DNA of 64,000 nucleotides from Thiogranum sp. (lineage in GTDB: Bacteria; Pseudomonadota; Gammaproteobacteria; DSM-19610): NCBI GenBank assembly GCA_022340245.1, contig JAJDOI010000063.1, forward strand, positions 1-64,000, given 5' to 3'. Below are positions 1 to 64,000 of the stretch, piece after piece. Below the pieces are notes generated by a model, which did no database searches, was not told the origin of the DNA, and worked only from the letters and a program-made list of their open reading frames with translations. Numbering within the stretch: the first letter of the stretch is position 1; the number at the start of each line of letters is the position of its first letter. A program made the position numbers and the translations under genes.

Positions 1-143
1 AGACGCCGGTCATCATGCTTTCGAGCAAGGATGGCCTGTTCGACCGAGCGCGCGGTCGCATCGTCGGCTCAGATCAGTACCTGACCAAGCCTTTTACCAA
101 AGATGAACTGCTGGGCGCGATCCGTGAGCACGTACACGCATAG
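1..143 (+). CDS. pilG: PilG-like response regulator, C-terminal end only
   Basis: The window opens inside a gene; the last 46 codons are present, ending at TAG 141-143. They match the end of a CheY-like receiver: a beta strand ending in MLSSKD, the DQYLTKPF segment with the conserved lysine of receiver domains, and a final helix. PilG is the single-domain receiver that takes phosphate from the ChpA kinase in type IV pilus twitching systems and favours pilus extension. The name rests mainly on order: the next genes are pilH, pilI, pilJ, pilK and chpA. The phosphoacceptor Asp lies outside the window, so the upstream size cannot be checked. Confidence 0.8.
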   Translation, partial: TPVIMLSSKDGLFDRARGRIVGSDQYLTKPFTKDELLGAIREHVHA

Positions 144-216
144 GACTCGCACTCACAGCGATGCCAGTGACGGCATTTAGCTGCTGGGAGCTGTAATTAA
201 CCAAGGGGTAATACCG

Positions 217-585
217 ATGGCACAAATCTTAATCGTTGACGATTCACCGACTGAAGCCCACGTCCTGAAGGGCATGCTGGAAAAGAATGGCTTCGAAGTC
301 GAAACCGCCGAAAACGGCACCGAGGGCATCGAGCGCGCCAGGGAGATCAAACCGGACCTGATACTGATGGACGTTGTCATGCCGGGTCTCAACGGTTTTC
401 AGGCGACGCGCCAGTTGACCAAGGATCCGGAGACCAAAGATATCCCGGTCATTATCGTTACCACAAAGGACCAGGAGACCGATCGGGTCTGGGGCATCCG
501 CCAGGGTGCGCGAGACTTCCTGACGAAACCGGTATCCGAGAAAACCCTGATGGAAAAAATCAACACCGCGTTGGAACTGGTCTGA
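217..585 (+). CDS. pilH: PilH twitching motility response regulator
   Basis: A 122-residue stand-alone receiver domain, the usual CheY length. Visible residues are the acidic pair D8/D9, the phosphoacceptor D52 in LILMDVVMPG, T83, and K104 in FLTKPV. PilH is the second CheY-like output of the Pil-Chp pathway and is thought to oppose PilG or drain phosphate in pilus retraction control. The gene starts 73 bases after pilG with an AAGG-like ribosome site upstream and is followed 12 bases later by pilI, consistent with one transcript. PilG and PilH are similar receivers, so their distinction here relies on gene order. Confidence 0.9.
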   Translation: MAQILIVDDSPTEAHVLKGMLEKNGFEVETAENGTEGIERAREIKPDLILMDVVMPGLNGFQATRQLTKDPETKDIPVIIVTTKDQETDRVWGIRQGARDFLTKPVSEKTLMEKINTALELV

Positions 586-597
586 AGGATAGCGGAT

Positions 598-1143
598 ATG
601 TCTGAGCTTGCCTGTCAATCGCCACTGGAATGGCTCGCGCACCTTGAGCGCCTATGTCTGGAGCACGCGCGCAGTCTGCCCCAGCAGGAGCAGAACGACG
701 AGGAGTGGCTCGGCATCGGTTTCCGTCTGGGCAGCGCGCTACTGGTCGCGCCGTTGGCCGAGGTGTCGGAAATTCTCACGCCGCCGAGCCTGTCACACGT
801 GCCGCGCACCAAGCCCTGGGTATGTGGCATCGCCAACGTTCGCGGCAATCTTATGCCGATAATGGATCTGCAAGGGTACCTGCGTGACGAGCCGCCCGCG
901 CTCAACCGGCGTAGCCGGATTCTCGTGGTCAGTCACAATGGTATGTATTCGGGACTCGTGGTGGACGCCGTGCTGGGTCTCAGGCACTTCCGCGATGAGC
1001 AGCGTTGCGACGAGTTGCCCGGTGACGATGGGCATATCCACGAATACATGACGCACGGATTCAAGACCGGAAACGAGCATTGGGGTGTGTTCAGCATGCA
1101 TAAGCTTGCCGAGGCGCCGCAGTTTTTGAAAGCCGCCATGTAG
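598..1143 (+). CDS. pilI: PilI CheW-like coupling protein
   Basis: 181 residues with one CheW domain, recognisable from the VAPLAEVSEIL segment, the VPRTKPWVCGIANVRGNL core (the G-x-x-N-x-R-G pattern of CheW folds) and the following strand LMPIMDLQGYL. CheW proteins bridge the methyl-accepting receptor and the kinase at the inner membrane. Here the partners would be PilJ and ChpA. The start at 598 has an AAGGA ribosome site at about 585-590. It is soluble, with no membrane segment or signal peptide. Confidence 0.88.
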   Translation: MSELACQSPLEWLAHLERLCLEHARSLPQQEQNDEEWLGIGFRLGSALLVAPLAEVSEILTPPSLSHVPRTKPWVCGIANVRGNLMPIMDLQGYLRDEPPALNRRSRILVVSHNGMYSGLVVDAVLGLRHFRDEQRCDELPGDDGHIHEYMTHGFKTGNEHWGVFSMHKLAEAPQFLKAAM

Positions 1144-1217
1144 GTGGCGGAAGAACGGGTTCAAGTTAGTTGTTTATCCCTGGGAAGAAGATAGCCGATT
1201 AGGTCAGGAGAGGAAAC

Positions 1218-3239
1218 ATGAGTACAGCGAAGCAGCCCCACGCGAAGGTGGGTTCACAAAAACGGACAATGTACCTGATCGCAGCACTGCTGCTGTCGTT
1301 GGGCGCCATGGTCGCGGTGTTCTGGTACGTAGGTATCCAGGCGAAGTACGACAAGGAGTACATCGGCTATACCAGTGAGCAGCAGGTTCTGTCGCAGCAG
1401 GTAGCTAAGTACGCGCTGGAAGCATCCAACGGCGTTGATGCTGGCTTCGAACAATTGGCTCTATACCGGGACCGCTTCGCAAACGCGCTCAACAACGAAC
1501 GCAACGGCAACGTGGCCACAGGACTTCCGCCCAGCCGTGAAGCGGTGGAGCCGGACCTGGTGGCTCTGGAAAAACGCTGGGCCAGTTTCCGCAAGAGCGT
1601 CGACTTCGTTCTCGGTTCGAAGGAGACGGTCGCTGTTGCGGTTTCGGAAATCGGCGACGTTATCAACGAGGTGATTCCGAAGTTGCAGGCCTACGACGAG
1701 GAAGTCGTCAACATCCTGCTGGAAAAGAAAGCCGACCGTAACACGATCAACCTGGCGACCCGGCAGCTGATGCTGAGTCAGCGCATTGTCAACAACGTCA
1801 ACCTTGCACTGAACGGCGAAAACGTGGAAGTGGCTATTGAACGCTTCTCCGAAGATGTGCAGGAGTACGGTACGGTGCTTGACGGTATGGTCCGCGGCAA
1901 CGACGTCATCGGCATGATCAAGAACGAAGAGGTTCAGGCCAAGCTGTTCGAGACATCGATGCTGTTCAAGACGGTTGCGGACAATGTAGAAGAGCTGCTG
2001 GACATGTCCGACGATCTGCTCGAGGTCCAGCGTGCGGCGCGTAACATCTCAACGCAGTCGGACGATCTATACGCGGCTTCGCTGCGCTTGCAGAACGCCT
2101 ATTCGATGGCCGCGGACGAGCGTCCGATACAGCCGGAAATGGCCTACATGTTCGGCGGTGTCGGCCTGCTTGTGTTGTTCCTGCTGGGTATGCAGGTGTA
2201 CGGCGACCAGGAATCGCGCCGCCGGCACGCAGAGTTTGAAAACAAGGGCAACCAGGAAGCTATCCTGCGACTGCTGGATGAAATGGGCAACCTGGCCGAT
2301 GGTGACCTGACCACCTACGCGACAGTGACCGAGGACTTCACCGGGGCTATCGCCGACTCGGTCAACTATACCATTGACGCGCTGCGTGACATGGTAACGA
2401 CCATTAACGAAACGTCCGGCCAGGTATCCTCTGCGGCCAAACAGACCCAGGAGACTGCGCAGCATTTGACCGAGGCCAGTATGCACCAGGCCGAGGAAAT
2501 TACCTCGGCGACGACCGCTATCAATGAAATGGCCGTGTCCATCGATGAGGTCTCGAAGAACTCGGAAGAAACCGCGACCAAGGCGTTGCGGTCGGTGGAA
2601 TATGCGAAGAAGGGCGGTGATACGGTTCGACGCAATATCGAAGGTATGGACCGTATCCGCGAAACCATCCAGGAAACCTCAAAGCGTATCAAGCGTCTGG
2701 GCGAAAGTTCCCAGGAGATCGGCGACATCGTCGAGCTCATCAACGACATCGCCGAGCAGACCAACATCCTGGCGCTGAATGCTGCCATACAGGCGGCGAT
2801 GGCCGGCGAGGCAGGTCGCGGTTTCGCGGTGGTTGCCGACGAAGTGCAGCGCCTCGCTGAACGTTCGTCGAACGCCACCAAACAGATCGAGGCGCTGGTC
2901 AAGACCATCCAGACCGATACGAACGAAGCGGTTATTTCCATGGAGCAGAGTACCGCGGGTGTGGTCAACGGTGCACGTCTGGCCGAGGAATCGGGTGAAG
3001 CCCTCGAGGAGATCGTTAAGGTGTCGGAAGATCTATCCGGTCTTATCCAGTACATCTCGTCTTCGGCTCGTCAGCAGTCCAAGGCGGCATCGAGCATTTC
3101 TGAAACCATGCACGTCATCCAGGAGATTACCACCCAGACGTCCGCGGGTACGAACGAGACATCGGCGTCTATCGGTAACCTTGCCAGCCTCGCCGAGGAA
3201 ATGGCCAACTCTGTCGCCGGCTTCAAGTTACCGGAGTAA
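1218..3239 (+). CDS. pilJ: PilJ methyl-accepting chemotaxis protein
   Basis: 673 residues. A transmembrane helix lies near residues 18-36, a periplasmic sensor region of about 270 residues follows, and a second helix near 312-330 leads into HAMP-like and coiled-coil signalling regions. The MCP hairpin tip reads [17 protein letters not shown]; the AAMAG form, rather than the AARAG of ordinary receptors, is typical of PilJ as I recall it. PilJ is the receptor of the type IV pilus chemosensory system and feeds ChpA through PilI and ChpC. The start follows an AGGAGAGG site. The gene sits between pilI and pilK in the standard order. Confidence 0.92.
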
Positions 3240-3256
3240 AAACAGGACGCCGTGTT

Positions 3257-4141
3257 ATGGGTGATTCCGCAGGACACGCGCAGGCTCATGCTGAAGCCAG
3301 GCTTATGGCCGGGCGACGCCTGGACATGGACGATGAACAGTTCGCCGACTGGGCCCGGCTGCTGGAACGCCGCACGGGTTTGTTCATTTCTCCCGATCGG
3401 CGCTCGTTCCTCGCCAGTGGCATTCGCGCGCGTATGCGCGAAAGCGGCTGCAGCAGCTCGCGCGAGTACTACAACCGGCTGATCGCGGGCGGAATCCAGG
3501 CGCACGAATGGTCACTGTTGATCGATCGCCTCACGGTGCACGAAACCTGCTTCTTCCGGCATCGTGCCTCGATGCAATTAATCAGGGAGAGGCTGGTCCC
3601 CGAAGTCCTCGAAAAGCAGCGAGGGTACCTCGCCTGGAGTGTGGGTTGTGCGACCGGCGAAGAAAGCTACAGTCTGGCGATGCAGATCGACTCGTGCATG
3701 GGTGCCGTGGCGGGAGACTGCTATTTCGGAGTTACCGGCACAGACATCAGTCTGCCCTCGCTCAGAAAAGCACGCAAGGGGATTTATCTCAGACGACGCC
3801 TGGGCGACATACCGGACGATCTCCAAAACAAGTACTGTGAAACGGTTTCCAGCAGGCATTTCCAGATCACGGAGCAACTGCGCAAGCGGGTATGTTTCGC
3901 GCAACTGAATCTGCGCGACGTGGAAACAGCGCCCATGGCCAGGGTCAACCTGATCTACTGCCAAAACCTCTTGATCTATTACGACCGGGGTTACCGCACA
4001 GAGATCGTGGATAAACTGGCGGAGTTTCTGCGTCCCGGAGGGGTGCTGATATTGGGATCGGGTGAATTGCTGGATTGGCGTAATTCGAACATGGAAAAAG
4101 TGCGTTATCCGGATACCTTGGCGTACCGGCGCACAAACTGA
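3257..4141 (+). CDS. pilK: PilK CheR-type receptor glutamate methyltransferase
   Basis: 294 residues with a CheR fold: an N-terminal helical domain with LIDRLTVHETCFFR, the SAM-binding motif WSVGCATGEESYSLAM, then the acidic VTGTDIS strand and LIYCQNLLIYYD. CheR enzymes transfer methyl groups from S-adenosylmethionine to receptor glutamates; the target here should be PilJ. The reverse reaction would be done by ChpB, encoded after chpA. The gene starts 17 bases after pilJ. An ATG further into the frame (LDMDDEQF) could be an alternative start, but the upstream ATG at 3257 keeps the tighter gene spacing. Confidence 0.88.
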   Translation: MGDSAGHAQAHAEARLMAGRRLDMDDEQFADWARLLERRTGLFISPDRRSFLASGIRARMRESGCSSSREYYNRLIAGGIQAHEWSLLIDRLTVHETCFFRHRASMQLIRERLVPEVLEKQRGYLAWSVGCATGEESYSLAMQIDSCMGAVAGDCYFGVTGTDISLPSLRKARKGIYLRRRLGDIPDDLQNKYCETVSSRHFQITEQLRKRVCFAQLNLRDVETAPMARVNLIYCQNLLIYYDRGYRTEIVDKLAEFLRPGGVLILGSGELLDWRNSNMEKVRYPDTLAYRRTN

Positions 4142-4172
4142 CAGCACCCAGTGCGGGATGAAAGGAAATACA

Positions 4173-7100
4173 ATGAATCAAGTCATCGATTTCAGCACGT
4201 TAACTTGGGTTAAGAAGGAACTGGATGACACGCTGAAAGAGGCGCGTCAGGCTCTCGAGGCCCATGTGGAGAACCCGCAGGACGAAGCGCAACCCGGCTT
4301 TCTCGCGGCTCACCTGCACCAGGTGTATGGCACCCTGCAGATGGTGGAGTTGTATGGCGCATCCCTGCTGGCTGAAGAGATGGAAAAGGTTGCCAGGGCC
4401 ATTGCTGATCAATCGGTTACTCGACGCGAGGACGCCTGTGAAGTCCTGATGGGCGCAATATTGCAGCTCCCGGATTATCTGGACCGGCTGATCGCAGGTT
4501 ATCGCGATATCCCACTGGTGTTGTTGCCGGTACTGAACGACCTGCGTGCGGTCCGCGGCGAGAGCCTTTTATCCGAGAACTCTATGTTCGCGCCCGACCT
4601 CGGCGCTGCCCTGCCCGAACACCTGTTGCAGGTGCAATCCGAAGGTGATGTTCCTCAGCAGGCGCGAGAATTGCGCCACCGATTCCAGCGCGGTCTGGTT
4701 GGCTTGTTCCGCAACAAAGACACCAGGGACTCGTTGGAGGCGCTCCAGCAGGTTCTGGACGGTTTGCAGCAGCTTGGTGGTCATGCGCCGGTCGTTCGTC
4801 TCTGGTGGGTGGCGGCAGGTGTGGTAGACGCCCTGCGGGCCGGGACGTTGGGGGACAGTATCGCCTTGAAACGCGTGCTGGGACAGCTGGACCGCGAAAT
4901 CAAACGTCTTGGCGATGACGACGAAGCTGCATCGCCCGAGGATGGGGATGCCCGCGACGATCTGTTCAAAAATCTATTGTTCTATTGCGCGCAGTCTCCG
5001 GCGGCGACGAGCACACGCATCGCCGAGATCCGTGAAACCTACCGCCTCGGCGAGCTGCTTCCTGACGAGGCCGAACTTGCGGCGGCGCGCGAAAGCCTTA
5101 GCGGGCAGAATTCCGACCTGTTCGAAACGGTCGCGGTCGCTGTAAAGGAAGAGCTGGCACGCCTCAAGGACAGTCTGGACATCGTACTGCGTAATGGCTG
5201 CCGTAACAGCGGTGACCTCGAGCCGCTCATTGCGGCCTTGCGGTCGCTGGGCGACACACTTGGTATGCTGAGCCTGGGCGCAGCCCGCATAGCGGTTGTT
5301 GGCAAAGCCGACGAGTTGCAGACATACGTCGCGTCGGGCGATGCGCCGGCCGACACCGTTTTGATGAATGTTGCGAGCACCCTTCTGTATGTTGAGTCGT
5401 CGGTCGACGGCATGGGCTGCGGTCGGGCGGTTGCCTCGAACGACACACCGGTCGAAGAACACCTGGCGCAGAGCGAGTACCAGCAGGTGATGGACGTCGT
5501 TATCCAGGAGGCCATCGCCGACCTGCGACGCGGCAAAGAGGCGATCGTCAGCTATACGGAATCCGACCATGATGCATCGCACCTGGACGAGGTTCCGCAA
5601 TGGTTGAATCAGGTCAAGGGTGGATTGCTCCTGTTGGGGGAAACACGTTCGGCCGCACTGGTTGAATCTATTGCGCGGTATGTCGCGACGGCGTTGATCG
5701 ACCAGCAGAGTCAGGCTTCACAGGAAGAGCTCGATTCGCTTGCCGATGCCGTTTGCGGGCTTGAATACTATCTTGAAAGCCGCAAGGAGCATCGCATGTA
5801 CGGTGGTTCGGCGATCGCTGCTGCGGAACAGGGTATCGGGCGGCTGGGTTACCCGGCGGAAGAAGATGCCGGGCCGGTCGGGAACGCTGCGCCGGAGGAC
5901 GCTGGCGAACCGTCGCCGCCGCTTACGGAATTCGAGGGCGACTCCACGGTGCCAGCGGTGAACGACGAGCAGCCGGTTATCGAGGCGGCGCCGGAAGAGG
6001 CGGGTTTTGAGTTCGACTTCTCGCTGCTCGACGAAAGCCCGGTTGTCGATGAAGCGATCGATGCAAATGACGCTGCGATGCCGGCCGAGTCCGAGGCGCC
6101 CGATACAGAACTGTCATTCGGTGAGCCGGAGAGCCAGGCGTTCGGCGAGACCTCCGACATGGAGGTAGCCGACAACGAGACGTCCGACGCGGTACCTGCC
6201 GAAAACGAGCTTCCGGAAGAGCACCCGGTCGACGAGGTGGCGGTAACGCCAGAGTCGGCGAATACCGAGGGCGACGACGGCCTCGCTGTCATCGGTGAAG
6301 ACGTCGACGAGGAGATTCTTGAGATCTTCATCGAGGAAGCCGAGGAAGAGCTGGCAAGCATGCACGAACAGCTGCCGGCGTGGCTGGCCAACGGCGAAAG
6401 CAGTGAATCGCTGGCGAGCATTCGCCGTTCCTATCACACGCTCAAAGGTAGCGGCAGGTTGGTGGGTGCGATGCGCATCGGCGAGTTTGCCTGGGCGTTC
6501 GAAAATATGCTCAATCGCCTGATGGACGGGGCAATATCCGTCAGTCCCGCGATGACGGAGTTATTGCAGTCGGCCATGGTTGCGTTATCAGAGCTGGTCG
6601 CGCAGATAAAAGACGGCGCGCCGACCGGGCAGCCCGTCGCTCACCTGATGCGCTGTGCGGACGCATTGAGCCAGGGCGAGGCACTGCCCGATGCAGCTCG
6701 GGTATCTCAAGCCGCCGTTGAGCCGGATGCCGGCGCGGCTGAAGCCGAGGCCGAGTCGGGCAGTGATGAGAGTGGTGTTGAGTTCGCACTGGAACTGGAT
6801 ACCACGACGTTGCCGATTGATGCAGAGGCGACAGACGGCGAGGATCCGGGAGAGGACCCCGGGTCGTTGTCATACGCCGCGGAGTTGCCCGACAGCGGGT
6901 CGCTCACGGTGTCCACCGACAGTGTCATGGATCCGCTCCTTTACGAAATTTTCAGTACAGAATCACGGGCACACCTGGAAGTCGTCCGTCAGTTCCTGAG
7001 CTGGGCCGTTGCCGGCGAAACGCAGGTTGACGAGTTGCTGGCGCGTGCGCTGCATACGATGCATGGCAGTGCACATATGGCCGAAGCGGAGGCTATCGCC

Positions 7101-10100
7101 AGGCTTGCCGGCGAACTCGAAAAGTTGTTAAAGACATTGCTGGGCTTCGGGCGACCTGTCACCGATGACGTGTGCCAGGTGCTTGAGGATAGTGTGGTGA
7201 TAATTGAATCCATGCTGTCGAGCCTGCCGGCGGAAACCACGGTACCCGAGCGCTACGATGTAACCGTTCAATGGGTGCGCGAGCAGTATGCCGCGCTATC
7301 CGCCATTGACCGCGAAGAGGCGAGCTCGGAGCCTATGCAGGACGGTGACTCGGCACTGGGCGAGTCGGAAGAGGTGACCGAAGCGCTGGCCGAAACCGAC
7401 GACCTCTCCGAGGCCATCGTTGAGGCCGGGGATTTGTCCGAAGCCGTCACCGAACCGGATGAGTTGTCCGATGCCTTGCCAGAAACTGACGACCTGTCAG
7501 AAGCCGTCGCCGAGGACGAGTATTTGTCCGATGCCCCCGGTGAGCCGGACGACCAGTCCGAAGCCGTTGCGGTGGTTGAGGATGCCGCCTCCCGGGAGGA
7601 ACCGGTCGACGACACAATGGCCGATTGCTACGCGGGCCACGACCAGGAGTTGCTGGAAATTTTCCTCGAGGAGGGCGCCGAAAATCTGGAGACCAGCGAC
7701 GCGGCACTGCACCGCTGGCGAGAGGCGTCAACCGACGGTGAGGCGCTGGCGGAACTGCAGCGCGCGCTGCACACCCTGAAAGGCGGCGCCCGTATGGCGG
7801 ACCTCGCCGCTGTCGGCGATGTCGCACATGCGGTCGAAGCACTGATTATCAGCATCAGCGAAGGTTGTTGCGGCGTTGGTGACGCTGCTATAGATGCTGT
7901 TCAGCGCGCCCAGGACCGTTTGTCCGACATGCTGGATCAGGTTCGGGGCCGGCGCCCGCTAGAGGCGGCACACGAGCTGGTTGCGGAGCTGGATGCGATA
8001 CGTGCGCAGGCGCCGGATGCGCTTACGCCTGAGGGACAGGCAACTGATGACAAGCCGGAGGTCGAGCCGGCCCAGCGCGGTGATGTGGCCGGCGCGCCAA
8101 CTGCCGGCGCTGGCGATCCCTACGCGGATGCCGATCCGGAGCTGCTGGAGGTCTTTATCGAGGAGGCCAGCGACATCGTGGAACACACCGAGCAGACGCT
8201 GCAGCGGTGGAAACGCGCTCCCTCGGACCGGGCGGTGATGGCGGATCTGCAGCGCGAACTGCATACGCTGAAAGGTGGCGCACGCATGGCGGATATCACC
8301 GAGATCGGCGATCTCGCGCACGCGGTCGAGTCGCTGATGGTGAAGGTCACCGAGGGTGCGCTTAGCTGCAGCGAGGCAATGTTCGGGGTGCTGGAACGCG
8401 CTCAGGATACGCTGGCAGGTATGGTCGAGCAGGTGCGTAGTCACCAGCCACTGGAAAGCGCTGATGGTATCGTTGCCGCACTCGAGGCGCTGCGCGAAGG
8501 CCAGGAGCTCCCGGCAGCCGTTGCCGGCGCCGCGCAAACCAAGGTATCGGCGCAGAAGCCGGCCAAAGCGATTGCGGAAGCCGATGCAGAACTCGAGGAA
8601 CGCAGGAGTCGGTCGCGCACCGGTCAGGAACTGGTGCGTGTCAAGGCAGATCTCCTCGACAATCTGGTTAACCATGCGGGCGAGGTCAGTATCTATCGCT
8701 CCCGGCTCGAACAGCAGGTGGGTGCCTACGGTTTCAACCTGGTGGAAATGGAACAAACGGTGGCGCGCGTTCGGGAGCAGCTGCGCAAGCTGGAAATCGA
8801 GACCGAGGCGCAGGTGATCTATCGCTACGAGCGTGAAGGCGAACTGGTCGATGCGGCAGCCGATGGCGAAGATTTCGACCCGCTGGAGATGGATCGTTAC
8901 TCGCACATGCAGCAGTTGTCGCGTTCGCTCATGGAGAGTGTCAGCGACCTGAGCAGCATCCAGAACATGCTGGAAAATATTACCCGCGAGTCCGAGACGT
9001 TGCTGCTGCAACAGTCCCGTGTCAACACCGAGCTTCAGGAAGGGCTGATGCGTACGCGCATGGTTCCCTTCCTCGGGTTGTCGGCCCGTATGCGTCGTAT
9101 CGTTCGTCAGACCGCCCAAGAGGTAGGCAAGAAGGCGGAACTGGAGCTGTCCGGCGCCGAGGGCGAAATGGACCGCACCGTGGTCGACCGGATTATTGCG
9201 CCTATCGAGCACATGTTGCGCAACGCGATTTCACACGGTATCGAGACGCCGCAGGAGCGCCTGGAGAAGGGCAAGCCGGAAGCGGGCACCATTAAGATCA
9301 CGCTGGAGCGGGAGTCCTCGGACGTGGTACTGCGTATCGCCGACGACGGCGCCGGGATCAGTCTCAAGGCGATTCGCAAAAAGGCGATCGAGCGCGGTCT
9401 CATGCAGCCCGACTCCGATTTGACCGACAACGAGGTTCTTCAGTTTATCCTGGAGACGGGCTTCAGTACCGCGGAGAAGGTTACCCAGGTCGCCGGCCGC
9501 GGTGTCGGTATGGACGTGGTCAACAGCGAGGTGAAGCAGCTGGGCGGATCGCTCCACATTGACTCGGAATACAACCGGGGCACTATCTTCACAATACGTC
9601 TCCCGTTTACCCTGGCGTTGAATCAGGCGCTCCTGATCGAGGTTGGCGAAGATACCTACGCGATTCCCCTATCGAGTATTGAGGGTATCGTGCGCATGCG
9701 CCGCGAGGATCTGAAGGCCCACTATGACGATTCCGAGTCACGTTTCGAATACGGCGGGTATGCCTATGAGGTTCGTCATCTGGGTACGGTGCTGGCTACC
9801 GGTACGCCGCATCTCGACATCGGTCCGAAACGCGTCCCCGTATTACTGGCGCGTGTCGGCGAGCACTGCGTCGCTTTTCACGTCGAGAACCTGTTGGGTA
9901 GCCGCGAGATTGTCGTGAAATCGGTCGGTCCGCAAATCAGCACCGTGCGGGGCGTGTCCGGGGCGACCATTCTCGGCGACGGTCGAGTGGTCATGATTCT
10001 GGATGTTGCCGCCCTGTTGCGCGGCGGCAGCAGTGCGCTCGATCAGGTGAATGACATCATCAGTCAGCCGGTGCGTACGCAAGGGCTGACGGTGATGGTG

Positions 10101-10463
10101 GTGGACGACTCGATCACTGTACGCAAAGTCACAACCCGTCTCCTGGAGCGCAATGACATGAACGTTATCGCCGCCAAGGATGGTGTCGACGCGGTTTCCA
10201 AGCTCCAGGAGAATATCCCTGATATAATGTTGCTTGATATCGAGATGCCGCGTATGGACGGTTTCGAACTGGCCACCCATGTCCGCAATGAGCCGCGGCT
10301 GCGTGACATTCCGATAATCATGATTACCTCGCGTACCGGCGATAAACACCGCCAGCGCGCCATGCAGATCGGTGTAAACCGCTACCTTGGGAAGCCGTTC
10401 CAGGAGGGCGAGTTGCTGGAAAACATTCAGGCATTGTTAGAGGAAACCCGGCTAGATGGATGA
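4173..10463 (+). CDS. chpA: ChpA hybrid CheA-type histidine kinase
   Basis: 2096 residues from ATG 4173, chosen because AAAGGAAA lies just upstream; an earlier in-frame start would run into pilK. The order of parts is: an N-terminal helical FimL/Hpt-like region; acidic linkers; Hpt modules around H755 (HTLKGSG), H961 (degenerate HTMHGSA), H1200 and H1364 (both HTLKGGARMAD); a dimerisation region with the RTRMVPF motif; a GHKL ATPase with the N box near 1680 (HMLRNAISHGIE); a CheW-like domain around 1810-1960; and a receiver with D2022 in MLLDIEMPRMDG. The kinase passes phosphate from its Hpt histidines to PilG, PilH and its own receiver to control pilus motors. Pseudomonas ChpA has a similar multi-Hpt plan. 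The H1200 and H1364 modules are near copies of each other. Confidence 0.95.
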   Translation: MNQVIDFSTLTWVKKELDDTLKEARQALEAHVENPQDEAQPGFLAAHLHQVYGTLQMVELYGASLLAEEMEKVARAIADQSVTRREDACEVLMGAILQLPDYLDRLIAGYRDIPLVLLPVLNDLRAVRGESLLSENSMFAPDLGAALPEHLLQVQSEGDVPQQARELRHRFQRGLVGLFRNKDTRDSLEALQQVLDGLQQLGGHAPVVRLWWVAAGVVDALRAGTLGDSIALKRVLGQLDREIKRLGDDDEAASPEDGDARDDLFKNLLFYCAQSPAATSTRIAEIRETYRLGELLPDEAELAAARESLSGQNSDLFETVAVAVKEELARLKDSLDIVLRNGCRNSGDLEPLIAALRSLGDTLGMLSLGAARIAVVGKADELQTYVASGDAPADTVLMNVASTLLYVESSVDGMGCGRAVASNDTPVEEHLAQSEYQQVMDVVIQEAIADLRRGKEAIVSYTESDHDASHLDEVPQWLNQVKGGLLLLGETRSAALVESIARYVATALIDQQSQASQEELDSLADAVCGLEYYLESRKEHRMYGGSAIAAAEQGIGRLGYPAEEDAGPVGNAAPEDAGEPSPPLTEFEGDSTVPAVNDEQPVIEAAPEEAGFEFDFSLLDESPVVDEAIDANDAAMPAESEAPDTELSFGEPESQAFGETSDMEVADNETSDAVPAENELPEEHPVDEVAVTPESANTEGDDGLAVIGEDVDEEILEIFIEEAEEELASMHEQLPAWLANGESSESLASIRRSYHTLKGSGRLVGAMRIGEFAWAFENMLNRLMDGAISVSPAMTELLQSAMVALSELVAQIKDGAPTGQPVAHLMRCADALSQGEALPDAARVSQAAVEPDAGAAEAEAESGSDESGVEFALELDTTTLPIDAEATDGEDPGEDPGSLSYAAELPDSGSLTVSTDSVMDPLLYEIFSTESRAHLEVVRQFLSWAVAGETQVDELLARALHTMHGSAHMAEAEAIARLAGELEKLLKTLLGFGRPVTDDVCQVLEDSVVIIESMLSSLPAETTVPERYDVTVQWVREQYAALSAIDREEASSEPMQDGDSALGESEEVTEALAETDDLSEAIVEAGDLSEAVTEPDELSDALPETDDLSEAVAEDEYLSDAPGEPDDQSEAVAVVEDAASREEPVDDTMADCYAGHDQELLEIFLEEGAENLETSDAALHRWREASTDGEALAELQRALHTLKGGARMADLAAVGDVAHAVEALIISISEGCCGVGDAAIDAVQRAQDRLSDMLDQVRGRRPLEAAHELVAELDAIRAQAPDALTPEGQATDDKPEVEPAQRGDVAGAPTAGAGDPYADADPELLEVFIEEASDIVEHTEQTLQRWKRAPSDRAVMADLQRELHTLKGGARMADITEIGDLAHAVESLMVKVTEGALSCSEAMFGVLERAQDTLAGMVEQVRSHQPLESADGIVAALEALREGQELPAAVAGAAQTKVSAQKPAKAIAEADAELEERRSRSRTGQELVRVKADLLDNLVNHAGEVSIYRSRLEQQVGAYGFNLVEMEQTVARVREQLRKLEIETEAQVIYRYEREGELVDAAADGEDFDPLEMDRYSHMQQLSRSLMESVSDLSSIQNMLENITRESETLLLQQSRVNTELQEGLMRTRMVPFLGLSARMRRIVRQTAQEVGKKAELELSGAEGEMDRTVVDRIIAPIEHMLRNAISHGIETPQERLEKGKPEAGTIKITLERESSDVVLRIADDGAGISLKAIRKKAIERGLMQPDSDLTDNEVLQFILETGFSTAEKVTQVAGRGVGMDVVNSEVKQLGGSLHIDSEYNRGTIFTIRLPFTLALNQALLIEVGEDTYAIPLSSIEGIVRMRREDLKAHYDDSESRFEYGGYAYEVRHLGTVLATGTPHLDIGPKRVPVLLARVGEHCVAFHVENLLGSREIVVKSVGPQISTVRGVSGATILGDGRVVMILDVAALLRGGSSALDQVNDIISQPVRTQGLTVMVVDDSITVRKVTTRLLERNDMNVIAAKDGVDAVSKLQENIPDIMLLDIEMPRMDGFELATHVRNEPRLRDIPIIMITSRTGDKHRQRAMQIGVNRYLGKPFQEGELLENIQALLEETRLDG
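7380..7559 (+). repeat. Six tandem 30-bp units in the chpA linker
   Basis: Residues 1070-1129 of ChpA consist of six consecutive ten-residue units of the form [E/D]A-x-x-E-x-x-x-L-S, for example EALAETDDLS, EAIVEAGDLS and DALPETDDLS. The sixth unit has Q in place of L. At DNA level each is 30 bases, diverged but aligned without gaps. The stretch is acidic and predicted to be an extended linker between the degenerate H961 Hpt module and the H1200 Hpt module. Confidence 0.85.
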
Positions 10464-11436
10464 AACTTCGCAGGCATCCCTGCGCGTTGCCCTGCTGGCC
10501 CAGGACTGTGAACGGGGCGAATTCCGCGCCTTGCTGGAAGATGAGGGCATAGAGGTCGTCGTCGACGGCCGGCCCGACCTGCCGCTGCCGGAAGACTGGC
10601 GGGGCGCCGACGTTTTGTTGGTGGACATGGATGATCAGCCGGACCGCGGACAGGTGGAAAGCCTGCTGCGAAATGCACCGGTACCGGTACTGTTGAATGC
10701 CGGTGGCGTCGGCAGCAGTGTCATATGGCACCGCAGGCTGGTGGGCAAGTTGCAGATCCTGGCCAATCGTGCGGTGCCGAATGCCCGTATTCGTGCGCCG
10801 CGCTCGCGACCGGACCTGCAGCTGGTACAGGGTCAGCCCGATCTCGGGCCGGAAGCCCCCTGGATGGTGGTGCTCGGCGCCTCGATCGGCGGCCCCAAGG
10901 CAGTCGCGCGGTTCCTGCAGGCGTTGCCGGTCGATTTGCCGGTGACCTTTCTGCTCGGGCAACATATTTCGGCGGCATTCCAGGGCCTTCTGGTGGAACA
11001 ACTGGATCGCTGCAGCCGCTGGCCGGTGGCGATACTGGGGGATTCGCAGACCGTCGAGGCCGGACAGGTATGGCTGGTGCCCTCCGAGTGCCGCATCGAT
11101 ATAGACGAGCGTGGCGTGCGTCGGCGCAACGAGCAGGCCTGGCAATCGGCTCAGCGGCCCGATATCGATGCGCTCCTGCATCGCGTGGCACGCGTATTCC
11201 GCAGCCGTTGCGGGGTCATCGTGTTCAGCGGCCTGGGCAAGGACGGCAGCCGTGGCTGCCAGGCGATTACCCGCAATGGTGGTTTTGTCTGGGTGCAGAG
11301 CTCGGAGAGTTGCGTGATCCCGAATATGCCCGATGCGGTGCGACGCTGTTGCGAGGTCGAGCTGAGCGGGTCACCGGAAGAACTGGCGCGCGCCCTGGCG
11401 ACGCGCTGCCAGGCTGCACAACTGGGTATGAATTAG
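10456..11436 (+). CDS. chpB: ChpB CheB-type receptor methylesterase
   Basis: 326 residues, overlapping the chpA stop by 8 bases (ATG 10456, chpA TGA 10461). Residues 1-110 resemble a receiver-like domain with LLVDMDD but lack a clear phosphorylation signature. Residues 135-320 are a CheB methylesterase domain with the expected triad: S143 in GASIGGPK, H170 in GQHI and D263 in GLGKDGS. The enzyme should remove methyl groups placed on PilJ by PilK, giving adaptation. The translational overlap with chpA implies coupling. Confidence 0.88.
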   Translation: MDETSQASLRVALLAQDCERGEFRALLEDEGIEVVVDGRPDLPLPEDWRGADVLLVDMDDQPDRGQVESLLRNAPVPVLLNAGGVGSSVIWHRRLVGKLQILANRAVPNARIRAPRSRPDLQLVQGQPDLGPEAPWMVVLGASIGGPKAVARFLQALPVDLPVTFLLGQHISAAFQGLLVEQLDRCSRWPVAILGDSQTVEAGQVWLVPSECRIDIDERGVRRRNEQAWQSAQRPDIDALLHRVARVFRSRCGVIVFSGLGKDGSRGCQAITRNGGFVWVQSSESCVIPNMPDAVRRCCEVELSGSPEELARALATRCQAAQLGMN

Positions 11437-11456
11437 TTTCTCATGGAGCGGTGGAT

Positions 11457-11933
11457 ATGAATGCTGTAGTGGAATCGGTACGGAGCCTGTGGGTCCCACT
11501 GGACGGGATGAACCTTCTGGTGCCGAATGTTGCGATTGCCGAAGTGATCAATTACCAGCCTCTGGATCTTATTCAGGATGGACCCGAGTGGCTGTTGGGT
11601 TCACTGCGCTGGCGTGATCAGCAATTGCCGGTGGTGTCGCTGGAGTCCCTGTTTGGTTTCGATCTGCCCCAGAGCGAACGCGGTGCCCGTATTTCGGTCG
11701 TCAACTCGGTCAAGGCAGGCTCGCCACTGCCATTCTACGCCATGGTTACGGCGGGAATTCCGCGCTTGTTCAGCGCGGACGCGGATGCGTTGGGCGATTC
11801 GCTGCTGGCGACCAGAAACCTGCCGGATACGGTGGCCGATGTTGTCCAGATCGGCAGTGAAGAGGCGCTGATCCCGAATCTCGAGGCGATTGAGCGGTCG
11901 ATCGGATCCGTCTGGACTGAATTCAGCCGCTGA
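11457..11933 (+). CDS. chpC: ChpC CheW-like coupling protein
   Basis: 158 residues from ATG 11457, preceded by a GGAGCGGTGG site. The frame stays open far upstream across chpB, but that part is a shadow. The protein is a CheW fold: SLWVPLDGMNLLVPNVAIAEVI, then WLLGSLRWRDQQLPVVSLESLFG. In Pseudomonas, ChpC is a second CheW linker tying additional inputs to ChpA. It ends the chp cluster; the next gene (rsmE) is convergent 31 bases away. Confidence 0.82.
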   Translation: MNAVVESVRSLWVPLDGMNLLVPNVAIAEVINYQPLDLIQDGPEWLLGSLRWRDQQLPVVSLESLFGFDLPQSERGARISVVNSVKAGSPLPFYAMVTAGIPRLFSADADALGDSLLATRNLPDTVADVVQIGSEEALIPNLEAIERSIGSVWTEFSR

Positions 11934-11964
11934 GCACAGCGTGGACGCCACCACGGACTCGTTT

Positions 11965-12699
11965 CTAACTGCGGAAATCCCCCCACAACGTCTGTAGCGC
12001 GGAAACTGTTGCCAGCGCGGCGGTTTCGGTGCGCAGAATTCGGGGGCCAAGACGCACGCGCTGATAGCCTGCCATCACGGCGTATTCCACCTCTTCGTTG
12101 TCGAACCCCCCCTCCGGGCCGATCAGGACGCGCACGCGGTCCCGGCGGCCGAGCTCATGCAATGTCATATCCGCTTCCGGATCCAGCACGATGCCCGCGA
12201 CAGTTTCGAGGGGGGCTTGCAGCCAGTCCTTGAGCCGGGCGGCATTGTTCATTGCCGGCAGGTGCACGCGGCCGGATTGTTCGCACGCCGCCTGCACAAT
12301 GCCGCGCCAGTGCGACAGGCGTTTTTCCAGGCGCTGTCCACTGAGCTGCACTTGTGAGCGGCGGGTCCACAAAGGCGTAATCGCCTGTACGCCCAGTTCC
12401 ACAGCTTTCTGTACCACCAGGTCCATGCGCTCGCCGCGCGAAACGCCCTGCCCGAGGCTGATGTGCAGGTTCGATTCGCGCTGTGGTTCGCTCTCATCGC
12501 CCAGTCGCAGGCGGGCCAGTTTGCCATCAGGGCCCTCAAGCGTGGCCCGGTATTCCCTGCCCTCACCGTTGAATACCAGCACCGGGTCCCCGGCCTGAAG
12601 GCGCAATACGCGCAGAAGATGATGGCTGGGCGCCTGTTCCAGGACAAGCGACTGCCCGGCCGCGAGCGGCTGGCAGGTGTACAAACGTGGCACACGCAT
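11965..12699 (-). CDS. rsmE: 16S rRNA m3U1498 methyltransferase RsmE
   Basis: 244 residues, the family length. The N-terminal PUA-like part begins MRVPRLY, and the SPOUT domain carries VRVLIGPEGGF and the knot-forming LGPRILRTETA. RsmE methylates N3 of U1498 in 16S rRNA using SAM. Its ATG overlaps the bioA stop by one base (TGATG at 12697-12701), so it is translationally coupled to bioA. Location next to SAM-cycle genes may be incidental, though the enzyme consumes SAM. Confidence 0.93.
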   Translation of the reverse strand: MRVPRLYTCQPLAAGQSLVLEQAPSHHLLRVLRLQAGDPVLVFNGEGREYRATLEGPDGKLARLRLGDESEPQRESNLHISLGQGVSRGERMDLVVQKAVELGVQAITPLWTRRSQVQLSGQRLEKRLSHWRGIVQAACEQSGRVHLPAMNNAARLKDWLQAPLETVAGIVLDPEADMTLHELGRRDRVRVLIGPEGGFDNEEVEYAVMAGYQRVRLGPRILRTETAALATVSALQTLWGDFRS

Positions 12700-14048
12700 C
12701 AGTCCGCCACTGCCTTGTGTATCCCGTCGCGCGCAACCGCGGCGATCATGTCGATCTGTTCGGTGCTGATGACGTAGGGCGGCATGAAATAGACGACGTT
12801 TCCCAATGGCCTAAGCAGCACGCCGTTGTCCAGTCCGTGTTGATAAACTTTCAGGCCACGCCGTTCCTGCCAGGGGAACGGCGTCCGGTTGGGTTTGTCG
12901 CGGACCATCTCGATGGCCAGTATCATGCCGCTCTGGCGTACCTCGGCGATATGCGGGTGTTCGGCAAACGATGCCGTTGCCTGTGCCATTGCGTCGGCCA
13001 GGAGGCGGTTGGCGTTGATCGTATCGTGCTGTTCGAACAACTCCAGGGTCGCCAGCGCTGTCCGGCAGGCCAGCGCATTGCCGGTGTAGCTGTGGGAGTG
13101 GAGGAAGGCCCGCAGGCTCTGGTAGTCGTCATAGAACGCCTGATAAACAGCATCACCGGTCAGTACAACCGATAATGGCAGATAGCCGCCAGTCAAACCC
13201 TTCGACAGACACAGAAAGTCAGGACTGATGTCGGCCTGTTCGCACGCAAAAAAAGTACCGGTGCGCCCGAAACCCACCGCGATTTCATCGGCGATCAGGT
13301 GCACACCGTAGCGGTCGCAGGCCTCGCGCAACAGCTTCAGATATATCGGATCGTACATGCGCATGCTGCCGGCACACTGTACCAGTGGCTCGACGATCAC
13401 CGCACAGACTTGCTCCGCATGCTGTTCCAGCGCCCGTTGCATGTGACTGAACATGCGCTCGCTGTAGGCGGCGCAGGATTCGCCCGGCTCACGATTGAAA
13501 CAGTCGGGGGAAGGAACGCTGATGGTCTCCATGAGCAGCGGTCCGTAGGTGTCTTTGTAAAGTTCCACATTGCCTACGGCGAGCGCGCCCAGAGTCTCGC
13601 CGTGGTAGCTGTTTTCCAGGGTGATGAATCTGGTTTTGCCGTTGTGCCCGGTGTTGCGCCAGTAGTGGAAACTCATTTTCAGCGCGACTTCGATGGCCGA
13701 TGAGCCATTGTCGGCATAGAAACAGCGATCCAGTCCTGGCGGTGCCACGTCGACCAGTCGTTCGGACAGCTCGATGACCGCTTCGTGGGAGAATCCTGCC
13801 AGCATGACGTGTTCCAGCGTTTCCGCCTGTTTGCGTAGCGCGTTATTGATATGCGGATTGGCGTGGCCGAACAGGTTCACCCACCAGGAACTAATGGCAT
13901 CAAGGTAGCGTCTGCCGTCAAAATCCTCCAGCCAGACCCCGTCGCCGCGACGTATAGGGGTCATGGGCAGCCACTCGTGATCTTTCATCTGGGTGCAGGG
14001 ATGCCAGACAACGGACAGGTCGCGCTTCACCAGTTCGGCGTTATTCAT
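12699..14048 (-). CDS. bioA: Adenosylmethionine-8-amino-7-oxononanoate aminotransferase
   Basis: 449 residues from ATG 14048; a GTG five codons earlier (14063) is possible, but the ATG fits the spacing to VVWHPCTQMKDHE seen in BioA proteins. BioA is a PLP enzyme that converts KAPA to DAPA in biotin synthesis and uses SAM as amino donor. The PLP lysine lies in LSKGLTGGYLPL, and YHGETLGALAVG and the LHSHSYTGN segment are family hallmarks. It stands apart from other bio genes and sits with metK, ahcY and metF, which fits its unusual SAM use. rsmE follows in overlap. Confidence 0.93.
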   Translation of the reverse strand: MNNAELVKRDLSVVWHPCTQMKDHEWLPMTPIRRGDGVWLEDFDGRRYLDAISSWWVNLFGHANPHINNALRKQAETLEHVMLAGFSHEAVIELSERLVDVAPPGLDRCFYADNGSSAIEVALKMSFHYWRNTGHNGKTRFITLENSYHGETLGALAVGNVELYKDTYGPLLMETISVPSPDCFNREPGESCAAYSERMFSHMQRALEQHAEQVCAVIVEPLVQCAGSMRMYDPIYLKLLREACDRYGVHLIADEIAVGFGRTGTFFACEQADISPDFLCLSKGLTGGYLPLSVVLTGDAVYQAFYDDYQSLRAFLHSHSYTGNALACRTALATLELFEQHDTINANRLLADAMAQATASFAEHPHIAEVRQSGMILAIEMVRDKPNRTPFPWQERRGLKVYQHGLDNGVLLRPLGNVVYFMPPYVISTEQIDMIAAVARDGIHKAVAD

Positions 14049-14208
14049 GGGTTTTTTCGCCACGGCGGTACGCCCGGGCGCGGGAAGGATTGTTTCTGCG
14101 CATAAACCAAGCCCATGTTATAAAGCCCGATATTCCTGTCTGCGAGCGGTACCCCGTCGGCTGTTGCCGGGTGTGGGCTCGTGGCGGCCGCCGCGGGTGG
14201 CCCCCTGC

Positions 14209-15063
14209 TTACTTGCTCAGTCCGAGATTGTTCCAGATTGCCCTGGTGGGGCCGGCCTGGTTCATGGTGTAGAAGTGCAGACCGGGGGCGCCGGCATCCA
14301 GCAGTGTCCGGCACAGCCGGGTCACAACCTCCGCGCCAAAAGCGCGGATCGAGTCGCGGTCGTCGCCAAAGCCTTCCAGTCGCTTGCGGATCCAGCGGGG
14401 GATCTCCGCTCCGCACATGTCGGAGAAGCGCGCCAGTTGAGTGTAGTTGGTGATGGGCATGATGCCAGGGACAATCGGCAGCGTCACCCCGCACTGTTCG
14501 CAGCGACTGACAAAATGGAAATAGGCTTCAGCGTTGAAGAAATACTGCGTGATCGCGCTGTCGGCTCCGGCTTCGACCTTGCGTTTGAAGTTTTCCAGGT
14601 CCTTGTCGGCGCTGGGCGCCTGGGGGTGGACCTCGGGATATGCCGCCACTTCAATATGGAAGTGATCACCGGTCTCTGCACGGATGAACGCAACCAGTTC
14701 ATTGGCAAAGCGGAACTCGCCGGGCAGTCCCATGCCGGAGGGTAAGTCGCCCCGCAAGGCAACGATATGACGTATGCCCTGCGATTTGTACATGTCGAGA
14801 ATGTCGCGGATGTTGTCCCTGGTGGAGCCGACACAGGACAGGTGAGGTGCGGCCTCGATCCCCGAGTCGCGCTGGATTTCACAGACCGTGTCAAAGGTGC
14901 GTTCACGCGTCGAGCCGCCGGCACCAAAGGTCACTGAAAAAAAGCGCGGGTTGAGTTCCGCCAGTTGTTGGCGGGTGGCGCGCAGTTTTTCCATGCCTTC
15001 ATCCGTTTTTGGCGGGAAGAACTCGAAACTGTATACCTTGGCGTGTTTCTTTTGAGATTCCAT
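14209..15063 (-). CDS. metF: Methylenetetrahydrofolate reductase MetF
   Basis: 284 residues, beginning MESQKKHAKVYSFEFFPPKT, the family's N-terminal pattern, with FSVTFGAGGSTRERT and HIVALRGDLPSG as FAD- and folate-binding segments. It is a TIM-barrel flavoprotein making 5-methyltetrahydrofolate for methionine synthesis. It lies 124 bases downstream of ahcY on the same strand and probably shares the SAH-controlled transcript, which would link methyl supply to SAH recycling. Length equals that of single-domain bacterial MetF. Confidence 0.95.
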   Translation of the reverse strand: MESQKKHAKVYSFEFFPPKTDEGMEKLRATRQQLAELNPRFFSVTFGAGGSTRERTFDTVCEIQRDSGIEAAPHLSCVGSTRDNIRDILDMYKSQGIRHIVALRGDLPSGMGLPGEFRFANELVAFIRAETGDHFHIEVAAYPEVHPQAPSADKDLENFKRKVEAGADSAITQYFFNAEAYFHFVSRCEQCGVTLPIVPGIMPITNYTQLARFSDMCGAEIPRWIRKRLEGFGDDRDSIRAFGAEVVTRLCRTLLDAGAPGLHFYTMNQAGPTRAIWNNLGLSK

Positions 15064-15187
15064 AGCAGACTGTTATGCCCTGGCTGGTGGAAGGCTGTGG
15101 GTCGACGACCGAACGGTCAGCCGGTAGCGGTCCACGCGCCCCGGCCTGGGCCGGGGCGTCGGTTCGGGAGCCGCGCACCTGGACAGA

Positions 15188-16606
15188 TCAATACCGGTAG
15201 TGCTCCGGCTTGTAAGGTCCTTCGGCCTTCAAGCCGAGGTACTCGGCCTGCTGTTGTGTCAGCGCAGTCAGGTTGGCGCCGATTTTCTTCAGGTGCAGGC
15301 GCGCGACCTTTTCATCGAGCAGCTTCGGCAGGACGTAAACCTTGTTCCCATAGTTGCCGGTGTTGCTGAACAATTCCATTTGCGCCATCACCTGGTTGGT
15401 GAAGGAAGCCGACATCACAAAGCTGGGATGGCCGGTGGCGCAGCCCAGATTAACCAGTCGCCCTTTTGCCAGGACTATGATCTTTTTGCCGTCGGGGAAG
15501 ATGACATGGTCGACCTGCGGTTTGATCTCCTCCCACTGGTATTTCTCCAGCGATGCGATGTCGATTTCCGAATCGAAGTGGCCGATGTTGCAGACAATCG
15601 CTTCGTCTTTCATGGCCTGCATGTGATCGTGCGTGATCACGTGAACGTTACCGGTGGTGGTAACAAAAATGTCGCCGATGGCAGCGGCTTCGTCCATGGT
15701 GACGACGCGGTAGCCCTCCATGGTCGCCTGCAGGGCGCAGATCGGATCGATTTCGGTAACCATGACGGTGGCGCCCATGCCGCGGTAGGCCTGTGCGCAG
15801 CCCTTGCCGACGTCGCCGTAACCCAGCACCACACAGATCTTGCCCGCGATCATCACATCGGTGGCGCGCTTGATGCCATCGATCAGCGATTCACGGCAGC
15901 CGTAGAGGTTATCGAACTTCGACTTGGTGACGGAGTCGTTTACGTTCATGGCGGGGAACAGCAGCTCACCGGTTTCCTGCATGTGGTACAGGCGGTGCAC
16001 GCCGGTGGTAGTTTCCTCGGTCACGCCTTTGACGCTGTCGGCCATTTTCTGCCAGAAGCCGGGTTTGTTCTCCAGCGTGCGTTTCAGCACAGCAAGAATC
16101 GCAACCCATTCCTCGTTGTCGCCCGCCTTGGGTTCCGGGACCGCGCCGGCCTTCTCGAATTCGACACCCTTGTGGAGCAGCAGGGTGGCGTCGCCGCCAT
16201 CGTCGAGAATCATGTTGGGCATGCCGCCGTCCGGCCAGGTCAGCGCCTGCTCGGTACACCACCAGTATTCGTCGATGGTCTCGCCCTTCCAGGCGTAGAC
16301 AGGTATGCCGTCGGCGGCGATGGCGGCAGCGGCGTGATCCTGGGTGGAGAAAATATTGCAGGACGCCCAGCGAACTTCGGCACCGAGTGCAACCAGTGTT
16401 TCGATGAGCACCGCGGTCTGGATGGTCATGTGCAGGCTGCCGGTGATGCGTGCGCCCTTGAGCGGCTGCTGCGCACCGAATTCCTCGCGCAGGGCCATAA
16501 GGCCGGGCATTTCGTTCTCGGCAATGGCGATTTCCTTGCGGCCCCAGTCGGCCAGTTTGATGTCAGCAACCTTGTAGTCGGCGGAAGAACTTAAAACAGC
16601 GTTCAT
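15188..16606 (-). CDS. ahcY: S-adenosyl-L-homocysteine hydrolase
   Basis: 472 residues, typical for the longer proteobacterial form. It splits SAH to adenosine and homocysteine with a bound NAD. Visible parts are the substrate region [14 protein letters not shown], the NAD-binding [11 protein letters not shown], and the conserved C-terminal KPEHYRY that reaches into the partner subunit. ATG 16606 has a TTGGAG ribosome site. An SAH riboswitch lies directly upstream, so its own substrate should raise expression. Confidence 0.97.
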
Positions 16607-16631
16607 GGTTCATCTCCAATAAAGCAAAGAT

Positions 16632-16704
16632 GAGCGCCGTTGTTTTGAAGCGCTGGTTTCCCTGAGCCTGACGGGTCTGCCCCGCTGCAGCGCCCCTCAG
16701 GGAA
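16632..16704 (-). promoter_or_regulatory. SAH riboswitch upstream of ahcY
   Basis: On the minus strand the ahcY leader carries the conserved parts of the SAH riboswitch in order: GAGGGGCGCTGCAGC, then CGTCAGGCTCAGGG, and finally AACGGCGCTCA close to the ribosome site. CCCTGAG (5' side) pairs with CTCAGGG to form P1, and the 3' GGCGCTC can pair with the GCGC of the first segment for the pseudoknot part. In this family SAH binding turns expression on. The match to the remembered consensus is close over both conserved blocks; an Rfam covariance search would settle it. Confidence 0.9.
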
Positions 16705-16725
16705 CACAGCAAATTGATTTGTGCA

Positions 16726-16754
16726 ATTATCCCGGATTCGACCGGGCAAGTAAA
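16726..16754 (-). promoter_or_regulatory. Candidate sigma-70 promoter for ahcY
   Basis: On the minus strand TTTACT (16749-16754) and GATAAT (16726-16731) are separated by 17 bases. The predicted start of transcription falls around 16719, about 15 bases before the SAH aptamer. The -35 element is a partial match, so this is moderate support. Confidence 0.5.
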
Positions 16755-16854
16755 AGGGGGCGGATGCGGCAAGCCATCCTCCCCCCGGATCGGCAGTCAT
16801 TTCAGGGCTTACCCGCTGAAACCCGCGGGGCGCGCCAGCGGTGTCGCTGTTGTC

Positions 16855-18021
16855 TCAGAGACCGGCATCAGCGCGCAGCGCTTCGGCTTTGTCGGTTCTT
16901 TCCCATGTGAAGCCTTCGTGTTCACGCCCGAAATGGCCATAAGCAGCTGTTTTACGGTATTTAATCTTTTCGGCATTCAGCAGGTCCAGCATGCTGAGAA
17001 TACCGTAGGGACGCAGGTCGAAATGCTCGCGGACCAGGTTGGTGATGCGCTCGTCGCTGATCTGACCGGTGCCGAAGGTCTCGACCATGATGGATGTGGG
17101 TTCGGCCACGCCGATGGCATAGGACACCTGTATCTCACAGCGCTCGGCAAGTCCCGCGGCGACAATGTTCTTGGCCACATAGCGTGCGGCGTAAGCCGCG
17201 GACCTGTCGACCTTGGACGGATCCTTGCCGGAAAAGGCACCGCCGCCGTGCCGCGCGGCGCCACCATAAGTGTCGACAATGATCTTGCGGCCGGTCAGGC
17301 CGGCATCGCCCATTGGGCCGCCGATGACAAACGCACCGGTGGGATTGATGTGGTATTTGGTGGTGGTGCTCAGCCATTCGCTGGGCAGCACCGGTTTGAT
17401 GATATGTTCCATGACCGCTTCTTCCAGCTCATTGTGGTCGACATCGGGCGAATGCTGGGTTGATAACACGACGGCGTCGATGCCCACCGGTTTCGCGTCC
17501 CGGTAGTGGAACGTCACCTGGCTCTTGGCGTCGGGGCGCAACCAGCTGAGCACGCCGTTGCGGCGCATTTCCGCCTGACGCTGCACCAGGCGGTGCGCAT
17601 AGGTGACCGGTGCGGGCATCAGCACATCGGTTTCGTTGGTGGCATAGCCGAACATCAGGCCCTGGTCACCGGCACCCTGATCCTCGGGCCTGGCGCGGTC
17701 CACGCCCTGGTTGATGTCGGGTGACTGCACGCCCAGTGCCGTCATCACCGCACAGGTCTCCCAGTCGAAGCCCATCTCCGAGCTGGTATAGCCGATGTCC
17801 TTGATGCTCTGGCGCATCAGCTGTTCGAAGTCGGGTTTGGCGGTAGTGGTGATTTCCCCGGCAATCAATACCATACCGGTCTTTACCAGGGTTTCGCAGG
17901 CGACGCGGGCATGCTTGTCTTCGGCGAGGATAGCGTCCAGCACGGCGTCTGATACCTGATCGGCCATTTTGTCCGGGTGGCCTTCAGAGACCGATTCTGA
18001 TGTAAACAGGTGTTCGCTCAT
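16855..18021 (-). CDS. metK: S-adenosylmethionine synthetase
   Basis: 388 residues from ATG 18021, which has a GAGG site at 18029-18032; a TTG five codons earlier lies inside the poly-U tract of the leader terminator and is unlikely. MetK makes SAM from methionine and ATP. Family motifs are [27 protein letters not shown] and [19 protein letters not shown]. It heads the minus-strand methyl-cycle group. Its leader contains a SAM-II-like aptamer and an intrinsic terminator, so the product SAM probably represses it. Confidence 0.97.
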
Positions 18022-18034
18022 ACATATACCTCGC

Positions 18035-18073
18035 AAAAAATAAAAAACCCGCTGGAACCGGAGTTCTAGCGGG
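18035..18073 (-). terminator. Intrinsic terminator inside the metK leader (attenuator)
   Basis: Minus strand: CCCGCT-A-GAAC, a short loop, GTTC-C-AGCGGG, giving ten paired bases with one A.C mismatch, followed by T6-A-T6. The T tract ends three bases before the metK ribosome site, and there is no upstream gene on this strand to terminate, so it must act within the metK leader. The 5' arm CCCGCT is also complementary to AGCGAG at the 3' end of the upstream aptamer, offering an alternative antiterminator pairing. Confidence 0.85.
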
Positions 18074-18092
18074 CCTGGAAAAACCTGACTGT

Positions 18093-18146
18093 CTCGCTTT
18101 AGCGGTATTTATTAAGCGCCCGCAATCTGAACTCAAATCAGCGCTG
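18093..18146 (-). promoter_or_regulatory. SAM-II-like riboswitch aptamer before metK
   Basis: Read on the minus strand, the leader has the SAM-II order of conserved blocks: stem arm AGCGC followed by TGATTTG, then ATTGCGG, the matching stem arm GCGCT, TAATAAAT, and CGCTAAAG. P1 is AGCGC with GCGCT; the loop GCGG can pair with CCGC further 3' to make the H-type pseudoknot. SAM-II in alphaproteobacterial met genes has TGATTTG, TTGCAGCCAC and GCTAAA in the same arrangement. The call rests on recalled consensus; Infernal against Rfam SAM-II and SAM-V would decide. Confidence 0.78.
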
Positions 18147-18153
18147 GGGCGGA

Positions 18154-18183
18154 ATTGTAGGCGAATCCTCCGCCGGAAGTCAA
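18154..18183 (-). promoter_or_regulatory. Sigma-70 promoter for metK
   Basis: Minus strand TTGACT (18178-18183), 18-base spacer, TACAAT (18154-18159). The expected transcription start, about seven bases downstream, coincides with the first base of the SAM-II-like aptamer, so promoter, aptamer, terminator and ribosome site are laid out without spare sequence. Confidence 0.75.
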
Positions 18184-18290
18184 AGCCACCCGCGCCCGGC
18201 GCTCAAAGACACCCGCCGCTTAATGGTTTTAATTCTTCCGCGCTGGGTTAGACTGTTTGACCAAGGTTCCTGAAGCGAGGATGGTTTTCT

Positions 18291-18854
18291 ATGGTTTCCC
18301 TGGAAACACCTATATGCGATTTCGGTGCGCCGGCGATAGACTTCGAGCTGCCTGGCGTCGACGGCAAGCTGTGGACCCTGGATCAGTGCCGGGGTGACAA
18401 GGGCTTGCTGGTGATGTTTATCTGCAATCACTGCCCTTACGTCAAGGCGATACGCGATCGCCTCGTGCGCGATACCCGTGAACTGATGCAGCACGGCGTC
18501 AGCAGCGTCGCTGTTATGGCTAATGACCCCACGGATTATCCGGAAGATTCCTTCGAAAATATGAAAAAAGTAGCCGAGCAGGCGGATTTTCCGTTTCCCT
18601 ACCTGCTTGACGAAACCCAGGCCGTGGCCAAGGCCTATGGTGCTGTTTGTACGCCGGATTTCTTCGGCTACAACGCGGACCTGCAGTTGCAGTACCGGGG
18701 GCGTCTCGATGCCAGTCGCAAAGAGCCCGCAGCCGCAGATTCGCGGCGGGATCTTTTCGAAGCCATGCTCGCGGTGGCGCGGACCGGACACGGGCCCGCC
18801 GAACAGATTCCGAGCATGGGTTGCTCGATAAAATGGAAGACGGAAGCCGCCTGA
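18291..18854 (+). CDS. Thioredoxin-like (AhpC/TSA-type) protein
   Basis: 187 residues with a thioredoxin fold of the peroxiredoxin/resA-like branch: DFGAPAIDFELPGVDGKLWTLDQ, a CxxC-type site CNHCPYV near residue 46, then YLLDETQAVAKAYGAVCTPDFF with the cis-proline-like TPD. Such proteins are cytoplasmic thiol oxidoreductases or peroxidases of unassigned substrate. No signal peptide is visible. It is divergent from metK and separated by 350 bases from tkt. Physiological role not known from sequence. Confidence 0.85.
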   Translation: MVSLETPICDFGAPAIDFELPGVDGKLWTLDQCRGDKGLLVMFICNHCPYVKAIRDRLVRDTRELMQHGVSSVAVMANDPTDYPEDSFENMKKVAEQADFPFPYLLDETQAVAKAYGAVCTPDFFGYNADLQLQYRGRLDASRKEPAAADSRRDLFEAMLAVARTGHGPAEQIPSMGCSIKWKTEAA

Positions 18855-19204
18855 CGCTTTTTTCTATCCATATATAAGGAGTATTTAAGGCCCTGGACGC
18901 TGGTACAGGGCCCTGTCGCGTCTGGGCGATATCCCCGTCAATTCCTTGTCGTCGATTGAAAACAACGGTTGCTACCACCTGCTATCTGGTGGAGAATGGC
19001 GCGCTCGAATTTGGCCAGACCGGATGTGCGCCGCCGGACAGGCGGACGACTGCCCGCGGAGCCGTGATCTGGCGCTGGTTTGCCAGGATCCGGTGCCAAT
19101 ACAGTTGAATTCCAAAGTGACCGCATGCCGCGCGCGGAATGGGGGTCGCTTTTGCCGTTATGACACGGCTAATAACAGATTTAAAACGCTGACAGGAGAC
19201 AGCA
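18855..19204 (+). other. Intergenic stretch before tkt, no gene seen
   Basis: 350 bases. A hairpin GGCCCTG/CAGGGCC lies at 18889-18912 but lacks a following T run, so it is not called a terminator. A short T tract follows the upstream stop (ACGCTTTTTTC). No convincing promoter or CbbR-like operator was identified, although the tkt operon promoter should lie here. AGGAGA precedes the tkt ATG. Confidence 0.6.
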
Positions 19205-21190
19205 ATGGCCTCTCGTAAAGACCTTGCCAATGCCATCCGTGCGCTGAGTATGGATGCCGTTCAGAAAGCCAAGTCCGGTCACCCGGGCGCGCCCATGGGC
19301 ATGGCGGATATCGCCGAGGTGCTGTGGAACGATCACCTGAAGCACAATCCTGCGAATACCAAATGGGCCGACCGTGATCGTTTCGTTCTGTCCAACGGAC
19401 ATGGCTCCATGCTGATCTATTCGCTGCTTCACCTGACAGGTTACGACCTGTCAATCGATGACCTGAAGAACTTCCGTCAGCTGCATTCCAAGACCCCCGG
19501 TCATCCGGAGTACGGTTACGCGCCGGGCATCGAAACCACCACCGGCCCTCTGGGCCAGGGCATCACCAATGCCGTCGGTATGGCCATTGCCGAGAAGGTG
19601 CTCGGCGGTCAGTTCAACCGCGACGGGCATCACATCGTCGACCACTACACCTGGGTGTTTATGGGCGACGGCTGCATGATGGAAGGTATTTCCCACGAGG
19701 CCTGTTCGCTGGCCGGCACACTGGGCCTGGGCAAGCTGATTGCGTTCTGGGATGACAATGGCATTTCCATCGACGGTCATGTCGAGGGCTGGTTTACCGA
19801 CGACACCCCCGGGCGTTTCGAAGCTTACGGCTGGCACGTGGTCCGCGAAGTCGACGGTCACGACCCGGCGGCGATAGACAAGGCGATTCACGAAGCCAAG
19901 TCCGTGAACGACAAGCCTACCCTGATCTGCACCAAGACTGTTATCGGCTACGGCGCACCCAACCTGTGCGGCAGCCACGATTGTCACGGCGCACCGTTGG
20001 GCGACGACGAGATCAAGGCGACCCGGGAAAACCTGGGCTGGAACCACGACCCGTTCGTGGTTCCCGACGACATCTATGCGGGGTGGAATGCCAAGGGCAA
20101 GGGCAGCGACGCGGAAAAGGCCTGGAACGACAAGTTCAACGCCTATCAGGCCGCGTACCCTGAGCTGGCCTCCGAGTTCGAGCGTCGTGTAGCGGGCGAG
20201 CTGCCGATAAACTGGACGGAAGGCGCCAACGGCTTCATCGCTGCGGTCAACGAAAAGGCCGAAACGATTGCCTCGCGCAAAGCGTCGCAGAATGCACTGA
20301 ACGGCTTCGGTCCGCTACTGCCTGAATTTCTCGGTGGTTCCGCCGACCTGGCCGGTTCCAACCTGACAATCTGGTCGGAGTCGAAAGGCATCAGCAATAC
20401 CGTGTCGGACGGCAACTACATCTACTATGGCGTACGTGAGTTCGGTATGTCCGCTATGATGAACGGTATTGCCCTGCATGGCGGGTTCATCCCCTACGGC
20501 GCAACCTTCCTGATGTTCTCGGAGTACGCGCGCAATGCCCTGCGTATGGCGGCGCTGATGAAGATTCAGAGTATCTTTGTCTACACACACGACTCCATTG
20601 GCCTCGGCGAAGACGGTCCGACCCACCAGCCGGTGGAGCAGACCGCGACCCTGCGCATGATACCCAACATGTCCGTCTGGCGTCCTTGTGATGCAGTCGA
20701 ATCTGCCGTGTGCTGGAAAGTCGCAGTTGAACGCACCGACGGCCCCAGCTGTCTGATTTTCTCCCGCCAGAATCTGGCCCACCAGAATCGCGACGCGGAG
20801 CAGATTGCCAACATCGAGCGTGGTGGTTACATCCTCAAGGACTGCGCCGGGGCGCCGGACGTCATCGTCATCGCTACTGGCTCGGAAGTAGACCTGGCCG
20901 TGCAGGCCGCCACCCAGAGCGGCAGAAAGGTGCGCGTGGTGTCCATGCCGTCTACCGATGTCTTCGACGCGCAGGACGAAGCTTATCGAGAATCGGTGCT
21001 GCCTGCTGCGGTGACGGCGCGCGTGGCTGTCGAGGCTGGTGTGACCGACTACTGGCGCAAGTACGTGGGCCTGAACGGCAGCGTGATTGGCATTGATCGC
21101 TTCGGCGAGTCCGCCCCGGCCGGCGACCTGTTCAAACACTTTGGCTTTACGGTGGAGAACGTGGTTGCAGCGATCGACGCGGTGGCCTAG
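19205..21190 (+). CDS. tkt: Transketolase
   Basis: 661 residues, full length. ThDP-dependent enzyme of the Calvin and pentose phosphate pathways. N-terminal [12 protein letters not shown], the ThDP/Mg motif [13 protein letters not shown], the pyrimidine-domain [15 protein letters not shown], and [18 protein letters not shown] are all present. It opens a five-gene operon tkt-gap-pgk-pyk-fba on the plus strand. With rpe and gph later in the window this points to use in carbon fixation, although RuBisCO itself is not in the window. Confidence 0.97.
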
Positions 21191-21230
21191 GGCCCCGGAG
21201 GCAACCGGATTTTTTCTACGTTCATAGTAA

Positions 21231-22250
<1,020 letters not shown>

Positions 22251-22267
22251 TTAGTCGCTTGTGAGAC

Positions 22268-22304
22268 TGTGGGGCGTGTCGGGTGCCGCCTGACCCGCCC
22301 CACA
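22268..22304 (+). other. Perfect 9-bp hairpin between gap and pgk
   Basis: TGTGGGGCG pairs perfectly with CGCCCCACA across an 19-base loop. No T run follows on either strand, so it is not an intrinsic terminator. Stable hairpins after gap could protect or process the mRNA and so set the ratio of gap to downstream enzymes; this function is inferred. Confidence 0.6.
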
Positions 22305-22385
22305 CGCTCTCTCGCCGGTTTCAGAGGCTTTTGGTAAACCCGACGTTTAGCAAGAGATTTTGAACATTATTTTGGAGTGTCTGTC

Positions 22386-23564
22386 ATGTCTTTCATCAAG
22401 CTCACCGATCTGGATCTCGCTGGTAAGCGCGTACTGATTCGCGCTGATCTCAACGTGCCTGTCAAGGACGGCAAGGTGACATCGGATGCCCGTATCAGCG
22501 CATCCATGCCGACTATCGAGCACTGCATGAAGGCCGGTGCCAGGGTCATGGTCATGTCGCACCGGGGCCGTCCGCAAGAGGGCACCGTGGACGAGGAAAA
22601 TTCCATGCAGCCGATCGCCGACGATATGTCCGTCAAGCTGGGGAAGACGGTGCCACTGGTGAAGGGTTATCTCGATGCCGCGCCGAGCGTCGCCGATGGT
22701 GAGGTGGTGCTGCTGGAAAACGTGCGCTTCAATGCGGGCGAAAAGAAGGACGATGAGACGCTGGGGAAAAAATACGCAACCCTGTGTGACGTGTTCGTAA
22801 TGGACGCTTTTGGTACAGCGCACCGTGCCCAGGCCTCGACACACGGCGTAGGCAAGTTTGCGCCCGTCGCGTGCGCAGGGCTGTTGCTGGCCGAGGAACT
22901 GGACGCGTTGAACAAGGCGCTGGCCAACCCGGCCCGCCCGATGGTTGCGATTGTCGGCGGTTCAAAGGTCTCTACCAAGCTCACCGTGCTGGAGGCGCTG
23001 TCCGAGAAGGTTGATCAGCTCGTGGTCGGCGGCGGCATCGCCAACACGTTTCTAAAGGCTACCGGCAAGAATGTCGGCAAGTCGCTATGCGAAGACGATC
23101 TGGTAGATACCGCCAAGGCTCTGATAGAAAAAATGACGGCGCGTAGTGCCAGCATTCCGATCGCCATCGACGTGGTCTGCGGCAAGAAGTTCGACGAAAA
23201 CGAACCGGCGGTGCTCAAGGATGCCGGCGATGTCGAGGATGACGATATGATTTTCGATATCGGTCCCCAGTCGGCACAGGAGTTGGTTGATATTATCAGC
23301 AAGGCCGGCACCATTGTCTGGAACGGGCCGGTCGGGGTGTTTGAATTCGATCAGTTTGGCGAGGGCACCCGGACCATTTCCATGGCTATCGCCAATGCAC
23401 CCGGATTCAGCCTGGCCGGTGGCGGTGACACCATTGCCGCCATCCAGAAATACAATATCTACGACAAGATTTCGTATATCTCCACGGCCGGCGGCGCTTT
23501 TCTCGAATTTCTGGAAGGCAAGACCCTTCCGGCCGTGGCGATGTTGGAAGAGCGCGGAAAATAA
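22386..23564 (+). CDS. pgk: Phosphoglycerate kinase
   Basis: 392 residues from ATG 22386, which has TTGGAG eight bases upstream; the GTG three codons earlier overlaps that ribosome site. Substrate region [11 protein letters not shown] near residue 20, [10 protein letters not shown], hinge and nucleotide parts [10 protein letters not shown] and [13 protein letters not shown] are those of bacterial Pgk. It transfers phosphate between ATP and 3-phosphoglycerate. Third gene of the tkt operon. Confidence 0.97.
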
Positions 23565-23636
23565 CAACGCGACGGACGCGGAACGCGGTTGTCCGCAGTC
23601 GTGACCGTCAATAGTGGGTGGCCAGAGTAGTTGAGC

Positions 23637-25082
23637 ATGCAGCGTAGAACGAAGATAGTCGCAACCCTCGGGCCGTCCACAGACGATTCCAAGGTGCTGG
23701 ACGACATGATTCAGGCCGGTGTTGACGTAGTGCGGGTCAACTTCTCTCACGGTACCGCCGAAGAGCACTTGCGGCGCGCCGAACAGGTGCGCAATCGCGC
23801 GCGCGCACACGGCCGGCAGGTCGGAGTGCTCGCCGACCTGCAGGGGCCGAAGATCCGTATCGAAAAGTTCAAAGACGGCAAGGTCAATCTTCAGGAAGGT
23901 GCGCACTTTGTGCTGGATGCCACTCTGGAGCCCGATGTCGGTACCGAAGAGCGCGTGGGAATCACCTACAAAGAACTCACCGACGACGTGAATCGGGGCG
24001 ACACCCTGTTGCTTGACGATGGTGCGGTGGTTCTGTGGGTCGAGGAGGTCAGCGGCCGGGAGATTGTTACCCGCGTGGTGGTCGGCGGCATATTGTCCAA
24101 CAACAAGGGTATCAATCGCCAGGGCGGCGGACTGTCCGCACAGGCGATCAGTGAAAAGGATCGTGCCGATATCAAGGTCGCTGCACAGATGCAGGCGGAC
24201 TATATCGCCGTGTCTTTTCCGCGCTACGCTGCCGATGTCAACGAGGCCCGTGAACTGCTGCGGGCGGCGGGCGGTCATGGTGGCATCGTCTCCAAGATCG
24301 AGCGCGCCGAAGCCCTGGACGCCCTGGAAGAGATCATAGAAGCCAGCGACGTGGTGATGATCGCGCGCGGTGATCTCGGTGTGGAAATCGGCGACGCCGA
24401 GCTGCCGGCGGTGCAGAAGCGTATCATTCACATTGCCCGCGCCATGGACCGCGTGGTGATTACCGCGACGCAGATGATGCAGTCGATGATCGAGAACCCT
24501 ATCCCTACTCGTGCCGAGGTTTTCGACGTGGCCAACGCTGTCATCGACGGCACAGACGCGGTCATGCTGTCGGCGGAGACAGCGACCGGTAAACATGTCG
24601 CCAAGGTTATCGAAGCCATGGACCGCATCTGCCGCGGTGCCGAGCGCCAGCGCATTGATATGGTGCCGGAGCGCCGCGCCGCCGTGCACTTCCGGACGGT
24701 GGACGAGGCGATCGCCAAAGCCGCCATGTACACGGCAAACCACACCGGTGTTAAGGCTATCGCTGCCCTTACCGAGTCCGGCGCCACGCCATTGTGGATG
24801 TCGCGCATCAGCTCGGGTATCCCTATCTATGCCTTGACGCGCCATGTCGAGACGCGTAGAAAGGTAACCCTTTATCGCGGGGTATACCCTGTGAGCTTCG
24901 ACGTGACAACGACCGACCACCCCCAGTTGAATCGCGAAGCAATAGATGAACTTAGGCGTCGGAGCGCGGTGCGTGACGGTGACCTGGTCATCATCACCAA
25001 GGGTGATCTGACCGGCGTGCACGGCGGGACCAACGCCATGAAAATTATTCGTGTCGGCGATGAAGTTCTTACCATGGAATGA
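23637..25082 (+). CDS. pyk: Pyruvate kinase
   Basis: 481 residues from ATG 23637 (a TTG two codons earlier is less likely). N-terminal TKIVATLGPSTDD, substrate and metal site VVMIARGDLGVEIG, and the signature IVSKIERAEALDALEEI with the catalytic lysine. It makes pyruvate and ATP from phosphoenolpyruvate. Presence of pyk within a Calvin-type cluster is a known arrangement in several sulfur-oxidising gammaproteobacteria and gives a branch to biosynthesis. Confidence 0.96.
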   Translation: MQRRTKIVATLGPSTDDSKVLDDMIQAGVDVVRVNFSHGTAEEHLRRAEQVRNRARAHGRQVGVLADLQGPKIRIEKFKDGKVNLQEGAHFVLDATLEPDVGTEERVGITYKELTDDVNRGDTLLLDDGAVVLWVEEVSGREIVTRVVVGGILSNNKGINRQGGGLSAQAISEKDRADIKVAAQMQADYIAVSFPRYAADVNEARELLRAAGGHGGIVSKIERAEALDALEEIIEASDVVMIARGDLGVEIGDAELPAVQKRIIHIARAMDRVVITATQMMQSMIENPIPTRAEVFDVANAVIDGTDAVMLSAETATGKHVAKVIEAMDRICRGAERQRIDMVPERRAAVHFRTVDEAIAKAAMYTANHTGVKAIAALTESGATPLWMSRISSGIPIYALTRHVETRRKVTLYRGVYPVSFDVTTTDHPQLNREAIDELRRRSAVRDGDLVIITKGDLTGVHGGTNAMKIIRVGDEVLTME

Positions 25083-25145
25083 CGCGTCGCACGGCCAGCA
25101 GCACACTGACAACGTTTATTTACTGAAAACTCCGAGGAGACCATC

Positions 25146-26210
25146 ATGGCCCTGATATCCATGCGTCAACTGCTCGATTACGCTGCCGAGAACGAATTCG
25201 GTATGCCAGCCTTCAATGTCAACAACATGGAACAGGTGCATGCCATCATGCAGGCTGCCGATGAAACCGACAGCCCGGTCATCATGCAGGGTTCGGCGGG
25301 TGCGCGTTCCTATGCGGGCGAGCCTTTCCTGCGCCACCTGATTATTGCAGCGACCGAAATGTACCCGCATATTCCCGTCGTCATGCATCAGGATCACGGC
25401 TCCGAACCCGCCGTCTGTCTGCGTTCCATCCAGTCGGGCTTCTCGTCGGTGATGATGGACGGCTCGCTGATGTCGGACATGAAAACCCCCGCGACCTATG
25501 AGTACAACGTTAACGTGACCCGTACCGTGGTGGAAATGGCTCATGCTGGCGGTGTGTCGGTGGAAGGCGAGCTGGGGTGCCTGGGTTCGCTGGAAACCGG
25601 AGAAATGGGTGAAGAAGACGGCCACGGTGCCGAGGGCAAACTGTCCATGGACCAGTTGTTGACCGATCCTGAGGAAGCTGCAAACTTCGTCAAGGAAACC
25701 GGCGTCGACGCACTGGCCATCGCCATTGGTACCAGTCATGGCGCGTACAAGTTTACCCGTCCGCCGACCGGCGACATCCTCGCCATCAGCCGCATCAAGG
25801 AAATCCACGCACGAATTCCCAACACCCACCTGGTGATGCACGGTTCGTCGTCGGTACCTCAGGACTGGCTGGAAATTATCAATACTTTCGGCGGTGACAT
25901 GGGCGAGACCTATGGCGTGCCGGTCGAGGAAATCCAGGAAGGCATCAAGCACGGCGTGCGCAAGGTCAATATCGATACCGATTTGCGCATGGCCAGTACG
26001 GGCGCTATCCGCAAACATCTGGCGGAGAACAAGTCCAACTTCGACCCACGCAAGTTCCTCAAGGCATCGACGGCAGCCATGAAGGATATCTGCAAGGCGC
26101 GTTACGAGGCTTTCGGTTGTGCGGGACATGCCGCCAAGATCAAGCCCATGAGCCTGGAAGTGATGTTCAAGCGTTATGCTTCGGGGGAACTGGATCCGCG
26201 CGTGAACTGA
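25146..26210 (+). CDS. fba: Class II fructose-bisphosphate aldolase, Calvin-cycle subtype
   Basis: 354 residues. Zinc and catalytic residues are visible in [30 protein letters not shown] and [11 protein letters not shown]. It condenses triose phosphates to fructose-1,6-bisphosphate, and in autotrophs often also makes sedoheptulose-1,7-bisphosphate. The insertion with [17 protein letters not shown] is of the CbbA/class IIB form. GAGGAGA precedes the ATG. It closes the operon and is followed by a strong terminator. Confidence 0.96.
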
Positions 26211-26240
26211 TACGCTTTGTCATGTAGTTTGATTGCAGTG

Positions 26241-26269
26241 AAAAGGCGGCCGGTTGGCCGCCTTTTTTG
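26241..26269 (+). terminator. Terminator of the tkt-fba operon
   Basis: AAAAGGCGGCC-GGTT-GGCCGCCTTTTTT: a seven-pair GC stem extended by A-T pairs, followed by six T. The mirrored A run means it may also serve the convergent minus-strand gene ending at 26293. Confidence 0.92.
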
Positions 26270-26292
26270 TGTCCCGCTGGTCTGCGACCGGG

Positions 26293-26655
26293 CTATTCTT
26301 CGTATTCAGTAAAAAAAGCCGTTGAGTTGGCAAGATCTATGAACTGGCTCTGATAGCGCTGGATCTGCCGGCCTAGCGCAACCGCCGTATCGGTCTGGTA
26401 GACGCCGGCAAGATGGTTGGCGTTGTTCCAGTAATACTCCACGATACCATCATAGGGCTGTGCGAGGCCGCGATCGCTGATCAGGTGCTCACCCATGCTC
26501 ACTCGCAACGTCAGATTCTTGTTGTAGCGGCGTGCGCCGCTCAGCTCGGCCATCCTTTTGATCAGATCGTCGAATTCGGCGCCTTGCCAGTAGTCGCGGA
26601 AATCCTCAATGGACATGTCGGGCAACTTTCTGAAGCAATTGATGTAACGTATCAC
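26293..26655 (-). CDS. EthD-like small alpha-beta barrel protein
   Basis: 120 residues from GTG 26655, with an AGGGGAT site upstream. MIRYINCFRKLPDMSIEDFRDYWQ is the usual EthD start (strand, then the S-x-E-F-x-x-Y-W helix), and the C-terminal half has another such helix. EthD/dimeric alpha-beta barrel proteins bind small molecules; specific substrate unknown. Conserved aspartates and histidine of true EthD degradative proteins are not evident. It stands alone between fba and srkA. Confidence 0.7.
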   Translation of the reverse strand: MIRYINCFRKLPDMSIEDFRDYWQGAEFDDLIKRMAELSGARRYNKNLTLRVSMGEHLISDRGLAQPYDGIVEYYWNNANHLAGVYQTDTAVALGRQIQRYQSQFIDLANSTAFFTEYEE

Positions 26656-26718
26656 AAGCGTATCCCCTCGGTGAGCCGTGCCGTGAGTTTAAAACGCAGG
26701 CCGCCGGAACTGAAGCGA

Positions 26719-27708
26719 TTACATGAGGGCCGGCTGGTTCAGCGCCGCCGCCTGTTCACGCAGGTTGAGAATGTGTTCTTCCCAGTAACGCGGCGAGTCG
26801 AACCAGGGAAAGGCCCGCGGAAACGCGGGATCGTCCCAGCGCCGCGCGATCCAGGCCGCATAGTGCATGATGCGTAGTGTCCTCAGCGATTCGATCAACA
26901 GCACGCCCGAAAAATCGAAATCACAGAAGGTCTGGTAGCCGTTCAACAGATCCTGGAGCTGGACGCGCATCTCTTCGGCTTCGCCCGACAAGAGCATCCA
27001 GATATCCTGGATGGCGGGGCCGTTGCGGCTGTCGTCGAGGTCGACGAAATGTGGTCCCGCGTCGGTCCAGAGAATGTTGCCGGGATGACAGTCGCCGTGC
27101 AGGCGTATGTGGCGCAGTGGACCTGCAGCGTCGAAGTGGCTCTGAATGTGCTTGAGTAGCTCCGCGCTCAGGGTTGAATAGGCCTCCACCAGGTAGTCCG
27201 GGATCACCCGCTGGTCAAGCAGGAACGAGCGCGCGCTGCGCCCGAGCGTATCGATGTCCAGTTTCCCGCGGTGCTCGAAGCGGCCCACCGCTCCGACAGC
27301 ATGCAGCCGCCCGAGGAATCGCCCCATCTGCTGGCGCTGGTCGCGGGTTTCGAGGTCGGGCCAGCGGCCGCCGCAGCGCGGATAGACGGCGAATAGAAAA
27401 CCGTCCTGCTGGTGCAGTGTTTCCCCGTCGTCGTCCCTGCAGGGAGCAATGACCGGGATTTCCTGTTCGGCGAGTTCCAGTGAGAACGCGTGTTCTTCAA
27501 GGATCGCGGCGCGCGACCAGCGGCCGGGGCGGTAGAACTTGGCGATGACCGGTACCTGATCCTCGATACCGACCTGGTAGACCCGGTTTTCGTAGCTGTT
27601 CAGGGCCAGCAGCCGGCCGTCGCAGAGAAAGCCGGCGGTTTCCAGCGCCGTCAAGATCACGTCGGGCGAAAGCCGGCTGTAAGAGTGTCCTGTTTCGAGT
27701 TCGTCCAC
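26719..27708 (-). CDS. srkA: Serine/threonine protein kinase SrkA (YihE family)
   Basis: 329 residues from GTG 27708; the open frame reaches to 27795, but that would start inside the hdr operon terminator, and E. coli SrkA has 328 residues. Kinase-like APH fold: nucleotide loop LLALNSYENRVYQV, lysine in IAKFYRPGRW, catalytic loop HGDCHPGNILW and metal site FVDLDDS. SrkA protects against stress-induced death by acting on the MazEF-type pathway in E. coli. Monocistronic here. Confidence 0.88.
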   Translation of the reverse strand: MDELETGHSYSRLSPDVILTALETAGFLCDGRLLALNSYENRVYQVGIEDQVPVIAKFYRPGRWSRAAILEEHAFSLELAEQEIPVIAPCRDDDGETLHQQDGFLFAVYPRCGGRWPDLETRDQRQQMGRFLGRLHAVGAVGRFEHRGKLDIDTLGRSARSFLLDQRVIPDYLVEAYSTLSAELLKHIQSHFDAAGPLRHIRLHGDCHPGNILWTDAGPHFVDLDDSRNGPAIQDIWMLLSGEAEEMRVQLQDLLNGYQTFCDFDFSGVLLIESLRTLRIMHYAAWIARRWDDPAFPRAFPWFDSPRYWEEHILNLREQAAALNQPALM

Positions 27709-27792
27709 GGGTCGAGTATACCGGTACGGGCCCGGTTCGGGGGAAAGCGCGTGTTTTGCGTCGGCGGTGATGCAGACCCGGCCGTTGCCGGC

Positions 27793-27820
27793 CAAAAAAA
27801 CGCCCCTCCGAAGAGGGGCT
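27793..27820 (-). terminator. Terminator of the qmo-hdr operon
   Basis: Minus strand GCCCCTC-TTCG-GAGGGGC-G-TTTTTTT: a perfect seven-pair GC stem with a UUCG tetraloop and a seven-T tract, 51 bases after the hdrB stop. Confidence 0.95.
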
Positions 27821-27870
27821 TGGACGTCAAGGAACGGACAGGCTTGGCAACCCGCCCATAGGTATAGACG

Positions 27871-28770
27871 CTACTTGCCGGCAATATCTTCCAATTGTTT
27901 GGCACGAATGATCTGGCCGTCCAGCGCCGCTTCCTTGGCCGACTTGCCGTAGGCCACCGAGAGCAGGGTGCTGTAGTACACCACCGGCATCTTGAACTTG
28001 GTGCCGTACTTGGCGTTGATCTGGTCCTGGTAGACCTCGGTGTTCATCTGGCACACGGGGCAGGGGGTTACGATCATGTCCGCGCCGTTATCGTAGGCCG
28101 ACTCGATGATATCCTTGATCAGCGCCTGGGACTTCTCCGGTTCCGAGAAGGCCAGTGCGCCGCCGCAGCAGGACACCTTCTTCTCGTAGCTGTCGCAGGC
28201 TTCGGCACCGACCGTTTCGATCATTTTGTCCAGATACTTCGGATTCTCGAACGACTCGCCGTCGATACCGAAGGGACGGTTGGTCTGACAGCCGACATAG
28301 CCGGCGATTTTCAGGCCTTCCAGCGGCTTCTTGACGTGACTGCCGAGTTCTTCATAGCCGATATCCTCGATCAGGACTTCCACCATATGGCGGATGTTCT
28401 TGTCGTTATTCAGCTTCAGGCCGGCTTCGGCCAGGGCCGTGTTGGTTTCCGCCAGCAGGTCCGGGTTAGTGTGCAGGCGTTCCTGGGTTTCCTTGGTGGC
28501 CAGCCAGCAGGCGGCGCAGGTGGCGACAATGTCCTGGCCGGCGTGGGCCTGCTCGGACAGTGCCATGTTGCGCGCCGACAGGGCCAGTCGGGGCAGTTCG
28601 CCGCCACCGGCATAACCGATGGAGGCCGAGCAGCAGTTCCAGTCCGGTATTTCGTTCAGCTCGATGTCCAGTTCCTTGCACATGGTGTCGACCGACACCT
28701 GGTAGTTGGACGAGGACGCGGCTTTCTGGGAGGAGCAACCGGGGTAGAAGGAATAGGATTTCTTTGCCAT
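27871..28770 (-). CDS. hdrB: HdrB-like subunit of the Qmo complex (two CCG domains)
   Basis: 299 residues. Two cysteine-rich CCG domains: the first with SFYPGCSSQK, DWNCCSASIGYAGGG and ATCAACWLATKE; the second with GYVGCQTNRPFG, SCCGGALAFSEPE and TPCPVCQMN. In HdrB these cysteines hold noncubane 4Fe-4S clusters that handle disulfide or thiol chemistry. In Qmo variants of Gram-positive sulfate reducers and some sulfur oxidisers, HdrC and HdrB together take the place of QmoC. It is last in qmoA-qmoB-hdrC-hdrB, 11 bases after hdrC. It lacks membrane helices, so quinone contact would need another partner. Confidence 0.9.
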   Translation of the reverse strand: MAKKSYSFYPGCSSQKAASSSNYQVSVDTMCKELDIELNEIPDWNCCSASIGYAGGGELPRLALSARNMALSEQAHAGQDIVATCAACWLATKETQERLHTNPDLLAETNTALAEAGLKLNNDKNIRHMVEVLIEDIGYEELGSHVKKPLEGLKIAGYVGCQTNRPFGIDGESFENPKYLDKMIETVGAEACDSYEKKVSCCGGALAFSEPEKSQALIKDIIESAYDNGADMIVTPCPVCQMNTEVYQDQINAKYGTKFKMPVVYYSTLLSVAYGKSAKEAALDGQIIRAKQLEDIAGK

Positions 28771-28781
28771 GTCAGTTCTCC

Positions 28782-29405
28782 TTAAGCGCCGCTTTTGCCG
28801 ATGCGGACGTTTTCAAGCTCTTCGGCCTTCTTCAGGATGGCCTGCAGGCCCTTGGCATCCTTGCAGCCGTGGCCGCCAAGCATTTCCATAGGGGTCATGC
28901 GCTTGGTCTTGAGCATGTTGAGGCCAATGTTCTTCATCTTCAGCGCGGTCTTGACGCCTTCGGCGAATCCGTTCATGAAGTACAGTGACAAGCCCAGCTT
29001 CAGCTCGTTGACGCGTCCGGTCTTTGCCAGGTTGTTCCAGAACAATTGCGCGAACTTGGCCGTTGGCTGTTGCTGCGGTGCCAGACCCAGGCGCCTCGAA
29101 TAGGTCGCCAGGCCGTGCATGATGTGGGTGATGGGCAGGCCGCGTGGACAACGGGCGATGCAGTTGTAGCAGGACGTACACATCCACATCGACGTCGACT
29201 CCAGGACTTCCTCGCGCTTGTTGGCGCGGATCATCATGAAGATTTCCTGCGGCGGGTGTTCCCAGTGCGGGCCCAGCGGACAGGAACCCGAGCACACGCC
29301 GCATTGCATGCACATCTTCACCCAGTCGCCTTCTTCCACGTTGTCCGTGACTTCCTTGAGGAAGTTGCCACGGTACTTTTCGATCATTTCATTGTTGTAG
29401 CTCAT
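28782..29405 (-). CDS. hdrC: HdrC-like 4Fe-4S ferredoxin subunit
   Basis: 207 residues. Two 4Fe-4S motifs: CMQCGVCSGSCPLG near residue 32 and CTSCYNCIARCPRG near 76. The C-terminal helical part lacks obvious transmembrane stretches. HdrC passes electrons between the HdrA-type flavoproteins and HdrB. It begins 9 bases after qmoB and ends 11 bases before hdrB, so translation is likely coupled. Confidence 0.9.
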   Translation of the reverse strand: MSYNNEMIEKYRGNFLKEVTDNVEEGDWVKMCMQCGVCSGSCPLGPHWEHPPQEIFMMIRANKREEVLESTSMWMCTSCYNCIARCPRGLPITHIMHGLATYSRRLGLAPQQQPTAKFAQLFWNNLAKTGRVNELKLGLSLYFMNGFAEGVKTALKMKNIGLNMLKTKRMTPMEMLGGHGCKDAKGLQAILKKAEELENVRIGKSGA

Positions 29406-29414
29406 GACTCGCTC

Positions 29415-31631
29415 CTAGAACTTGAACGGGCTCAGGCCGATCTTCTCGACAGCCTCGGCCATGTCGTTGATCAGCTGGGGCGCACGGTCGATATCGGTGA
29501 TGGCGACCTCGTAAGTGGAGATGCGCTCTTCCTCGAGGTTCAGCGTTTTCAGTGTTTCGTCGACCTTGCTCATGCGCATCTGCGCCATTTCCGAACCCTT
29601 GACGAAGTGGCACTGGTAGTTCTCGCCCTTCTGGCAACCCATCAGCACGATACCGTCGTAACCGGAGTTCAGCGCGTCGGTGATCCAGATGGTATTGATC
29701 GAGCCCAGGCAGCGGACCGGGATGACGCGGGCCCACTGACTGTAGCTGGTGCCCTGCTGGGCCGCCATGTCGAGCGCCGGGTAGGCGTCGTTTTCGCATG
29801 CCAGCACCAGGATACGCGGCTTCTCGTCGAACTCGTCCGGCATGTCGCAGTTCTTGATCTGCTGGCCCACGCTATCCACCGAGTAGTTCTCGAAGGAGAT
29901 GACGCGCACCGGGCAGGCGCCCATGCAGGTGCCGCAGCGGCGGCAGCGCGACTCGTTGAATACCGGGAAGCGTTTCTCGTCCTCGTCGATGGCGCCGAAC
30001 GGGCATTCGACCGTGCAGCGCTTGCACTGGGTGCAGCCTTCCTTGCGGAAGATCGGGTAGGACAGGTCGCCCGAGCGCGGGTGTGCGGCTCGACCGACTT
30101 TGGCGCTTTCCAGCGACTGGATAGCTTTCAGCGTCGCTCCGGTGGCGTCCTCGATCGCCTGCTGGGTATCCATCGGCCGGCGCACCGGCCCGCAGGTGTA
30201 GATACCGGTACGGCGGGTCTCGTAGGGGAAGCAGATGAAGTGCGAGTCGTTGAAGCCGTACTTCAGGTGCGGCAGGTCCTTGCCCTGACGGTAGTTCAGG
30301 TTGAGGATGGAGTCCACGTTGACTTCCCACTGGCCGGGTTCATTCTGTGGCACCTCGTCGATATCGACGCCCGAGTTGGCCACCATGCCGGTGGCCAGTA
30401 CCACCAGGTCAGCTTCCTCTTCCAACTCCTCGTCGAGGATCAGGTCTTTGAACTTGACCAGCGGGCCGTTGCTGCCGGCAACCACTTCGCTGACTTTGCC
30501 CTTGCGGAACGTGATCATCTTGTCCTGGCCGGAGCGGTAGAAGTCTTCGCCGGGGGCGCCGGGGGTACGCAGGTCGTCGAACAGGATCTCGGTTTCGATC
30601 GCCGGATTCTGGTCCTTGAAGTACATCGCCTGCTTGATGGAGCTCAGGCAGCAGTCGCCGGAGCAGTAGTTCAGGTGCCCTTCCTTGCTGCTGCGCTGGC
30701 CCGCGCACTGCACGAAGGTGACTTTCTTCACTTCCTTGCCATCCGAAGGACGCTTGATGGGGCCGCCATTCGCGGCAATGGCCAGTTGCTCCAGTTCGAC
30801 GCGGTCGACCACGTCCTTGCTCTTGCCGTAACCCAGTTCCGGTAACTTGCCGGCGTCGTACGGTGTTGCACCGGAAGCCTGGATAATGGCGCCGAAGTTT
30901 TCCGTGCTGGTGCCGCCCGATTCGGTGCTGATATCGGCCGAGAAACGGCCGGGCGCGCCCGAGGTCTTGGTGATGGTCGCGTTCAGGTGAACCGTGATCT
31001 TGCCATCCGCCTCGATGGCGGCGACCATCGCGGCCACGCCGGTATCCACCGGATCCGTGTACGGACTGTGCCTGGGCACATCTTTCCACATCTTCCCGAC
31101 CGAGCCGCCGAGTGAGTCGCTTTTTTCCACTACGTGCACGGGATAGCCGGCCTTGGCGGCTTCCAGCGCCGCGGTCATGCCGGTGATACCGCCACCGACG
31201 ACCAGGATGGTGTCGTTGGCGCCCTTTTCCTGCGCCGATGCCGGCGGGGTGGAGTACTTGGCTTCGGCACAGCCCATGCGCACGTAATCGGCCGCCATCT
31301 CCTGGGTGGTTTCGCGCAGATCATCCTCGTCCGGGCGTATCCAGATGACACCCTCGCGCAGGTTGGCACGCGAGATGGTCACGCCCTCGAAGTTGAACGC
31401 TTCGGTCTTGGCGCGGCGCGAGCAGGCGGCGATGACCACCCGGTTGACGCCCTCGTTATCGATGTCGTTCTGGATCATCTTCACGCCGTCGGCCGAACAC
31501 AGGAAATCGTGCTGTTGCGCTACCTGTGCCTTGCCGTCGCGCTTGGCGATGGTGGCAAGTTCGTCGCAGTCCAGGCGTTCGCCCAGACCGCAGCCCTTAC
31601 ATACATACGCTCCGATCTTTATGTCTGCCAC
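29415..31631 (-). CDS. qmoB: QmoB-like flavoprotein with ferredoxin and MvhD domains
   Basis: 738 residues. An N-terminal cysteine region (VCKGCGLGERLDC, AACSRR); an HdrA-like FAD domain with ILVVGGGITGMTAALEAA near 141 and ECC-like YCSGDCCLSSIKQA; two 4Fe-4S motifs (CTQCKRCTVECPFG and CRRCGTCMGACPVR); and an MvhD-like end with LACENDAYP, VRCLGSIN and LMGCQKGENYQC. This HdrA-ferredoxin-MvhD layout defines QmoB. Qmo exchanges electrons between APS reductase and the quinone pool; in sulfur oxidisers the flow would be from sulfite oxidation to quinone. The gene begins 3 bases after qmoA. Confidence 0.92.
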   Translation of the reverse strand: MADIKIGAYVCKGCGLGERLDCDELATIAKRDGKAQVAQQHDFLCSADGVKMIQNDIDNEGVNRVVIAACSRRAKTEAFNFEGVTISRANLREGVIWIRPDEDDLRETTQEMAADYVRMGCAEAKYSTPPASAQEKGANDTILVVGGGITGMTAALEAAKAGYPVHVVEKSDSLGGSVGKMWKDVPRHSPYTDPVDTGVAAMVAAIEADGKITVHLNATITKTSGAPGRFSADISTESGGTSTENFGAIIQASGATPYDAGKLPELGYGKSKDVVDRVELEQLAIAANGGPIKRPSDGKEVKKVTFVQCAGQRSSKEGHLNYCSGDCCLSSIKQAMYFKDQNPAIETEILFDDLRTPGAPGEDFYRSGQDKMITFRKGKVSEVVAGSNGPLVKFKDLILDEELEEEADLVVLATGMVANSGVDIDEVPQNEPGQWEVNVDSILNLNYRQGKDLPHLKYGFNDSHFICFPYETRRTGIYTCGPVRRPMDTQQAIEDATGATLKAIQSLESAKVGRAAHPRSGDLSYPIFRKEGCTQCKRCTVECPFGAIDEDEKRFPVFNESRCRRCGTCMGACPVRVISFENYSVDSVGQQIKNCDMPDEFDEKPRILVLACENDAYPALDMAAQQGTSYSQWARVIPVRCLGSINTIWITDALNSGYDGIVLMGCQKGENYQCHFVKGSEMAQMRMSKVDETLKTLNLEEERISTYEVAITDIDRAPQLINDMAEAVEKIGLSPFKF

Positions 31632-31634
31632 GGC

Positions 31635-32921
31635 TTAACCCTCCGCACCGGCAACTCTGTTGACAACCTGGATGGCGCGCAACGCGCTGGCCGTGGCGCT
31701 CTGTACCGCACGGTTTACGTCCAGTGCGTCGGCCGAGCAGCCGGCGGCGAAAAATGCGCCATTGGCTTCGTCCAGTTCCACAAACCCTTCCTCGTTCAGC
31801 ACCACCGGCATGGGGAAACCGTCGGCGGGCACGCTCGGCTCCATGCCGATAGCCAGCACCACCAGTTCGTGCGGGTTGCTGTAGCGGTCATAGCCCTCGG
31901 TGTCCACCCCGTGCAGTACCGGGTTGCCGGTTTCCCGGTCCTCGGTAATCGAGGCGACCTTGGACTTGGTGAAGGTGATGTTGGCGTCGTTCTTCACGTT
32001 CTGATAGAAGTCGTCAATACGGTCGATGGCGCGGATGTCGATGTAATACACCGTACCCTTGGTGTCGTCGCCGTACTGTTCGCGCAGGTAAGTGGTCTGC
32101 TTCAGGCTGGCCATGCAGCAGATGCGCGAGCAGTGCTTGAGATGGTTCAGATCGCGCGAGCCGGCGCACTGGATGAAGGCCACGTCTTTGGCCTCCTTGC
32201 CATCGCTGGGACGCAGGATCTTGCCGCCGGTAGGGCCATGCGGGTCCAGCATGCGTTCGAATTCCACCGAGGTAATGACATTCTTGTAGCGGTCGTAGCC
32301 ATACGGCTGGATCTTGCCCGCATCGTAGGGCTTCCAGCCCGTGGCCCAGATGATGGCGCCGACGGTGATGGTGGTTTCGCTGTCACCCATGTCGAGGTCG
32401 ATCGCCTCGTAGTTGCACGCGGCCTTGGCCTTATCCGCGTCCGCGGTGCCGATAATCGCGGGGTCGAGAACATACCGTTCCGGGTAGGATTGGTTGAACG
32501 GGCGGTAGGCGCCCTTGCGCTTGCCCAGTCCGTAGTTGTATTCGTCGTCGAATTCGGTCTCGACGGCTTCACCGCAGGCGCCGCATGCGGTGCAGTTTTC
32601 GTTCACGTAACGCGGGCGGGTATGCAGGGTAACGCTGTAGTTGCCGGCCTCGCCCTCGATCTTGTTGACTTCGGTCATCGCCATAACGTGCAGGTTGCGG
32701 TTGGTCTTGATCCGGCGGAGGTTGATCTCCAGACCGCACTTGGGGTGGCAGAGTTTGGGAAAATACTTGTAAAGCTGGCTGACACGGCCGCCAATCGATG
32801 GATTCTTCTCCACCAGAATGACCTGCTTGCCGCATTCGGCGGCTTCCAGCGCGGCCGTCATACCGCTGATGCCGCCGCCCACCACCAGAATGGTCTGGTT
32901 GGTTGCGATAACCTCTGACAT
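31635..32921 (-). CDS. qmoA: QmoA-like HdrA flavoprotein
   Basis: 428 residues from ATG 32921, which has GGAGGAG upstream; the frame is open 15 codons further. FAD motif ILVVGGGISGMTAALEAA near the N-terminus, then KYFPKLCHPKCGLEINLRR and a second cysteine group ENCTACGACGEAVE, and FIQCAGSRDLNHLKHCSRICC. Size and cysteine set match QmoA, the smaller HdrA-like subunit. First gene of its operon, divergent from the AAA+ gene at 33244. The usual companion aprBA is not adjacent. Confidence 0.92.
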   Translation of the reverse strand: MSEVIATNQTILVVGGGISGMTAALEAAECGKQVILVEKNPSIGGRVSQLYKYFPKLCHPKCGLEINLRRIKTNRNLHVMAMTEVNKIEGEAGNYSVTLHTRPRYVNENCTACGACGEAVETEFDDEYNYGLGKRKGAYRPFNQSYPERYVLDPAIIGTADADKAKAACNYEAIDLDMGDSETTITVGAIIWATGWKPYDAGKIQPYGYDRYKNVITSVEFERMLDPHGPTGGKILRPSDGKEAKDVAFIQCAGSRDLNHLKHCSRICCMASLKQTTYLREQYGDDTKGTVYYIDIRAIDRIDDFYQNVKNDANITFTKSKVASITEDRETGNPVLHGVDTEGYDRYSNPHELVVLAIGMEPSVPADGFPMPVVLNEEGFVELDEANGAFFAAGCSADALDVNRAVQSATASALRAIQVVNRVAGAEG

Positions 32922-33243
32922 GGGTACTCCTCCGCTCAGAGTCACTTTGACAAAATTAAAAGACAAGACCGGTCGGGAAACCGTTGCAGGTGGGGTGAAA
33001 ATAGTCTCCCTTCGCAGAGGAAGGGTTCATGCACCTTGTTCAGACCGAGACCAAAAAACGGCCTACACGATACCGGAGCACCCAGTGGTTCGCCAGATCA
33101 TGTATATATTAAAGAGCATCGAATCTTTCGATAATAAAATAAGGGTGGTGTATATCACCTTGACTTTGTGGGTGTTGTTGCCGCGAACCGGTAGAAAGGG
33201 TACCGTGTGGCGCTGACTGCCGAAGCCCCACAGGAAATTCGCC
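32922..33243 (+). promoter_or_regulatory. Divergent control region between qmoA and the AAA+ gene
   Basis: 322 bases with an AT-rich centre (about 33098-33165) in otherwise GC-rich DNA. It contains two inverted repeats: ATCGAA-TCT-TTCGAT at 33118-33132 and GGTG-TATAT-CACC at 33147-33159. TATATT-like hexamers occur on both strands around 33100-33112. The layout suits one bidirectional regulator serving both operons. No known operator consensus was recognised. Confidence 0.5.
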
Positions 33244-34056
33244 GTGACAGCGCAAGTACTCAAGCCGGAAGAATATTTTATCACCGAGGAGCCGTATTAC
33301 GAGCCGGTGGGCAACGAGATCGGTGTCTTCGAGGCGGCCTACACCAACCAGCTGCCGATACTGCTGAAAGGGCCTACCGGTTGTGGCAAGACGCGTTTCA
33401 TGGAGCACATGGCCTGGCGGCTCAAACGGCCGCTGATAACCGTCTCCTGCCACGACGATCTCACCGCCGCTGATCTGGTGGGGCGCTTCCTGATTCGCGG
33501 CGGGGAGACCATCTGGGTGGACGGGCCCTTGTCGCGAGCCGTGCGTGCCGGCGGAATCTGTTACCTGGACGAAATCGTCGAGGCCCGCAAGGACACCACC
33601 GTGGTTATCCATCCCCTGGCCGACGATCGCAGGGTGCTGCCCATGGAGAAACTCGGCGAACTGCTGGAGGCGGGCGATGAGTTCTGCATGGCGATTTCCT
33701 ACAACCCGGGTTATCAGAGTGTACTGAAGGACCTCAAGCAGTCTACGCGCCAGCGCTTTGTGGCGCTGAATTTCGACTATCCGTCCGCTGACCTGGAAAG
33801 CAAAATCATCGTCAACGAAACCGGTATCGACACCGCAACCGCCACGCAGCTGGTCAAATTCGCGCAGATGACGCGCAACCTGAAGGGCAGCGGCCTGGAA
33901 GAGGGCGCCAGTACCCGCTTGCTGGTACATGCCGCCAAACTGATGAAAACTGGTGTGAGCCCGGTGGTTGCCTGCCGCGCGAGTATTGCCGAGGCGTTGA
34001 CCGATGACGAAGAAATGTTGATAGCGGTGAACGAACTGAGCGCTTCTGTATTCTGA
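33244..34056 (+). CDS. MoxR-type AAA+ ATPase, CbbQ/NorQ family
   Basis: 270 residues from GTG 33244. Walker A in [13 protein letters not shown], Walker B in [11 protein letters not shown], sensor 1 AISYNPGY and the arginine-bearing [14 protein letters not shown], the set of the CbbQ/NirQ/NorQ group. These ring ATPases work with a VWA partner to remodel metalloenzymes: CbbQ-CbbO on RuBisCO, NorQ-NorD on nitric oxide reductase. The VWA partner follows directly at 34108. Because neither RuBisCO nor Nor genes are near and the gene faces the qmo-hdr operon, I give no symbol. Confidence 0.9.
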
Positions 34057-34107
34057 TGCGCCGGCCGCGTGAGCCGATCGGCCGGTTCCTGTTTAAGGAC
34101 GGAACCA

Positions 34108-37100
34108 ATGGTCCAGCTCCCGACTGTTTCCGAGTCCGATACCCACGACGCGCTGGTCGAGGCGTGCGAGGGCTATGCTCTGGTCGATTTCGGCAACGGC
34201 CGCAAGCTCGAACGCTGGGGCGAGTACCTCATCGACCGGCCTGACCGGCTCGCGTGCGGGATGCCGCAGCAGGCTGACTGGCAGTCCGACTGGGTGTACA
34301 TCGACGAGGTCGGGCGCCAGGCACACTGGGAACCTACCCGCGGTGGTCTGCAGCGGGAGTGGGCGGTCGAGGTCGCCGGGCAGACGGTCTGTTGCCGCCT
34401 TGGAAGCGGGGGGCGGGTCGGTTCGCACCCGCGCGACTGGGTGTGTGGTGCCTGGGTGCGGGCGCGTATCGACGGTTGTTATGACCTCGAAGATCTTAGC
34501 GTGTTGAACCTGTTCGGTGGTAACGGCTTCGTCACGGCCCAGGCGCTGGCGGCCGGTGCTGCGGTCGTTCACGTCGATGCGAACGAGGAAATGCTGGCGC
34601 TGGCGCGCGCCAATGCCGGCGAGCAGCATGCCGAGTACGTGCGCGACAATGTCATGGATTACGTCGAAGCGCTGCTCAGGCGTCAACGGCGTTTCGACAT
34701 GATCGTCCTGCCCTGTCCGGCGTTGGGCCATGGCCCCCGGGGGCAGTTGTGGGATCGCGAAGTCGATCTGCCGAAGCTGATGAGATACCTGCCGCGGTTG
34801 ATCACCGAAAACTGCCTGGGTATCTGGGTGTCCACCGATAGCGGGGCGATCACCTGGAAGGCTGAAAGCCTGGGTCAGTTGTTGCGTGAAGTGCTGCCCG
34901 GATGCACCGTAGAGCCGTTGCACCTCGGGGTTAAGAGCGGCGACGGGCGGGTGCTGGCCGCGGGCGTGGCGGCGCGCTGGTTCGATGAAACCGAATTCCT
35001 GCAGACCGGCGGCATGCCGCTAACCGCCGGGCAACTGGAAGAGCGCCTCGATGCGCATATGGTGTCGCTGGGCGCTGCTGAAGAGCCTTCGCAGGCGCTG
35101 GCCGAGTTTCCGCGCAGTACCCAGGATTTTGTTTTGCGCAACGCCGCCATGGTTGGTCGTACCAGTTCCGGCATGGCTTTCAATTTCGTCAACCACGTCT
35201 GCGGCGCATTGCGCGTCATGGACGAAGACGGTGTCGAGGCCTGGCTGTTGCACTGCATGGATATCTACGACACGCGCGGTTTGCACCCGGCGGTGGCGGC
35301 CTTCAAGGACGCCGAAGCGTTTGCCCGCCAGTACAAGGCGCGCCGCACCGGTCTCGCGCTCGACGAGGTTGTCAACGTGCTGGAAGGCTTCGTCCATGGG
35401 CTGAGCGGGCGGCGACTCAAAATCGAGGCGGGTGAGCAGACATATACGGATACCGAGGTGCTCTATCTGCCGGCAACCGTTAGCCGTTTTCCCGACCGCG
35501 ACGCGAATTTCCAGCTCTACAAGGCGATGGTGGTGTACCTCTGGGCGCAGACCTGGTACGGCACCTGGCGTCAGGATATTCCCGCTGCGCTGGCGGAGTT
35601 CGCTGAATATGACAAGGCTTTGGGGCGCTTCCACGCACTGGAAACGCTGCGCCTGGAGGCCAGGATTCGGCGCAGTCTTCCGGGGGTATACCGGCAGATG
35701 GCGGCATTGCGCGCCGACTGTCCGCTGCCCGATCACCCGGCCTGGCGGCGCGCGGCCGAGTGCCTGTCAGAGGATGGAGCCAGCGTCGCAGACAGCCTGA
35801 CGCTGATCGCGGAGGTGATGGATGCACCCCGGCCCGACGCCGTCGTCTACCAGGGCGTACTCGAGCCGATCAAAGTGGCCAAGACCCGCGAAGCGCGCAT
35901 CGAGGCGGACAAAAAGGCGTTTCGCCTCGGTCTGTTGCGGATGCAGAACGACCTCGACAAGTCGCGGGCGGAGGCGGAAGGAGAATCCGAATCGACCAGT
36001 GACGAAAACCCCGAGAGCGAGCACACGGTCAAGTTACGCGAAGTCGTATCGGAAGACACCGCCGACGGCTTCGCTTACGAAATCGAACTCGACGGCCGGC
36101 CGATTCCGGCGCCGGACAACGTCAAGGGTACCATGGCGTCCATTCTTCAGGACCTGGGTGACATCCCGGAAGACTACCTGCAGGCGGCCGGTGACGGCGC
36201 CTATTTTGCCGGCGATACCGGTGAGCGCAGCGTCGAGGACGTGTGGAAGGGTACCTACCACGAGGAAGGCGCGTTTATCTACAACGAGTGGGACTACGAA
36301 CGGCAGCACTATCGTAAAAACTGGGCGGTACTGCGTGAACTCGACGTGCACCCCGGTCACGACCATTTCGTGGACAAGGCGCTGCACAAGTATCGCGGCC
36401 TGGCCATGGAGCTGCGGCGCACGTTCGAGGCCCTGCGTGGCGAGGACAAACTGTTGAAGAAACAGCCGAACGGTGAGGACGTGGATATCGATGCACTGGT
36501 CGAAGCGGTTGCCGACACCCACCACGGCGAGGAAATGACCGAGCGCCTGTTTACCAAGCTGCACAAGCCGGAACGCAATATCGCGGTCATGTTCATGGTC
36601 GATATGAGCGGATCGACCAAAGGCTGGATCAACGACGCCGAACGCGAGGCGCTGGCGCTGTTATGCGAATCACTGGAAACGCTCGGCGACCGGTACGCCA
36701 TCTACGGCTTTTCCGGCATGACGCGCAAACGCTGCGAAGTTTACCGGGTGAAGTCCTTCGATGACCCTTACGGGGAGGAGGTCAAGGCGCGCATCAGCGG
36801 TATCCGGCCCAAGGATTACACGCGCATGGGTGTGACGATCCGTCACCTGACGCAATTGCTGAACGAAGTGGACGCGCGTACCAAGCTGCTGATTACGCTC
36901 TCCGACGGCAAGCCCGACGACTATGATACCTACCGCGGCGCCTATGGTATCGAGGATACGCGCATGGCGCTCATCGAGGCAAAGCGCAGCGGTATTCATC
37001 CCTTCTGCATCACCATCGATACGGAAGCGCGCGATTACCTGCCGCACATGTACGGCGCGGTGAACTACGCGGTGATCGACGAGGTGCGCAAGCTGCCGCT

Positions 37101-37137
37101 GAAGGTTTCGGATATTTACCGGCGGTTGACGAGCTGA
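34108..37137 (+). CDS. Fusion: degenerate RlmI-like methyltransferase with CbbO/NorD VWA protein
   Basis: 1009 residues from ATG 34108, chosen for AAGGA eight bases upstream; GTG 34069 is possible. Residues 1-310 resemble COG1092/RlmI-type class I methyltransferases: DFGNGRKLERWGEYLIDRPD, motif I LNLFGGNGFVTAQAL at 133, the acidic VVHVDANEEML, then GHGPRGQLWDREVDLPKL. Where active members have LDPP, this one reads VLPCPALG (about 200), so catalysis is doubtful. Residues 330-1009 are CbbO/NorD-like: a long helical part, an acidic low-complexity linker near 625-650, then a VWA domain with MIDAS residues DMSGSTKG at 832 and SDGKPDDYD at 932. The pair with the AAA+ protein suggests a metalloenzyme-activating complex. 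The fusion is the oddity. Confidence 0.85.
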   Translation: MVQLPTVSESDTHDALVEACEGYALVDFGNGRKLERWGEYLIDRPDRLACGMPQQADWQSDWVYIDEVGRQAHWEPTRGGLQREWAVEVAGQTVCCRLGSGGRVGSHPRDWVCGAWVRARIDGCYDLEDLSVLNLFGGNGFVTAQALAAGAAVVHVDANEEMLALARANAGEQHAEYVRDNVMDYVEALLRRQRRFDMIVLPCPALGHGPRGQLWDREVDLPKLMRYLPRLITENCLGIWVSTDSGAITWKAESLGQLLREVLPGCTVEPLHLGVKSGDGRVLAAGVAARWFDETEFLQTGGMPLTAGQLEERLDAHMVSLGAAEEPSQALAEFPRSTQDFVLRNAAMVGRTSSGMAFNFVNHVCGALRVMDEDGVEAWLLHCMDIYDTRGLHPAVAAFKDAEAFARQYKARRTGLALDEVVNVLEGFVHGLSGRRLKIEAGEQTYTDTEVLYLPATVSRFPDRDANFQLYKAMVVYLWAQTWYGTWRQDIPAALAEFAEYDKALGRFHALETLRLEARIRRSLPGVYRQMAALRADCPLPDHPAWRRAAECLSEDGASVADSLTLIAEVMDAPRPDAVVYQGVLEPIKVAKTREARIEADKKAFRLGLLRMQNDLDKSRAEAEGESESTSDENPESEHTVKLREVVSEDTADGFAYEIELDGRPIPAPDNVKGTMASILQDLGDIPEDYLQAAGDGAYFAGDTGERSVEDVWKGTYHEEGAFIYNEWDYERQHYRKNWAVLRELDVHPGHDHFVDKALHKYRGLAMELRRTFEALRGEDKLLKKQPNGEDVDIDALVEAVADTHHGEEMTERLFTKLHKPERNIAVMFMVDMSGSTKGWINDAEREALALLCESLETLGDRYAIYGFSGMTRKRCEVYRVKSFDDPYGEEVKARISGIRPKDYTRMGVTIRHLTQLLNEVDARTKLLITLSDGKPDDYDTYRGAYGIEDTRMALIEAKRSGIHPFCITIDTEARDYLPHMYGAVNYAVIDEVRKLPLKVSDIYRRLTS

Positions 37138-37222
37138 TCGGACAAGTCAGCGAGCGCCCGGCATCAGCCGTTTGACGTGCAGCCGATATTGACCTGCCGG
37201 CCGACCGGTTTGCGCACAAGGC

Positions 37223-38599
37223 TCACTGCAACAGGATAAACATCGCCCCGTCACCGCGCTGCACGTTGATCAGCAGTTTGCGATTGCCCTGGACGGCCTG
37301 TTTGAAGTCGTCCAGCGTTCGCAGGGGCATGCGGTTCGCCGACAGTATGATATCGTTCTTGCGCAGGCTGGCACGCCAGGCCGGGGTGTCGGGTTCCACG
37401 GCACTGACCAGGACGCCGCTCGCCCGGTCGGGCCGTTGCAGACTCTCCGGCAGGTTGCTGAAGGTCGCGCCCTCGAGCTGATAATGCAGTGATTTGCCCG
37501 CCAGTTCTTCCAGCCGGGTTGGTTCGATCACCAGCGAGCGGGTGAGCGTTTGCCCGTCCCGCCAGATCGTCATATTCACCCTGGAGCCGACCCGCAGCAG
37601 ACCTACCCGGTTGCGGACTTCGCCGGAGCTGCGCACCGGTTTGCCATCAACCTTCAGGATCACGTCGCCCACTTTCAGTTGACCACGTTCGGCCGGCGAG
37701 TCCGGTTCGACGCGGGAAATGACCGTACCCCGGTCGCGCTCGATGCCGAAAGCGCCGGCGAGTTCCGGGGTGAGGTCCTGCGCGGTGATGCCGAGCTGGC
37801 CGCGTTCGACTGCGCCGTGTTCGATCAGTTGTTGCATGACACTGTTTGCCATATTGATGGGAATGGCGAAACCGATACCGACATTGCCGCCGCCGGGGGC
37901 CAGGATGGCGGTGTTGATGCCCACCAGTTCGCCGCGCAGGTTGACCAGCGCGCCGCCGGAATTGCCTGGGTTGATGGAGGCATCGGTCTGGATGAAGTCT
38001 TCGTATCCCTCGATCCCCAGGTCGGTGCGCCCCAGGGCGCTGACAATGCCCGAAGTCACTGTCTGGCCCAGCCCGAAAGGATTGCCGATGGCAACGACGA
38101 AGTCGCCCACCTGCAGCGCTTCGGAATCCGCCAGCGGCAGGGCGGTGAGACCTTGCGCGGGGATCTGGATGACGGCGATATCCGACTCCTTGTCGGTGCC
38201 CAGCAGCCTGGCATCGAACCGCCGGCCATCGCGCAGCATGACGCTGATCTTGTCGGCCTGCTCGACGACGTGATTGTTGGTCAGGATGTAGCCCTTGTCA
38301 GCGTCTACGATGACGCCCGAGCCGAGGCTCTGTGTCTCCCGCCGCTGGGGTTTCCGGGGGGCGTTGAAGAAATGCTGAAAAAAGGGGTCCATCAGCAGCG
38401 GACTCTGTCTTACCTCCGTGTGCCCCAGCGCGGCGATGTTGACCACGGCAGGCGTGGTGTGCGCCAGCATCGGTGCCAGGGTGGGCAGTGGCTGGCCGTC
38501 AACGCTTGCCGGCAGCGAGGCCAGCAGCGGCGCCGACGGGCCGAGGAGCGATGCGATAAACAGGAAAATGCGGATAGGACCAGCGGCGCGGTAAGACAC
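37223..38599 (-). CDS. degQ: Periplasmic serine endoprotease of the DegQ/Do family
   Basis: 458 residues if started at GTG 38599, which has TTGGAG about ten bases upstream and leaves a clean signal peptide (hydrophobic IRIFLFIASLL, then PLLA); an ATG at 38641 gives 472 residues without a ribosome site. Catalytic residues counted from the GTG are H110 (TNNHVV), D140 (ESDIAVI) and S214 (NPGNSGGALV). Two PDZ domains follow, near 250-340 and 370-450. The protein should degrade or refold misfolded periplasmic proteins. It could equally be called degP/mucD. Confidence 0.9.
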   Translation of the reverse strand: MSYRAAGPIRIFLFIASLLGPSAPLLASLPASVDGQPLPTLAPMLAHTTPAVVNIAALGHTEVRQSPLLMDPFFQHFFNAPRKPQRRETQSLGSGVIVDADKGYILTNNHVVEQADKISVMLRDGRRFDARLLGTDKESDIAVIQIPAQGLTALPLADSEALQVGDFVVAIGNPFGLGQTVTSGIVSALGRTDLGIEGYEDFIQTDASINPGNSGGALVNLRGELVGINTAILAPGGGNVGIGFAIPINMANSVMQQLIEHGAVERGQLGITAQDLTPELAGAFGIERDRGTVISRVEPDSPAERGQLKVGDVILKVDGKPVRSSGEVRNRVGLLRVGSRVNMTIWRDGQTLTRSLVIEPTRLEELAGKSLHYQLEGATFSNLPESLQRPDRASGVLVSAVEPDTPAWRASLRKNDIILSANRMPLRTLDDFKQAVQGNRKLLINVQRGDGAMFILLQ

Positions 38600-38714
38600 G
38601 TGTGAAGCACTCCAAGAAGAAAAAAACACCTGAATGCACATAGAGACAGGTTCAAACCCGACAAGTTCACGCCAGTTGGGAGCCCGGTTCCCGGGGTTTG
38701 TCGCAATATAAGAA

Positions 38715-38730
38715 ACACAATATATAGTGT
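38715..38730 (+). promoter_or_regulatory. NrdR box 1
   Basis: ACACAATATATAGTGT, a near-perfect match to the palindromic NrdR operator, 287 bases before the nrdJa start and 181 bases upstream of a second box. It may act at a distance or serve an upstream promoter. Confidence 0.8.
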
Positions 38731-38854
38731 ATTGCTGTTCAACGGGAGATTCCCGGTATATGCGCCGGATGAGCTTGCCGAAAGTCTATAATTATCTGTG
38801 TAAACTATTGTTATAGAAGTAAAGTATGCTTATGGAAATTTGATGAATTCGGAC

Positions 38855-38883
38855 TTGACAGCATGCGGGAGCGGGCCTAATCT
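38855..38883 (+). promoter_or_regulatory. Sigma-70 promoter for nrdJa
   Basis: TTGACA (38855-38860), 17-base spacer, TAATCT (38878-38883). The predicted start is near 38890, giving a leader of about 110 bases to the nrdJa ATG, and the second NrdR box covers the bases just after it. Confidence 0.82.
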
Positions 38884-38895
38884 TAGCAACCGTTC

Positions 38896-38911
38896 ACACA
38901 ATATCTTGTGG
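38896..38911 (+). promoter_or_regulatory. NrdR box 2 at the transcription start
   Basis: ACACAATATCTTGTGG, sharing the ACACAATAT half with box 1 and with the family palindrome. It lies immediately downstream of the -10 element, a position suited to repression by NrdR with bound nucleotide. Confidence 0.75.
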
Positions 38912-39001
38912 TTCACCAGAAACAAACCCCCAATCTCTCGGGGGCGCTCGAATCTCCGCCGGTAGCCGCAGTAATAACATGACAAGGAGCCACGAATCGT
39001 A

Positions 39002-41155
39002 ATGAAATCAGTTCAGCTGAAGCCCGTTCCGACCAGTGTTGCCGATATTCCGTTGCAGGATGCTTCCATGGATATCTGGGACAAGAAGTACCGACTGAAG
39101 CGCAAGGACGGCGTACCTGTGGACGCCGGCATCGATGGTACCTACCAGCGCGTGGCGCGGGCGCTTTCCGATGTCGAGACCACGCCTGAAAAGCGTGCTT
39201 ACTGGTATGAGCAGTTTTTATGGGCACTGCGTCACGGCGCCATTCCGGCCGGCCGTATAACCTCCAATGCTGGTGCCCTGGAGCATAAACCGGCGACCTC
39301 GACGATCAATTGCACGGTCTCCGGCACCATTCAGGACTCCATGGACAATATTCTGGAGCGGGTCCACGAGGCGGGGCTGACGCTGAAAGCCGGCTGTGGT
39401 ATCGGCTATGAATTTTCCACCCTGCGCCCACGCGGTGCTTATGTTTCGGGTGCCGGCGCCTATACCTCGGGGCCGCTGTCGTTCATGGATATCTACGACA
39501 AGATGTGTTTCACCGTTTCGTCGGCGGGCGGTCGCCGCGGCGCGCAGATGGCGACGTTTGACGTCGGTCACCCGGATGTGATGGATTTTATCCGCGCCAA
39601 GCGCGAAGACGGTCGCCTGCGGCAGTTCAACCTGTCGCTGCTGATCACCCAGGAGTTCATGGAGGCGGTCAGCCACGACGCCGACTGGAAGCTGGCTTTT
39701 CCGCTGAACGCGCAGGAAGCCGAGGACGAGGGCCTGGATCTTTACGATACCAACCAGGTGGTGTGGCGGGAGTGGCCGACGCACAAAAACTACCTCGCCA
39801 ACGAGGCGGGCCTGGTCGCCTGCAAAGTATACAAGATCATCCGTGCGCGGCGGCTGTGGGACATGATTATGACCTCCACCTACGATTTTGCCGAACCGGG
39901 TTTCATCCTTATCGACAAAGTCAACGAGATGAACAATAACTGGTTCGCGGAAAACGTGCGTGCCACCAACCCTTGTGGAGAGCAGCCACTGCCGCCTTAC
40001 GGTTCCTGCCTGCTGGGTTCGGTCAATCTGACCAAGTTCGTGCGCCACCCGTTTACGGAAAAGGCCTACTTCGACTGGGAGGAATTCGACAAGGTTGTGG
40101 CCATTTTCACCCGTATGCTGGATAACGTCGTGGAAATCAACGGCCTGCCGCTTGACCTGCAGAGTCACGAAATCACCAGCAAACGCCGCCACGGAATGGG
40201 CTTTCTGGGGCTGGGCTCGACGCTGACCATGCTGCGTACGAAGTATGGTTCGGCCAAATCGGTCGAGTTTACCGAGAAGGTCAGCAAGGAACTGGCGCTG
40301 ACCGGCTGGCGGGTGGCGCTGGACCTCGCGCGGGAAAAGGGCCCGGCGCCGATAATGGACGAAGATTTCGAGGTCACACCTGAAATGCTGCGTAAGCGTC
40401 CGGAGATGAAGCGCGATGGTTACAAGCTCGGTGACCGCGTCAAGGGCAGGGTGCTGCATGCGCGCTACAGCCGCTATATGCAACAGGTGGCCGGGGAAGA
40501 TGCCGGGTTGGTAGAGGCGCTCGCCGAAACCGGCGCCCGCTTCACTCACCATTCCTCGATCGCGCCGACCGGCACCATTTCGCTGTCGCTGGCCAATAAC
40601 GCCAGTAACGGTATCGAGCCGAGCTTCGCTCACCATTATTTCCGCAACGTAATCCGCGAAGGCCGCAAGACCAAGGAAAAGGTCGATGTCTACTCTTTCG
40701 AAATGCTGGCCTACCGGGCGCTGATAAACCCCGAGGCCATGCCGTTTTCGGAAGAAGAGGCCGAGCGACTGCCGGATTACTTTGTCTCGGCGGACGATAT
40801 CAATCCACGCGAGCACGTCGATATCCAGGCCGCGGCACAGAAATGGGTGGATTCCTCGATTTCCAAAACCGCCAACGTGCCGACGGATTATCCCTTCGAA
40901 GATTTCAAGGACATCTACCTCTACGCCTACCAGCAGGGTCTGAAGGGCTGTACGACGTTCCGCTTCAATCCGGAAGCCTTCCAGGGCGTGCTGGTGAAGG
41001 AAAAGGACCTCGCGAACACCACCTACCAGTTTACGCTGCAGGATGGCAGTGTCGTGCAGCTGAAGGGCAACGAGGAAATCGAATACGATGGAGAGACCCA
41101 TTCCGCCGCCAACCTGTACGATGCCCTGAAAGAGGGTTACTACGGCAAATTCTGA
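39002..41155 (+). CDS. nrdJ: Adenosylcobalamin-dependent ribonucleotide reductase, catalytic part
   Basis: 717 residues. Class II reductase: STINCTVSGTIQDSMDNI, the GCGIGYEFSTLRPRG region, active-site NPCGEQPLPPYGSCLLGSVNL, and phosphate-binding APTGTISL. It reduces ribonucleotides to deoxyribonucleotides with B12 instead of oxygen, so works in oxic and anoxic conditions. Unlike single-chain NrdJ it ends without the redox cysteines, which are on the next gene, as in the NrdJa/NrdJb split of Pseudomonas. AAGGAG lies about 12 bases upstream of the ATG. Promoter and NrdR boxes are recognisable ahead. Confidence 0.95.
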   Translation: MKSVQLKPVPTSVADIPLQDASMDIWDKKYRLKRKDGVPVDAGIDGTYQRVARALSDVETTPEKRAYWYEQFLWALRHGAIPAGRITSNAGALEHKPATSTINCTVSGTIQDSMDNILERVHEAGLTLKAGCGIGYEFSTLRPRGAYVSGAGAYTSGPLSFMDIYDKMCFTVSSAGGRRGAQMATFDVGHPDVMDFIRAKREDGRLRQFNLSLLITQEFMEAVSHDADWKLAFPLNAQEAEDEGLDLYDTNQVVWREWPTHKNYLANEAGLVACKVYKIIRARRLWDMIMTSTYDFAEPGFILIDKVNEMNNNWFAENVRATNPCGEQPLPPYGSCLLGSVNLTKFVRHPFTEKAYFDWEEFDKVVAIFTRMLDNVVEINGLPLDLQSHEITSKRRHGMGFLGLGSTLTMLRTKYGSAKSVEFTEKVSKELALTGWRVALDLAREKGPAPIMDEDFEVTPEMLRKRPEMKRDGYKLGDRVKGRVLHARYSRYMQQVAGEDAGLVEALAETGARFTHHSSIAPTGTISLSLANNASNGIEPSFAHHYFRNVIREGRKTKEKVDVYSFEMLAYRALINPEAMPFSEEEAERLPDYFVSADDINPREHVDIQAAAQKWVDSSISKTANVPTDYPFEDFKDIYLYAYQQGLKGCTTFRFNPEAFQGVLVKEKDLANTTYQFTLQDGSVVQLKGNEEIEYDGETHSAANLYDALKEGYYGKF

Positions 41156-41182
41156 TTGGCGCAGGGCTCAGAGGAGTTTCAC

Positions 41183-41884
41183 ATGGTTAAGAAGATCGAA
41201 CAGAAAATTGTCGGCTACGAGGTCGTCCGGGACAGTCAGCCGGATAAGGCCAAGGCGGCGCCTGTTGAGGAGCCGCACGAAGACAAGGTCGTGCAGCTGC
41301 ACGAAAAGCTCGAACGGCCGGAAATGTTGTTGGGGTCCACCTACAAGGTTAAAACCCCGTTGTCCGAACACGCCCTGTATATCACCATTAACGACGTGGT
41401 GCTGAATCCGGGCACGAAACACGAGTTGCGCCGGCCTTTCGAGATTTTTATCAACTCGAAGAATATGGACCACTTCCAGTGGATTGTCGCCCTGACGAGG
41501 ATTGTCTCGGCGGTGTTCCGCAAGGGTGGCGACGTCACTTTCCTTGTCGAAGAGTTGCGCTCGGTATTCGACCCGCGTGGTGGCTATTTCAAGAAAGGCG
41601 GCAGGTACATGCCTTCGCTGGTGGCCGAGATCGGCGATGCCATCGAGTGTCACCTGCGCATGATCGGCATGTTGAAGGATGACGGGCTGGATGAACACCA
41701 GAAGAAACTGGTCGCTGAAAAGCGCGCCCAGTTCGAAAGCGCCATGCAGGCGGGCAAGCCGGAGCCGGCGAGCGGCGATTTTCCCGAAGGCGCCCAGTTG
41801 TGCATCAAGTGCAACACCAAGGCGGCGATCAAAATGGATGGTTGCCTGACGTGCCTGAATTGTGGCGAGTCGAAGTGCGGATGA
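41183..41884 (+). CDS. NrdJb, C-terminal part of the split class II reductase
   Basis: 233 residues from ATG 41183 with GAGGAG upstream. The N-terminal half has YEVV, then PLSEHALYITINDVVLNPG and RRPFEIFINSKNMDHFQWI, as in the region following the catalytic barrel of long NrdJ chains. The C-terminus holds paired cysteines LCIKCNTKAAIKMDGCLTC-type and CGESKCG, expected to carry electrons from thioredoxin to the active site on NrdJa. Pseudomonas has the same two-gene arrangement. Its stop overlaps the next ATG (ATGA). Confidence 0.88.
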   Translation: MVKKIEQKIVGYEVVRDSQPDKAKAAPVEEPHEDKVVQLHEKLERPEMLLGSTYKVKTPLSEHALYITINDVVLNPGTKHELRRPFEIFINSKNMDHFQWIVALTRIVSAVFRKGGDVTFLVEELRSVFDPRGGYFKKGGRYMPSLVAEIGDAIECHLRMIGMLKDDGLDEHQKKLVAEKRAQFESAMQAGKPEPASGDFPEGAQLCIKCNTKAAIKMDGCLTCLNCGESKCG

Positions 41885-42159
41885 ATCTGGTTCACAACAA
41901 ACTGCAGAGAAGAAACATGCTGGCACATCAACCCATGCCCGGGTACTGGTATACCAATGTCGTCGGTCAGTTGCAGCAGGTCCGGGTGGTATTGCATGCC
42001 GGGCGACGACAAAAACTCGTTGTACTGGAAAACATCAGCGGTAAACGCCAAACGGTGGATCTGGATGGCTGGTACCGGCTTGATCTCACCCTGCATTCGC
42101 CGGGTGTGGAATGCCGGCGCCGCCGGCGCCGGGACGATTCGACCCAGGGACTGTTCTGA
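41881..42159 (+). CDS. Small basic protein after nrdJb, function unknown
   Basis: 92 residues if begun at ATG 41881, which overlaps the nrdJb stop in ATGA; a second start at 41920 (MLAHQPMPG) has AGAGAAG upstream. The middle (GYWYTNVVGQLQQVRVVLHAGRRQKLVVLENISG) looks like a small beta-rich domain, and the end has a run of arginines (RRRRRRDD). Coupling to the reductase genes suggests a role in the same unit, but I recognise no family. Real gene status is likely from codon pattern and position. Confidence 0.55.
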   Translation: MNLVHNKLQRRNMLAHQPMPGYWYTNVVGQLQQVRVVLHAGRRQKLVVLENISGKRQTVDLDGWYRLDLTLHSPGVECRRRRRRDDSTQGLF

Positions 42160-42202
42160 GCCAGAGTCGCGCAAAAGACGGTCTACCCGCGACAGTTGTA
42201 GC

Positions 42203-42817
42203 GTGACACAGGACTATATCGCCGGTCCCGCAGGCGCTCTCCAGCTCGTGCCGGAGCTGCCTGCGGGACCGCCCCGGGCGGTGGCCGTGATCTGTCATCC
42301 CCACCCGCTGCATGGCGGGACTCTCAACAACAAGGTTGTCCACCAGCTGGCGCTGAGCTTTCGCGAGCTGGGCGCTGTCAGCGTGCGCTTCAACTTTCGC
42401 GGTGTCGGCGAAAGTCAGGGCGACTTCGATGAGGGGCGCGGTGAGCAGCAGGATCTGTCTGCCGTGGTGGGCTGGGCAAGAGACCGCTGGCCTGATCTGC
42501 CGCTGTGGCTCGGGGGATTTTCTTTTGGCGCGATGGTCGCCATTCGGGCGGCGGAGGTGTTGCGTCCGCAGCGACTGGTGACCGTTGCGCCGGCGGTGAA
42601 CCACTTCGCCGCGGGGCCTTTTGAAGCCCCCGCCACGGACTGGCTGGTCATTCACGGAGGTGCGGATGAAATCGTACCCGTCGCTGACGTCCGCGCTCTG
42701 GCCGAAACAAGTCCACAATCACCGCATTTGGTCGTGCTCGACGGTGCCGGTCATTTCTTCCACGGCAGGCTGAACGATCTGAAGCGGTCGATCCTCGATT
42801 ATTTCCCTGTCAGCTAA
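42203..42817 (+). CDS. Alpha/beta hydrolase of the COG2945 type
   Basis: 204 residues from GTG 42203; the frame is open further upstream but that overlaps the previous gene. AVICHPHPLHGGTLNNKVVHQL and VRFNFRGVGESQGDFDEG are typical of this small hydrolase family, with nucleophile in GGFSFGAMVA, acid in HGGADEIVP and histidine in GAGHFFHGR. Substrate unknown; cytoplasmic. Confidence 0.85.
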   Translation: MTQDYIAGPAGALQLVPELPAGPPRAVAVICHPHPLHGGTLNNKVVHQLALSFRELGAVSVRFNFRGVGESQGDFDEGRGEQQDLSAVVGWARDRWPDLPLWLGGFSFGAMVAIRAAEVLRPQRLVTVAPAVNHFAAGPFEAPATDWLVIHGGADEIVPVADVRALAETSPQSPHLVVLDGAGHFFHGRLNDLKRSILDYFPVS

Positions 42818-42999
42818 TGCCGTTTCATGGTCTCGGCAAACCGAAATACCTCGGTCGCGGAACTGAATGTTTTGGAAATCATCCGATCATTGATGGAGCA
42901 GGCCCAGTACGCGGGTAAGACCCCACCTTTAAAAATCGGGTTGGCAGTGACCGACTGGCCATTAATCTTTTTCTCTACTTTGGCATTCATAGCGGGCAT
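42814..42999 (-). CDS. Small protein of 61 residues, unknown
   Basis: Starts at ATG 42999 with CAGGAA seven bases before it, and ends four bases into the convergent hydrolase gene. It reads as a plausible compact protein (KINGQSVTANPIFKGG, CSINDRMISKTFSSATEVF) and occupies a locally AT-rich island. An overlapping plus-strand frame of 77 codons exists but has no ribosome site. No family recognised; it may be an acquired small gene. Confidence 0.45.
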   Translation of the reverse strand: MPAMNAKVEKKINGQSVTANPIFKGGVLPAYWACSINDRMISKTFSSATEVFRFAETMKRH

Positions 43000-43505
43000 A
43001 CCATTCCTGTTTTATAAAAGCTTCGGAGCAAGCGTTGTGCCATTTGCGCTAAGCTGTTGATTAATAAGATACCAAAACGGCGCATTTTATTCCCTCACAA
43101 CCAATATCATTTAATTTGTAAAAATAACCGACATGGCCAAACATCGCCGCATGACGAAATACCTTTAACAATCAGCAGGGGAAAGGTGCCTTTCCGGCGC
43201 CGGGCGCTGGAGGGGCCCGGGATTAAATAGTTCGACAGCTATATAACCAGATGCTTATGCTTTGGTCAAGCGGGCGTGTCGAGTGACCACTGGGCAGTTT
43301 TGTCCGATTGACGGCACTGCGCGGCCAGGCCCGGCAGAAAAGTCTGCTTGTGCCGCTTGTGAAACGCTGCAGGGATTGCCGGCGCCAGCGGCGCTGCTAT
43401 AGAAGGATCCGCGGTGGCTGCGGCACCTGGCTGTGCACTGTAGAGGACGGCAGGTCGCGGAACAGGCATAATATGGACTTCGCCCACTGGGCGGCAAATA
43501 TTTCA
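43000..43505 (+). other. AT-rich intergenic stretch before gspA, no gene seen
   Basis: About 500 bases, noticeably AT-rich from 43010 to 43190 compared with neighbours. No credible coding frame, terminator or promoter with both elements was found. An in-frame ATG at 43473 (MDFAHWAANISMYRK) could extend gspA slightly. Confidence 0.55.
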
Positions 43506-45281
43506 ATGTATCGAAAACACTTCGGACTAACAGGGCGGCCGTTTTCCATTGCGCCCGACCCGCGCTTCCTTTACATGAGCCGTCAGCATCGCGAGGCGCT
43601 GGCGCATTTGCTCTATGGCGTGGGCGAAGGCGGTGGCTTCGTCCAGCTGACGGGCGAGGTGGGTACCGGCAAGACGACCATTTGTCGTTGTCTGCTGGAG
43701 CAACTGCCCGAGCACGTCGATATGGCGTTGATCCTCAACCCGCGTGTCAACGCCCAGGAACTGCTCGCGAGCCTCTGTGACGAGCTGCACATTACCTATG
43801 CGAGGGACACGACCAGCATCAAGGTGCTGACGGACGTGCTCAGCGCCTACCTGCTCGACAGTCACGCGCGGGGACGGCGAACGGTCCTGATGATCGACGA
43901 AGCGCAGAATCTCAGCGCCGATGCCCTCGAGCAGGTGAGGCTGTTGACCAACCTGGAAACCACCCGGGAAAAACTCCTGCAGATCATCCTGGTGGGGCAG
44001 CCGGAACTGCGTTCGCTGCTGGCGCGCGACGAACTGCGGCAGCTCTCGCAGCGCATTACCGCCCGCTACCACCTGGAACCGATCAGTCGCGAAGAGACGG
44101 CTGCGTATATCCGTCACCGTCTGCAGGTCTGCGGTGCCGGTGAGCCGATCTTCACCGACAGTGCCATCGACCTGGTCCACAGGCTTTCCACGGGTGTGCC
44201 GCGTTTGATCAACGTGCTGTGCGACCGTGCGATGCTGGGTGCGTTCGTCGAAGGCAAGCGCCGGATCGAAGTGCCGATTGTGCGCAAGGCTGCCGGCGAG
44301 GTACTGCCTGAAGAAGGTCTGGACGCGCCCGGGAAGCATGGCTGGCGGTGGGCTGCAATCAGCGCTGTCGTTGCGGTTCTGGGACTGGCCGCCTACCTGC
44401 TGATGGAGCGCTACCCCGTGGTATCGCCGATCGCCCTCGTCAGTACCGCCCCGCCGTCACAAGCGCCGCTGCCTGCCCCGAACCCTGCCGCCGAAGCTGC
44501 GCCCGAAGCTGCGCCCGAAGCCGTTCTGCCGTCGACACTCTCCCTCCCGCCAGTCGCGAACCCGCCCGGCGAAGTCACCGCCGAAGTTTCGGAGATCGAC
44601 GTGTCGCCACCGGCGCCCGCCGAGCCGACACCTGCAGTGCAGCCGGCAATGGCCAGCGAGCTCGAACGGGCCCTGTCCCGTGCAGGTCCCGACGCCGCAA
44701 GCAATGCCTGGGCGGGGCTCTATCGTCTCTGGGGTGTTAAGGCCGATGTCCAGGGTGACGAGCAGGCGTGTGCACAGGCGCCGGCGGTCGGTCTGCGCTG
44801 TCTGCGGGGTGGTGGTAGTTGGACTGTGCTGACACAGCTGGACCGGCCCGCGGTGCTGTTGCTGGTCGCCGGCGACGGTCGGCGGATCCCGGTATTGTTA
44901 CAGGAGTTGCTCGGCCCGGAAGTCAGAGTCCAGGTCGACGGCAAGGAGATGCAGGTGCCGGTCGATGAGTTGAAACAAGACTGGCTCGGCCATTACCGGG
45001 TGCTGTGGAAAACGCCGCCCAAGGGCAGCGCCCTGCTGCGGCTCGGGGATCAGAGCAGCGATGTTGCCTGGTTGCGGCAACAACTGCAGCAGTCTACCGG
45101 GCTGACGTCGATTGCGCCGGACGCTACCCGATTCGATGCGGGCCTCGAAGAACTGGTGCGCACTTTCCAGCGTGACAACGCACTCAATGCTGATGGTGTG
45201 GCCGGTCCGCGGACGCTGATCCACCTGAACAATGAACAACGGCGGCCATCGGTGCCGCGACTTGGCATGGTCAACGGGTAA
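43506..45281 (+). CDS. gspA: GspA/ExeA-type ATPase of the type II secretion system
   Basis: 591 residues from ATG 43506, chosen because family members start MYxxxFGLxxxPF. An AAA domain has Walker A GEVGTGKTT and Walker B VLMIDEAQN; a transmembrane helix follows near 283-302 (AISAVVAVLGLAAYLL); then an Ala/Pro-rich linker, a peptidase C39-like domain, and a peptidoglycan-binding domain (VAWLRQQLQQ, FQRDNALNADGVAGPRTL). GspA and GspB form an inner-membrane complex that uses ATP and peptidoglycan contact to help assemble the secretin. gspB follows 12 bases later. Confidence 0.9.
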   Translation: MYRKHFGLTGRPFSIAPDPRFLYMSRQHREALAHLLYGVGEGGGFVQLTGEVGTGKTTICRCLLEQLPEHVDMALILNPRVNAQELLASLCDELHITYARDTTSIKVLTDVLSAYLLDSHARGRRTVLMIDEAQNLSADALEQVRLLTNLETTREKLLQIILVGQPELRSLLARDELRQLSQRITARYHLEPISREETAAYIRHRLQVCGAGEPIFTDSAIDLVHRLSTGVPRLINVLCDRAMLGAFVEGKRRIEVPIVRKAAGEVLPEEGLDAPGKHGWRWAAISAVVAVLGLAAYLLMERYPVVSPIALVSTAPPSQAPLPAPNPAAEAAPEAAPEAVLPSTLSLPPVANPPGEVTAEVSEIDVSPPAPAEPTPAVQPAMASELERALSRAGPDAASNAWAGLYRLWGVKADVQGDEQACAQAPAVGLRCLRGGGSWTVLTQLDRPAVLLLVAGDGRRIPVLLQELLGPEVRVQVDGKEMQVPVDELKQDWLGHYRVLWKTPPKGSALLRLGDQSSDVAWLRQQLQQSTGLTSIAPDATRFDAGLEELVRTFQRDNALNADGVAGPRTLIHLNNEQRRPSVPRLGMVNG

Positions 45282-45293
45282 ACGGTAGCAGCT

Positions 45294-46025
45294 ATGTCCT
45301 ATATACTCGATGCACTGAAGAAGGCCGAACACGAGCGGGAAATCGGTCGGGTACCAGGTATCGGCAGCGAACACGAACAGGCGCTGGTCGCCGGATCGCG
45401 GCCCTGGATGTGGTTGCTGCTGGGCGTATTGCTGATCAATGCGGTGTTGCTCGTGTTCGCCCTGTGGCCGAAGTCACCGCAACTCCGCCAGGTTTCGGTT
45501 CCGCCGCCGAGCGGCCCTGCTGCGTCGGTCCCGGTCGCACCGGCGAAGCTTGCGGGTTCCCCGGTCAGTGCCGGGCCCGTCCTGCACGAACCGCGACAAC
45601 CGCTGCAGCGCGTGCCCCCGGCAGGCACGACCGTCAGTCGGCCGGCACCCGAGACACTGCGCCCGCTGCCGCCGGTTGCGGCAGCCGACCGGCCCTCGGA
45701 AGAAGAAGACGCGGCTGCCGACGCCAGCGCGACGCCGATGGAGGTCCTGCCGCAGGCATCGGTGGCGCCAGCGCCAGCGAGCAGCGATAACAATCTTCCC
45801 GTCTGGCCGGAGATCTCCGCCCAGTTGCTTGGAGAAATAAACAGTAGCCTGCACCTGGACGTGCATGTCTACAGTGAGACCCTGCGGGAGCGGTTCGTTC
45901 TGATAAATATGCGCAATTATCACGAAGGGGAACGTCTACAGGAAGGTCCGGTAGTGGACGCAATAACACCTGATGGTGTGATTTTGTCATTCCGAGGCCA
46001 GCGTTTCAGGATGCAGGCCAAATAA
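45294..46025 (+). CDS. gspB: GspB, type II secretion assembly protein
   Basis: 243 residues. Begins MSYILDALKKAEHERE, the characteristic start of GspB/ExeB. One membrane helix near 40-60 (MWLLLGVLLINAVLLVFA), a Pro/Ala-rich periplasmic stretch, and a C-terminal T2SSB domain with HLDVHVYSETLRERFVLIN and GERLQEGPVV. Partner of GspA; both are encoded away from the main gsp operon, which is common. Confidence 0.9.
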   Translation: MSYILDALKKAEHEREIGRVPGIGSEHEQALVAGSRPWMWLLLGVLLINAVLLVFALWPKSPQLRQVSVPPPSGPAASVPVAPAKLAGSPVSAGPVLHEPRQPLQRVPPAGTTVSRPAPETLRPLPPVAAADRPSEEEDAAADASATPMEVLPQASVAPAPASSDNNLPVWPEISAQLLGEINSSLHLDVHVYSETLRERFVLINMRNYHEGERLQEGPVVDAITPDGVILSFRGQRFRMQAK

Positions 46026-46046
46026 ACAACAGGTTAGGGCGTTTTG

Positions 46047-47657
46047 ATGCTGAAATTGAAAGCTATTGCAGGTGTGGCGTTTTGCCTCTCTGCTGTGTTA
46101 TCCACCGGCGCTGCCCTCGCAGACAAGGCATCCGCCCGCTCGCGTACCGGTCAGCTGATCATTCAATTGAGTGACGACGGTGTGCGGCGTATCCAGTCGG
46201 TCGGCTCCGGACAGGCGGTTCCCGCTGTCCGGCTGCCAGATGGTCGCGAAATGCAATTTGTCCGCCGCTATGGCAGTGATTCCATCGTGGTGGAGCTGCC
46301 CGAGGAAATCAGTCTCGGTGCCGCGCGGGACATCGCCGCCCAACTGGCCGCGCAGCCGGGTATCCTGGCAGCGGAGCCCGACAAGCGATTCACTCCGGCA
46401 CTGATACCAACTGACCCGGAATACCTGCCGGACGCTGTTGATCCCTTGAATGATCCGGGGCAGTGGCATTTGTTCGAAGATACTGCCGGTATCCGTATGC
46501 AGGATGCCTGGGACCTATCGACGGGCTCTTCCAGCATCGTCGTTGCCGTGGTGGATACAGGTATTATTCCCCATCGCGATCTGGATTTCGCTGGTGGTCG
46601 TATATTGCCCGGCTATGACTTCATAACAGACCCGGTTACTGCGAACGACGGGGATGGGCGTGACAACGACCCGACGGACCCCGGGGACTGGGCCGATCCC
46701 GCTGATAGCTGCTATACCGGCAACCCGGACGAAGATCGCAGCTCCTGGCACGGGCTGTCGATTGCAGGCGTGATTGCGGCGACGTCGAACAATAGCACTG
46801 ATATCGCCGGTATCGATTTCAACGCCCGGTTGTTGCCCATCCGGGTACTTGGCAAATGCGGCGGTAGTCTGTCCGATGTCGCCGACGCTATACGCTGGGC
46901 GGTCGGGTTGTCCGTGCAAGGGGTGGCGCAAATGAACCAGAACCCGGCGAACGTTATCAATCTCAGCCTTACCGGAGACGGGGCGTGTTCGCCCCAGGAG
47001 CAGGCGGCTATTGATGCAGCCGTGACTGCTGGCGCCGTCGTGGTTGTGGCCGCCGGCAACGAAGGTGGTGACGTTGCCAATGTCAGCCCTGCCAACTGTA
47101 ACAACGTGATCGTGGCAGGCGCCATTGCCAGGGACGGGAGTCTGGCCGGCTATGCCAATGTCGGTTCCAATGTCGATCTGGTGGCGCCTGGTGGTGATAG
47201 TCCAGTGCCTAACGATCTGAGCAATCCGCTGAACAACGGTATCAAGACATTGTCCAATTTTGGCGCAACCGTGGCCGATACAAGCGTAACCGGCGATGCC
47301 CTGGCCGTTATTCAGGGCACCAGCTTCAGCGCTGCCCAGGTGTCTGCGGTGGCCTCGCTGATGTTTGCCGTGAACCCCGCTCTCACCCCCGGCCTGCTGG
47401 AGAATGTGCTCAAGGGCAGCACACGGGCTTTCCCGGATGGCAGTTGCAATACCAGCCTGTGCGGTACGGGTGTGCTGGATGCCAGCGCCGCGCTGGCCGG
47501 CGCGGCGGATCCGACCTCTGTCGTGGGAATAAGCGCCAACACCAGCGGTGGTGGTGGCTGTACGCTGTCCGCGGCGCCGCGGGCCTTTGATCCGTTGTTG
47601 TGGCTGCTGGCAGCCATCGCGGGCTGTGTCCCGGCGCGTCGCCGCTTTCGGTGCTGA
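46047..47657 (+). CDS. Secreted S8 family serine protease with C-terminal sorting-like signal
   Basis: 536 residues from ATG 46047. Signal peptide LKAIAGVAFCLSAVLSTGAALA; a propeptide to about residue 115; subtilisin domain with D170 (VVDTGI), H235 (SWHGLSIAG) and S426 (GTSFSAAQVSA). The C-terminus has SGGGGCTLS, then FDPLLWLLAAIAG and an Arg-rich end, a tripartite sorting pattern like the Cys-containing CTERM signals. It lies 21 bases after gspB, so it may be a type II secretion substrate. Confidence 0.9.
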   Translation: MLKLKAIAGVAFCLSAVLSTGAALADKASARSRTGQLIIQLSDDGVRRIQSVGSGQAVPAVRLPDGREMQFVRRYGSDSIVVELPEEISLGAARDIAAQLAAQPGILAAEPDKRFTPALIPTDPEYLPDAVDPLNDPGQWHLFEDTAGIRMQDAWDLSTGSSSIVVAVVDTGIIPHRDLDFAGGRILPGYDFITDPVTANDGDGRDNDPTDPGDWADPADSCYTGNPDEDRSSWHGLSIAGVIAATSNNSTDIAGIDFNARLLPIRVLGKCGGSLSDVADAIRWAVGLSVQGVAQMNQNPANVINLSLTGDGACSPQEQAAIDAAVTAGAVVVVAAGNEGGDVANVSPANCNNVIVAGAIARDGSLAGYANVGSNVDLVAPGGDSPVPNDLSNPLNNGIKTLSNFGATVADTSVTGDALAVIQGTSFSAAQVSAVASLMFAVNPALTPGLLENVLKGSTRAFPDGSCNTSLCGTGVLDASAALAGAADPTSVVGISANTSGGGGCTLSAAPRAFDPLLWLLAAIAGCVPARRRFRC

Positions 47658-47666
47658 TCTCTCATC

Positions 47667-48122
47667 GTGTTACACGCCATTCAGAAGTTCTTTCGCGGGA
47701 AAATCGGTGTCGATAGTAAGTCTGGGCCAGACGAGCACGGATTGCATCTCGCCACCGCGGCGCTGCTGTTCGAAATGTTGCGCGCGGACAATGACGAGCA
47801 CCCGATAGAGCGGCGGACGCTGGAAAAGGCATTGCAGACACAGTTCGATCTTGGCAAGGCCGAAACGCATGAGCTGGCCGCTCTGGCGGATCGCGAGGCC
47901 GCCGAGTCTACATCCCTGTACCAGTTTACGGGCCTGATCAATGAGCATTTTGCACCGGAACAAAAGCTGCAGGTGGTGGAAATGCTGTGGCAGGTGGCCT
48001 TTGCAGACGGTCATCTGGATCCGTACGAGGAAGCGTTGGTGCGCAAAATCGCGGATCTGATCTACGTGCCGCACCGAGATTTTATTCAATCCAAGCACCG
48101 CGTGATGCAGGCGCTGAAATAA
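47667..48122 (+). CDS. TerB-like protein
   Basis: 151 residues from GTG 47667, nine bases after the protease gene. Helical TerB/DjlA-middle type domain: HLATAALLFEMLRADNDEHPIERRTLEKAL and EMLWQVAFADGHLDPYEEALVRKIADL, with two acidic loops that may bind metal. Function of such lone TerB proteins is unknown. It is followed by a bidirectional terminator. Confidence 0.82.
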   Translation: MLHAIQKFFRGKIGVDSKSGPDEHGLHLATAALLFEMLRADNDEHPIERRTLEKALQTQFDLGKAETHELAALADREAAESTSLYQFTGLINEHFAPEQKLQVVEMLWQVAFADGHLDPYEEALVRKIADLIYVPHRDFIQSKHRVMQALK

Positions 48123-48150
48123 AAAAGGCAGCCGATCAGGCTGCCTTTAG
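48121..48150. terminator. Bidirectional terminator between terB-like and HU genes
   Basis: AAAGGCAGCC-GATCA-GGCTGCCTTT, seven GC-rich pairs extended by A-T, with six A before the stem. On the minus strand it ends in TTTTTT, which suits the HU gene; on the plus strand only three T follow. Confidence 0.8.
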
Positions 48151-48234
48151 CGTGGTGAAATCGTTTTTTTGCTCTTTGGCATTCCGTTCCAGGAGATCAC
48201 ACCTTCCCGGTGCCGCTGTCAGGCGAATGCCTGA

Positions 48235-48600
48235 TTAAACCATATCTTTCAACGCCTTCAGTGGCAGCACCTTGACCACATTGCGGGCCGGTTTTGCCTT
48301 GAATGTCATGGCTTCACCGGTAAAGGGATTGACGCCCTTGCGTGCCTTGGTGGCGGGTTTACGCACAACCTTGATCTTCATCAGGCCCGGCACGGTGTAC
48401 ACGCCAGGACCGGTACGGCGCAAATCGCGCTTGATCAGGCCACTGAGGGATTCGAACACGGCACCAACATCTTTCTTGGTGAGTCCGGTTTTCTCTGCGA
48501 TAAAGGTGTAGGTTTCGGCTTTGGTGGTGGGCTTCTTAACCGCCTTGGAAGCGACCTTCTTTTTGGCGGTTTTCTTGGCAGTCTTTTTCTTTACGGCCAT
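48235..48600 (-). CDS. HU-family DNA-binding protein with histone-H1-like tail
   Basis: 121 residues. The first 28 are almost only Lys, Ala, Thr and Val (AKKTAKKKVASK and the like), as in bacterial H1-like proteins. The rest is an HU/IHF domain: YTFIAEKTGLTKKDVGAVF, then a beta arm GVNPFTGEAMTFKAKPARNVVK. It should bind DNA and help compact the nucleoid. Upstream DNA (48640-48710) is AT-rich. A GAGCTC/AGGAGCTC ribosome site lies before the ATG. Confidence 0.88.
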   Translation of the reverse strand: MAVKKKTAKKTAKKKVASKAVKKPTTKAETYTFIAEKTGLTKKDVGAVFESLSGLIKRDLRRTGPGVYTVPGLMKIKVVRKPATKARKGVNPFTGEAMTFKAKPARNVVKVLPLKALKDMV

Positions 48601-48765
48601 TCAATGAGCTCCTTTCATGTTGTTTACTGAGACTGTGACCGCGCAAAGATAGCACAAAGAAAAAAAAGTAAAAGCTATTTTTTAATTTTCCGCTTCTATA
48701 TTAGTCTGAAATGATGTCTGACGCGCGCAGATACTGTAAAACACGGTGCCGGACGCGATAGACGC

Positions 48766-49215
48766 TCAGTGCAGCCGACGCTTGCCCTGGACTGCGACAG
48801 CTTGTTCGTCCCGTTGTTCGGGCTCGTCGTTCGGTGATGGTGAGGCGTGATGCAGCACCATGCGCCAGTTGCCGTCGATGAGTTGATAGATATTGGTGGC
48901 GATAACCGGAGCATGCGACTCGCTCCTGCCCGGGATACTGAGGTGTTCATACAGCACGTGTACCGCCAGCAGGGCATCCTGGGTGCGGTGTATGTCGGAG
49001 CGCCTGATCTTTACATGCAGTCCGCTGCTGAAAATCTGCTGCCAGCTGTTTTCAACCGCATCGCGACCCTGTATGCGGTCCGACATCGGGTGTATGCACT
49101 CGATAGACTCGCTGTCGGCCCAGACGCTCATCATTGCGGATAGATTGGATGTCTCGAAAGCGTCGTAAAACGCCAGTTCGGCCTCTTCCGGTGTGGCATG
49201 CCCAGCTTTGGTCAT
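48766..49215 (-). CDS. SnoaL/NTF2-like protein
   Basis: 149 residues. The N-terminal half is a cone-shaped NTF2 fold: ATPEEAELAFYDAFETSNLSAMMSVWADSE-type start, then CIHPMSDRIQGRDAVENSW, and late YQLIDGNWRMVLHHASP. Such proteins bind small molecules or act in various enzymes; no active site is evident. The final 25 residues are charged and probably disordered. Single gene, divergent from the large gene at 49438. Confidence 0.8.
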   Translation of the reverse strand: MTKAGHATPEEAELAFYDAFETSNLSAMMSVWADSESIECIHPMSDRIQGRDAVENSWQQIFSSGLHVKIRRSDIHRTQDALLAVHVLYEHLSIPGRSESHAPVIATNIYQLIDGNWRMVLHHASPSPNDEPEQRDEQAVAVQGKRRLH

Positions 49216-49437
49216 CGTCTGCGGCCCGAGTGAATGCGGGCGTTATGGTACCAGTCCGGGAGTGCGGTGCAACGGCGTTTTTTTGTGCGCCAGTTCACGG
49301 ATCCAGCGCGCTGCCTGACGCTAACTTTTCGTTGTTTTCGGCCGATACCGGACATACGTGGCCGATGCCGCGCGGTGGCCGTATTGGATTTTTTAAACCA
49401 GCACTTCAACAGCTAGCAGCGGACGGACTGACACAGC

Positions 49438-52400
49438 ATGGGAGCGGCAAAAAAACTAATTGATAAGAAAGTGTTACGGGACCTTGTTCCTATCAATGCG
49501 CTCTCGCCAATGCATCTCGAAGAGATTTCCAGAAAGGCTGTCATCGAAGAGGTACGTTCCGGTACCTATGTGTTTAAAAAAGGTGATCGTGATGCTCAGA
49601 CCGTATATTTGCTGGACGGGGAGGTAGAGCTTGTCGACGAACGCCGGGATATTGTCGACACGGTAACTGCGGGGACAGAAACCGGTTTCCACCCCCTTGC
49701 GCATCAGCAGCCGCGACAACTCGGGGCACGTGCGGCCGGAAAAGTCACCGTCGCACGCGTTGATTCCAGTCTGCTGGACGTGCTGCTGACCTGGGATGAA
49801 TCCGCAGGCTACGATGTCGTCGAAATCGACGCCGAGGACGACGATGACTGGATGACTCGCATGCTGCAGTCGCAGGCCTTTCTGCAACTGCCCCCATCGA
49901 ATATCCACCAGCTGTTGATGCGCCTGGAGGCGATCGACGCCGATGCCGGCGAGGTCATTGTGCGCCAGGGCGACGAAGGCGACTATTTCTACATCGTGAA
50001 AAGCGGCCGTCTGGCCGTGACCCGCAAAGCTTCCCCGACCAGCAAAGACGTGTTGCTCGCAGAGCTCGGTGAGGGCGCTTGTTTTGGCGAAGAGGCGCTG
50101 GTTTCCGAGGCAAAGCGCAATGCGTCGGTGGTCATGCTCACCGAAGGGTCATTGATGCGGCTGTCAAAGGACGACTTCAACGAACTGCTGTGCGCCTCGC
50201 TGGTGCACGAAACGGACTTTGAGGGGGCGCAGACACTGGTTTCCAAGGGTGCCAAATGGCTGGATGTGCGGCTGCCCGGCGAGTTCGAGAACCAGGCCGT
50301 CAAAGGCAGCGTAAACCTGCCGCTGTCGGCGTTGCGCGAGCAGTGTTCGGAAATGGATCGCGGTACTGACTATATCGTCTGCTGCGATACCGGCCGCCGC
50401 AGTGCCGCGGGAGCATTCGTCCTCAGTCAGCGCGGTTTCAACGTGTACACGCTGAAAAACGGCCTGATGGGCGTGCCTGCCGAAGAGCTCATCTCCAGAC
50501 TTCGCGGCGAGACCGCCGCGTCTTCCAGGGACGCCGACATTCTCCCGTTCGAGGCCGAAAACCGACCGGATGCCCCAGCCGAGACACGCGGCGCCGGGCG
50601 GCATGGCCAGGATACGCCTGCCGATATCGCGCTGATTGACAGGATCGCAGCGGCGGAAAGCGACAAGCTCGCGCTGCAGCAGCAGTTGGAGCAGCTGAAG
50701 GCACAGCTTGCCGGGGCTGAAGACCGTGTGAAAACGGCCGAAGCCGCCCAGCAGGAACACCAGTCGCGCCTGCAGGCGTTCAAACAGGAAGTCGGCAGCA
50801 TCGGCGCCCAGCTAGCCGAGCGTGACCGCCAGTTCGAGCAGCGCAGTGCCGAGGCGGCGCAGGAGAAAAAGCGTCTTGAGGACGAATTGGCTGCCGCCAG
50901 GGAGGGCCTCGAGGCCGGTCGCACGCGCCTGGAAACGGCCGATAGCGAAAGGAGCATCGTCCAGGAGGAATTGACCCGCCTGCAGCAGACGCTGTCGCAG
51001 ATCGAGGCGTCGGCCGAGGGGCGCGATGACGCCCTGCGCCAGGAGCTCGAGCGAATGGCCGAGCATCTGAAAACCGAGCAGCAGCGCTACGACAAGCAGA
51101 CGCGCGATCTTGAAGATGAGCTCGGGCGGCTGCGCAACGATTACCAGCAACTGGGTCAGCGTACCAGCGCCGTCGCCGGAGAACGGGACGCGGCAAACCA
51201 GGAACTGAAGGAGGTCACGCAGCAGCTTGACACCCTGCACGAGCAGCTCAACAGCGGCCAGAGTGAAAGCCGCGAGGCTCTGGAGAAGCTGCAGCAGAGC
51301 CTGAGTGAGCGTGAACAGGCGTTTGCGGCCGAGCAGACCGAAGCCCAGCGGTTGAGGGTGCGGCTCGAAGAAGTCGAAGCTGACTACCGGAAAATCGAGC
51401 AACAGATGAACGCCGCTACCGAGCAGGAGGCGGGCCTGGCGTCGCAGGCATCCGAGCTGCAGGCGCGCCTCGACGATTCGGCGCGCGAGCGCGAGGAGCT
51501 TGAGGCGTCCCTGCAGGGTGCGAATCAGCAGCTGGAAGCCTCGCAGGGGGCGTTGCAGGAAGCCCGGGAGCAGTTGCAACAGCAACGTTCCGACGCTGCC
51601 GGCGAGGTCCAGGAGCTGAGCGGGCAAATCGCAGACTTGCAGCATCAGCTCGAACAGACCAGCGGCGAGATCGGCGCCGAGCGGGACGCGTTGGCGCAGC
51701 GTGTCGAACAGCTGCAGCAGGAACTCGAGGCAGGTCAGCAGGAGCGGGAACAACTGGAGCAGGCGCGAGATGCGGCCGCATCCGAAAAGGATGGCCTTGC
51801 GGGGCAGCTGCAGACCGCGCAGCAGGCCCTCGAAGAACAGCAGCAACAGGTAGCGGCGGGTCAGGCGGAGCGCGAAGCGCTCGAGCGGCAACTCGCCGAA
51901 GCCCAGGCGCAGATCAGCGAGCAAGCCGGGCATGAGCGGCAGCTCCAGGAGCAGTTACAGGCGCTCGGTAAGCAACAGGAGGAACACAGCGCCGGGCTTG
52001 CATCGTCCGAATCCGAACTCAACCAGCTGAGGGAAAAGCATGCGGATGCCGAGCGTCGCAACCGCGAGCTGGAAACCAAACTGGTATCGCTCGGCCAGGA
52101 ACACAAATCGGATCTTACCAGTGCCCGGGAGGCAATCAGCCGCGCACAGACCGAAACGGAAAACGTGCAGCGCGAACAGACGCGCCTGATGGCGTCGCTG
52201 CGCAAGGCGGAACGCAATCTCGAGAACGAGCGTCACGACCACGAATCAGAAGTCTACCGCCTGCGCAAACAGCTCAAGGACGCGGCGGGCGAATCCAATG
52301 CCGGCCTGGCGGCTGAAATGGAGGCCTTGCAGAGCAAGCTGAAGGAAGACAGCAGGGCCCGGGACGACCTGGAGATCAAACTCGGCGAGCGCAGTGCGCA

Positions 52401-54378
52401 ACTCGAGGATGTCCAGGCCGAAGTCGACAGAATCAAGGTGCAGTTGCAGCATGCCCAGGAAAGCGCGCGCCAGGCCGAGCAGCAGTTGCTGGAAAGCAGC
52501 CAGACGGCCAACGAGGAAATGGCAGTGCGTATGGAGGCCGAGGAAAAGGCCCAGCAGGGCTTGCGCACTGAACTCGCGCAGGTCATAGGCGACCGCAACC
52601 GTTCCCGTGAGCAGCTGACTGTTCAAACGCAGGAACTCGACGAATTGCGCGCGGCTCTGGAAGCGGCGCAGCAGGCGGAAGCCGCCCGGCAACAGGACGG
52701 GCGGGAGGCGCTGGAACAGCTGCACCGCGAGCGTGACGAGGCGCTTGAAAGGCTCGGCGAGTTCCAGCAGCAGGTCGACCAGTTGCGCGCCGAGGCCGAG
52801 GTTACGCGAGGCCTGGTTGACATGCAGTCGCCGGCAGGTGTCGACGCCGCGTTGCGTGAACAGCTGGAGCAGGCAAAGAAAAACGTGGATGTCGCCGTGC
52901 GCCTGCGCTCCCAGGCGGAAGAGAAGAATGCCGAACTCCAGGTGACTATCGAGCGCCTGCGTGCGCAGTTGCAGGAAGCGGACCGCTCGCCTGGAGCGCA
53001 TATCCCCTCACTGGATGAAAACGACCCGCAGGCCGCGGCGCTGCTGAATCCCACGTATCCGGACACAGACCCCGAGCCGGCACGGGCGACGCTTGTCGAT
53101 GAAGAGGGGGATGCCCCTTCCGCCGTCCCTGCGGCTGCGGTGCCCCTGGCTGCGGAGAAACCTTCCGGTGGCGGGTTGAAGAGTCTGGTTGGCAGCATCC
53201 TGATCGGCTCAGTGCTGGCCGGTGGCGGACTCTGGTGGTGGCTGCAGCAGGCGCCGGCCGTGAGTCCGACAGCCGCAGCCGGTACACGGGTCGACGAACC
53301 TGGCGCCGAGCCGCCGAATGAAGCGCACAAGCACACTGAAGCCGCGCATGACCGGGGTACAACCGCCGAGCAGGCGCAGCCCGCGCATGTCCCCGCGCAA
53401 ATGACCAGCGGCGCGGATACGGCGGCGTCGACTGAACCCGGGACGGCATCCGGGCAGGCCGCTGCATCGGTTGCCGGTGCAACGACGCCTGCGCGGATTC
53501 GGGATTTCACCAGGGGCAGCACGACGGTCGCGACCACCGACGCGGCCGAAACAACGCCCGCCCGCGCCGTACCCGCCACTGCGCCGCAGGCATCCACGCG
53601 CGAACAGGCGCCGCAGGACGCTGCACCCGAAGCAACTCAAGTGACGCGGCCGCGACGGACCTACAGCGAACCGCTCAACGGTGGCGGCAGGGCGCCGGTG
53701 CTGGTCGAATTCCAGGCGTCCGGTTTCGATATGGGCAGCGGCGTGAGCTCTGCCAATTTCGACGAGCGTCCGCGTCACCGGGTACAGCTCAAGGCGTTCG
53801 CTATCAGCAAACAAGAGGTCACTTTTGCCGAGTACGGCCGCTTCGCCCGCGCTACCGGCCGCAGCGTGCCTGGCGACAACGGTTGGGGCCGCGGCGAACG
53901 ACCGGTGATCAATGTCCGTTGGCAGGATGCTCTCGCCTACACCCAGTGGTTGTCCGAACAGACCGGCAGCCGTTACCGTCTGCCCACCGAGGCGGAATGG
54001 GAATTTGCTGCAAGGTCGGGCAGTGACGCACGCTTCTGGTGGGGCAACGAAACGGGTAAGGCGCATGCCAATTGCTTTGACTGCGGCAGCGAATGGTCGG
54101 GACAGAAAACGGCGCCCGTGGGCAGCTTTTCAGCCAGTCAATTCGGGCTTCAGGACATGGCTGGCAACGTGATGGAATGGGTCCAGGACTGCTACCAGCC
54201 GGATTACAGCTCGGCGCCCGCCGATGGCAGTGCGGTGAGCAGCGGCGACTGCAGTCGTCGTGTGGTCAGGGGTGGTGCATACGACAGCCCGTCGGAAAAC
54301 CTGCGTAGTGCCAGTCGCGACGCACGTGACGCCGATACCCGGCTGGATAACCTGGGCTTCCGCGTTGTTAAGGAGTAG
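49438..54378 (+). CDS. Large membrane protein: two cNMP domains, rhodanese, coiled coil, SUMF1-like domain
   Basis: 1646 residues. Residues 20-110 and 130-255 are cyclic-nucleotide-binding folds; the second keeps the phosphate cassette F216-GEEAL and R227. Residues 265-365 are a rhodanese with C316 in CDTGRRSA. From about 400 to 1190 there is almost unbroken Gln/Glu-rich coiled coil. One helix at 1248-1268 (ILIGSVLAGGGLWWW) follows, then an Ala/Thr/Pro-rich linker and, at 1420-1646, an FGE-sulfatase/SUMF1 domain (RLPTEAEWEFAARSG, GLQDMAGNVMEWVQD, VVRGGAYDS). The copper-binding cysteines of true FGE are absent near RGGAYDS. Likely cytoplasmic sensing end and periplasmic binding end. No precedent recalled for this fusion. 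Confidence 0.9.
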   Translation: MGAAKKLIDKKVLRDLVPINALSPMHLEEISRKAVIEEVRSGTYVFKKGDRDAQTVYLLDGEVELVDERRDIVDTVTAGTETGFHPLAHQQPRQLGARAAGKVTVARVDSSLLDVLLTWDESAGYDVVEIDAEDDDDWMTRMLQSQAFLQLPPSNIHQLLMRLEAIDADAGEVIVRQGDEGDYFYIVKSGRLAVTRKASPTSKDVLLAELGEGACFGEEALVSEAKRNASVVMLTEGSLMRLSKDDFNELLCASLVHETDFEGAQTLVSKGAKWLDVRLPGEFENQAVKGSVNLPLSALREQCSEMDRGTDYIVCCDTGRRSAAGAFVLSQRGFNVYTLKNGLMGVPAEELISRLRGETAASSRDADILPFEAENRPDAPAETRGAGRHGQDTPADIALIDRIAAAESDKLALQQQLEQLKAQLAGAEDRVKTAEAAQQEHQSRLQAFKQEVGSIGAQLAERDRQFEQRSAEAAQEKKRLEDELAAAREGLEAGRTRLETADSERSIVQEELTRLQQTLSQIEASAEGRDDALRQELERMAEHLKTEQQRYDKQTRDLEDELGRLRNDYQQLGQRTSAVAGERDAANQELKEVTQQLDTLHEQLNSGQSESREALEKLQQSLSEREQAFAAEQTEAQRLRVRLEEVEADYRKIEQQMNAATEQEAGLASQASELQARLDDSAREREELEASLQGANQQLEASQGALQEAREQLQQQRSDAAGEVQELSGQIADLQHQLEQTSGEIGAERDALAQRVEQLQQELEAGQQEREQLEQARDAAASEKDGLAGQLQTAQQALEEQQQQVAAGQAEREALERQLAEAQAQISEQAGHERQLQEQLQALGKQQEEHSAGLASSESELNQLREKHADAERRNRELETKLVSLGQEHKSDLTSAREAISRAQTETENVQREQTRLMASLRKAERNLENERHDHESEVYRLRKQLKDAAGESNAGLAAEMEALQSKLKEDSRARDDLEIKLGERSAQLEDVQAEVDRIKVQLQHAQESARQAEQQLLESSQTANEEMAVRMEAEEKAQQGLRTELAQVIGDRNRSREQLTVQTQELDELRAALEAAQQAEAARQQDGREALEQLHRERDEALERLGEFQQQVDQLRAEAEVTRGLVDMQSPAGVDAALREQLEQAKKNVDVAVRLRSQAEEKNAELQVTIERLRAQLQEADRSPGAHIPSLDENDPQAAALLNPTYPDTDPEPARATLVDEEGDAPSAVPAAAVPLAAEKPSGGGLKSLVGSILIGSVLAGGGLWWWLQQAPAVSPTAAAGTRVDEPGAEPPNEAHKHTEAAHDRGTTAEQAQPAHVPAQMTSGADTAASTEPGTASGQAAASVAGATTPARIRDFTRGSTTVATTDAAETTPARAVPATAPQASTREQAPQDAAPEATQVTRPRRTYSEPLNGGGRAPVLVEFQASGFDMGSGVSSANFDERPRHRVQLKAFAISKQEVTFAEYGRFARATGRSVPGDNGWGRGERPVINVRWQDALAYTQWLSEQTGSRYRLPTEAEWEFAARSGSDARFWWGNETGKAHANCFDCGSEWSGQKTAPVGSFSASQFGLQDMAGNVMEWVQDCYQPDYSSAPADGSAVSSGDCSRRVVRGGAYDSPSENLRSASRDARDADTRLDNLGFRVVKE

Positions 54379-54422
54379 GTTTCGGGCTACCCTGATCTTT
54401 TGACCGCTCGGCGCGAAGCTTT

Positions 54423-55328
54423 ATGGCGAAAATTCTCGCGGTAGGTATTGCAACCCTCGATATCGTCAATGAAGTCAATACCTATCCAGACGAAGATGCA
54501 GAGGTGCGTGCCTTGGCGCACAGCGTGCGGCGCGGCGGCAACGCCACCAATACGCTGGTGGTGCTGAGCCAGCTGGGGCATAGCTGCGCGTGGGCCGGCG
54601 TGCTCGTCGATGAGGCGGCTGCCCCGGTGATATTGGAAGAACTCGCCCGCTACGGTATCCGCAGCGACTACTGCCGGCGGTTCCCACAGGGAAAATTGCC
54701 GACATCTTACATAACGGTCAGCCGTGCCAGCGGCTCGCGCACCATCGTGCACTACCGCGACCTGCCGGAATACGATGCCGGTTCCTTTGCGCGTATCCCG
54801 CTGGAGGAGTTCGATTGGCTGCACTTCGAGGGCCGAAACCTCGCGCAGGCGTTGCGTATGATGCGGCATGCCAAACAGCGCATGCCAACGCTGCCGGTTT
54901 CGCTGGAAGTGGAGAAGGCGCATGACGGCATAGATCGCCTTTTTCCCTTTGCGGATCTGTTGTTGTTCTCGTCGAGCTTCACCAGGCAGCGTGGGCTTGA
55001 GCCTGCCGAGATCGCTTACCGGGCGAGAAGCCTCGCGCCGCAGGCCGCTGTGGTCTGTTCGCTCGGCGATCGCGGCGCAGTCGGTATCAACGGCGAAGGC
55101 GTTGTGGTGACGGCCGATGCCTGTCATCCGCCACGGGTGGTGGATACCCTCGGGGCGGGCGATACCTTCAATGCCGGCATGATCGATGCGCTGCAACAAG
55201 GTGCGGGGTTGCAGGCTGCCATGCGGTTTGCCTGTGCGCTGGCGGGCGCAAAATGCGGCCAGTCAGGCCTGCACGGTCTGGATATTCCATCGAGAAACGA
55301 GACGGGTCATGGCCAGGCAGACGTTTGA
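54423..55328 (+). CDS. PfkB-family sugar kinase, ketohexokinase-like
   Basis: 301 residues. MAKILAVGIATLDIVNEV start, GGNATNTLVVLSQLG substrate site, and PfkB signature VDTLGAGDTFNAG with the catalytic Asp in GAGD. SLEVEKAHDGID resembles ketohexokinase. It should phosphorylate a sugar or nucleoside; the substrate cannot be read. It follows the large sensor-like gene by 44 bases and overlaps the next gene by 20. Confidence 0.85.
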   Translation: MAKILAVGIATLDIVNEVNTYPDEDAEVRALAHSVRRGGNATNTLVVLSQLGHSCAWAGVLVDEAAAPVILEELARYGIRSDYCRRFPQGKLPTSYITVSRASGSRTIVHYRDLPEYDAGSFARIPLEEFDWLHFEGRNLAQALRMMRHAKQRMPTLPVSLEVEKAHDGIDRLFPFADLLLFSSSFTRQRGLEPAEIAYRARSLAPQAAVVCSLGDRGAVGINGEGVVVTADACHPPRVVDTLGAGDTFNAGMIDALQQGAGLQAAMRFACALAGAKCGQSGLHGLDIPSRNETGHGQADV

Positions 55329-55671
55329 GATCTGTCGCATTGACGAGATTCCACTGCGGGGAAGTCGGGGCTTCAGCGTAACGACGGCGGGCAGCATCGA
55401 AGACCTCTTCCTGGTACGTATACCATCCGGCGTGGTTGCTTACCGCAACAGCTGCCCGCATACCGGCGGGCCACTCGACTGGGTGCCGGACCAGTTCCTC
55501 AGCCTGGGCGGCGACCTCATCCAGTGCGCCACGCACGATGCGTTGTTCAGAATTGAGGACGGTGCCTGCGTGAAGGGCCCCTGTGTGGGCCGGTCACTGA
55601 CCGCAATACCGGTTGAGATCGAAGCGCGGCGGGTGTCGGTTATTCTCGACGTGCCGGATACGGGAAAATAG
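55309..55671 (+). CDS. Small Rieske 2Fe-2S protein
   Basis: 120 residues from ATG 55309, overlapping the kinase stop. Cluster ligands in NSCPHTGGPLDW (C, H) and CATHDALF (C, H), the Rieske ferredoxin pattern. Soluble, no signal peptide. Members resemble the small ferredoxin-like partners of oxygenases or nitrite reductase NirD, but no such gene is nearby. Overlap with the kinase implies coupled translation. Confidence 0.88.
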   Translation: MARQTFEICRIDEIPLRGSRGFSVTTAGSIEDLFLVRIPSGVVAYRNSCPHTGGPLDWVPDQFLSLGGDLIQCATHDALFRIEDGACVKGPCVGRSLTAIPVEIEARRVSVILDVPDTGK

Positions 55672-55680
55672 TCAACACGA

Positions 55681-55718
55681 AAAAGGGGCCGAAACCGTAC
55701 AGGTTCCGGCCCCCTTGG
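55681..55718. terminator. Bidirectional terminator after the Rieske gene
   Basis: GGGGCCG-A-AACC, loop, GGTT-C-CGGCCCC: eleven pairs with one A.C mismatch. AAAA precedes the stem, so on the minus strand TTTTT follows and serves the small gene at 55730. Confidence 0.85.
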
Positions 55719-55729
55719 GTGTTTGCGTC

Positions 55730-55936
55730 TCAGTCTTCGAGTCCGTCCAGCAACTCGCCAATATCCAGGCTCGCGAAAAAACCGGGTTCGTCAGTGCGTG
55801 CGTGGCGGGTTTCCACGATTGCCAGCTGCAACTCCACCTGGGGGTCGCGCCGCTGCAGGGGTGCGCCCGAGGCCGGGCAGCTCAGCTCCTCGCCCAGGTA
55901 CTCCGTACCACCTGCCATATCAAGAATGTAGGTCAT
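55730..55936 (-). CDS. Small acidic protein of 68 residues, unknown
   Basis: ATG 55936 has a near-perfect AAGGAGGTG site seven bases upstream, and a terminator follows the stop. The sequence (MTYILDMAGGTEYLGEELSC, GFFASLDIGELLDGLED) is acidic with one cysteine. No family recognised. The ribosome site and terminator make it a well-supported gene. Confidence 0.8.
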   Translation of the reverse strand: MTYILDMAGGTEYLGEELSCPASGAPLQRRDPQVELQLAIVETRHARTDEPGFFASLDIGELLDGLED

Positions 55937-56119
55937 GGCACACCTCCTTCAGGTGTTTTCGGCTGCATCTGCAGCCGTCTCTGATGCTATCGGCCCGGGC
56001 GTCCAAACATTAACTCGCCGCCCTGCACATCAAGGTTGCAAGTTGTATGCCGTTGCGCCGGGAATCGACGCACACTTCAGTATGCGTTGTTGATCCGCAT
56101 GATTTCAGGAGGTTGTGGA

Positions 56120-56632
56120 CTAAGGGAACGCGGGCATGGTCGGTTCAACCCCGTGCATGTCTGCCTCAGGATGGTGCTTCCTGATCATATCGGTGACCTT
56201 TGCGACCCTGCTCTTCGGGACGTCCACCATCATCAGGATCTGTCCGTCGGCGACTGCAGTGGTGAACTCCCGCAGCTGGCTGTTGGGGATATCCGTGCCG
56301 ATCATGCCGGCGACCCAGGCCCCGATGAGGGCGCCTGCGAGGGCCATAACGAGCATGGTCCAGCCGCCGAGGACAATACCTTCAGGGGGGAACGCCACGG
56401 CGATCAGGCCGGCCACAATGCCGGTGGCGCCGCCAACACTGAGACCGATCTCGACTCCATGGACGAAGTCACTGCGTTGCAGCAGATTGGCCTGGGGCAA
56501 GTCGCCGAGAGCGATGCCTTCTCGGGCCATCACGTGAATGTGGTGATCGTCAATTCGCGCCAGCAGGAGTTCATTGACGACCTGCCGGGCACTGCCGACG
56601 TTAGGCAACAGGAAATAGATTCTGCGTCTCAT
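56120..56632 (-). CDS. DUF1269-type membrane protein
   Basis: 170 residues with GGAGGAG before ATG 56632. MRRRIYFLLPNVGSARQVVNELLLARID then a glycine-rich membrane hairpin (SVGGATGIVAGLIAVAF, MLVMALAGALIGAWVAGMIG) and a C-terminal MMVDVPKSRVAKVTDMIRKHHPE ACT-like strand. Family of unknown function. Inner-membrane location expected. Confidence 0.85.
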   Translation of the reverse strand: MRRRIYFLLPNVGSARQVVNELLLARIDDHHIHVMAREGIALGDLPQANLLQRSDFVHGVEIGLSVGGATGIVAGLIAVAFPPEGIVLGGWTMLVMALAGALIGAWVAGMIGTDIPNSQLREFTTAVADGQILMMVDVPKSRVAKVTDMIRKHHPEADMHGVEPTMPAFP

Positions 56633-56725
56633 GCTAAGCCTCCTCCCGCCCGGTTGGGGGGTGGCGGGCGGGTCTGCTTACTAACCTTAGACACATAATT
56701 TCAGTATAGTTGCTCCCGGACCGGC

Positions 56726-57025
56726 TCAGCCCGGTTCGCCATCGATGCGGTCCAGCTGACGCATCCAGTCTCCGGTTTCCTGCCAGGCTTCGGGCGACTG
56801 GTGGTCTTCGCGGGACAGGTCCATAGAGCCGCTCCAGTCTTCAGGCGGTTCAATGGGTTCGGGGTGCATATATTCCCAGCTTTCGGCGTCCAGCTCCTCG
56901 ATGGTGCCGTCGTAGTACTGCAACTCCAGCGTGTCGTCGTCATCGTCCTGGGCAACGATTTCAAAGGCATCACCAGTGGTGCTTTTATACCAATCGCCAA
57001 TTCTCGGGGGGGGCTCAAATGTCAT
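56726..57025 (-). CDS. Small acidic conserved protein (DUF6763-like)
   Basis: 99 residues; GGAGGT lies nine bases before ATG 57025. Contains IGDWYKSTTGDAFEIVAQDDDDDTLE-like N-terminus then YYDGTIEELDAESW and a C-terminal acidic tail. Matches a small family of gammaproteobacterial unknowns as I recall. An overlapping minus-strand frame (56701-57018) is a shadow without ribosome site. Confidence 0.8.
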   Translation of the reverse strand: MTFEPPPRIGDWYKSTTGDAFEIVAQDDDDDTLELQYYDGTIEELDAESWEYMHPEPIEPPEDWSGSMDLSREDHQSPEAWQETGDWMRQLDRIDGEPG

Positions 57026-57185
57026 AGCGGGTTTACCTCCATGATTAAACTGCTGATACTTGGCAGCCGAGCGGCTTTTTGCGGTGTATTACGGGCCAGG
57101 TGAGACATTGACCTTGGCCCGTTTATAGGCGCATAAGCCTGTTTTTGCAAGAAAGCAGTTTTTGTTCCAGATCGAGGGAGTCCCA

Positions 57186-57584
57186 ATGGCCATAAAGGTT
57201 GTGGTGTTGGACGGCGCGTGCTTGCCGGCCGGTGTCGAGTTTCCGCCGCTTGCAGTCGAGAAGTACGGCTGGGAGCAGTATCCTCAGCTGTGCGGTGACG
57301 ACATTGCGGAGCGCTGCTGGCGCGCCGATATCATCGTGACACTGGGTACTGCTATTGACCGGACGGCGCTGGAAAAAATGGTAAAGGTCGGTCTGGTGAT
57401 CTGTGCCGGCAGCGCCTGCGCGCAGATGGACCAGGCGGCGGTCGCGGCTCGCGGGATCGAACTGCTGGCTTTTGCCGACGCTGAACTCGCGACCGCCGCG
57501 GCTGCCCAGGATCTGTGCGACCGGGTGTCGGCGGCTATCAATCACTACATCCGTACATGCGATGGTTCGGGGGACGAAATTTGA
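57186..57584 (+). CDS. Lone catalytic-domain half of a D-2-hydroxyacid dehydrogenase
   Basis: 132 residues from ATG 57186. It resembles only the N-terminal part of glycerate-dehydrogenase-like proteins: KVVVLDGACLPAG, then ADIIVTLGTAIDRTALEKM and VGLVICAGSACAQMDQAAVAARGIEL. The Rossmann NAD domain and catalytic His/Arg are missing, and DNA downstream does not encode them. The stop overlaps the djlA start. It may be a degenerate or repurposed fragment. Confidence 0.65.
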   Translation: MAIKVVVLDGACLPAGVEFPPLAVEKYGWEQYPQLCGDDIAERCWRADIIVTLGTAIDRTALEKMVKVGLVICAGSACAQMDQAAVAARGIELLAFADAELATAAAAQDLCDRVSAAINHYIRTCDGSGDEI

Positions 57585-58396
57585 GCTGGTGGGGCAAACT
57601 GCTGGGTGGTTCTTTCGGCTATCTGCTGGGCGGCCCGCTGGGCGCGTTGATCGGGATCGTGTTCGGGCATAACTTCGACAGGGGTTTGGTCAGCAATCTT
57701 CGCCAGCAGTTCGAGCCCGGCAACCAGGAGCGGGTGCAGACGGCATTTTTCACCGCATTGTTCTCGGTGATGGGCCATTTGGCGAAGGCTGACGGACGTG
57801 TCTCCGAAAGCGAAATAGAGCTTGCGCGCGACGTCATGCAGCGCATGAATCTCAACGACAGCATGCGTCAGGCGGCTATCCGGCTGTTCAACCAGGGCAA
57901 GCAGCCGGACTTCGTTTTGTCGGACGTGTTGCGCCAGTTTCGCAGGGAATGTCACGGCCGCCGCAACCTGATGCGCATGTTTGCCGAGATCCTGGTGCAT
58001 GCGGCCTATGCCGATGGTCGCGTGGACGTGCCGGAACGCAACGTGCTCGAAGAGGTACGTATCCGCCTGGGCTTTTCGGCCAGCGAATTTCGCCATATAG
58101 AGGCGGTGGTATACAACGCCCGCCACTTCGGCGGCGGAGGTTTTGGGCAGGGGGACGCGACCCGCGCGGGGCCGTCCCTGCACGAAGCCTATGAGATTCT
58201 GGGAGTCGAGGCATCGGCGAGCGATGCCAGGGTTAAAAAGGCCTACCGGCGCATGATGAACCAGCATCACCCGGACAAACTGGTTGCCAAGGGCCTTCCG
58301 GAAGAAATGATGAGGCTGGCGACAGAAAAGACGCAGGAAATCAAGCAGGCTTACGAAATGATCAAGAAGGATCGGGAAAAAAAGGGGGCCGCGTAA
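57581..58396 (+). CDS. djlA: DjlA co-chaperone
   Basis: 271 residues from TTG 57581, exactly the E. coli DjlA length; the TTG overlaps the previous stop (TTGA) and has GGGGGA upstream, while ATG 57557 would add eight residues. One membrane hairpin at the start (WWGKLLGGSFGYLLGGPLG, ALIGIVFGHNFDRG), a TerB-like middle, and a J domain at the end (YEILGVEASASDARVKKAYRR, HHPDKL). DjlA stimulates DnaK at the inner membrane and affects capsule and stress signalling. Confidence 0.92.
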   Translation: MSWWGKLLGGSFGYLLGGPLGALIGIVFGHNFDRGLVSNLRQQFEPGNQERVQTAFFTALFSVMGHLAKADGRVSESEIELARDVMQRMNLNDSMRQAAIRLFNQGKQPDFVLSDVLRQFRRECHGRRNLMRMFAEILVHAAYADGRVDVPERNVLEEVRIRLGFSASEFRHIEAVVYNARHFGGGGFGQGDATRAGPSLHEAYEILGVEASASDARVKKAYRRMMNQHHPDKLVAKGLPEEMMRLATEKTQEIKQAYEMIKKDREKKGAA

Positions 58397-58831
58397 TTCG
58401 ACGACCGCAGGTGCGCAACCAACCCCGCGTGGCATTGTGAGCCGCTGTGGCGCGGTTGAATCTTCATGTCAGGCGTTCCGATCGATCCATTACGATGCGT
58501 AACAGAGTCCCGCGTTTGTGCCGGACGTGGGCGCGCCACATAGCCGGCAAACTGGAACAGTCTCAGGCTGGCCGCAAGTCTGATGGTCAAGCATGCCCGG
58601 CTCGTGATCGCCGTGTGATGTTTTTGTTGCGGCGCAGCCAGTGCCTGCCAGTTAACGGCACCGGGGTGAACCGAGACCGCAGGCGTCCTGGTGCGGGTTT
58701 GTTGCCGCCTGTACCCTGCGCCCAAGGCCAGGGACTGTGGCTGGCGGTTTTGACTGGGGAGACGGTGCGCGCTGGTTCTGCGGTTTCGCAGTCAGCTGGT
58801 CGACTTCACGGTACTTTGGCGAGGCGCCCGG
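58397..58831. other. Intergenic stretch after djlA, no gene seen
   Basis: 435 bases between djlA and the convergent CopD-like gene. Frames on both strands exist (for example 58447-58872 plus) but have no ribosome site and arginine-rich shadow-type composition. No hairpin with T run or promoter was convincing. Confidence 0.55.
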
Positions 58832-59302
58832 TCAGCCGGCGAACAGCCTCCCGCCGGAAGCTATGGCGATGAGAATCAATCCCAGCGCCAGGTTGACGCC
58901 GACAATGTGCCGAATCCGTCCGAGCTGTTTGCCCGCTTCCGGCCACTGCGCGGTGACCACGGCCTCTTTGAGTCGGCGGAAAGGGGCGAAAAACAGGTGC
59001 ATATATATCAGTATCATCAGCCAGCCCAGCGCCTGCATGATATGTACAGACAGGCCGACCCCGCTCATGCCGCCGAACAGCTTGAAAATCATCCAGTAGC
59101 CGGTCAGCGGCAGGAGCAGCACGAACAGCCACACCCAGGGAAAGAAGCGCGTGAATACGCCCACCCAGAGCGTCAACCGCGCCGGCGGCTCCAGCTGGGT
59201 GGCGGCGACGGGTCGCAGGACCTGGTGTGCGAAGAACATGCCGCCGACCCAAAGGACGGCGGAGAGGACGTGCAGCGTGATTGCGATGGAGTTGCTCGTC
59301 AT
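58832..59302 (-). CDS. CopD-like four-helix membrane protein
   Basis: 156 residues, four membrane helices: ALTLHVLSAVLWVGGMFFAH-like first helix with the HVLSA-x-x-WVGGM signature, then VWLFVLLLPLTGYWMIF, MQALGWLMILIYMHLFF, and a last helix VGVNLALGLILIAIASGG. These resemble the CopD/YkoI-type copper and cytochrome-biogenesis related membrane family; histidines H11 and H26 may bind metal or haem. Three bases from the next gene on the same strand. Confidence 0.8.
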   Translation of the reverse strand: MTSNSIAITLHVLSAVLWVGGMFFAHQVLRPVAATQLEPPARLTLWVGVFTRFFPWVWLFVLLLPLTGYWMIFKLFGGMSGVGLSVHIMQALGWLMILIYMHLFFAPFRRLKEAVVTAQWPEAGKQLGRIRHIVGVNLALGLILIAIASGGRLFAG

Positions 59303-59305
59303 GGA

Positions 59306-60094
59306 TCAGTTACCTGTGGGTTGTTCGTAATGCGCTTTCAGCCAGCCATAGACGCGGCGCACCAGCTCGTCTTCCGAACCGACATAGAAATGGTCGCCAC
59401 CCTCGATGGCAAGCTGCCGGTAGTCCGAATTGCCGGCTTTGTGTGCGGCGCGGGCGCGGGCGTCGGTTGAGGCCAATACGCCGTCCAGGTCGCGGCTGCC
59501 ATACAGGTCAAACACGGGCAGGGTGATTTTTTCCAGCGCCAGGGCGCCGTTCATCTTGTCGTCGAGCTCGATGACTGTCATACCGATGATGACCAGGCCG
59601 TTGACGGCGCCAGGGTTGTCGGCGACGAAACGCGCGGCCATGGAGGCGCCGAGACTGTGGGCAACGATCACCACGGTTTTGGCACCATTCTGGTGCAGGT
59701 AATCGACCGCGGCCTTCAGGCGCGGTCCGGACTCGTCGAACAGCGGCAGGTAGTCTTTGAGTTCAGCATCGTTTGCCAGGACAGGCATCTGCACGGACAG
59801 TGTCGACCAGCCGTGTTCCGGGAGGCCAACGCGCAACGGGTGGATAACCTCCGGCCAGTCGGGGTGGGCCCCGATACCGTGGACCAGTATGACCGCGTTC
59901 CCGGTCGGTCCCGCGTCGGCCTCGGTGTATATCCCCATAAACGGTGTGTCTCCCGCCTTGAGTTCACAGACCTCCCCGGTGAGCAGGCTGTCGCTGATCT
60001 GGGCTGACCAGCGTTTCTCTTTCTCCAGGTCTGACGCGGCCGCGGTTGTCAGCCATGAGGAAAAAATAAACATAGTTAACAATATATTGCGCAT
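59306..60094 (-). CDS. DUF3530 alpha/beta hydrolase, exported
   Basis: 262 residues from ATG 60094, which has GAGGA upstream and gives a signal peptide ([18 protein letters not shown]); the frame is open 15 codons further. The hydrolase has nucleophile [10 protein letters not shown], acid near LYGSRDLDG and His [12 protein letters not shown]3530 proteins are periplasmic esterase-like of unknown substrate. Precedes the CopD-like gene by 3 bases. Confidence 0.83.
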
Positions 60095-60293
60095 GGATTC
60101 CTCGCTTTTGCGGGATTTCGGTTGTGCCTCATTCGCCATCGGTCGAGCGTGGCGTTGCGGTGTCAGGGGTGGTGCAAAGCGTGTTTTGCCCGGCTACTCT
60201 ACCCCAATACGCGGGCTGAAATCCGCTCCCGCTTCCGGTAAAGTGCGCGCTTCGATTTTCAGCCAGCCCGTTTTTCGCCAAGAGGTTTGGATT

Positions 60294-60980
60294 ATGCCAG
60301 ATTACAAGATTGCACCGTCTATCCTGTCCGCCGATTTCGCCCGCCTTGGCGAGGAAGTCGATAATGTTCTCAAATCCGGCGCCGACATCGTCCACTTCGA
60401 CGTCATGGATAACCACTACGTGCCAAACCTGACCATCGGTCCGCTGGTTTGTGAAGCGCTGCGTAAACACGGTGTAACCGCCGAGATCGACGTGCACCTT
60501 ATGGTGAAGCCGGTCGACCGGATCATTCCGGACTTCGCCAAGGCGGGTGCCAGCTATATCACTTTTCACCCGGAAGGCAGCGAGCACATCGACCGCAGCC
60601 TGCAGGTGATCAAGGGTGAAGGCTGCAAGGCCGGCCTGGTGTTCAATCCCGCCACGCCGCTGGACTATCTGAAATATGTCATCGACAAGGTCGACATGGT
60701 GCTGCTGATGTCGGTCAACCCGGGCTTCGGGGGCCAGAGCTTCATACCTACGGCGCTGGACAAGCTGCGCGAGGCGCGCAAGATCATCGACGCGTCCGGC
60801 CGGGATATTCGCCTGGAGATTGACGGAGGCGTGAAGGTCGACAATATCCGTGAAATCGCCGCTGCGGGTGCGGACACTTTCGTTGCCGGTTCGGCTATTT
60901 TCGGCGCAGCCAGTGATGGTGACCCGAATGTTTACGATACTGTCATCAAGGCGATGCGCGACGAACTTGGGAAGGCCTGA
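60294..60980 (+). CDS. rpe: Ribulose-phosphate 3-epimerase
   Basis: 228 residues from ATG 60294. [18 protein letters not shown], metal site [13 protein letters not shown] and [11 protein letters not shown], then [15 protein letters not shown] and IDGGVK are family motifs. It converts xylulose-5-phosphate and ribulose-5-phosphate, a step of the Calvin cycle. It leads rpe-gph-trpE-trpG-trpD. AAGAGG lies upstream. Confidence 0.97.
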
Positions 60981-60987
60981 GGGGCCC

Positions 60988-61668
60988 ATGGCAATCAAGA
61001 AACCGGATATGATCCTCATCGATGTGGACGGCACGCTGGTCGACAGCGTGCCCGATCTGGCTTTCTGCGTCGACGAAATGATGAAACGCCTCGGACGCGA
61101 ACCCTGGGGTGAAACCCGGGTACGCGACTGGGTTGGCAACGGCGTCGAGCGCCTCGTGCGCCGTGCGCTGATCGGCCAGCTCGACGGCGAGCCGCCGGAT
61201 GCCGACTTCGAGAAGGCCTACACGATCTTTCTCGATCTGTATGCCGAGAATACCTCCAAGCGCTCGCTGCTCTATCCGGGAGTCCGGGAAGGGCTCGATT
61301 ATCTCCGCTCTGCGGGCTATGCACTGGGTTGCGTGACCAACAAGGTCAGGCAGTTCACCGAGCCCCTGCTGAAAGATTTGGGTATTTTCGACAGTTTTGC
61401 CATCGTCGTCAGCGGCGATACGCTCGAGTACAAGAAACCTCACCCGGCACCGTTGCTGCACGCCGCGGAATTCTTTAAGGTAGAGCCATCCCGGGCGCTT
61501 ATGGTGGGTGATTCCATCAGTGACGTGAAGGCCGCGCGCGCGGCCGGTTTCAGCATCGCCTGCGTGCCCTATGGATACAACCACGGCCAGGATATCCGGC
61601 TTGCCGAGCCGGACCTGGTGATCGAAAATCTCGCTGCCCTGAGAGCCGAACTCGAACAAGCTGCATGA
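60988..61668 (+). CDS. gph: Phosphoglycolate phosphatase
   Basis: 226 residues. HAD hydrolase: MILIDVDGTLVDSVPDL nucleophile motif, CVTNKVRQF, YKKPHPAPL and MVGDSISDVKAARAAG. It removes phosphate from 2-phosphoglycolate, the product of RuBisCO oxygenation, and of DNA repair in others. Rpe and Gph adjacency is common in proteobacteria. It begins 7 bases after rpe. Confidence 0.95.
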   Translation: MAIKKPDMILIDVDGTLVDSVPDLAFCVDEMMKRLGREPWGETRVRDWVGNGVERLVRRALIGQLDGEPPDADFEKAYTIFLDLYAENTSKRSLLYPGVREGLDYLRSAGYALGCVTNKVRQFTEPLLKDLGIFDSFAIVVSGDTLEYKKPHPAPLLHAAEFFKVEPSRALMVGDSISDVKAARAAGFSIACVPYGYNHGQDIRLAEPDLVIENLAALRAELEQAA

Positions 61669-61721
61669 TGTTCATCGTCGAGACAATACAGCACAGCCGC
61701 AACGGGCGATGGCGGGCCTGA
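61665..61721 (+). CDS. Possible trpE leader peptide with one Trp codon
   Basis: An 18-codon frame that starts at ATG 61665, overlapping the gph stop, and ends TGA 61719. It encodes MMFIVETIQHSRNGRWRA, with its single Trp codon inside the 5' part of the following terminator hairpin. Trp attenuation in Pseudomonas trpE uses a similar leader, but a single Trp and the lack of a ribosome site make this only a suggestion. Confidence 0.3.
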   Translation: MMFIVETIQHSRNGRWRA

Positions 61722-61737
61722 TCTGCCGCCCGTTTTT
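61703..61737 (+). terminator. Terminator or attenuator in the gph-trpE gap
   Basis: CGGGCG pairs with CGCCCG, with inner GGC/GCC, followed by TTTTTGTG. It lies 38 bases before trpE and 35 after gph. It may end the rpe-gph transcript or act as trp attenuator. Confidence 0.78.
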
Positions 61738-61774
61738 GTGTTTGTGTATATAAACTGTCTCAACGGTGAGAACC

Positions 61775-63262
61775 ATGACCCGTGACCAATTCCAGCATCT
61801 CGCCAGCCAGGGCTATAACCGTATACCGGTGGCCCGCGAAGTGCTGGCCGACCTCGATACCCCCTTAAGCACCTACCTGAAGCTCGCCAGCGGCCCGTAT
61901 TCCTACCTGTTCGAATCCGTGCAGGGGGGGGAGAAATGGGGGCGCTATTCCATTATCGGACTGCCCTGCCGGCAGGTGGTGCGCATTTACGGCGAGCGTA
62001 TCGAAGTCTGGACTGACGGCCACTGCAGCGAAACGCTGAACAGCGGCGATCCGCTGCAGTGGATAGAAGATTTCCACGGGCGTTTGCGTGTCGCCGAAAT
62101 CGACGGTATGCCGCGTTTTGCGGGCGGCCTGGTCGGCTACTTCGGCTACGACGCGGTCCGCTACATGGAAAGCAAACTGAAGGGCGTGGACAAACCCGAC
62201 CCGCTGCAGACGCCCGACATCCTGCTTATGGTGTCTGACGACGTCGTGGTGTTCGACAATCTGACCGGCAAGCTGCAGATGATTGTGCACGTGGATGCCG
62301 GCAAGGCGGATGCCTGGGACAGCGCGCAGGCGCGCCTCGATCAACTGATGACGCAACTGCGCCGCCCCGTGGATATCCCCGGTGCGCTTAGCGGAGCCCG
62401 CAAAGTCAGCGAGAAAGACTTCGTTTCCGGTTTTACGGAGGAAGGCTTCAAGGCCGCAGTCGAGCGCGTGAAGCAGTACATTGTAGAAGGGGACGTCATG
62501 CAGGTGGTGCTGTCCCAGCGTCTGTCGATCCCGTTCCAGGCGCCGCCGCTGGATCTGTATCGGGCGCTGCGCAGCCTCAACCCTTCACCCTACATGTTCT
62601 ATCTGGACCTGAACGACTTTTATGTCGTCGGGTCTTCGCCCGAGATCCTGGTGCGCCTGGAAGATCGCGTGATTACCGTGCGTCCTATCGCCGGCACCCG
62701 TCCGCGCGGCAGGGACGAGGCCGAGGATCTGGCGCTGGAAGAAGACCTGTTGTCAGACCCCAAGGAACTGGCCGAGCATCTGATGCTGATCGACCTGGGG
62801 CGCAACGACGCGGGGCGGGTCAGCCGCATCGGCAGTGTCAGGCTGACCGAGAAAATGGTCGTCGAACGCTATTCGCATGTCATGCATATCGTTTCCAATG
62901 TCATCGGGCAGATCACGGACGGTATGTCGGCGGTCGATGTGTTGCGCGCGACCTTCCCCGCGGGAACCGTCAGCGGGGCACCGAAAATCCGCGCCATGGA
63001 AATCATCGACGAGCTCGAGCCGGTCAAGCGCGGCGTCTATGCCGGTGCGGTCGGTTATCTGTCGTGGAACGGAAACATGGATACCGCCATCGCTATCCGC
63101 ACGGCCGTGATCAAGGATGGCACGCTGACTATCCAGGCCGGCGCCGGTATTGTTGCCGATTCGGTCCCGGAGAACGAGTGGGCCGAGACCATGAACAAGG
63201 GGCGCGCCATTTTCCGCGCGGTATCGTTGGCGCAGGCCGGGCTCGACCGGGGTCACCGGTGA
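61775..63262 (+). CDS. trpE: Anthranilate synthase component I
   Basis: 495 residues from ATG 61775 (a GTG three codons earlier is likely part of the ribosome site GGTGAG). N-terminal feedback site [19 protein letters not shown] and catalytic motifs [44 protein letters not shown]. It makes anthranilate from chorismate with TrpG supplying ammonia. trpG and trpD follow. Confidence 0.97.
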
Positions 63263-63272
63263 GGGGTGTCAC

Positions 63273-63893
63273 ATGCTGCTGATGATCGATAACTACGACT
63301 CGTTCACCTACAACCTGGTGCAATACTTCGGCGAGCTGGGCGCAGATGTGCGCGTGTATCGCAATGACCAGATCAGTATTGCCGAGATAGAGCGAATGGC
63401 GCCGGAAAGAATCGTGGTCTCTCCCGGTCCCTGCACGCCGAATGAGGCTGGCGTGTCGGTGCAGGCCATAAAGACGTTCGCCGGCCGCATTCCCATACTC
63501 GGGGTCTGTCTGGGTCACCAGAGCATTGGACAGGCATTCGACGGTCACATTGTGCACGCTCGCGAGATTATGCACGGCAAGACGTCGTTGATTTACCACC
63601 GGGACACGGGTGTGTTCAAAGGCCTGCCCAACCCGCTGGAGGCAACCCGCTACCATTCGCTGGTGATCGAGAAGCAAAGCCTGCCGGAGTGCCTGGAGAC
63701 AACCGCCTGGACCGTCGATGCCAGCGGTGAAATGGATGAGATCATGGGTGTGCGTCACAAGCAACTGGAGGTTGAGGGCGTACAGTTCCACCCCGAATCG
63801 ATTCTCACGCAGCACGGCCACCGGATGCTGAAGAACTTCCTCGATACCTCTCTGCGGACGGTCAGAAGCGAGCCGCAGGGCGAAGGAGGGTAA
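63273..63893 (+). CDS. trpG: Anthranilate synthase component II, glutamine amidotransferase
   Basis: 206 residues. [19 protein letters not shown], catalytic Cys in [13 protein letters not shown], triad completed by VQFHPESI. Supplies ammonia to TrpE and could also serve PabB. It starts 10 bases after trpE. Confidence 0.96.
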
Positions 63894-63895
63894 TC

Positions 63896-64000
63896 ATGGA
63901 CATGCAATCCGCGATTCGCTGTGTGGTCGAGCGCCAGGACCTCACGGAAGCGCAAATGCTCGACGTCATGCGGCTGATCATGACCGGTCAGGCGACCCCG
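63896..64000 (+). CDS. trpD: Anthranilate phosphoribosyltransferase, N-terminal fragment
   Basis: The window ends 35 codons into the gene. It begins MDMQSAIRCVVERQDLTEAQ with GGAGGG upstream, and LDVMRLIMTGQATP is the conserved helix of TrpD that follows. The start is 3 bases after the trpG stop; the rest is outside the window. Confidence 0.9.
   Translation, partial: MDMQSAIRCVVERQDLTEAQMLDVMRLIMTGQATP

Follow-up and report, generated by a model that had tools for sequence, protein, structure and literature searches.

A SAM-II riboswitch with a terminator before metK in the gammaproteobacterium Thiogranum, and its relatives across the class

What controls SAM synthetase in a bacterium whose metK leader appears to carry a promoter, a small pseudoknot and a terminator in direct succession? 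The question was raised by a locus in Thiogranum sp., placed in Gammaproteobacteria by NCBI, within the 64,000-nt stretch of DNA that we analysed as a whole (the window), for which a first-pass annotation had proposed a promoter, a SAM-II-like pseudoknot aptamer, a terminator and the metK ribosome site lying end to end. All of these parts are present, on the minus strand from 18183 to 18029 (Table 1), and SAM-II with an attenuator before metK is the best reading of them. Its identification as SAM-II rests on sequence, conservation, covariation, the terminator and gene context, and we are highly confident that the element is a SAM-II riboswitch that turns metK off at the level of transcription. 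SAM-II RNAs are known to bind SAM, to have a promoter immediately ahead of P1, to carry terminators and to switch genes off (Corbino 2005, PMC1273637). We infer SAM binding and SAM-dependent termination for the window leader also, such that metK transcription would very probably be stopped by the switch when SAM is plentiful.

Table 1. Features of the metK leader and the neighbouring genes in the window
Feature	Position	Strand	Basis or remark
Sigma-70-type promoter TTGACT-18-TACAAT	18154..18183	-	sequence, promoter scan, 223 homologues
-35 box TTGACT	18183-18178	-	18-nt spacer
-10 box TACAAT	18159-18154	-	
SAM-II aptamer	18145-18094	-	start ~8 nt past -10
P1 5' strand AGCGCU	18140..18145	-	outer P1 pairs covary (224 homologues; alignment A2)
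L1 GAUUUGA, third strand of SAM-binding triplex	18133..18139	-	GATTT conservation; RF00521 alignment
Distal pseudoknot helix P2a, 5' strand UC-(A)-G	18127..18130	-	partner CGA 18096-18094; covariation
Inner pseudoknot helix P2b, 5' strand UUGCG	18121..18125	-	includes extra pair G18121-C18105; TTGC conservation
P1 3' strand GGCGCU	18115..18120	-	covariation
Pseudoknot 3' strand CCGCUAAAGCGA, SAM-pocket letters GCUAAA	18094..18105	-	GCTAAA conservation
Intrinsic terminator stem-loop AGGCCCGCUAGAACUCCGGUUCCAGCGGGUUU	18045..18076	-	-19.8 kcal/mol
U-tract T6AT6	18035..18047	-	sequence
metK ribosome-binding site GAGG	18029..18032	-	7 nt before ATG
metK start ATG	18021-18019	-	
metK, SAM synthetase, 388 aa	16855..18021	-	NCBIfam TIGR01034, 614.7 bits
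SAH riboswitch RF01057	16625..16704	-	63.2 bits, above gathering cut-off 37
ahcY, SAH hydrolase	15188..16606	-	NCBIfam TIGR00936, 648.2 bits
metF, methylenetetrahydrofolate reductase	14209..15063	-	NCBIfam TIGR00676, 351.7 bits

Comparison with Rfam by Infernal pointed to the class: cmscan matched the element in place to RF00521 (SAM_alpha, i.e., SAM-II) at 33.7 bits, E = 7.5e-6, under the gathering cut-off of 36 bits. This cut-off is an annotation threshold and not a structural feature; standard annotation would thus overlook the window element, and two metK-type homologues do exceed the threshold (L209 at 38.8 bits and L205 at 36.7 bits). The features of SAM-II membership that we found were a covarying P1, the pseudoknot P2, the core letters, and a methionine or SAM gene together with a promoter before P1. 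In the rest of the window the only Rfam match above a curated cut-off was the SAH riboswitch before ahcY. SAM-II with long loops (RF01726) reached 16.5 bits only, against a gathering cut-off of 44, and Trp_leader, Bp2_287 and ceN47 were chance matches (E 0.73 to 9.2, far under their cut-offs). The SAM/SAH riboswitch RF01727, likewise found before metK but in Rhodobacterales only (PMC2864571), had no match in the window.

SAM-V deserved separate attention, since SAM-II and SAM-V have the architecture of the SAM site in common (PMC6061858), and a SAM-V or other member of the SAM-II/SAM-V superfamily with a similar core would control translation. We consider this most improbable. The SAM-V model (RF01826), proposed as a comparison in the first-pass annotation along with SAM-II, gave no match up to E = 10; SAM-V differs in its translational mode and its extra P3 stem, and in the window a strong terminator lies between the aptamer and the ribosome site, which are ~60 nt apart.

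The element resembles SAM-II (RF00521, crystal structure 2QWY) in its P1 and H-type pseudoknot, its GAUUU/UUGC/GCUAAA core, the promoter at P1, the terminator and the methionine/SAM genes served; it differs in having a short distal helix with a bulged A, and in scoring 33.7 bits vs. the cut-off of 36. The core letters were nearly invariant in 241 homologues (GATTT in 233, TTGC in 241 and GCTAAA in 240). We tested the 13 proposed pairs in alignment A2, of 107 distinct sequences, where 94.0% of cells were paired, as compared with 88.8% after shuffling and 30-45% after sliding; double-sided changes were seen in 73 cells vs. 30 in shuffles (73 was reached in 0 of 500), by statistics that ignore shared ancestry. 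P1 cells were 95.1% paired, with compensating changes at the outer pairs (157 vs. 96 and 213 vs. 190 in shuffles for 224 unique elements, shared ancestry again being ignored). The inner helix (helix 3) was 98.8% paired and almost invariant; the extra pair next to it, G18121-C18105 here, is that of Barrick 2007 (PMC2258182). The distal helix was 88.8% paired, with covariation at A2 columns 21-63, and an independent loop-tail scan of the 224 unique elements ranked the predicted distal pair (loop -5 : tail +3) best, z 7.6. In the window this helix is short, with 3-4 pairs and the bulged A, and one inner position is A.G; a 5-bp distal helix occurs in 60% of SAM-II (PMC6061858).

The promoter is conserved as well. 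The metK promoter matches at 10 of 12 positions, the best promoter match within 14000-19300 (5.3 kb), and at least 9 of 12 positions matched in 75% of 223 homologues vs. 4% of shuffled upstream stretches, with the -10 box usually 5-11 nt before P1. That the likeness to SAM-II arose by chance, in an ordinary constitutive leader that ends in a terminator or at a small-RNA promoter, is barely credible given the covariation and how deeply the element is conserved ahead of methionine genes, even though terminated SAM-II leaders do accumulate as sRNAs in S. meliloti (PMC9373788).

Homologues proved widespread. RF00521 matched in 17 of the 20 genomes of the window's family, at one or two places and always below the cut-off, and these matches stand before metK and before metZ. 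A covariance model (R1) built from 22 of them found 18 of 20 genomes of the family/order, before metK and/or metZ. This breadth puts the window match beyond chance. When the sample was the class, 369 Gammaproteobacteria sensu GTDB with betas included, R1 was positive in 183 genomes and 134 of 271 genera, many matches reaching E 1e-12 to 1e-19; RF00521 was above its cut-off in 30 of the 369, i.e., annotation by the curated cut-off recovers only about one-sixth of the positive genomes. Likewise a direct RF00521 test of 20 loci put one above the cut-off. A pattern scan of named genomes was positive for Rhodocyclaceae, Zoogloea, Thauera, Nitrosospira, Herbaspirillum, Herminiimonas, Neisseria, Halomonas, Bosea, Microvirga and others. 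Considered as a mutually exclusive alternative to the riboswitch, MetJ was present in four of the 369 sampled genomes, none of them R1-positive, a number too small to support such exclusion.

The first-pass annotation had described SAM-II as known mostly from alphaproteobacteria, but carriers in other groups were already on record. Coxiella and Bordetella were among them (Corbino 2005, PMC1273637), and Barrick and Breaker 2007 (PMC2258182) list gammaproteobacterial members, terminators being the predominant form in alpha- and beta-proteobacteria. With about half of the sampled genera of Gammaproteobacteria sensu GTDB carrying one, SAM-II is a common regulator across this class, and not mainly alphaproteobacterial as the Rfam name implies. 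Since SAM-II in gammaproteobacteria and SAM-II with terminators had both been reported, the window case is not a new type; the metK leader adds a member to a known class.

Of 224 leaders, 163 (73%) had a terminator no more than 160 nt away, vs. 5 of 220 control regions (2%), and the window's own fold (-19.8 kcal/mol) had z = -4.95 against shuffles. CCYGC occurred in the terminator 5' arm of 116 of 160 leaders vs. 19 of 226 other terminators, the control terminators being drawn from the window and from 8-kb loci; this enrichment indicates that the 5' arm is constrained beyond hairpin formation. In folds of transcripts cut before the terminator 3' arm, the 5' arm paired mainly with the aptamer CUAAAGCG strand (13 of 15 metK leaders and 74 of 97 metZ leaders).

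Which aptamer segment serves as antiterminator in the window itself has two candidate answers. The first-pass annotation had paired AGCGAG of the 3' aptamer segment with CCCGCT of the terminator arm, and AGCG in CCGCUAAAGCGA does double as that proposed strand. With the same aptamer, this AGCG/CGCU antiterminator could form alongside P1, and only the pseudoknot locked by SAM would prevent it. It is the dominant type in the truncated folds of homologues just given, whose terminator arms often run CCYGCUU(UA), complementary to UAAAGCG; however, in the window it reaches -18.6 kcal/mol, 2.4 kcal/mol weaker than the longer pairing of GAGUUC and GCGGGC with GCCCGC and GAACUC (-21.0 kcal/mol), and its pairing probability is near zero. 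By these thermodynamic folds, which leave out pseudoknots and kinetics, the longer GAGUUC/GCGGGC pairing is probably the window's main antiterminator; the earlier pairing, the commoner type among the homologues, is for the window a tentative second choice. Neither candidate can coexist with the SAM-bound pseudoknot, and either one yields an OFF switch. Swapping terminators between leaders gave no signal of leader-specific antiterminator covariation in duplex energies (mean 0.47); swapped-leader energies being alike, the antiterminator appears to be conserved as a motif, with the exact pairing a prediction.

The mechanism that we propose on this basis is as follows. The transcript would begin at the margin of P1, ~8 nt past the -10 box. 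In the absence of SAM the pseudoknot would be loose, and the terminator 5' arm (GCCCGC...GAAC) would pair in the nascent RNA with one of two parts of the aptamer, namely GAGUUC together with GCGGGC (from L1 and the P1 3' strand, favoured in the window) or the CUAAAGCG SAM-pocket strand (in most homologues); with the antiterminator formed, RNA polymerase would reach metK. Upon SAM binding, the triplex pseudoknot (P1, the inner UUGC/GCUAAA and the short distal UC-A-G/CGA) would sequester both segments, so that the terminator hairpin would form before the U-tract and metK would be off. A comparable case is the S. meliloti metZ SAM-II, for which SAM-dependent termination is predicted and in vivo RNA levels agree (Scheuer 2022, PMC9373788), although that is an alphaproteobacterium and the gene is metZ, not metK.

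The targets of these elements are those of the methionine/SAM pathway, as for known SAM-II. The first gene downstream of 241 elements was metZ (117), metK (24), metX (11), metF (6), metH (6), metN (4), the sulfonate-binding ssuA (4) or homoserine dehydrogenase hom (3), named via representatives, except for metH which was named from sequence alone. Seven of the sampled GTDB families had metK as a SAM-II target; a report of SAM-II on metK in gammaproteobacteria was not found in the open-licence literature, itself weak evidence. A curated SAH riboswitch followed metK in 19 of 23 tested SAM-II-metK loci (five families). A separate promoter-like site, at 16754-16726, stands before the window's SAH riboswitch, and metK and ahcY-metF may thus be controlled separately, the latter from that site through the SAH riboswitch. 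The SAH riboswitch class turns genes on at high SAH. SAM-II OFF combined with SAH ON would mean that SAM synthesis is trimmed when SAM is abundant and SAH removal is raised when SAH accumulates, a compact natural system in which each of the two processes is under a different RNA sensor, in adjacent genes.

This neighbour also bears on whether the SAM-II fold was retained while its ligand changed, to SAH or another SAM relative. Second copies in tandem elements sometimes vary in the pocket (GAGTTAA), and the literature consulted gave no ligand measurements for beta- or gamma-proteobacterial members. Against this, the window keeps the pocket letters unaltered, the genes served belong to SAM synthesis and the methionine pathway, SAM-II prefers SAM over SAH by a factor of more than 1000 (PMC1273637), and a separate SAH riboswitch lies 1.4 kb downstream. 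An altered ligand is therefore very unlikely, and we retain SAM.

In an earlier comparative study (Leyn 2014, PMC4239095), SAM_alpha was confined to Rhizobiales and Rhodobacterales, and an RNA named metXZ, from beta-proteobacteria, was set apart as an orphan. The window's target, metK, is absent from that study's SAM_alpha targets. The metXZ RNA, treated there as a new element without ligand, resembles our elements in a pseudoknot formed by regions 1-4 and 2-6, a GC-rich region 3, an A-or-C position and a terminator/antiterminator; it precedes metX(W) in most cases and metZ in Nitrosospira and Methylophilales. Our R1 elements match this gene spread (metX in Herminiimonas, Thauera and Zoogloea; metZ in Nitrosospira and Methylophilales). 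The agreement in pseudoknot, A-or-C position and terminator, and in the spread of genes, argues strongly, from the published description, that the beta-proteobacterial metXZ RNA is probably this same SAM-II group, which makes SAM a testable ligand for the orphan RNA. What is new is modest: SAM-II serves metK here, a SAH switch stands beside it, and metXZ probably joins the class. More broadly, we lean towards the view that beta/gamma SAM-IIs form a large subgroup, metXZ RNA included, that scores mostly below cut-offs, that its distal helix is short and bulged and its antiterminator joins the terminator arm to the SAM-pocket strand, and that in several gammaproteobacterial families this subgroup forms a two-switch methyl-cycle module with the SAH riboswitch (SAM-II OFF on metK beside SAH ON on ahcY-metF).

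Several observations were made in passing. In alphaproteobacteria (Bosea, Microvirga, Rhodoplanes), the SAM-II type stood before ssuA-like sulfonate ABC transporter genes (L104, L108, L109, L136), and in alphaproteobacterial MAGs before a gene for an OsmC-like protein (L088 156-215, L127 3406-3465). Tandem SAM-II, already known from 44 cases (PMC9481103), occurred at L022 (1512-1569/1394-1454) and L093 (4233-4292/4345-4404), and also at L150, L119, L141, L207, L257, L271, L274, L289, L294 and L296; the second copy was often variant (GATTTAA...CAACTTGC). Several tandems preceded genes outside methionine synthesis or without a Pfam match, namely MoxR-like AAA genes (L257/L207) and unknowns (L274, L294 and L296, with a metallophosphatase next in L296). 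One genome (G264) had ten SAM-II model matches, vs. the usual one or two.
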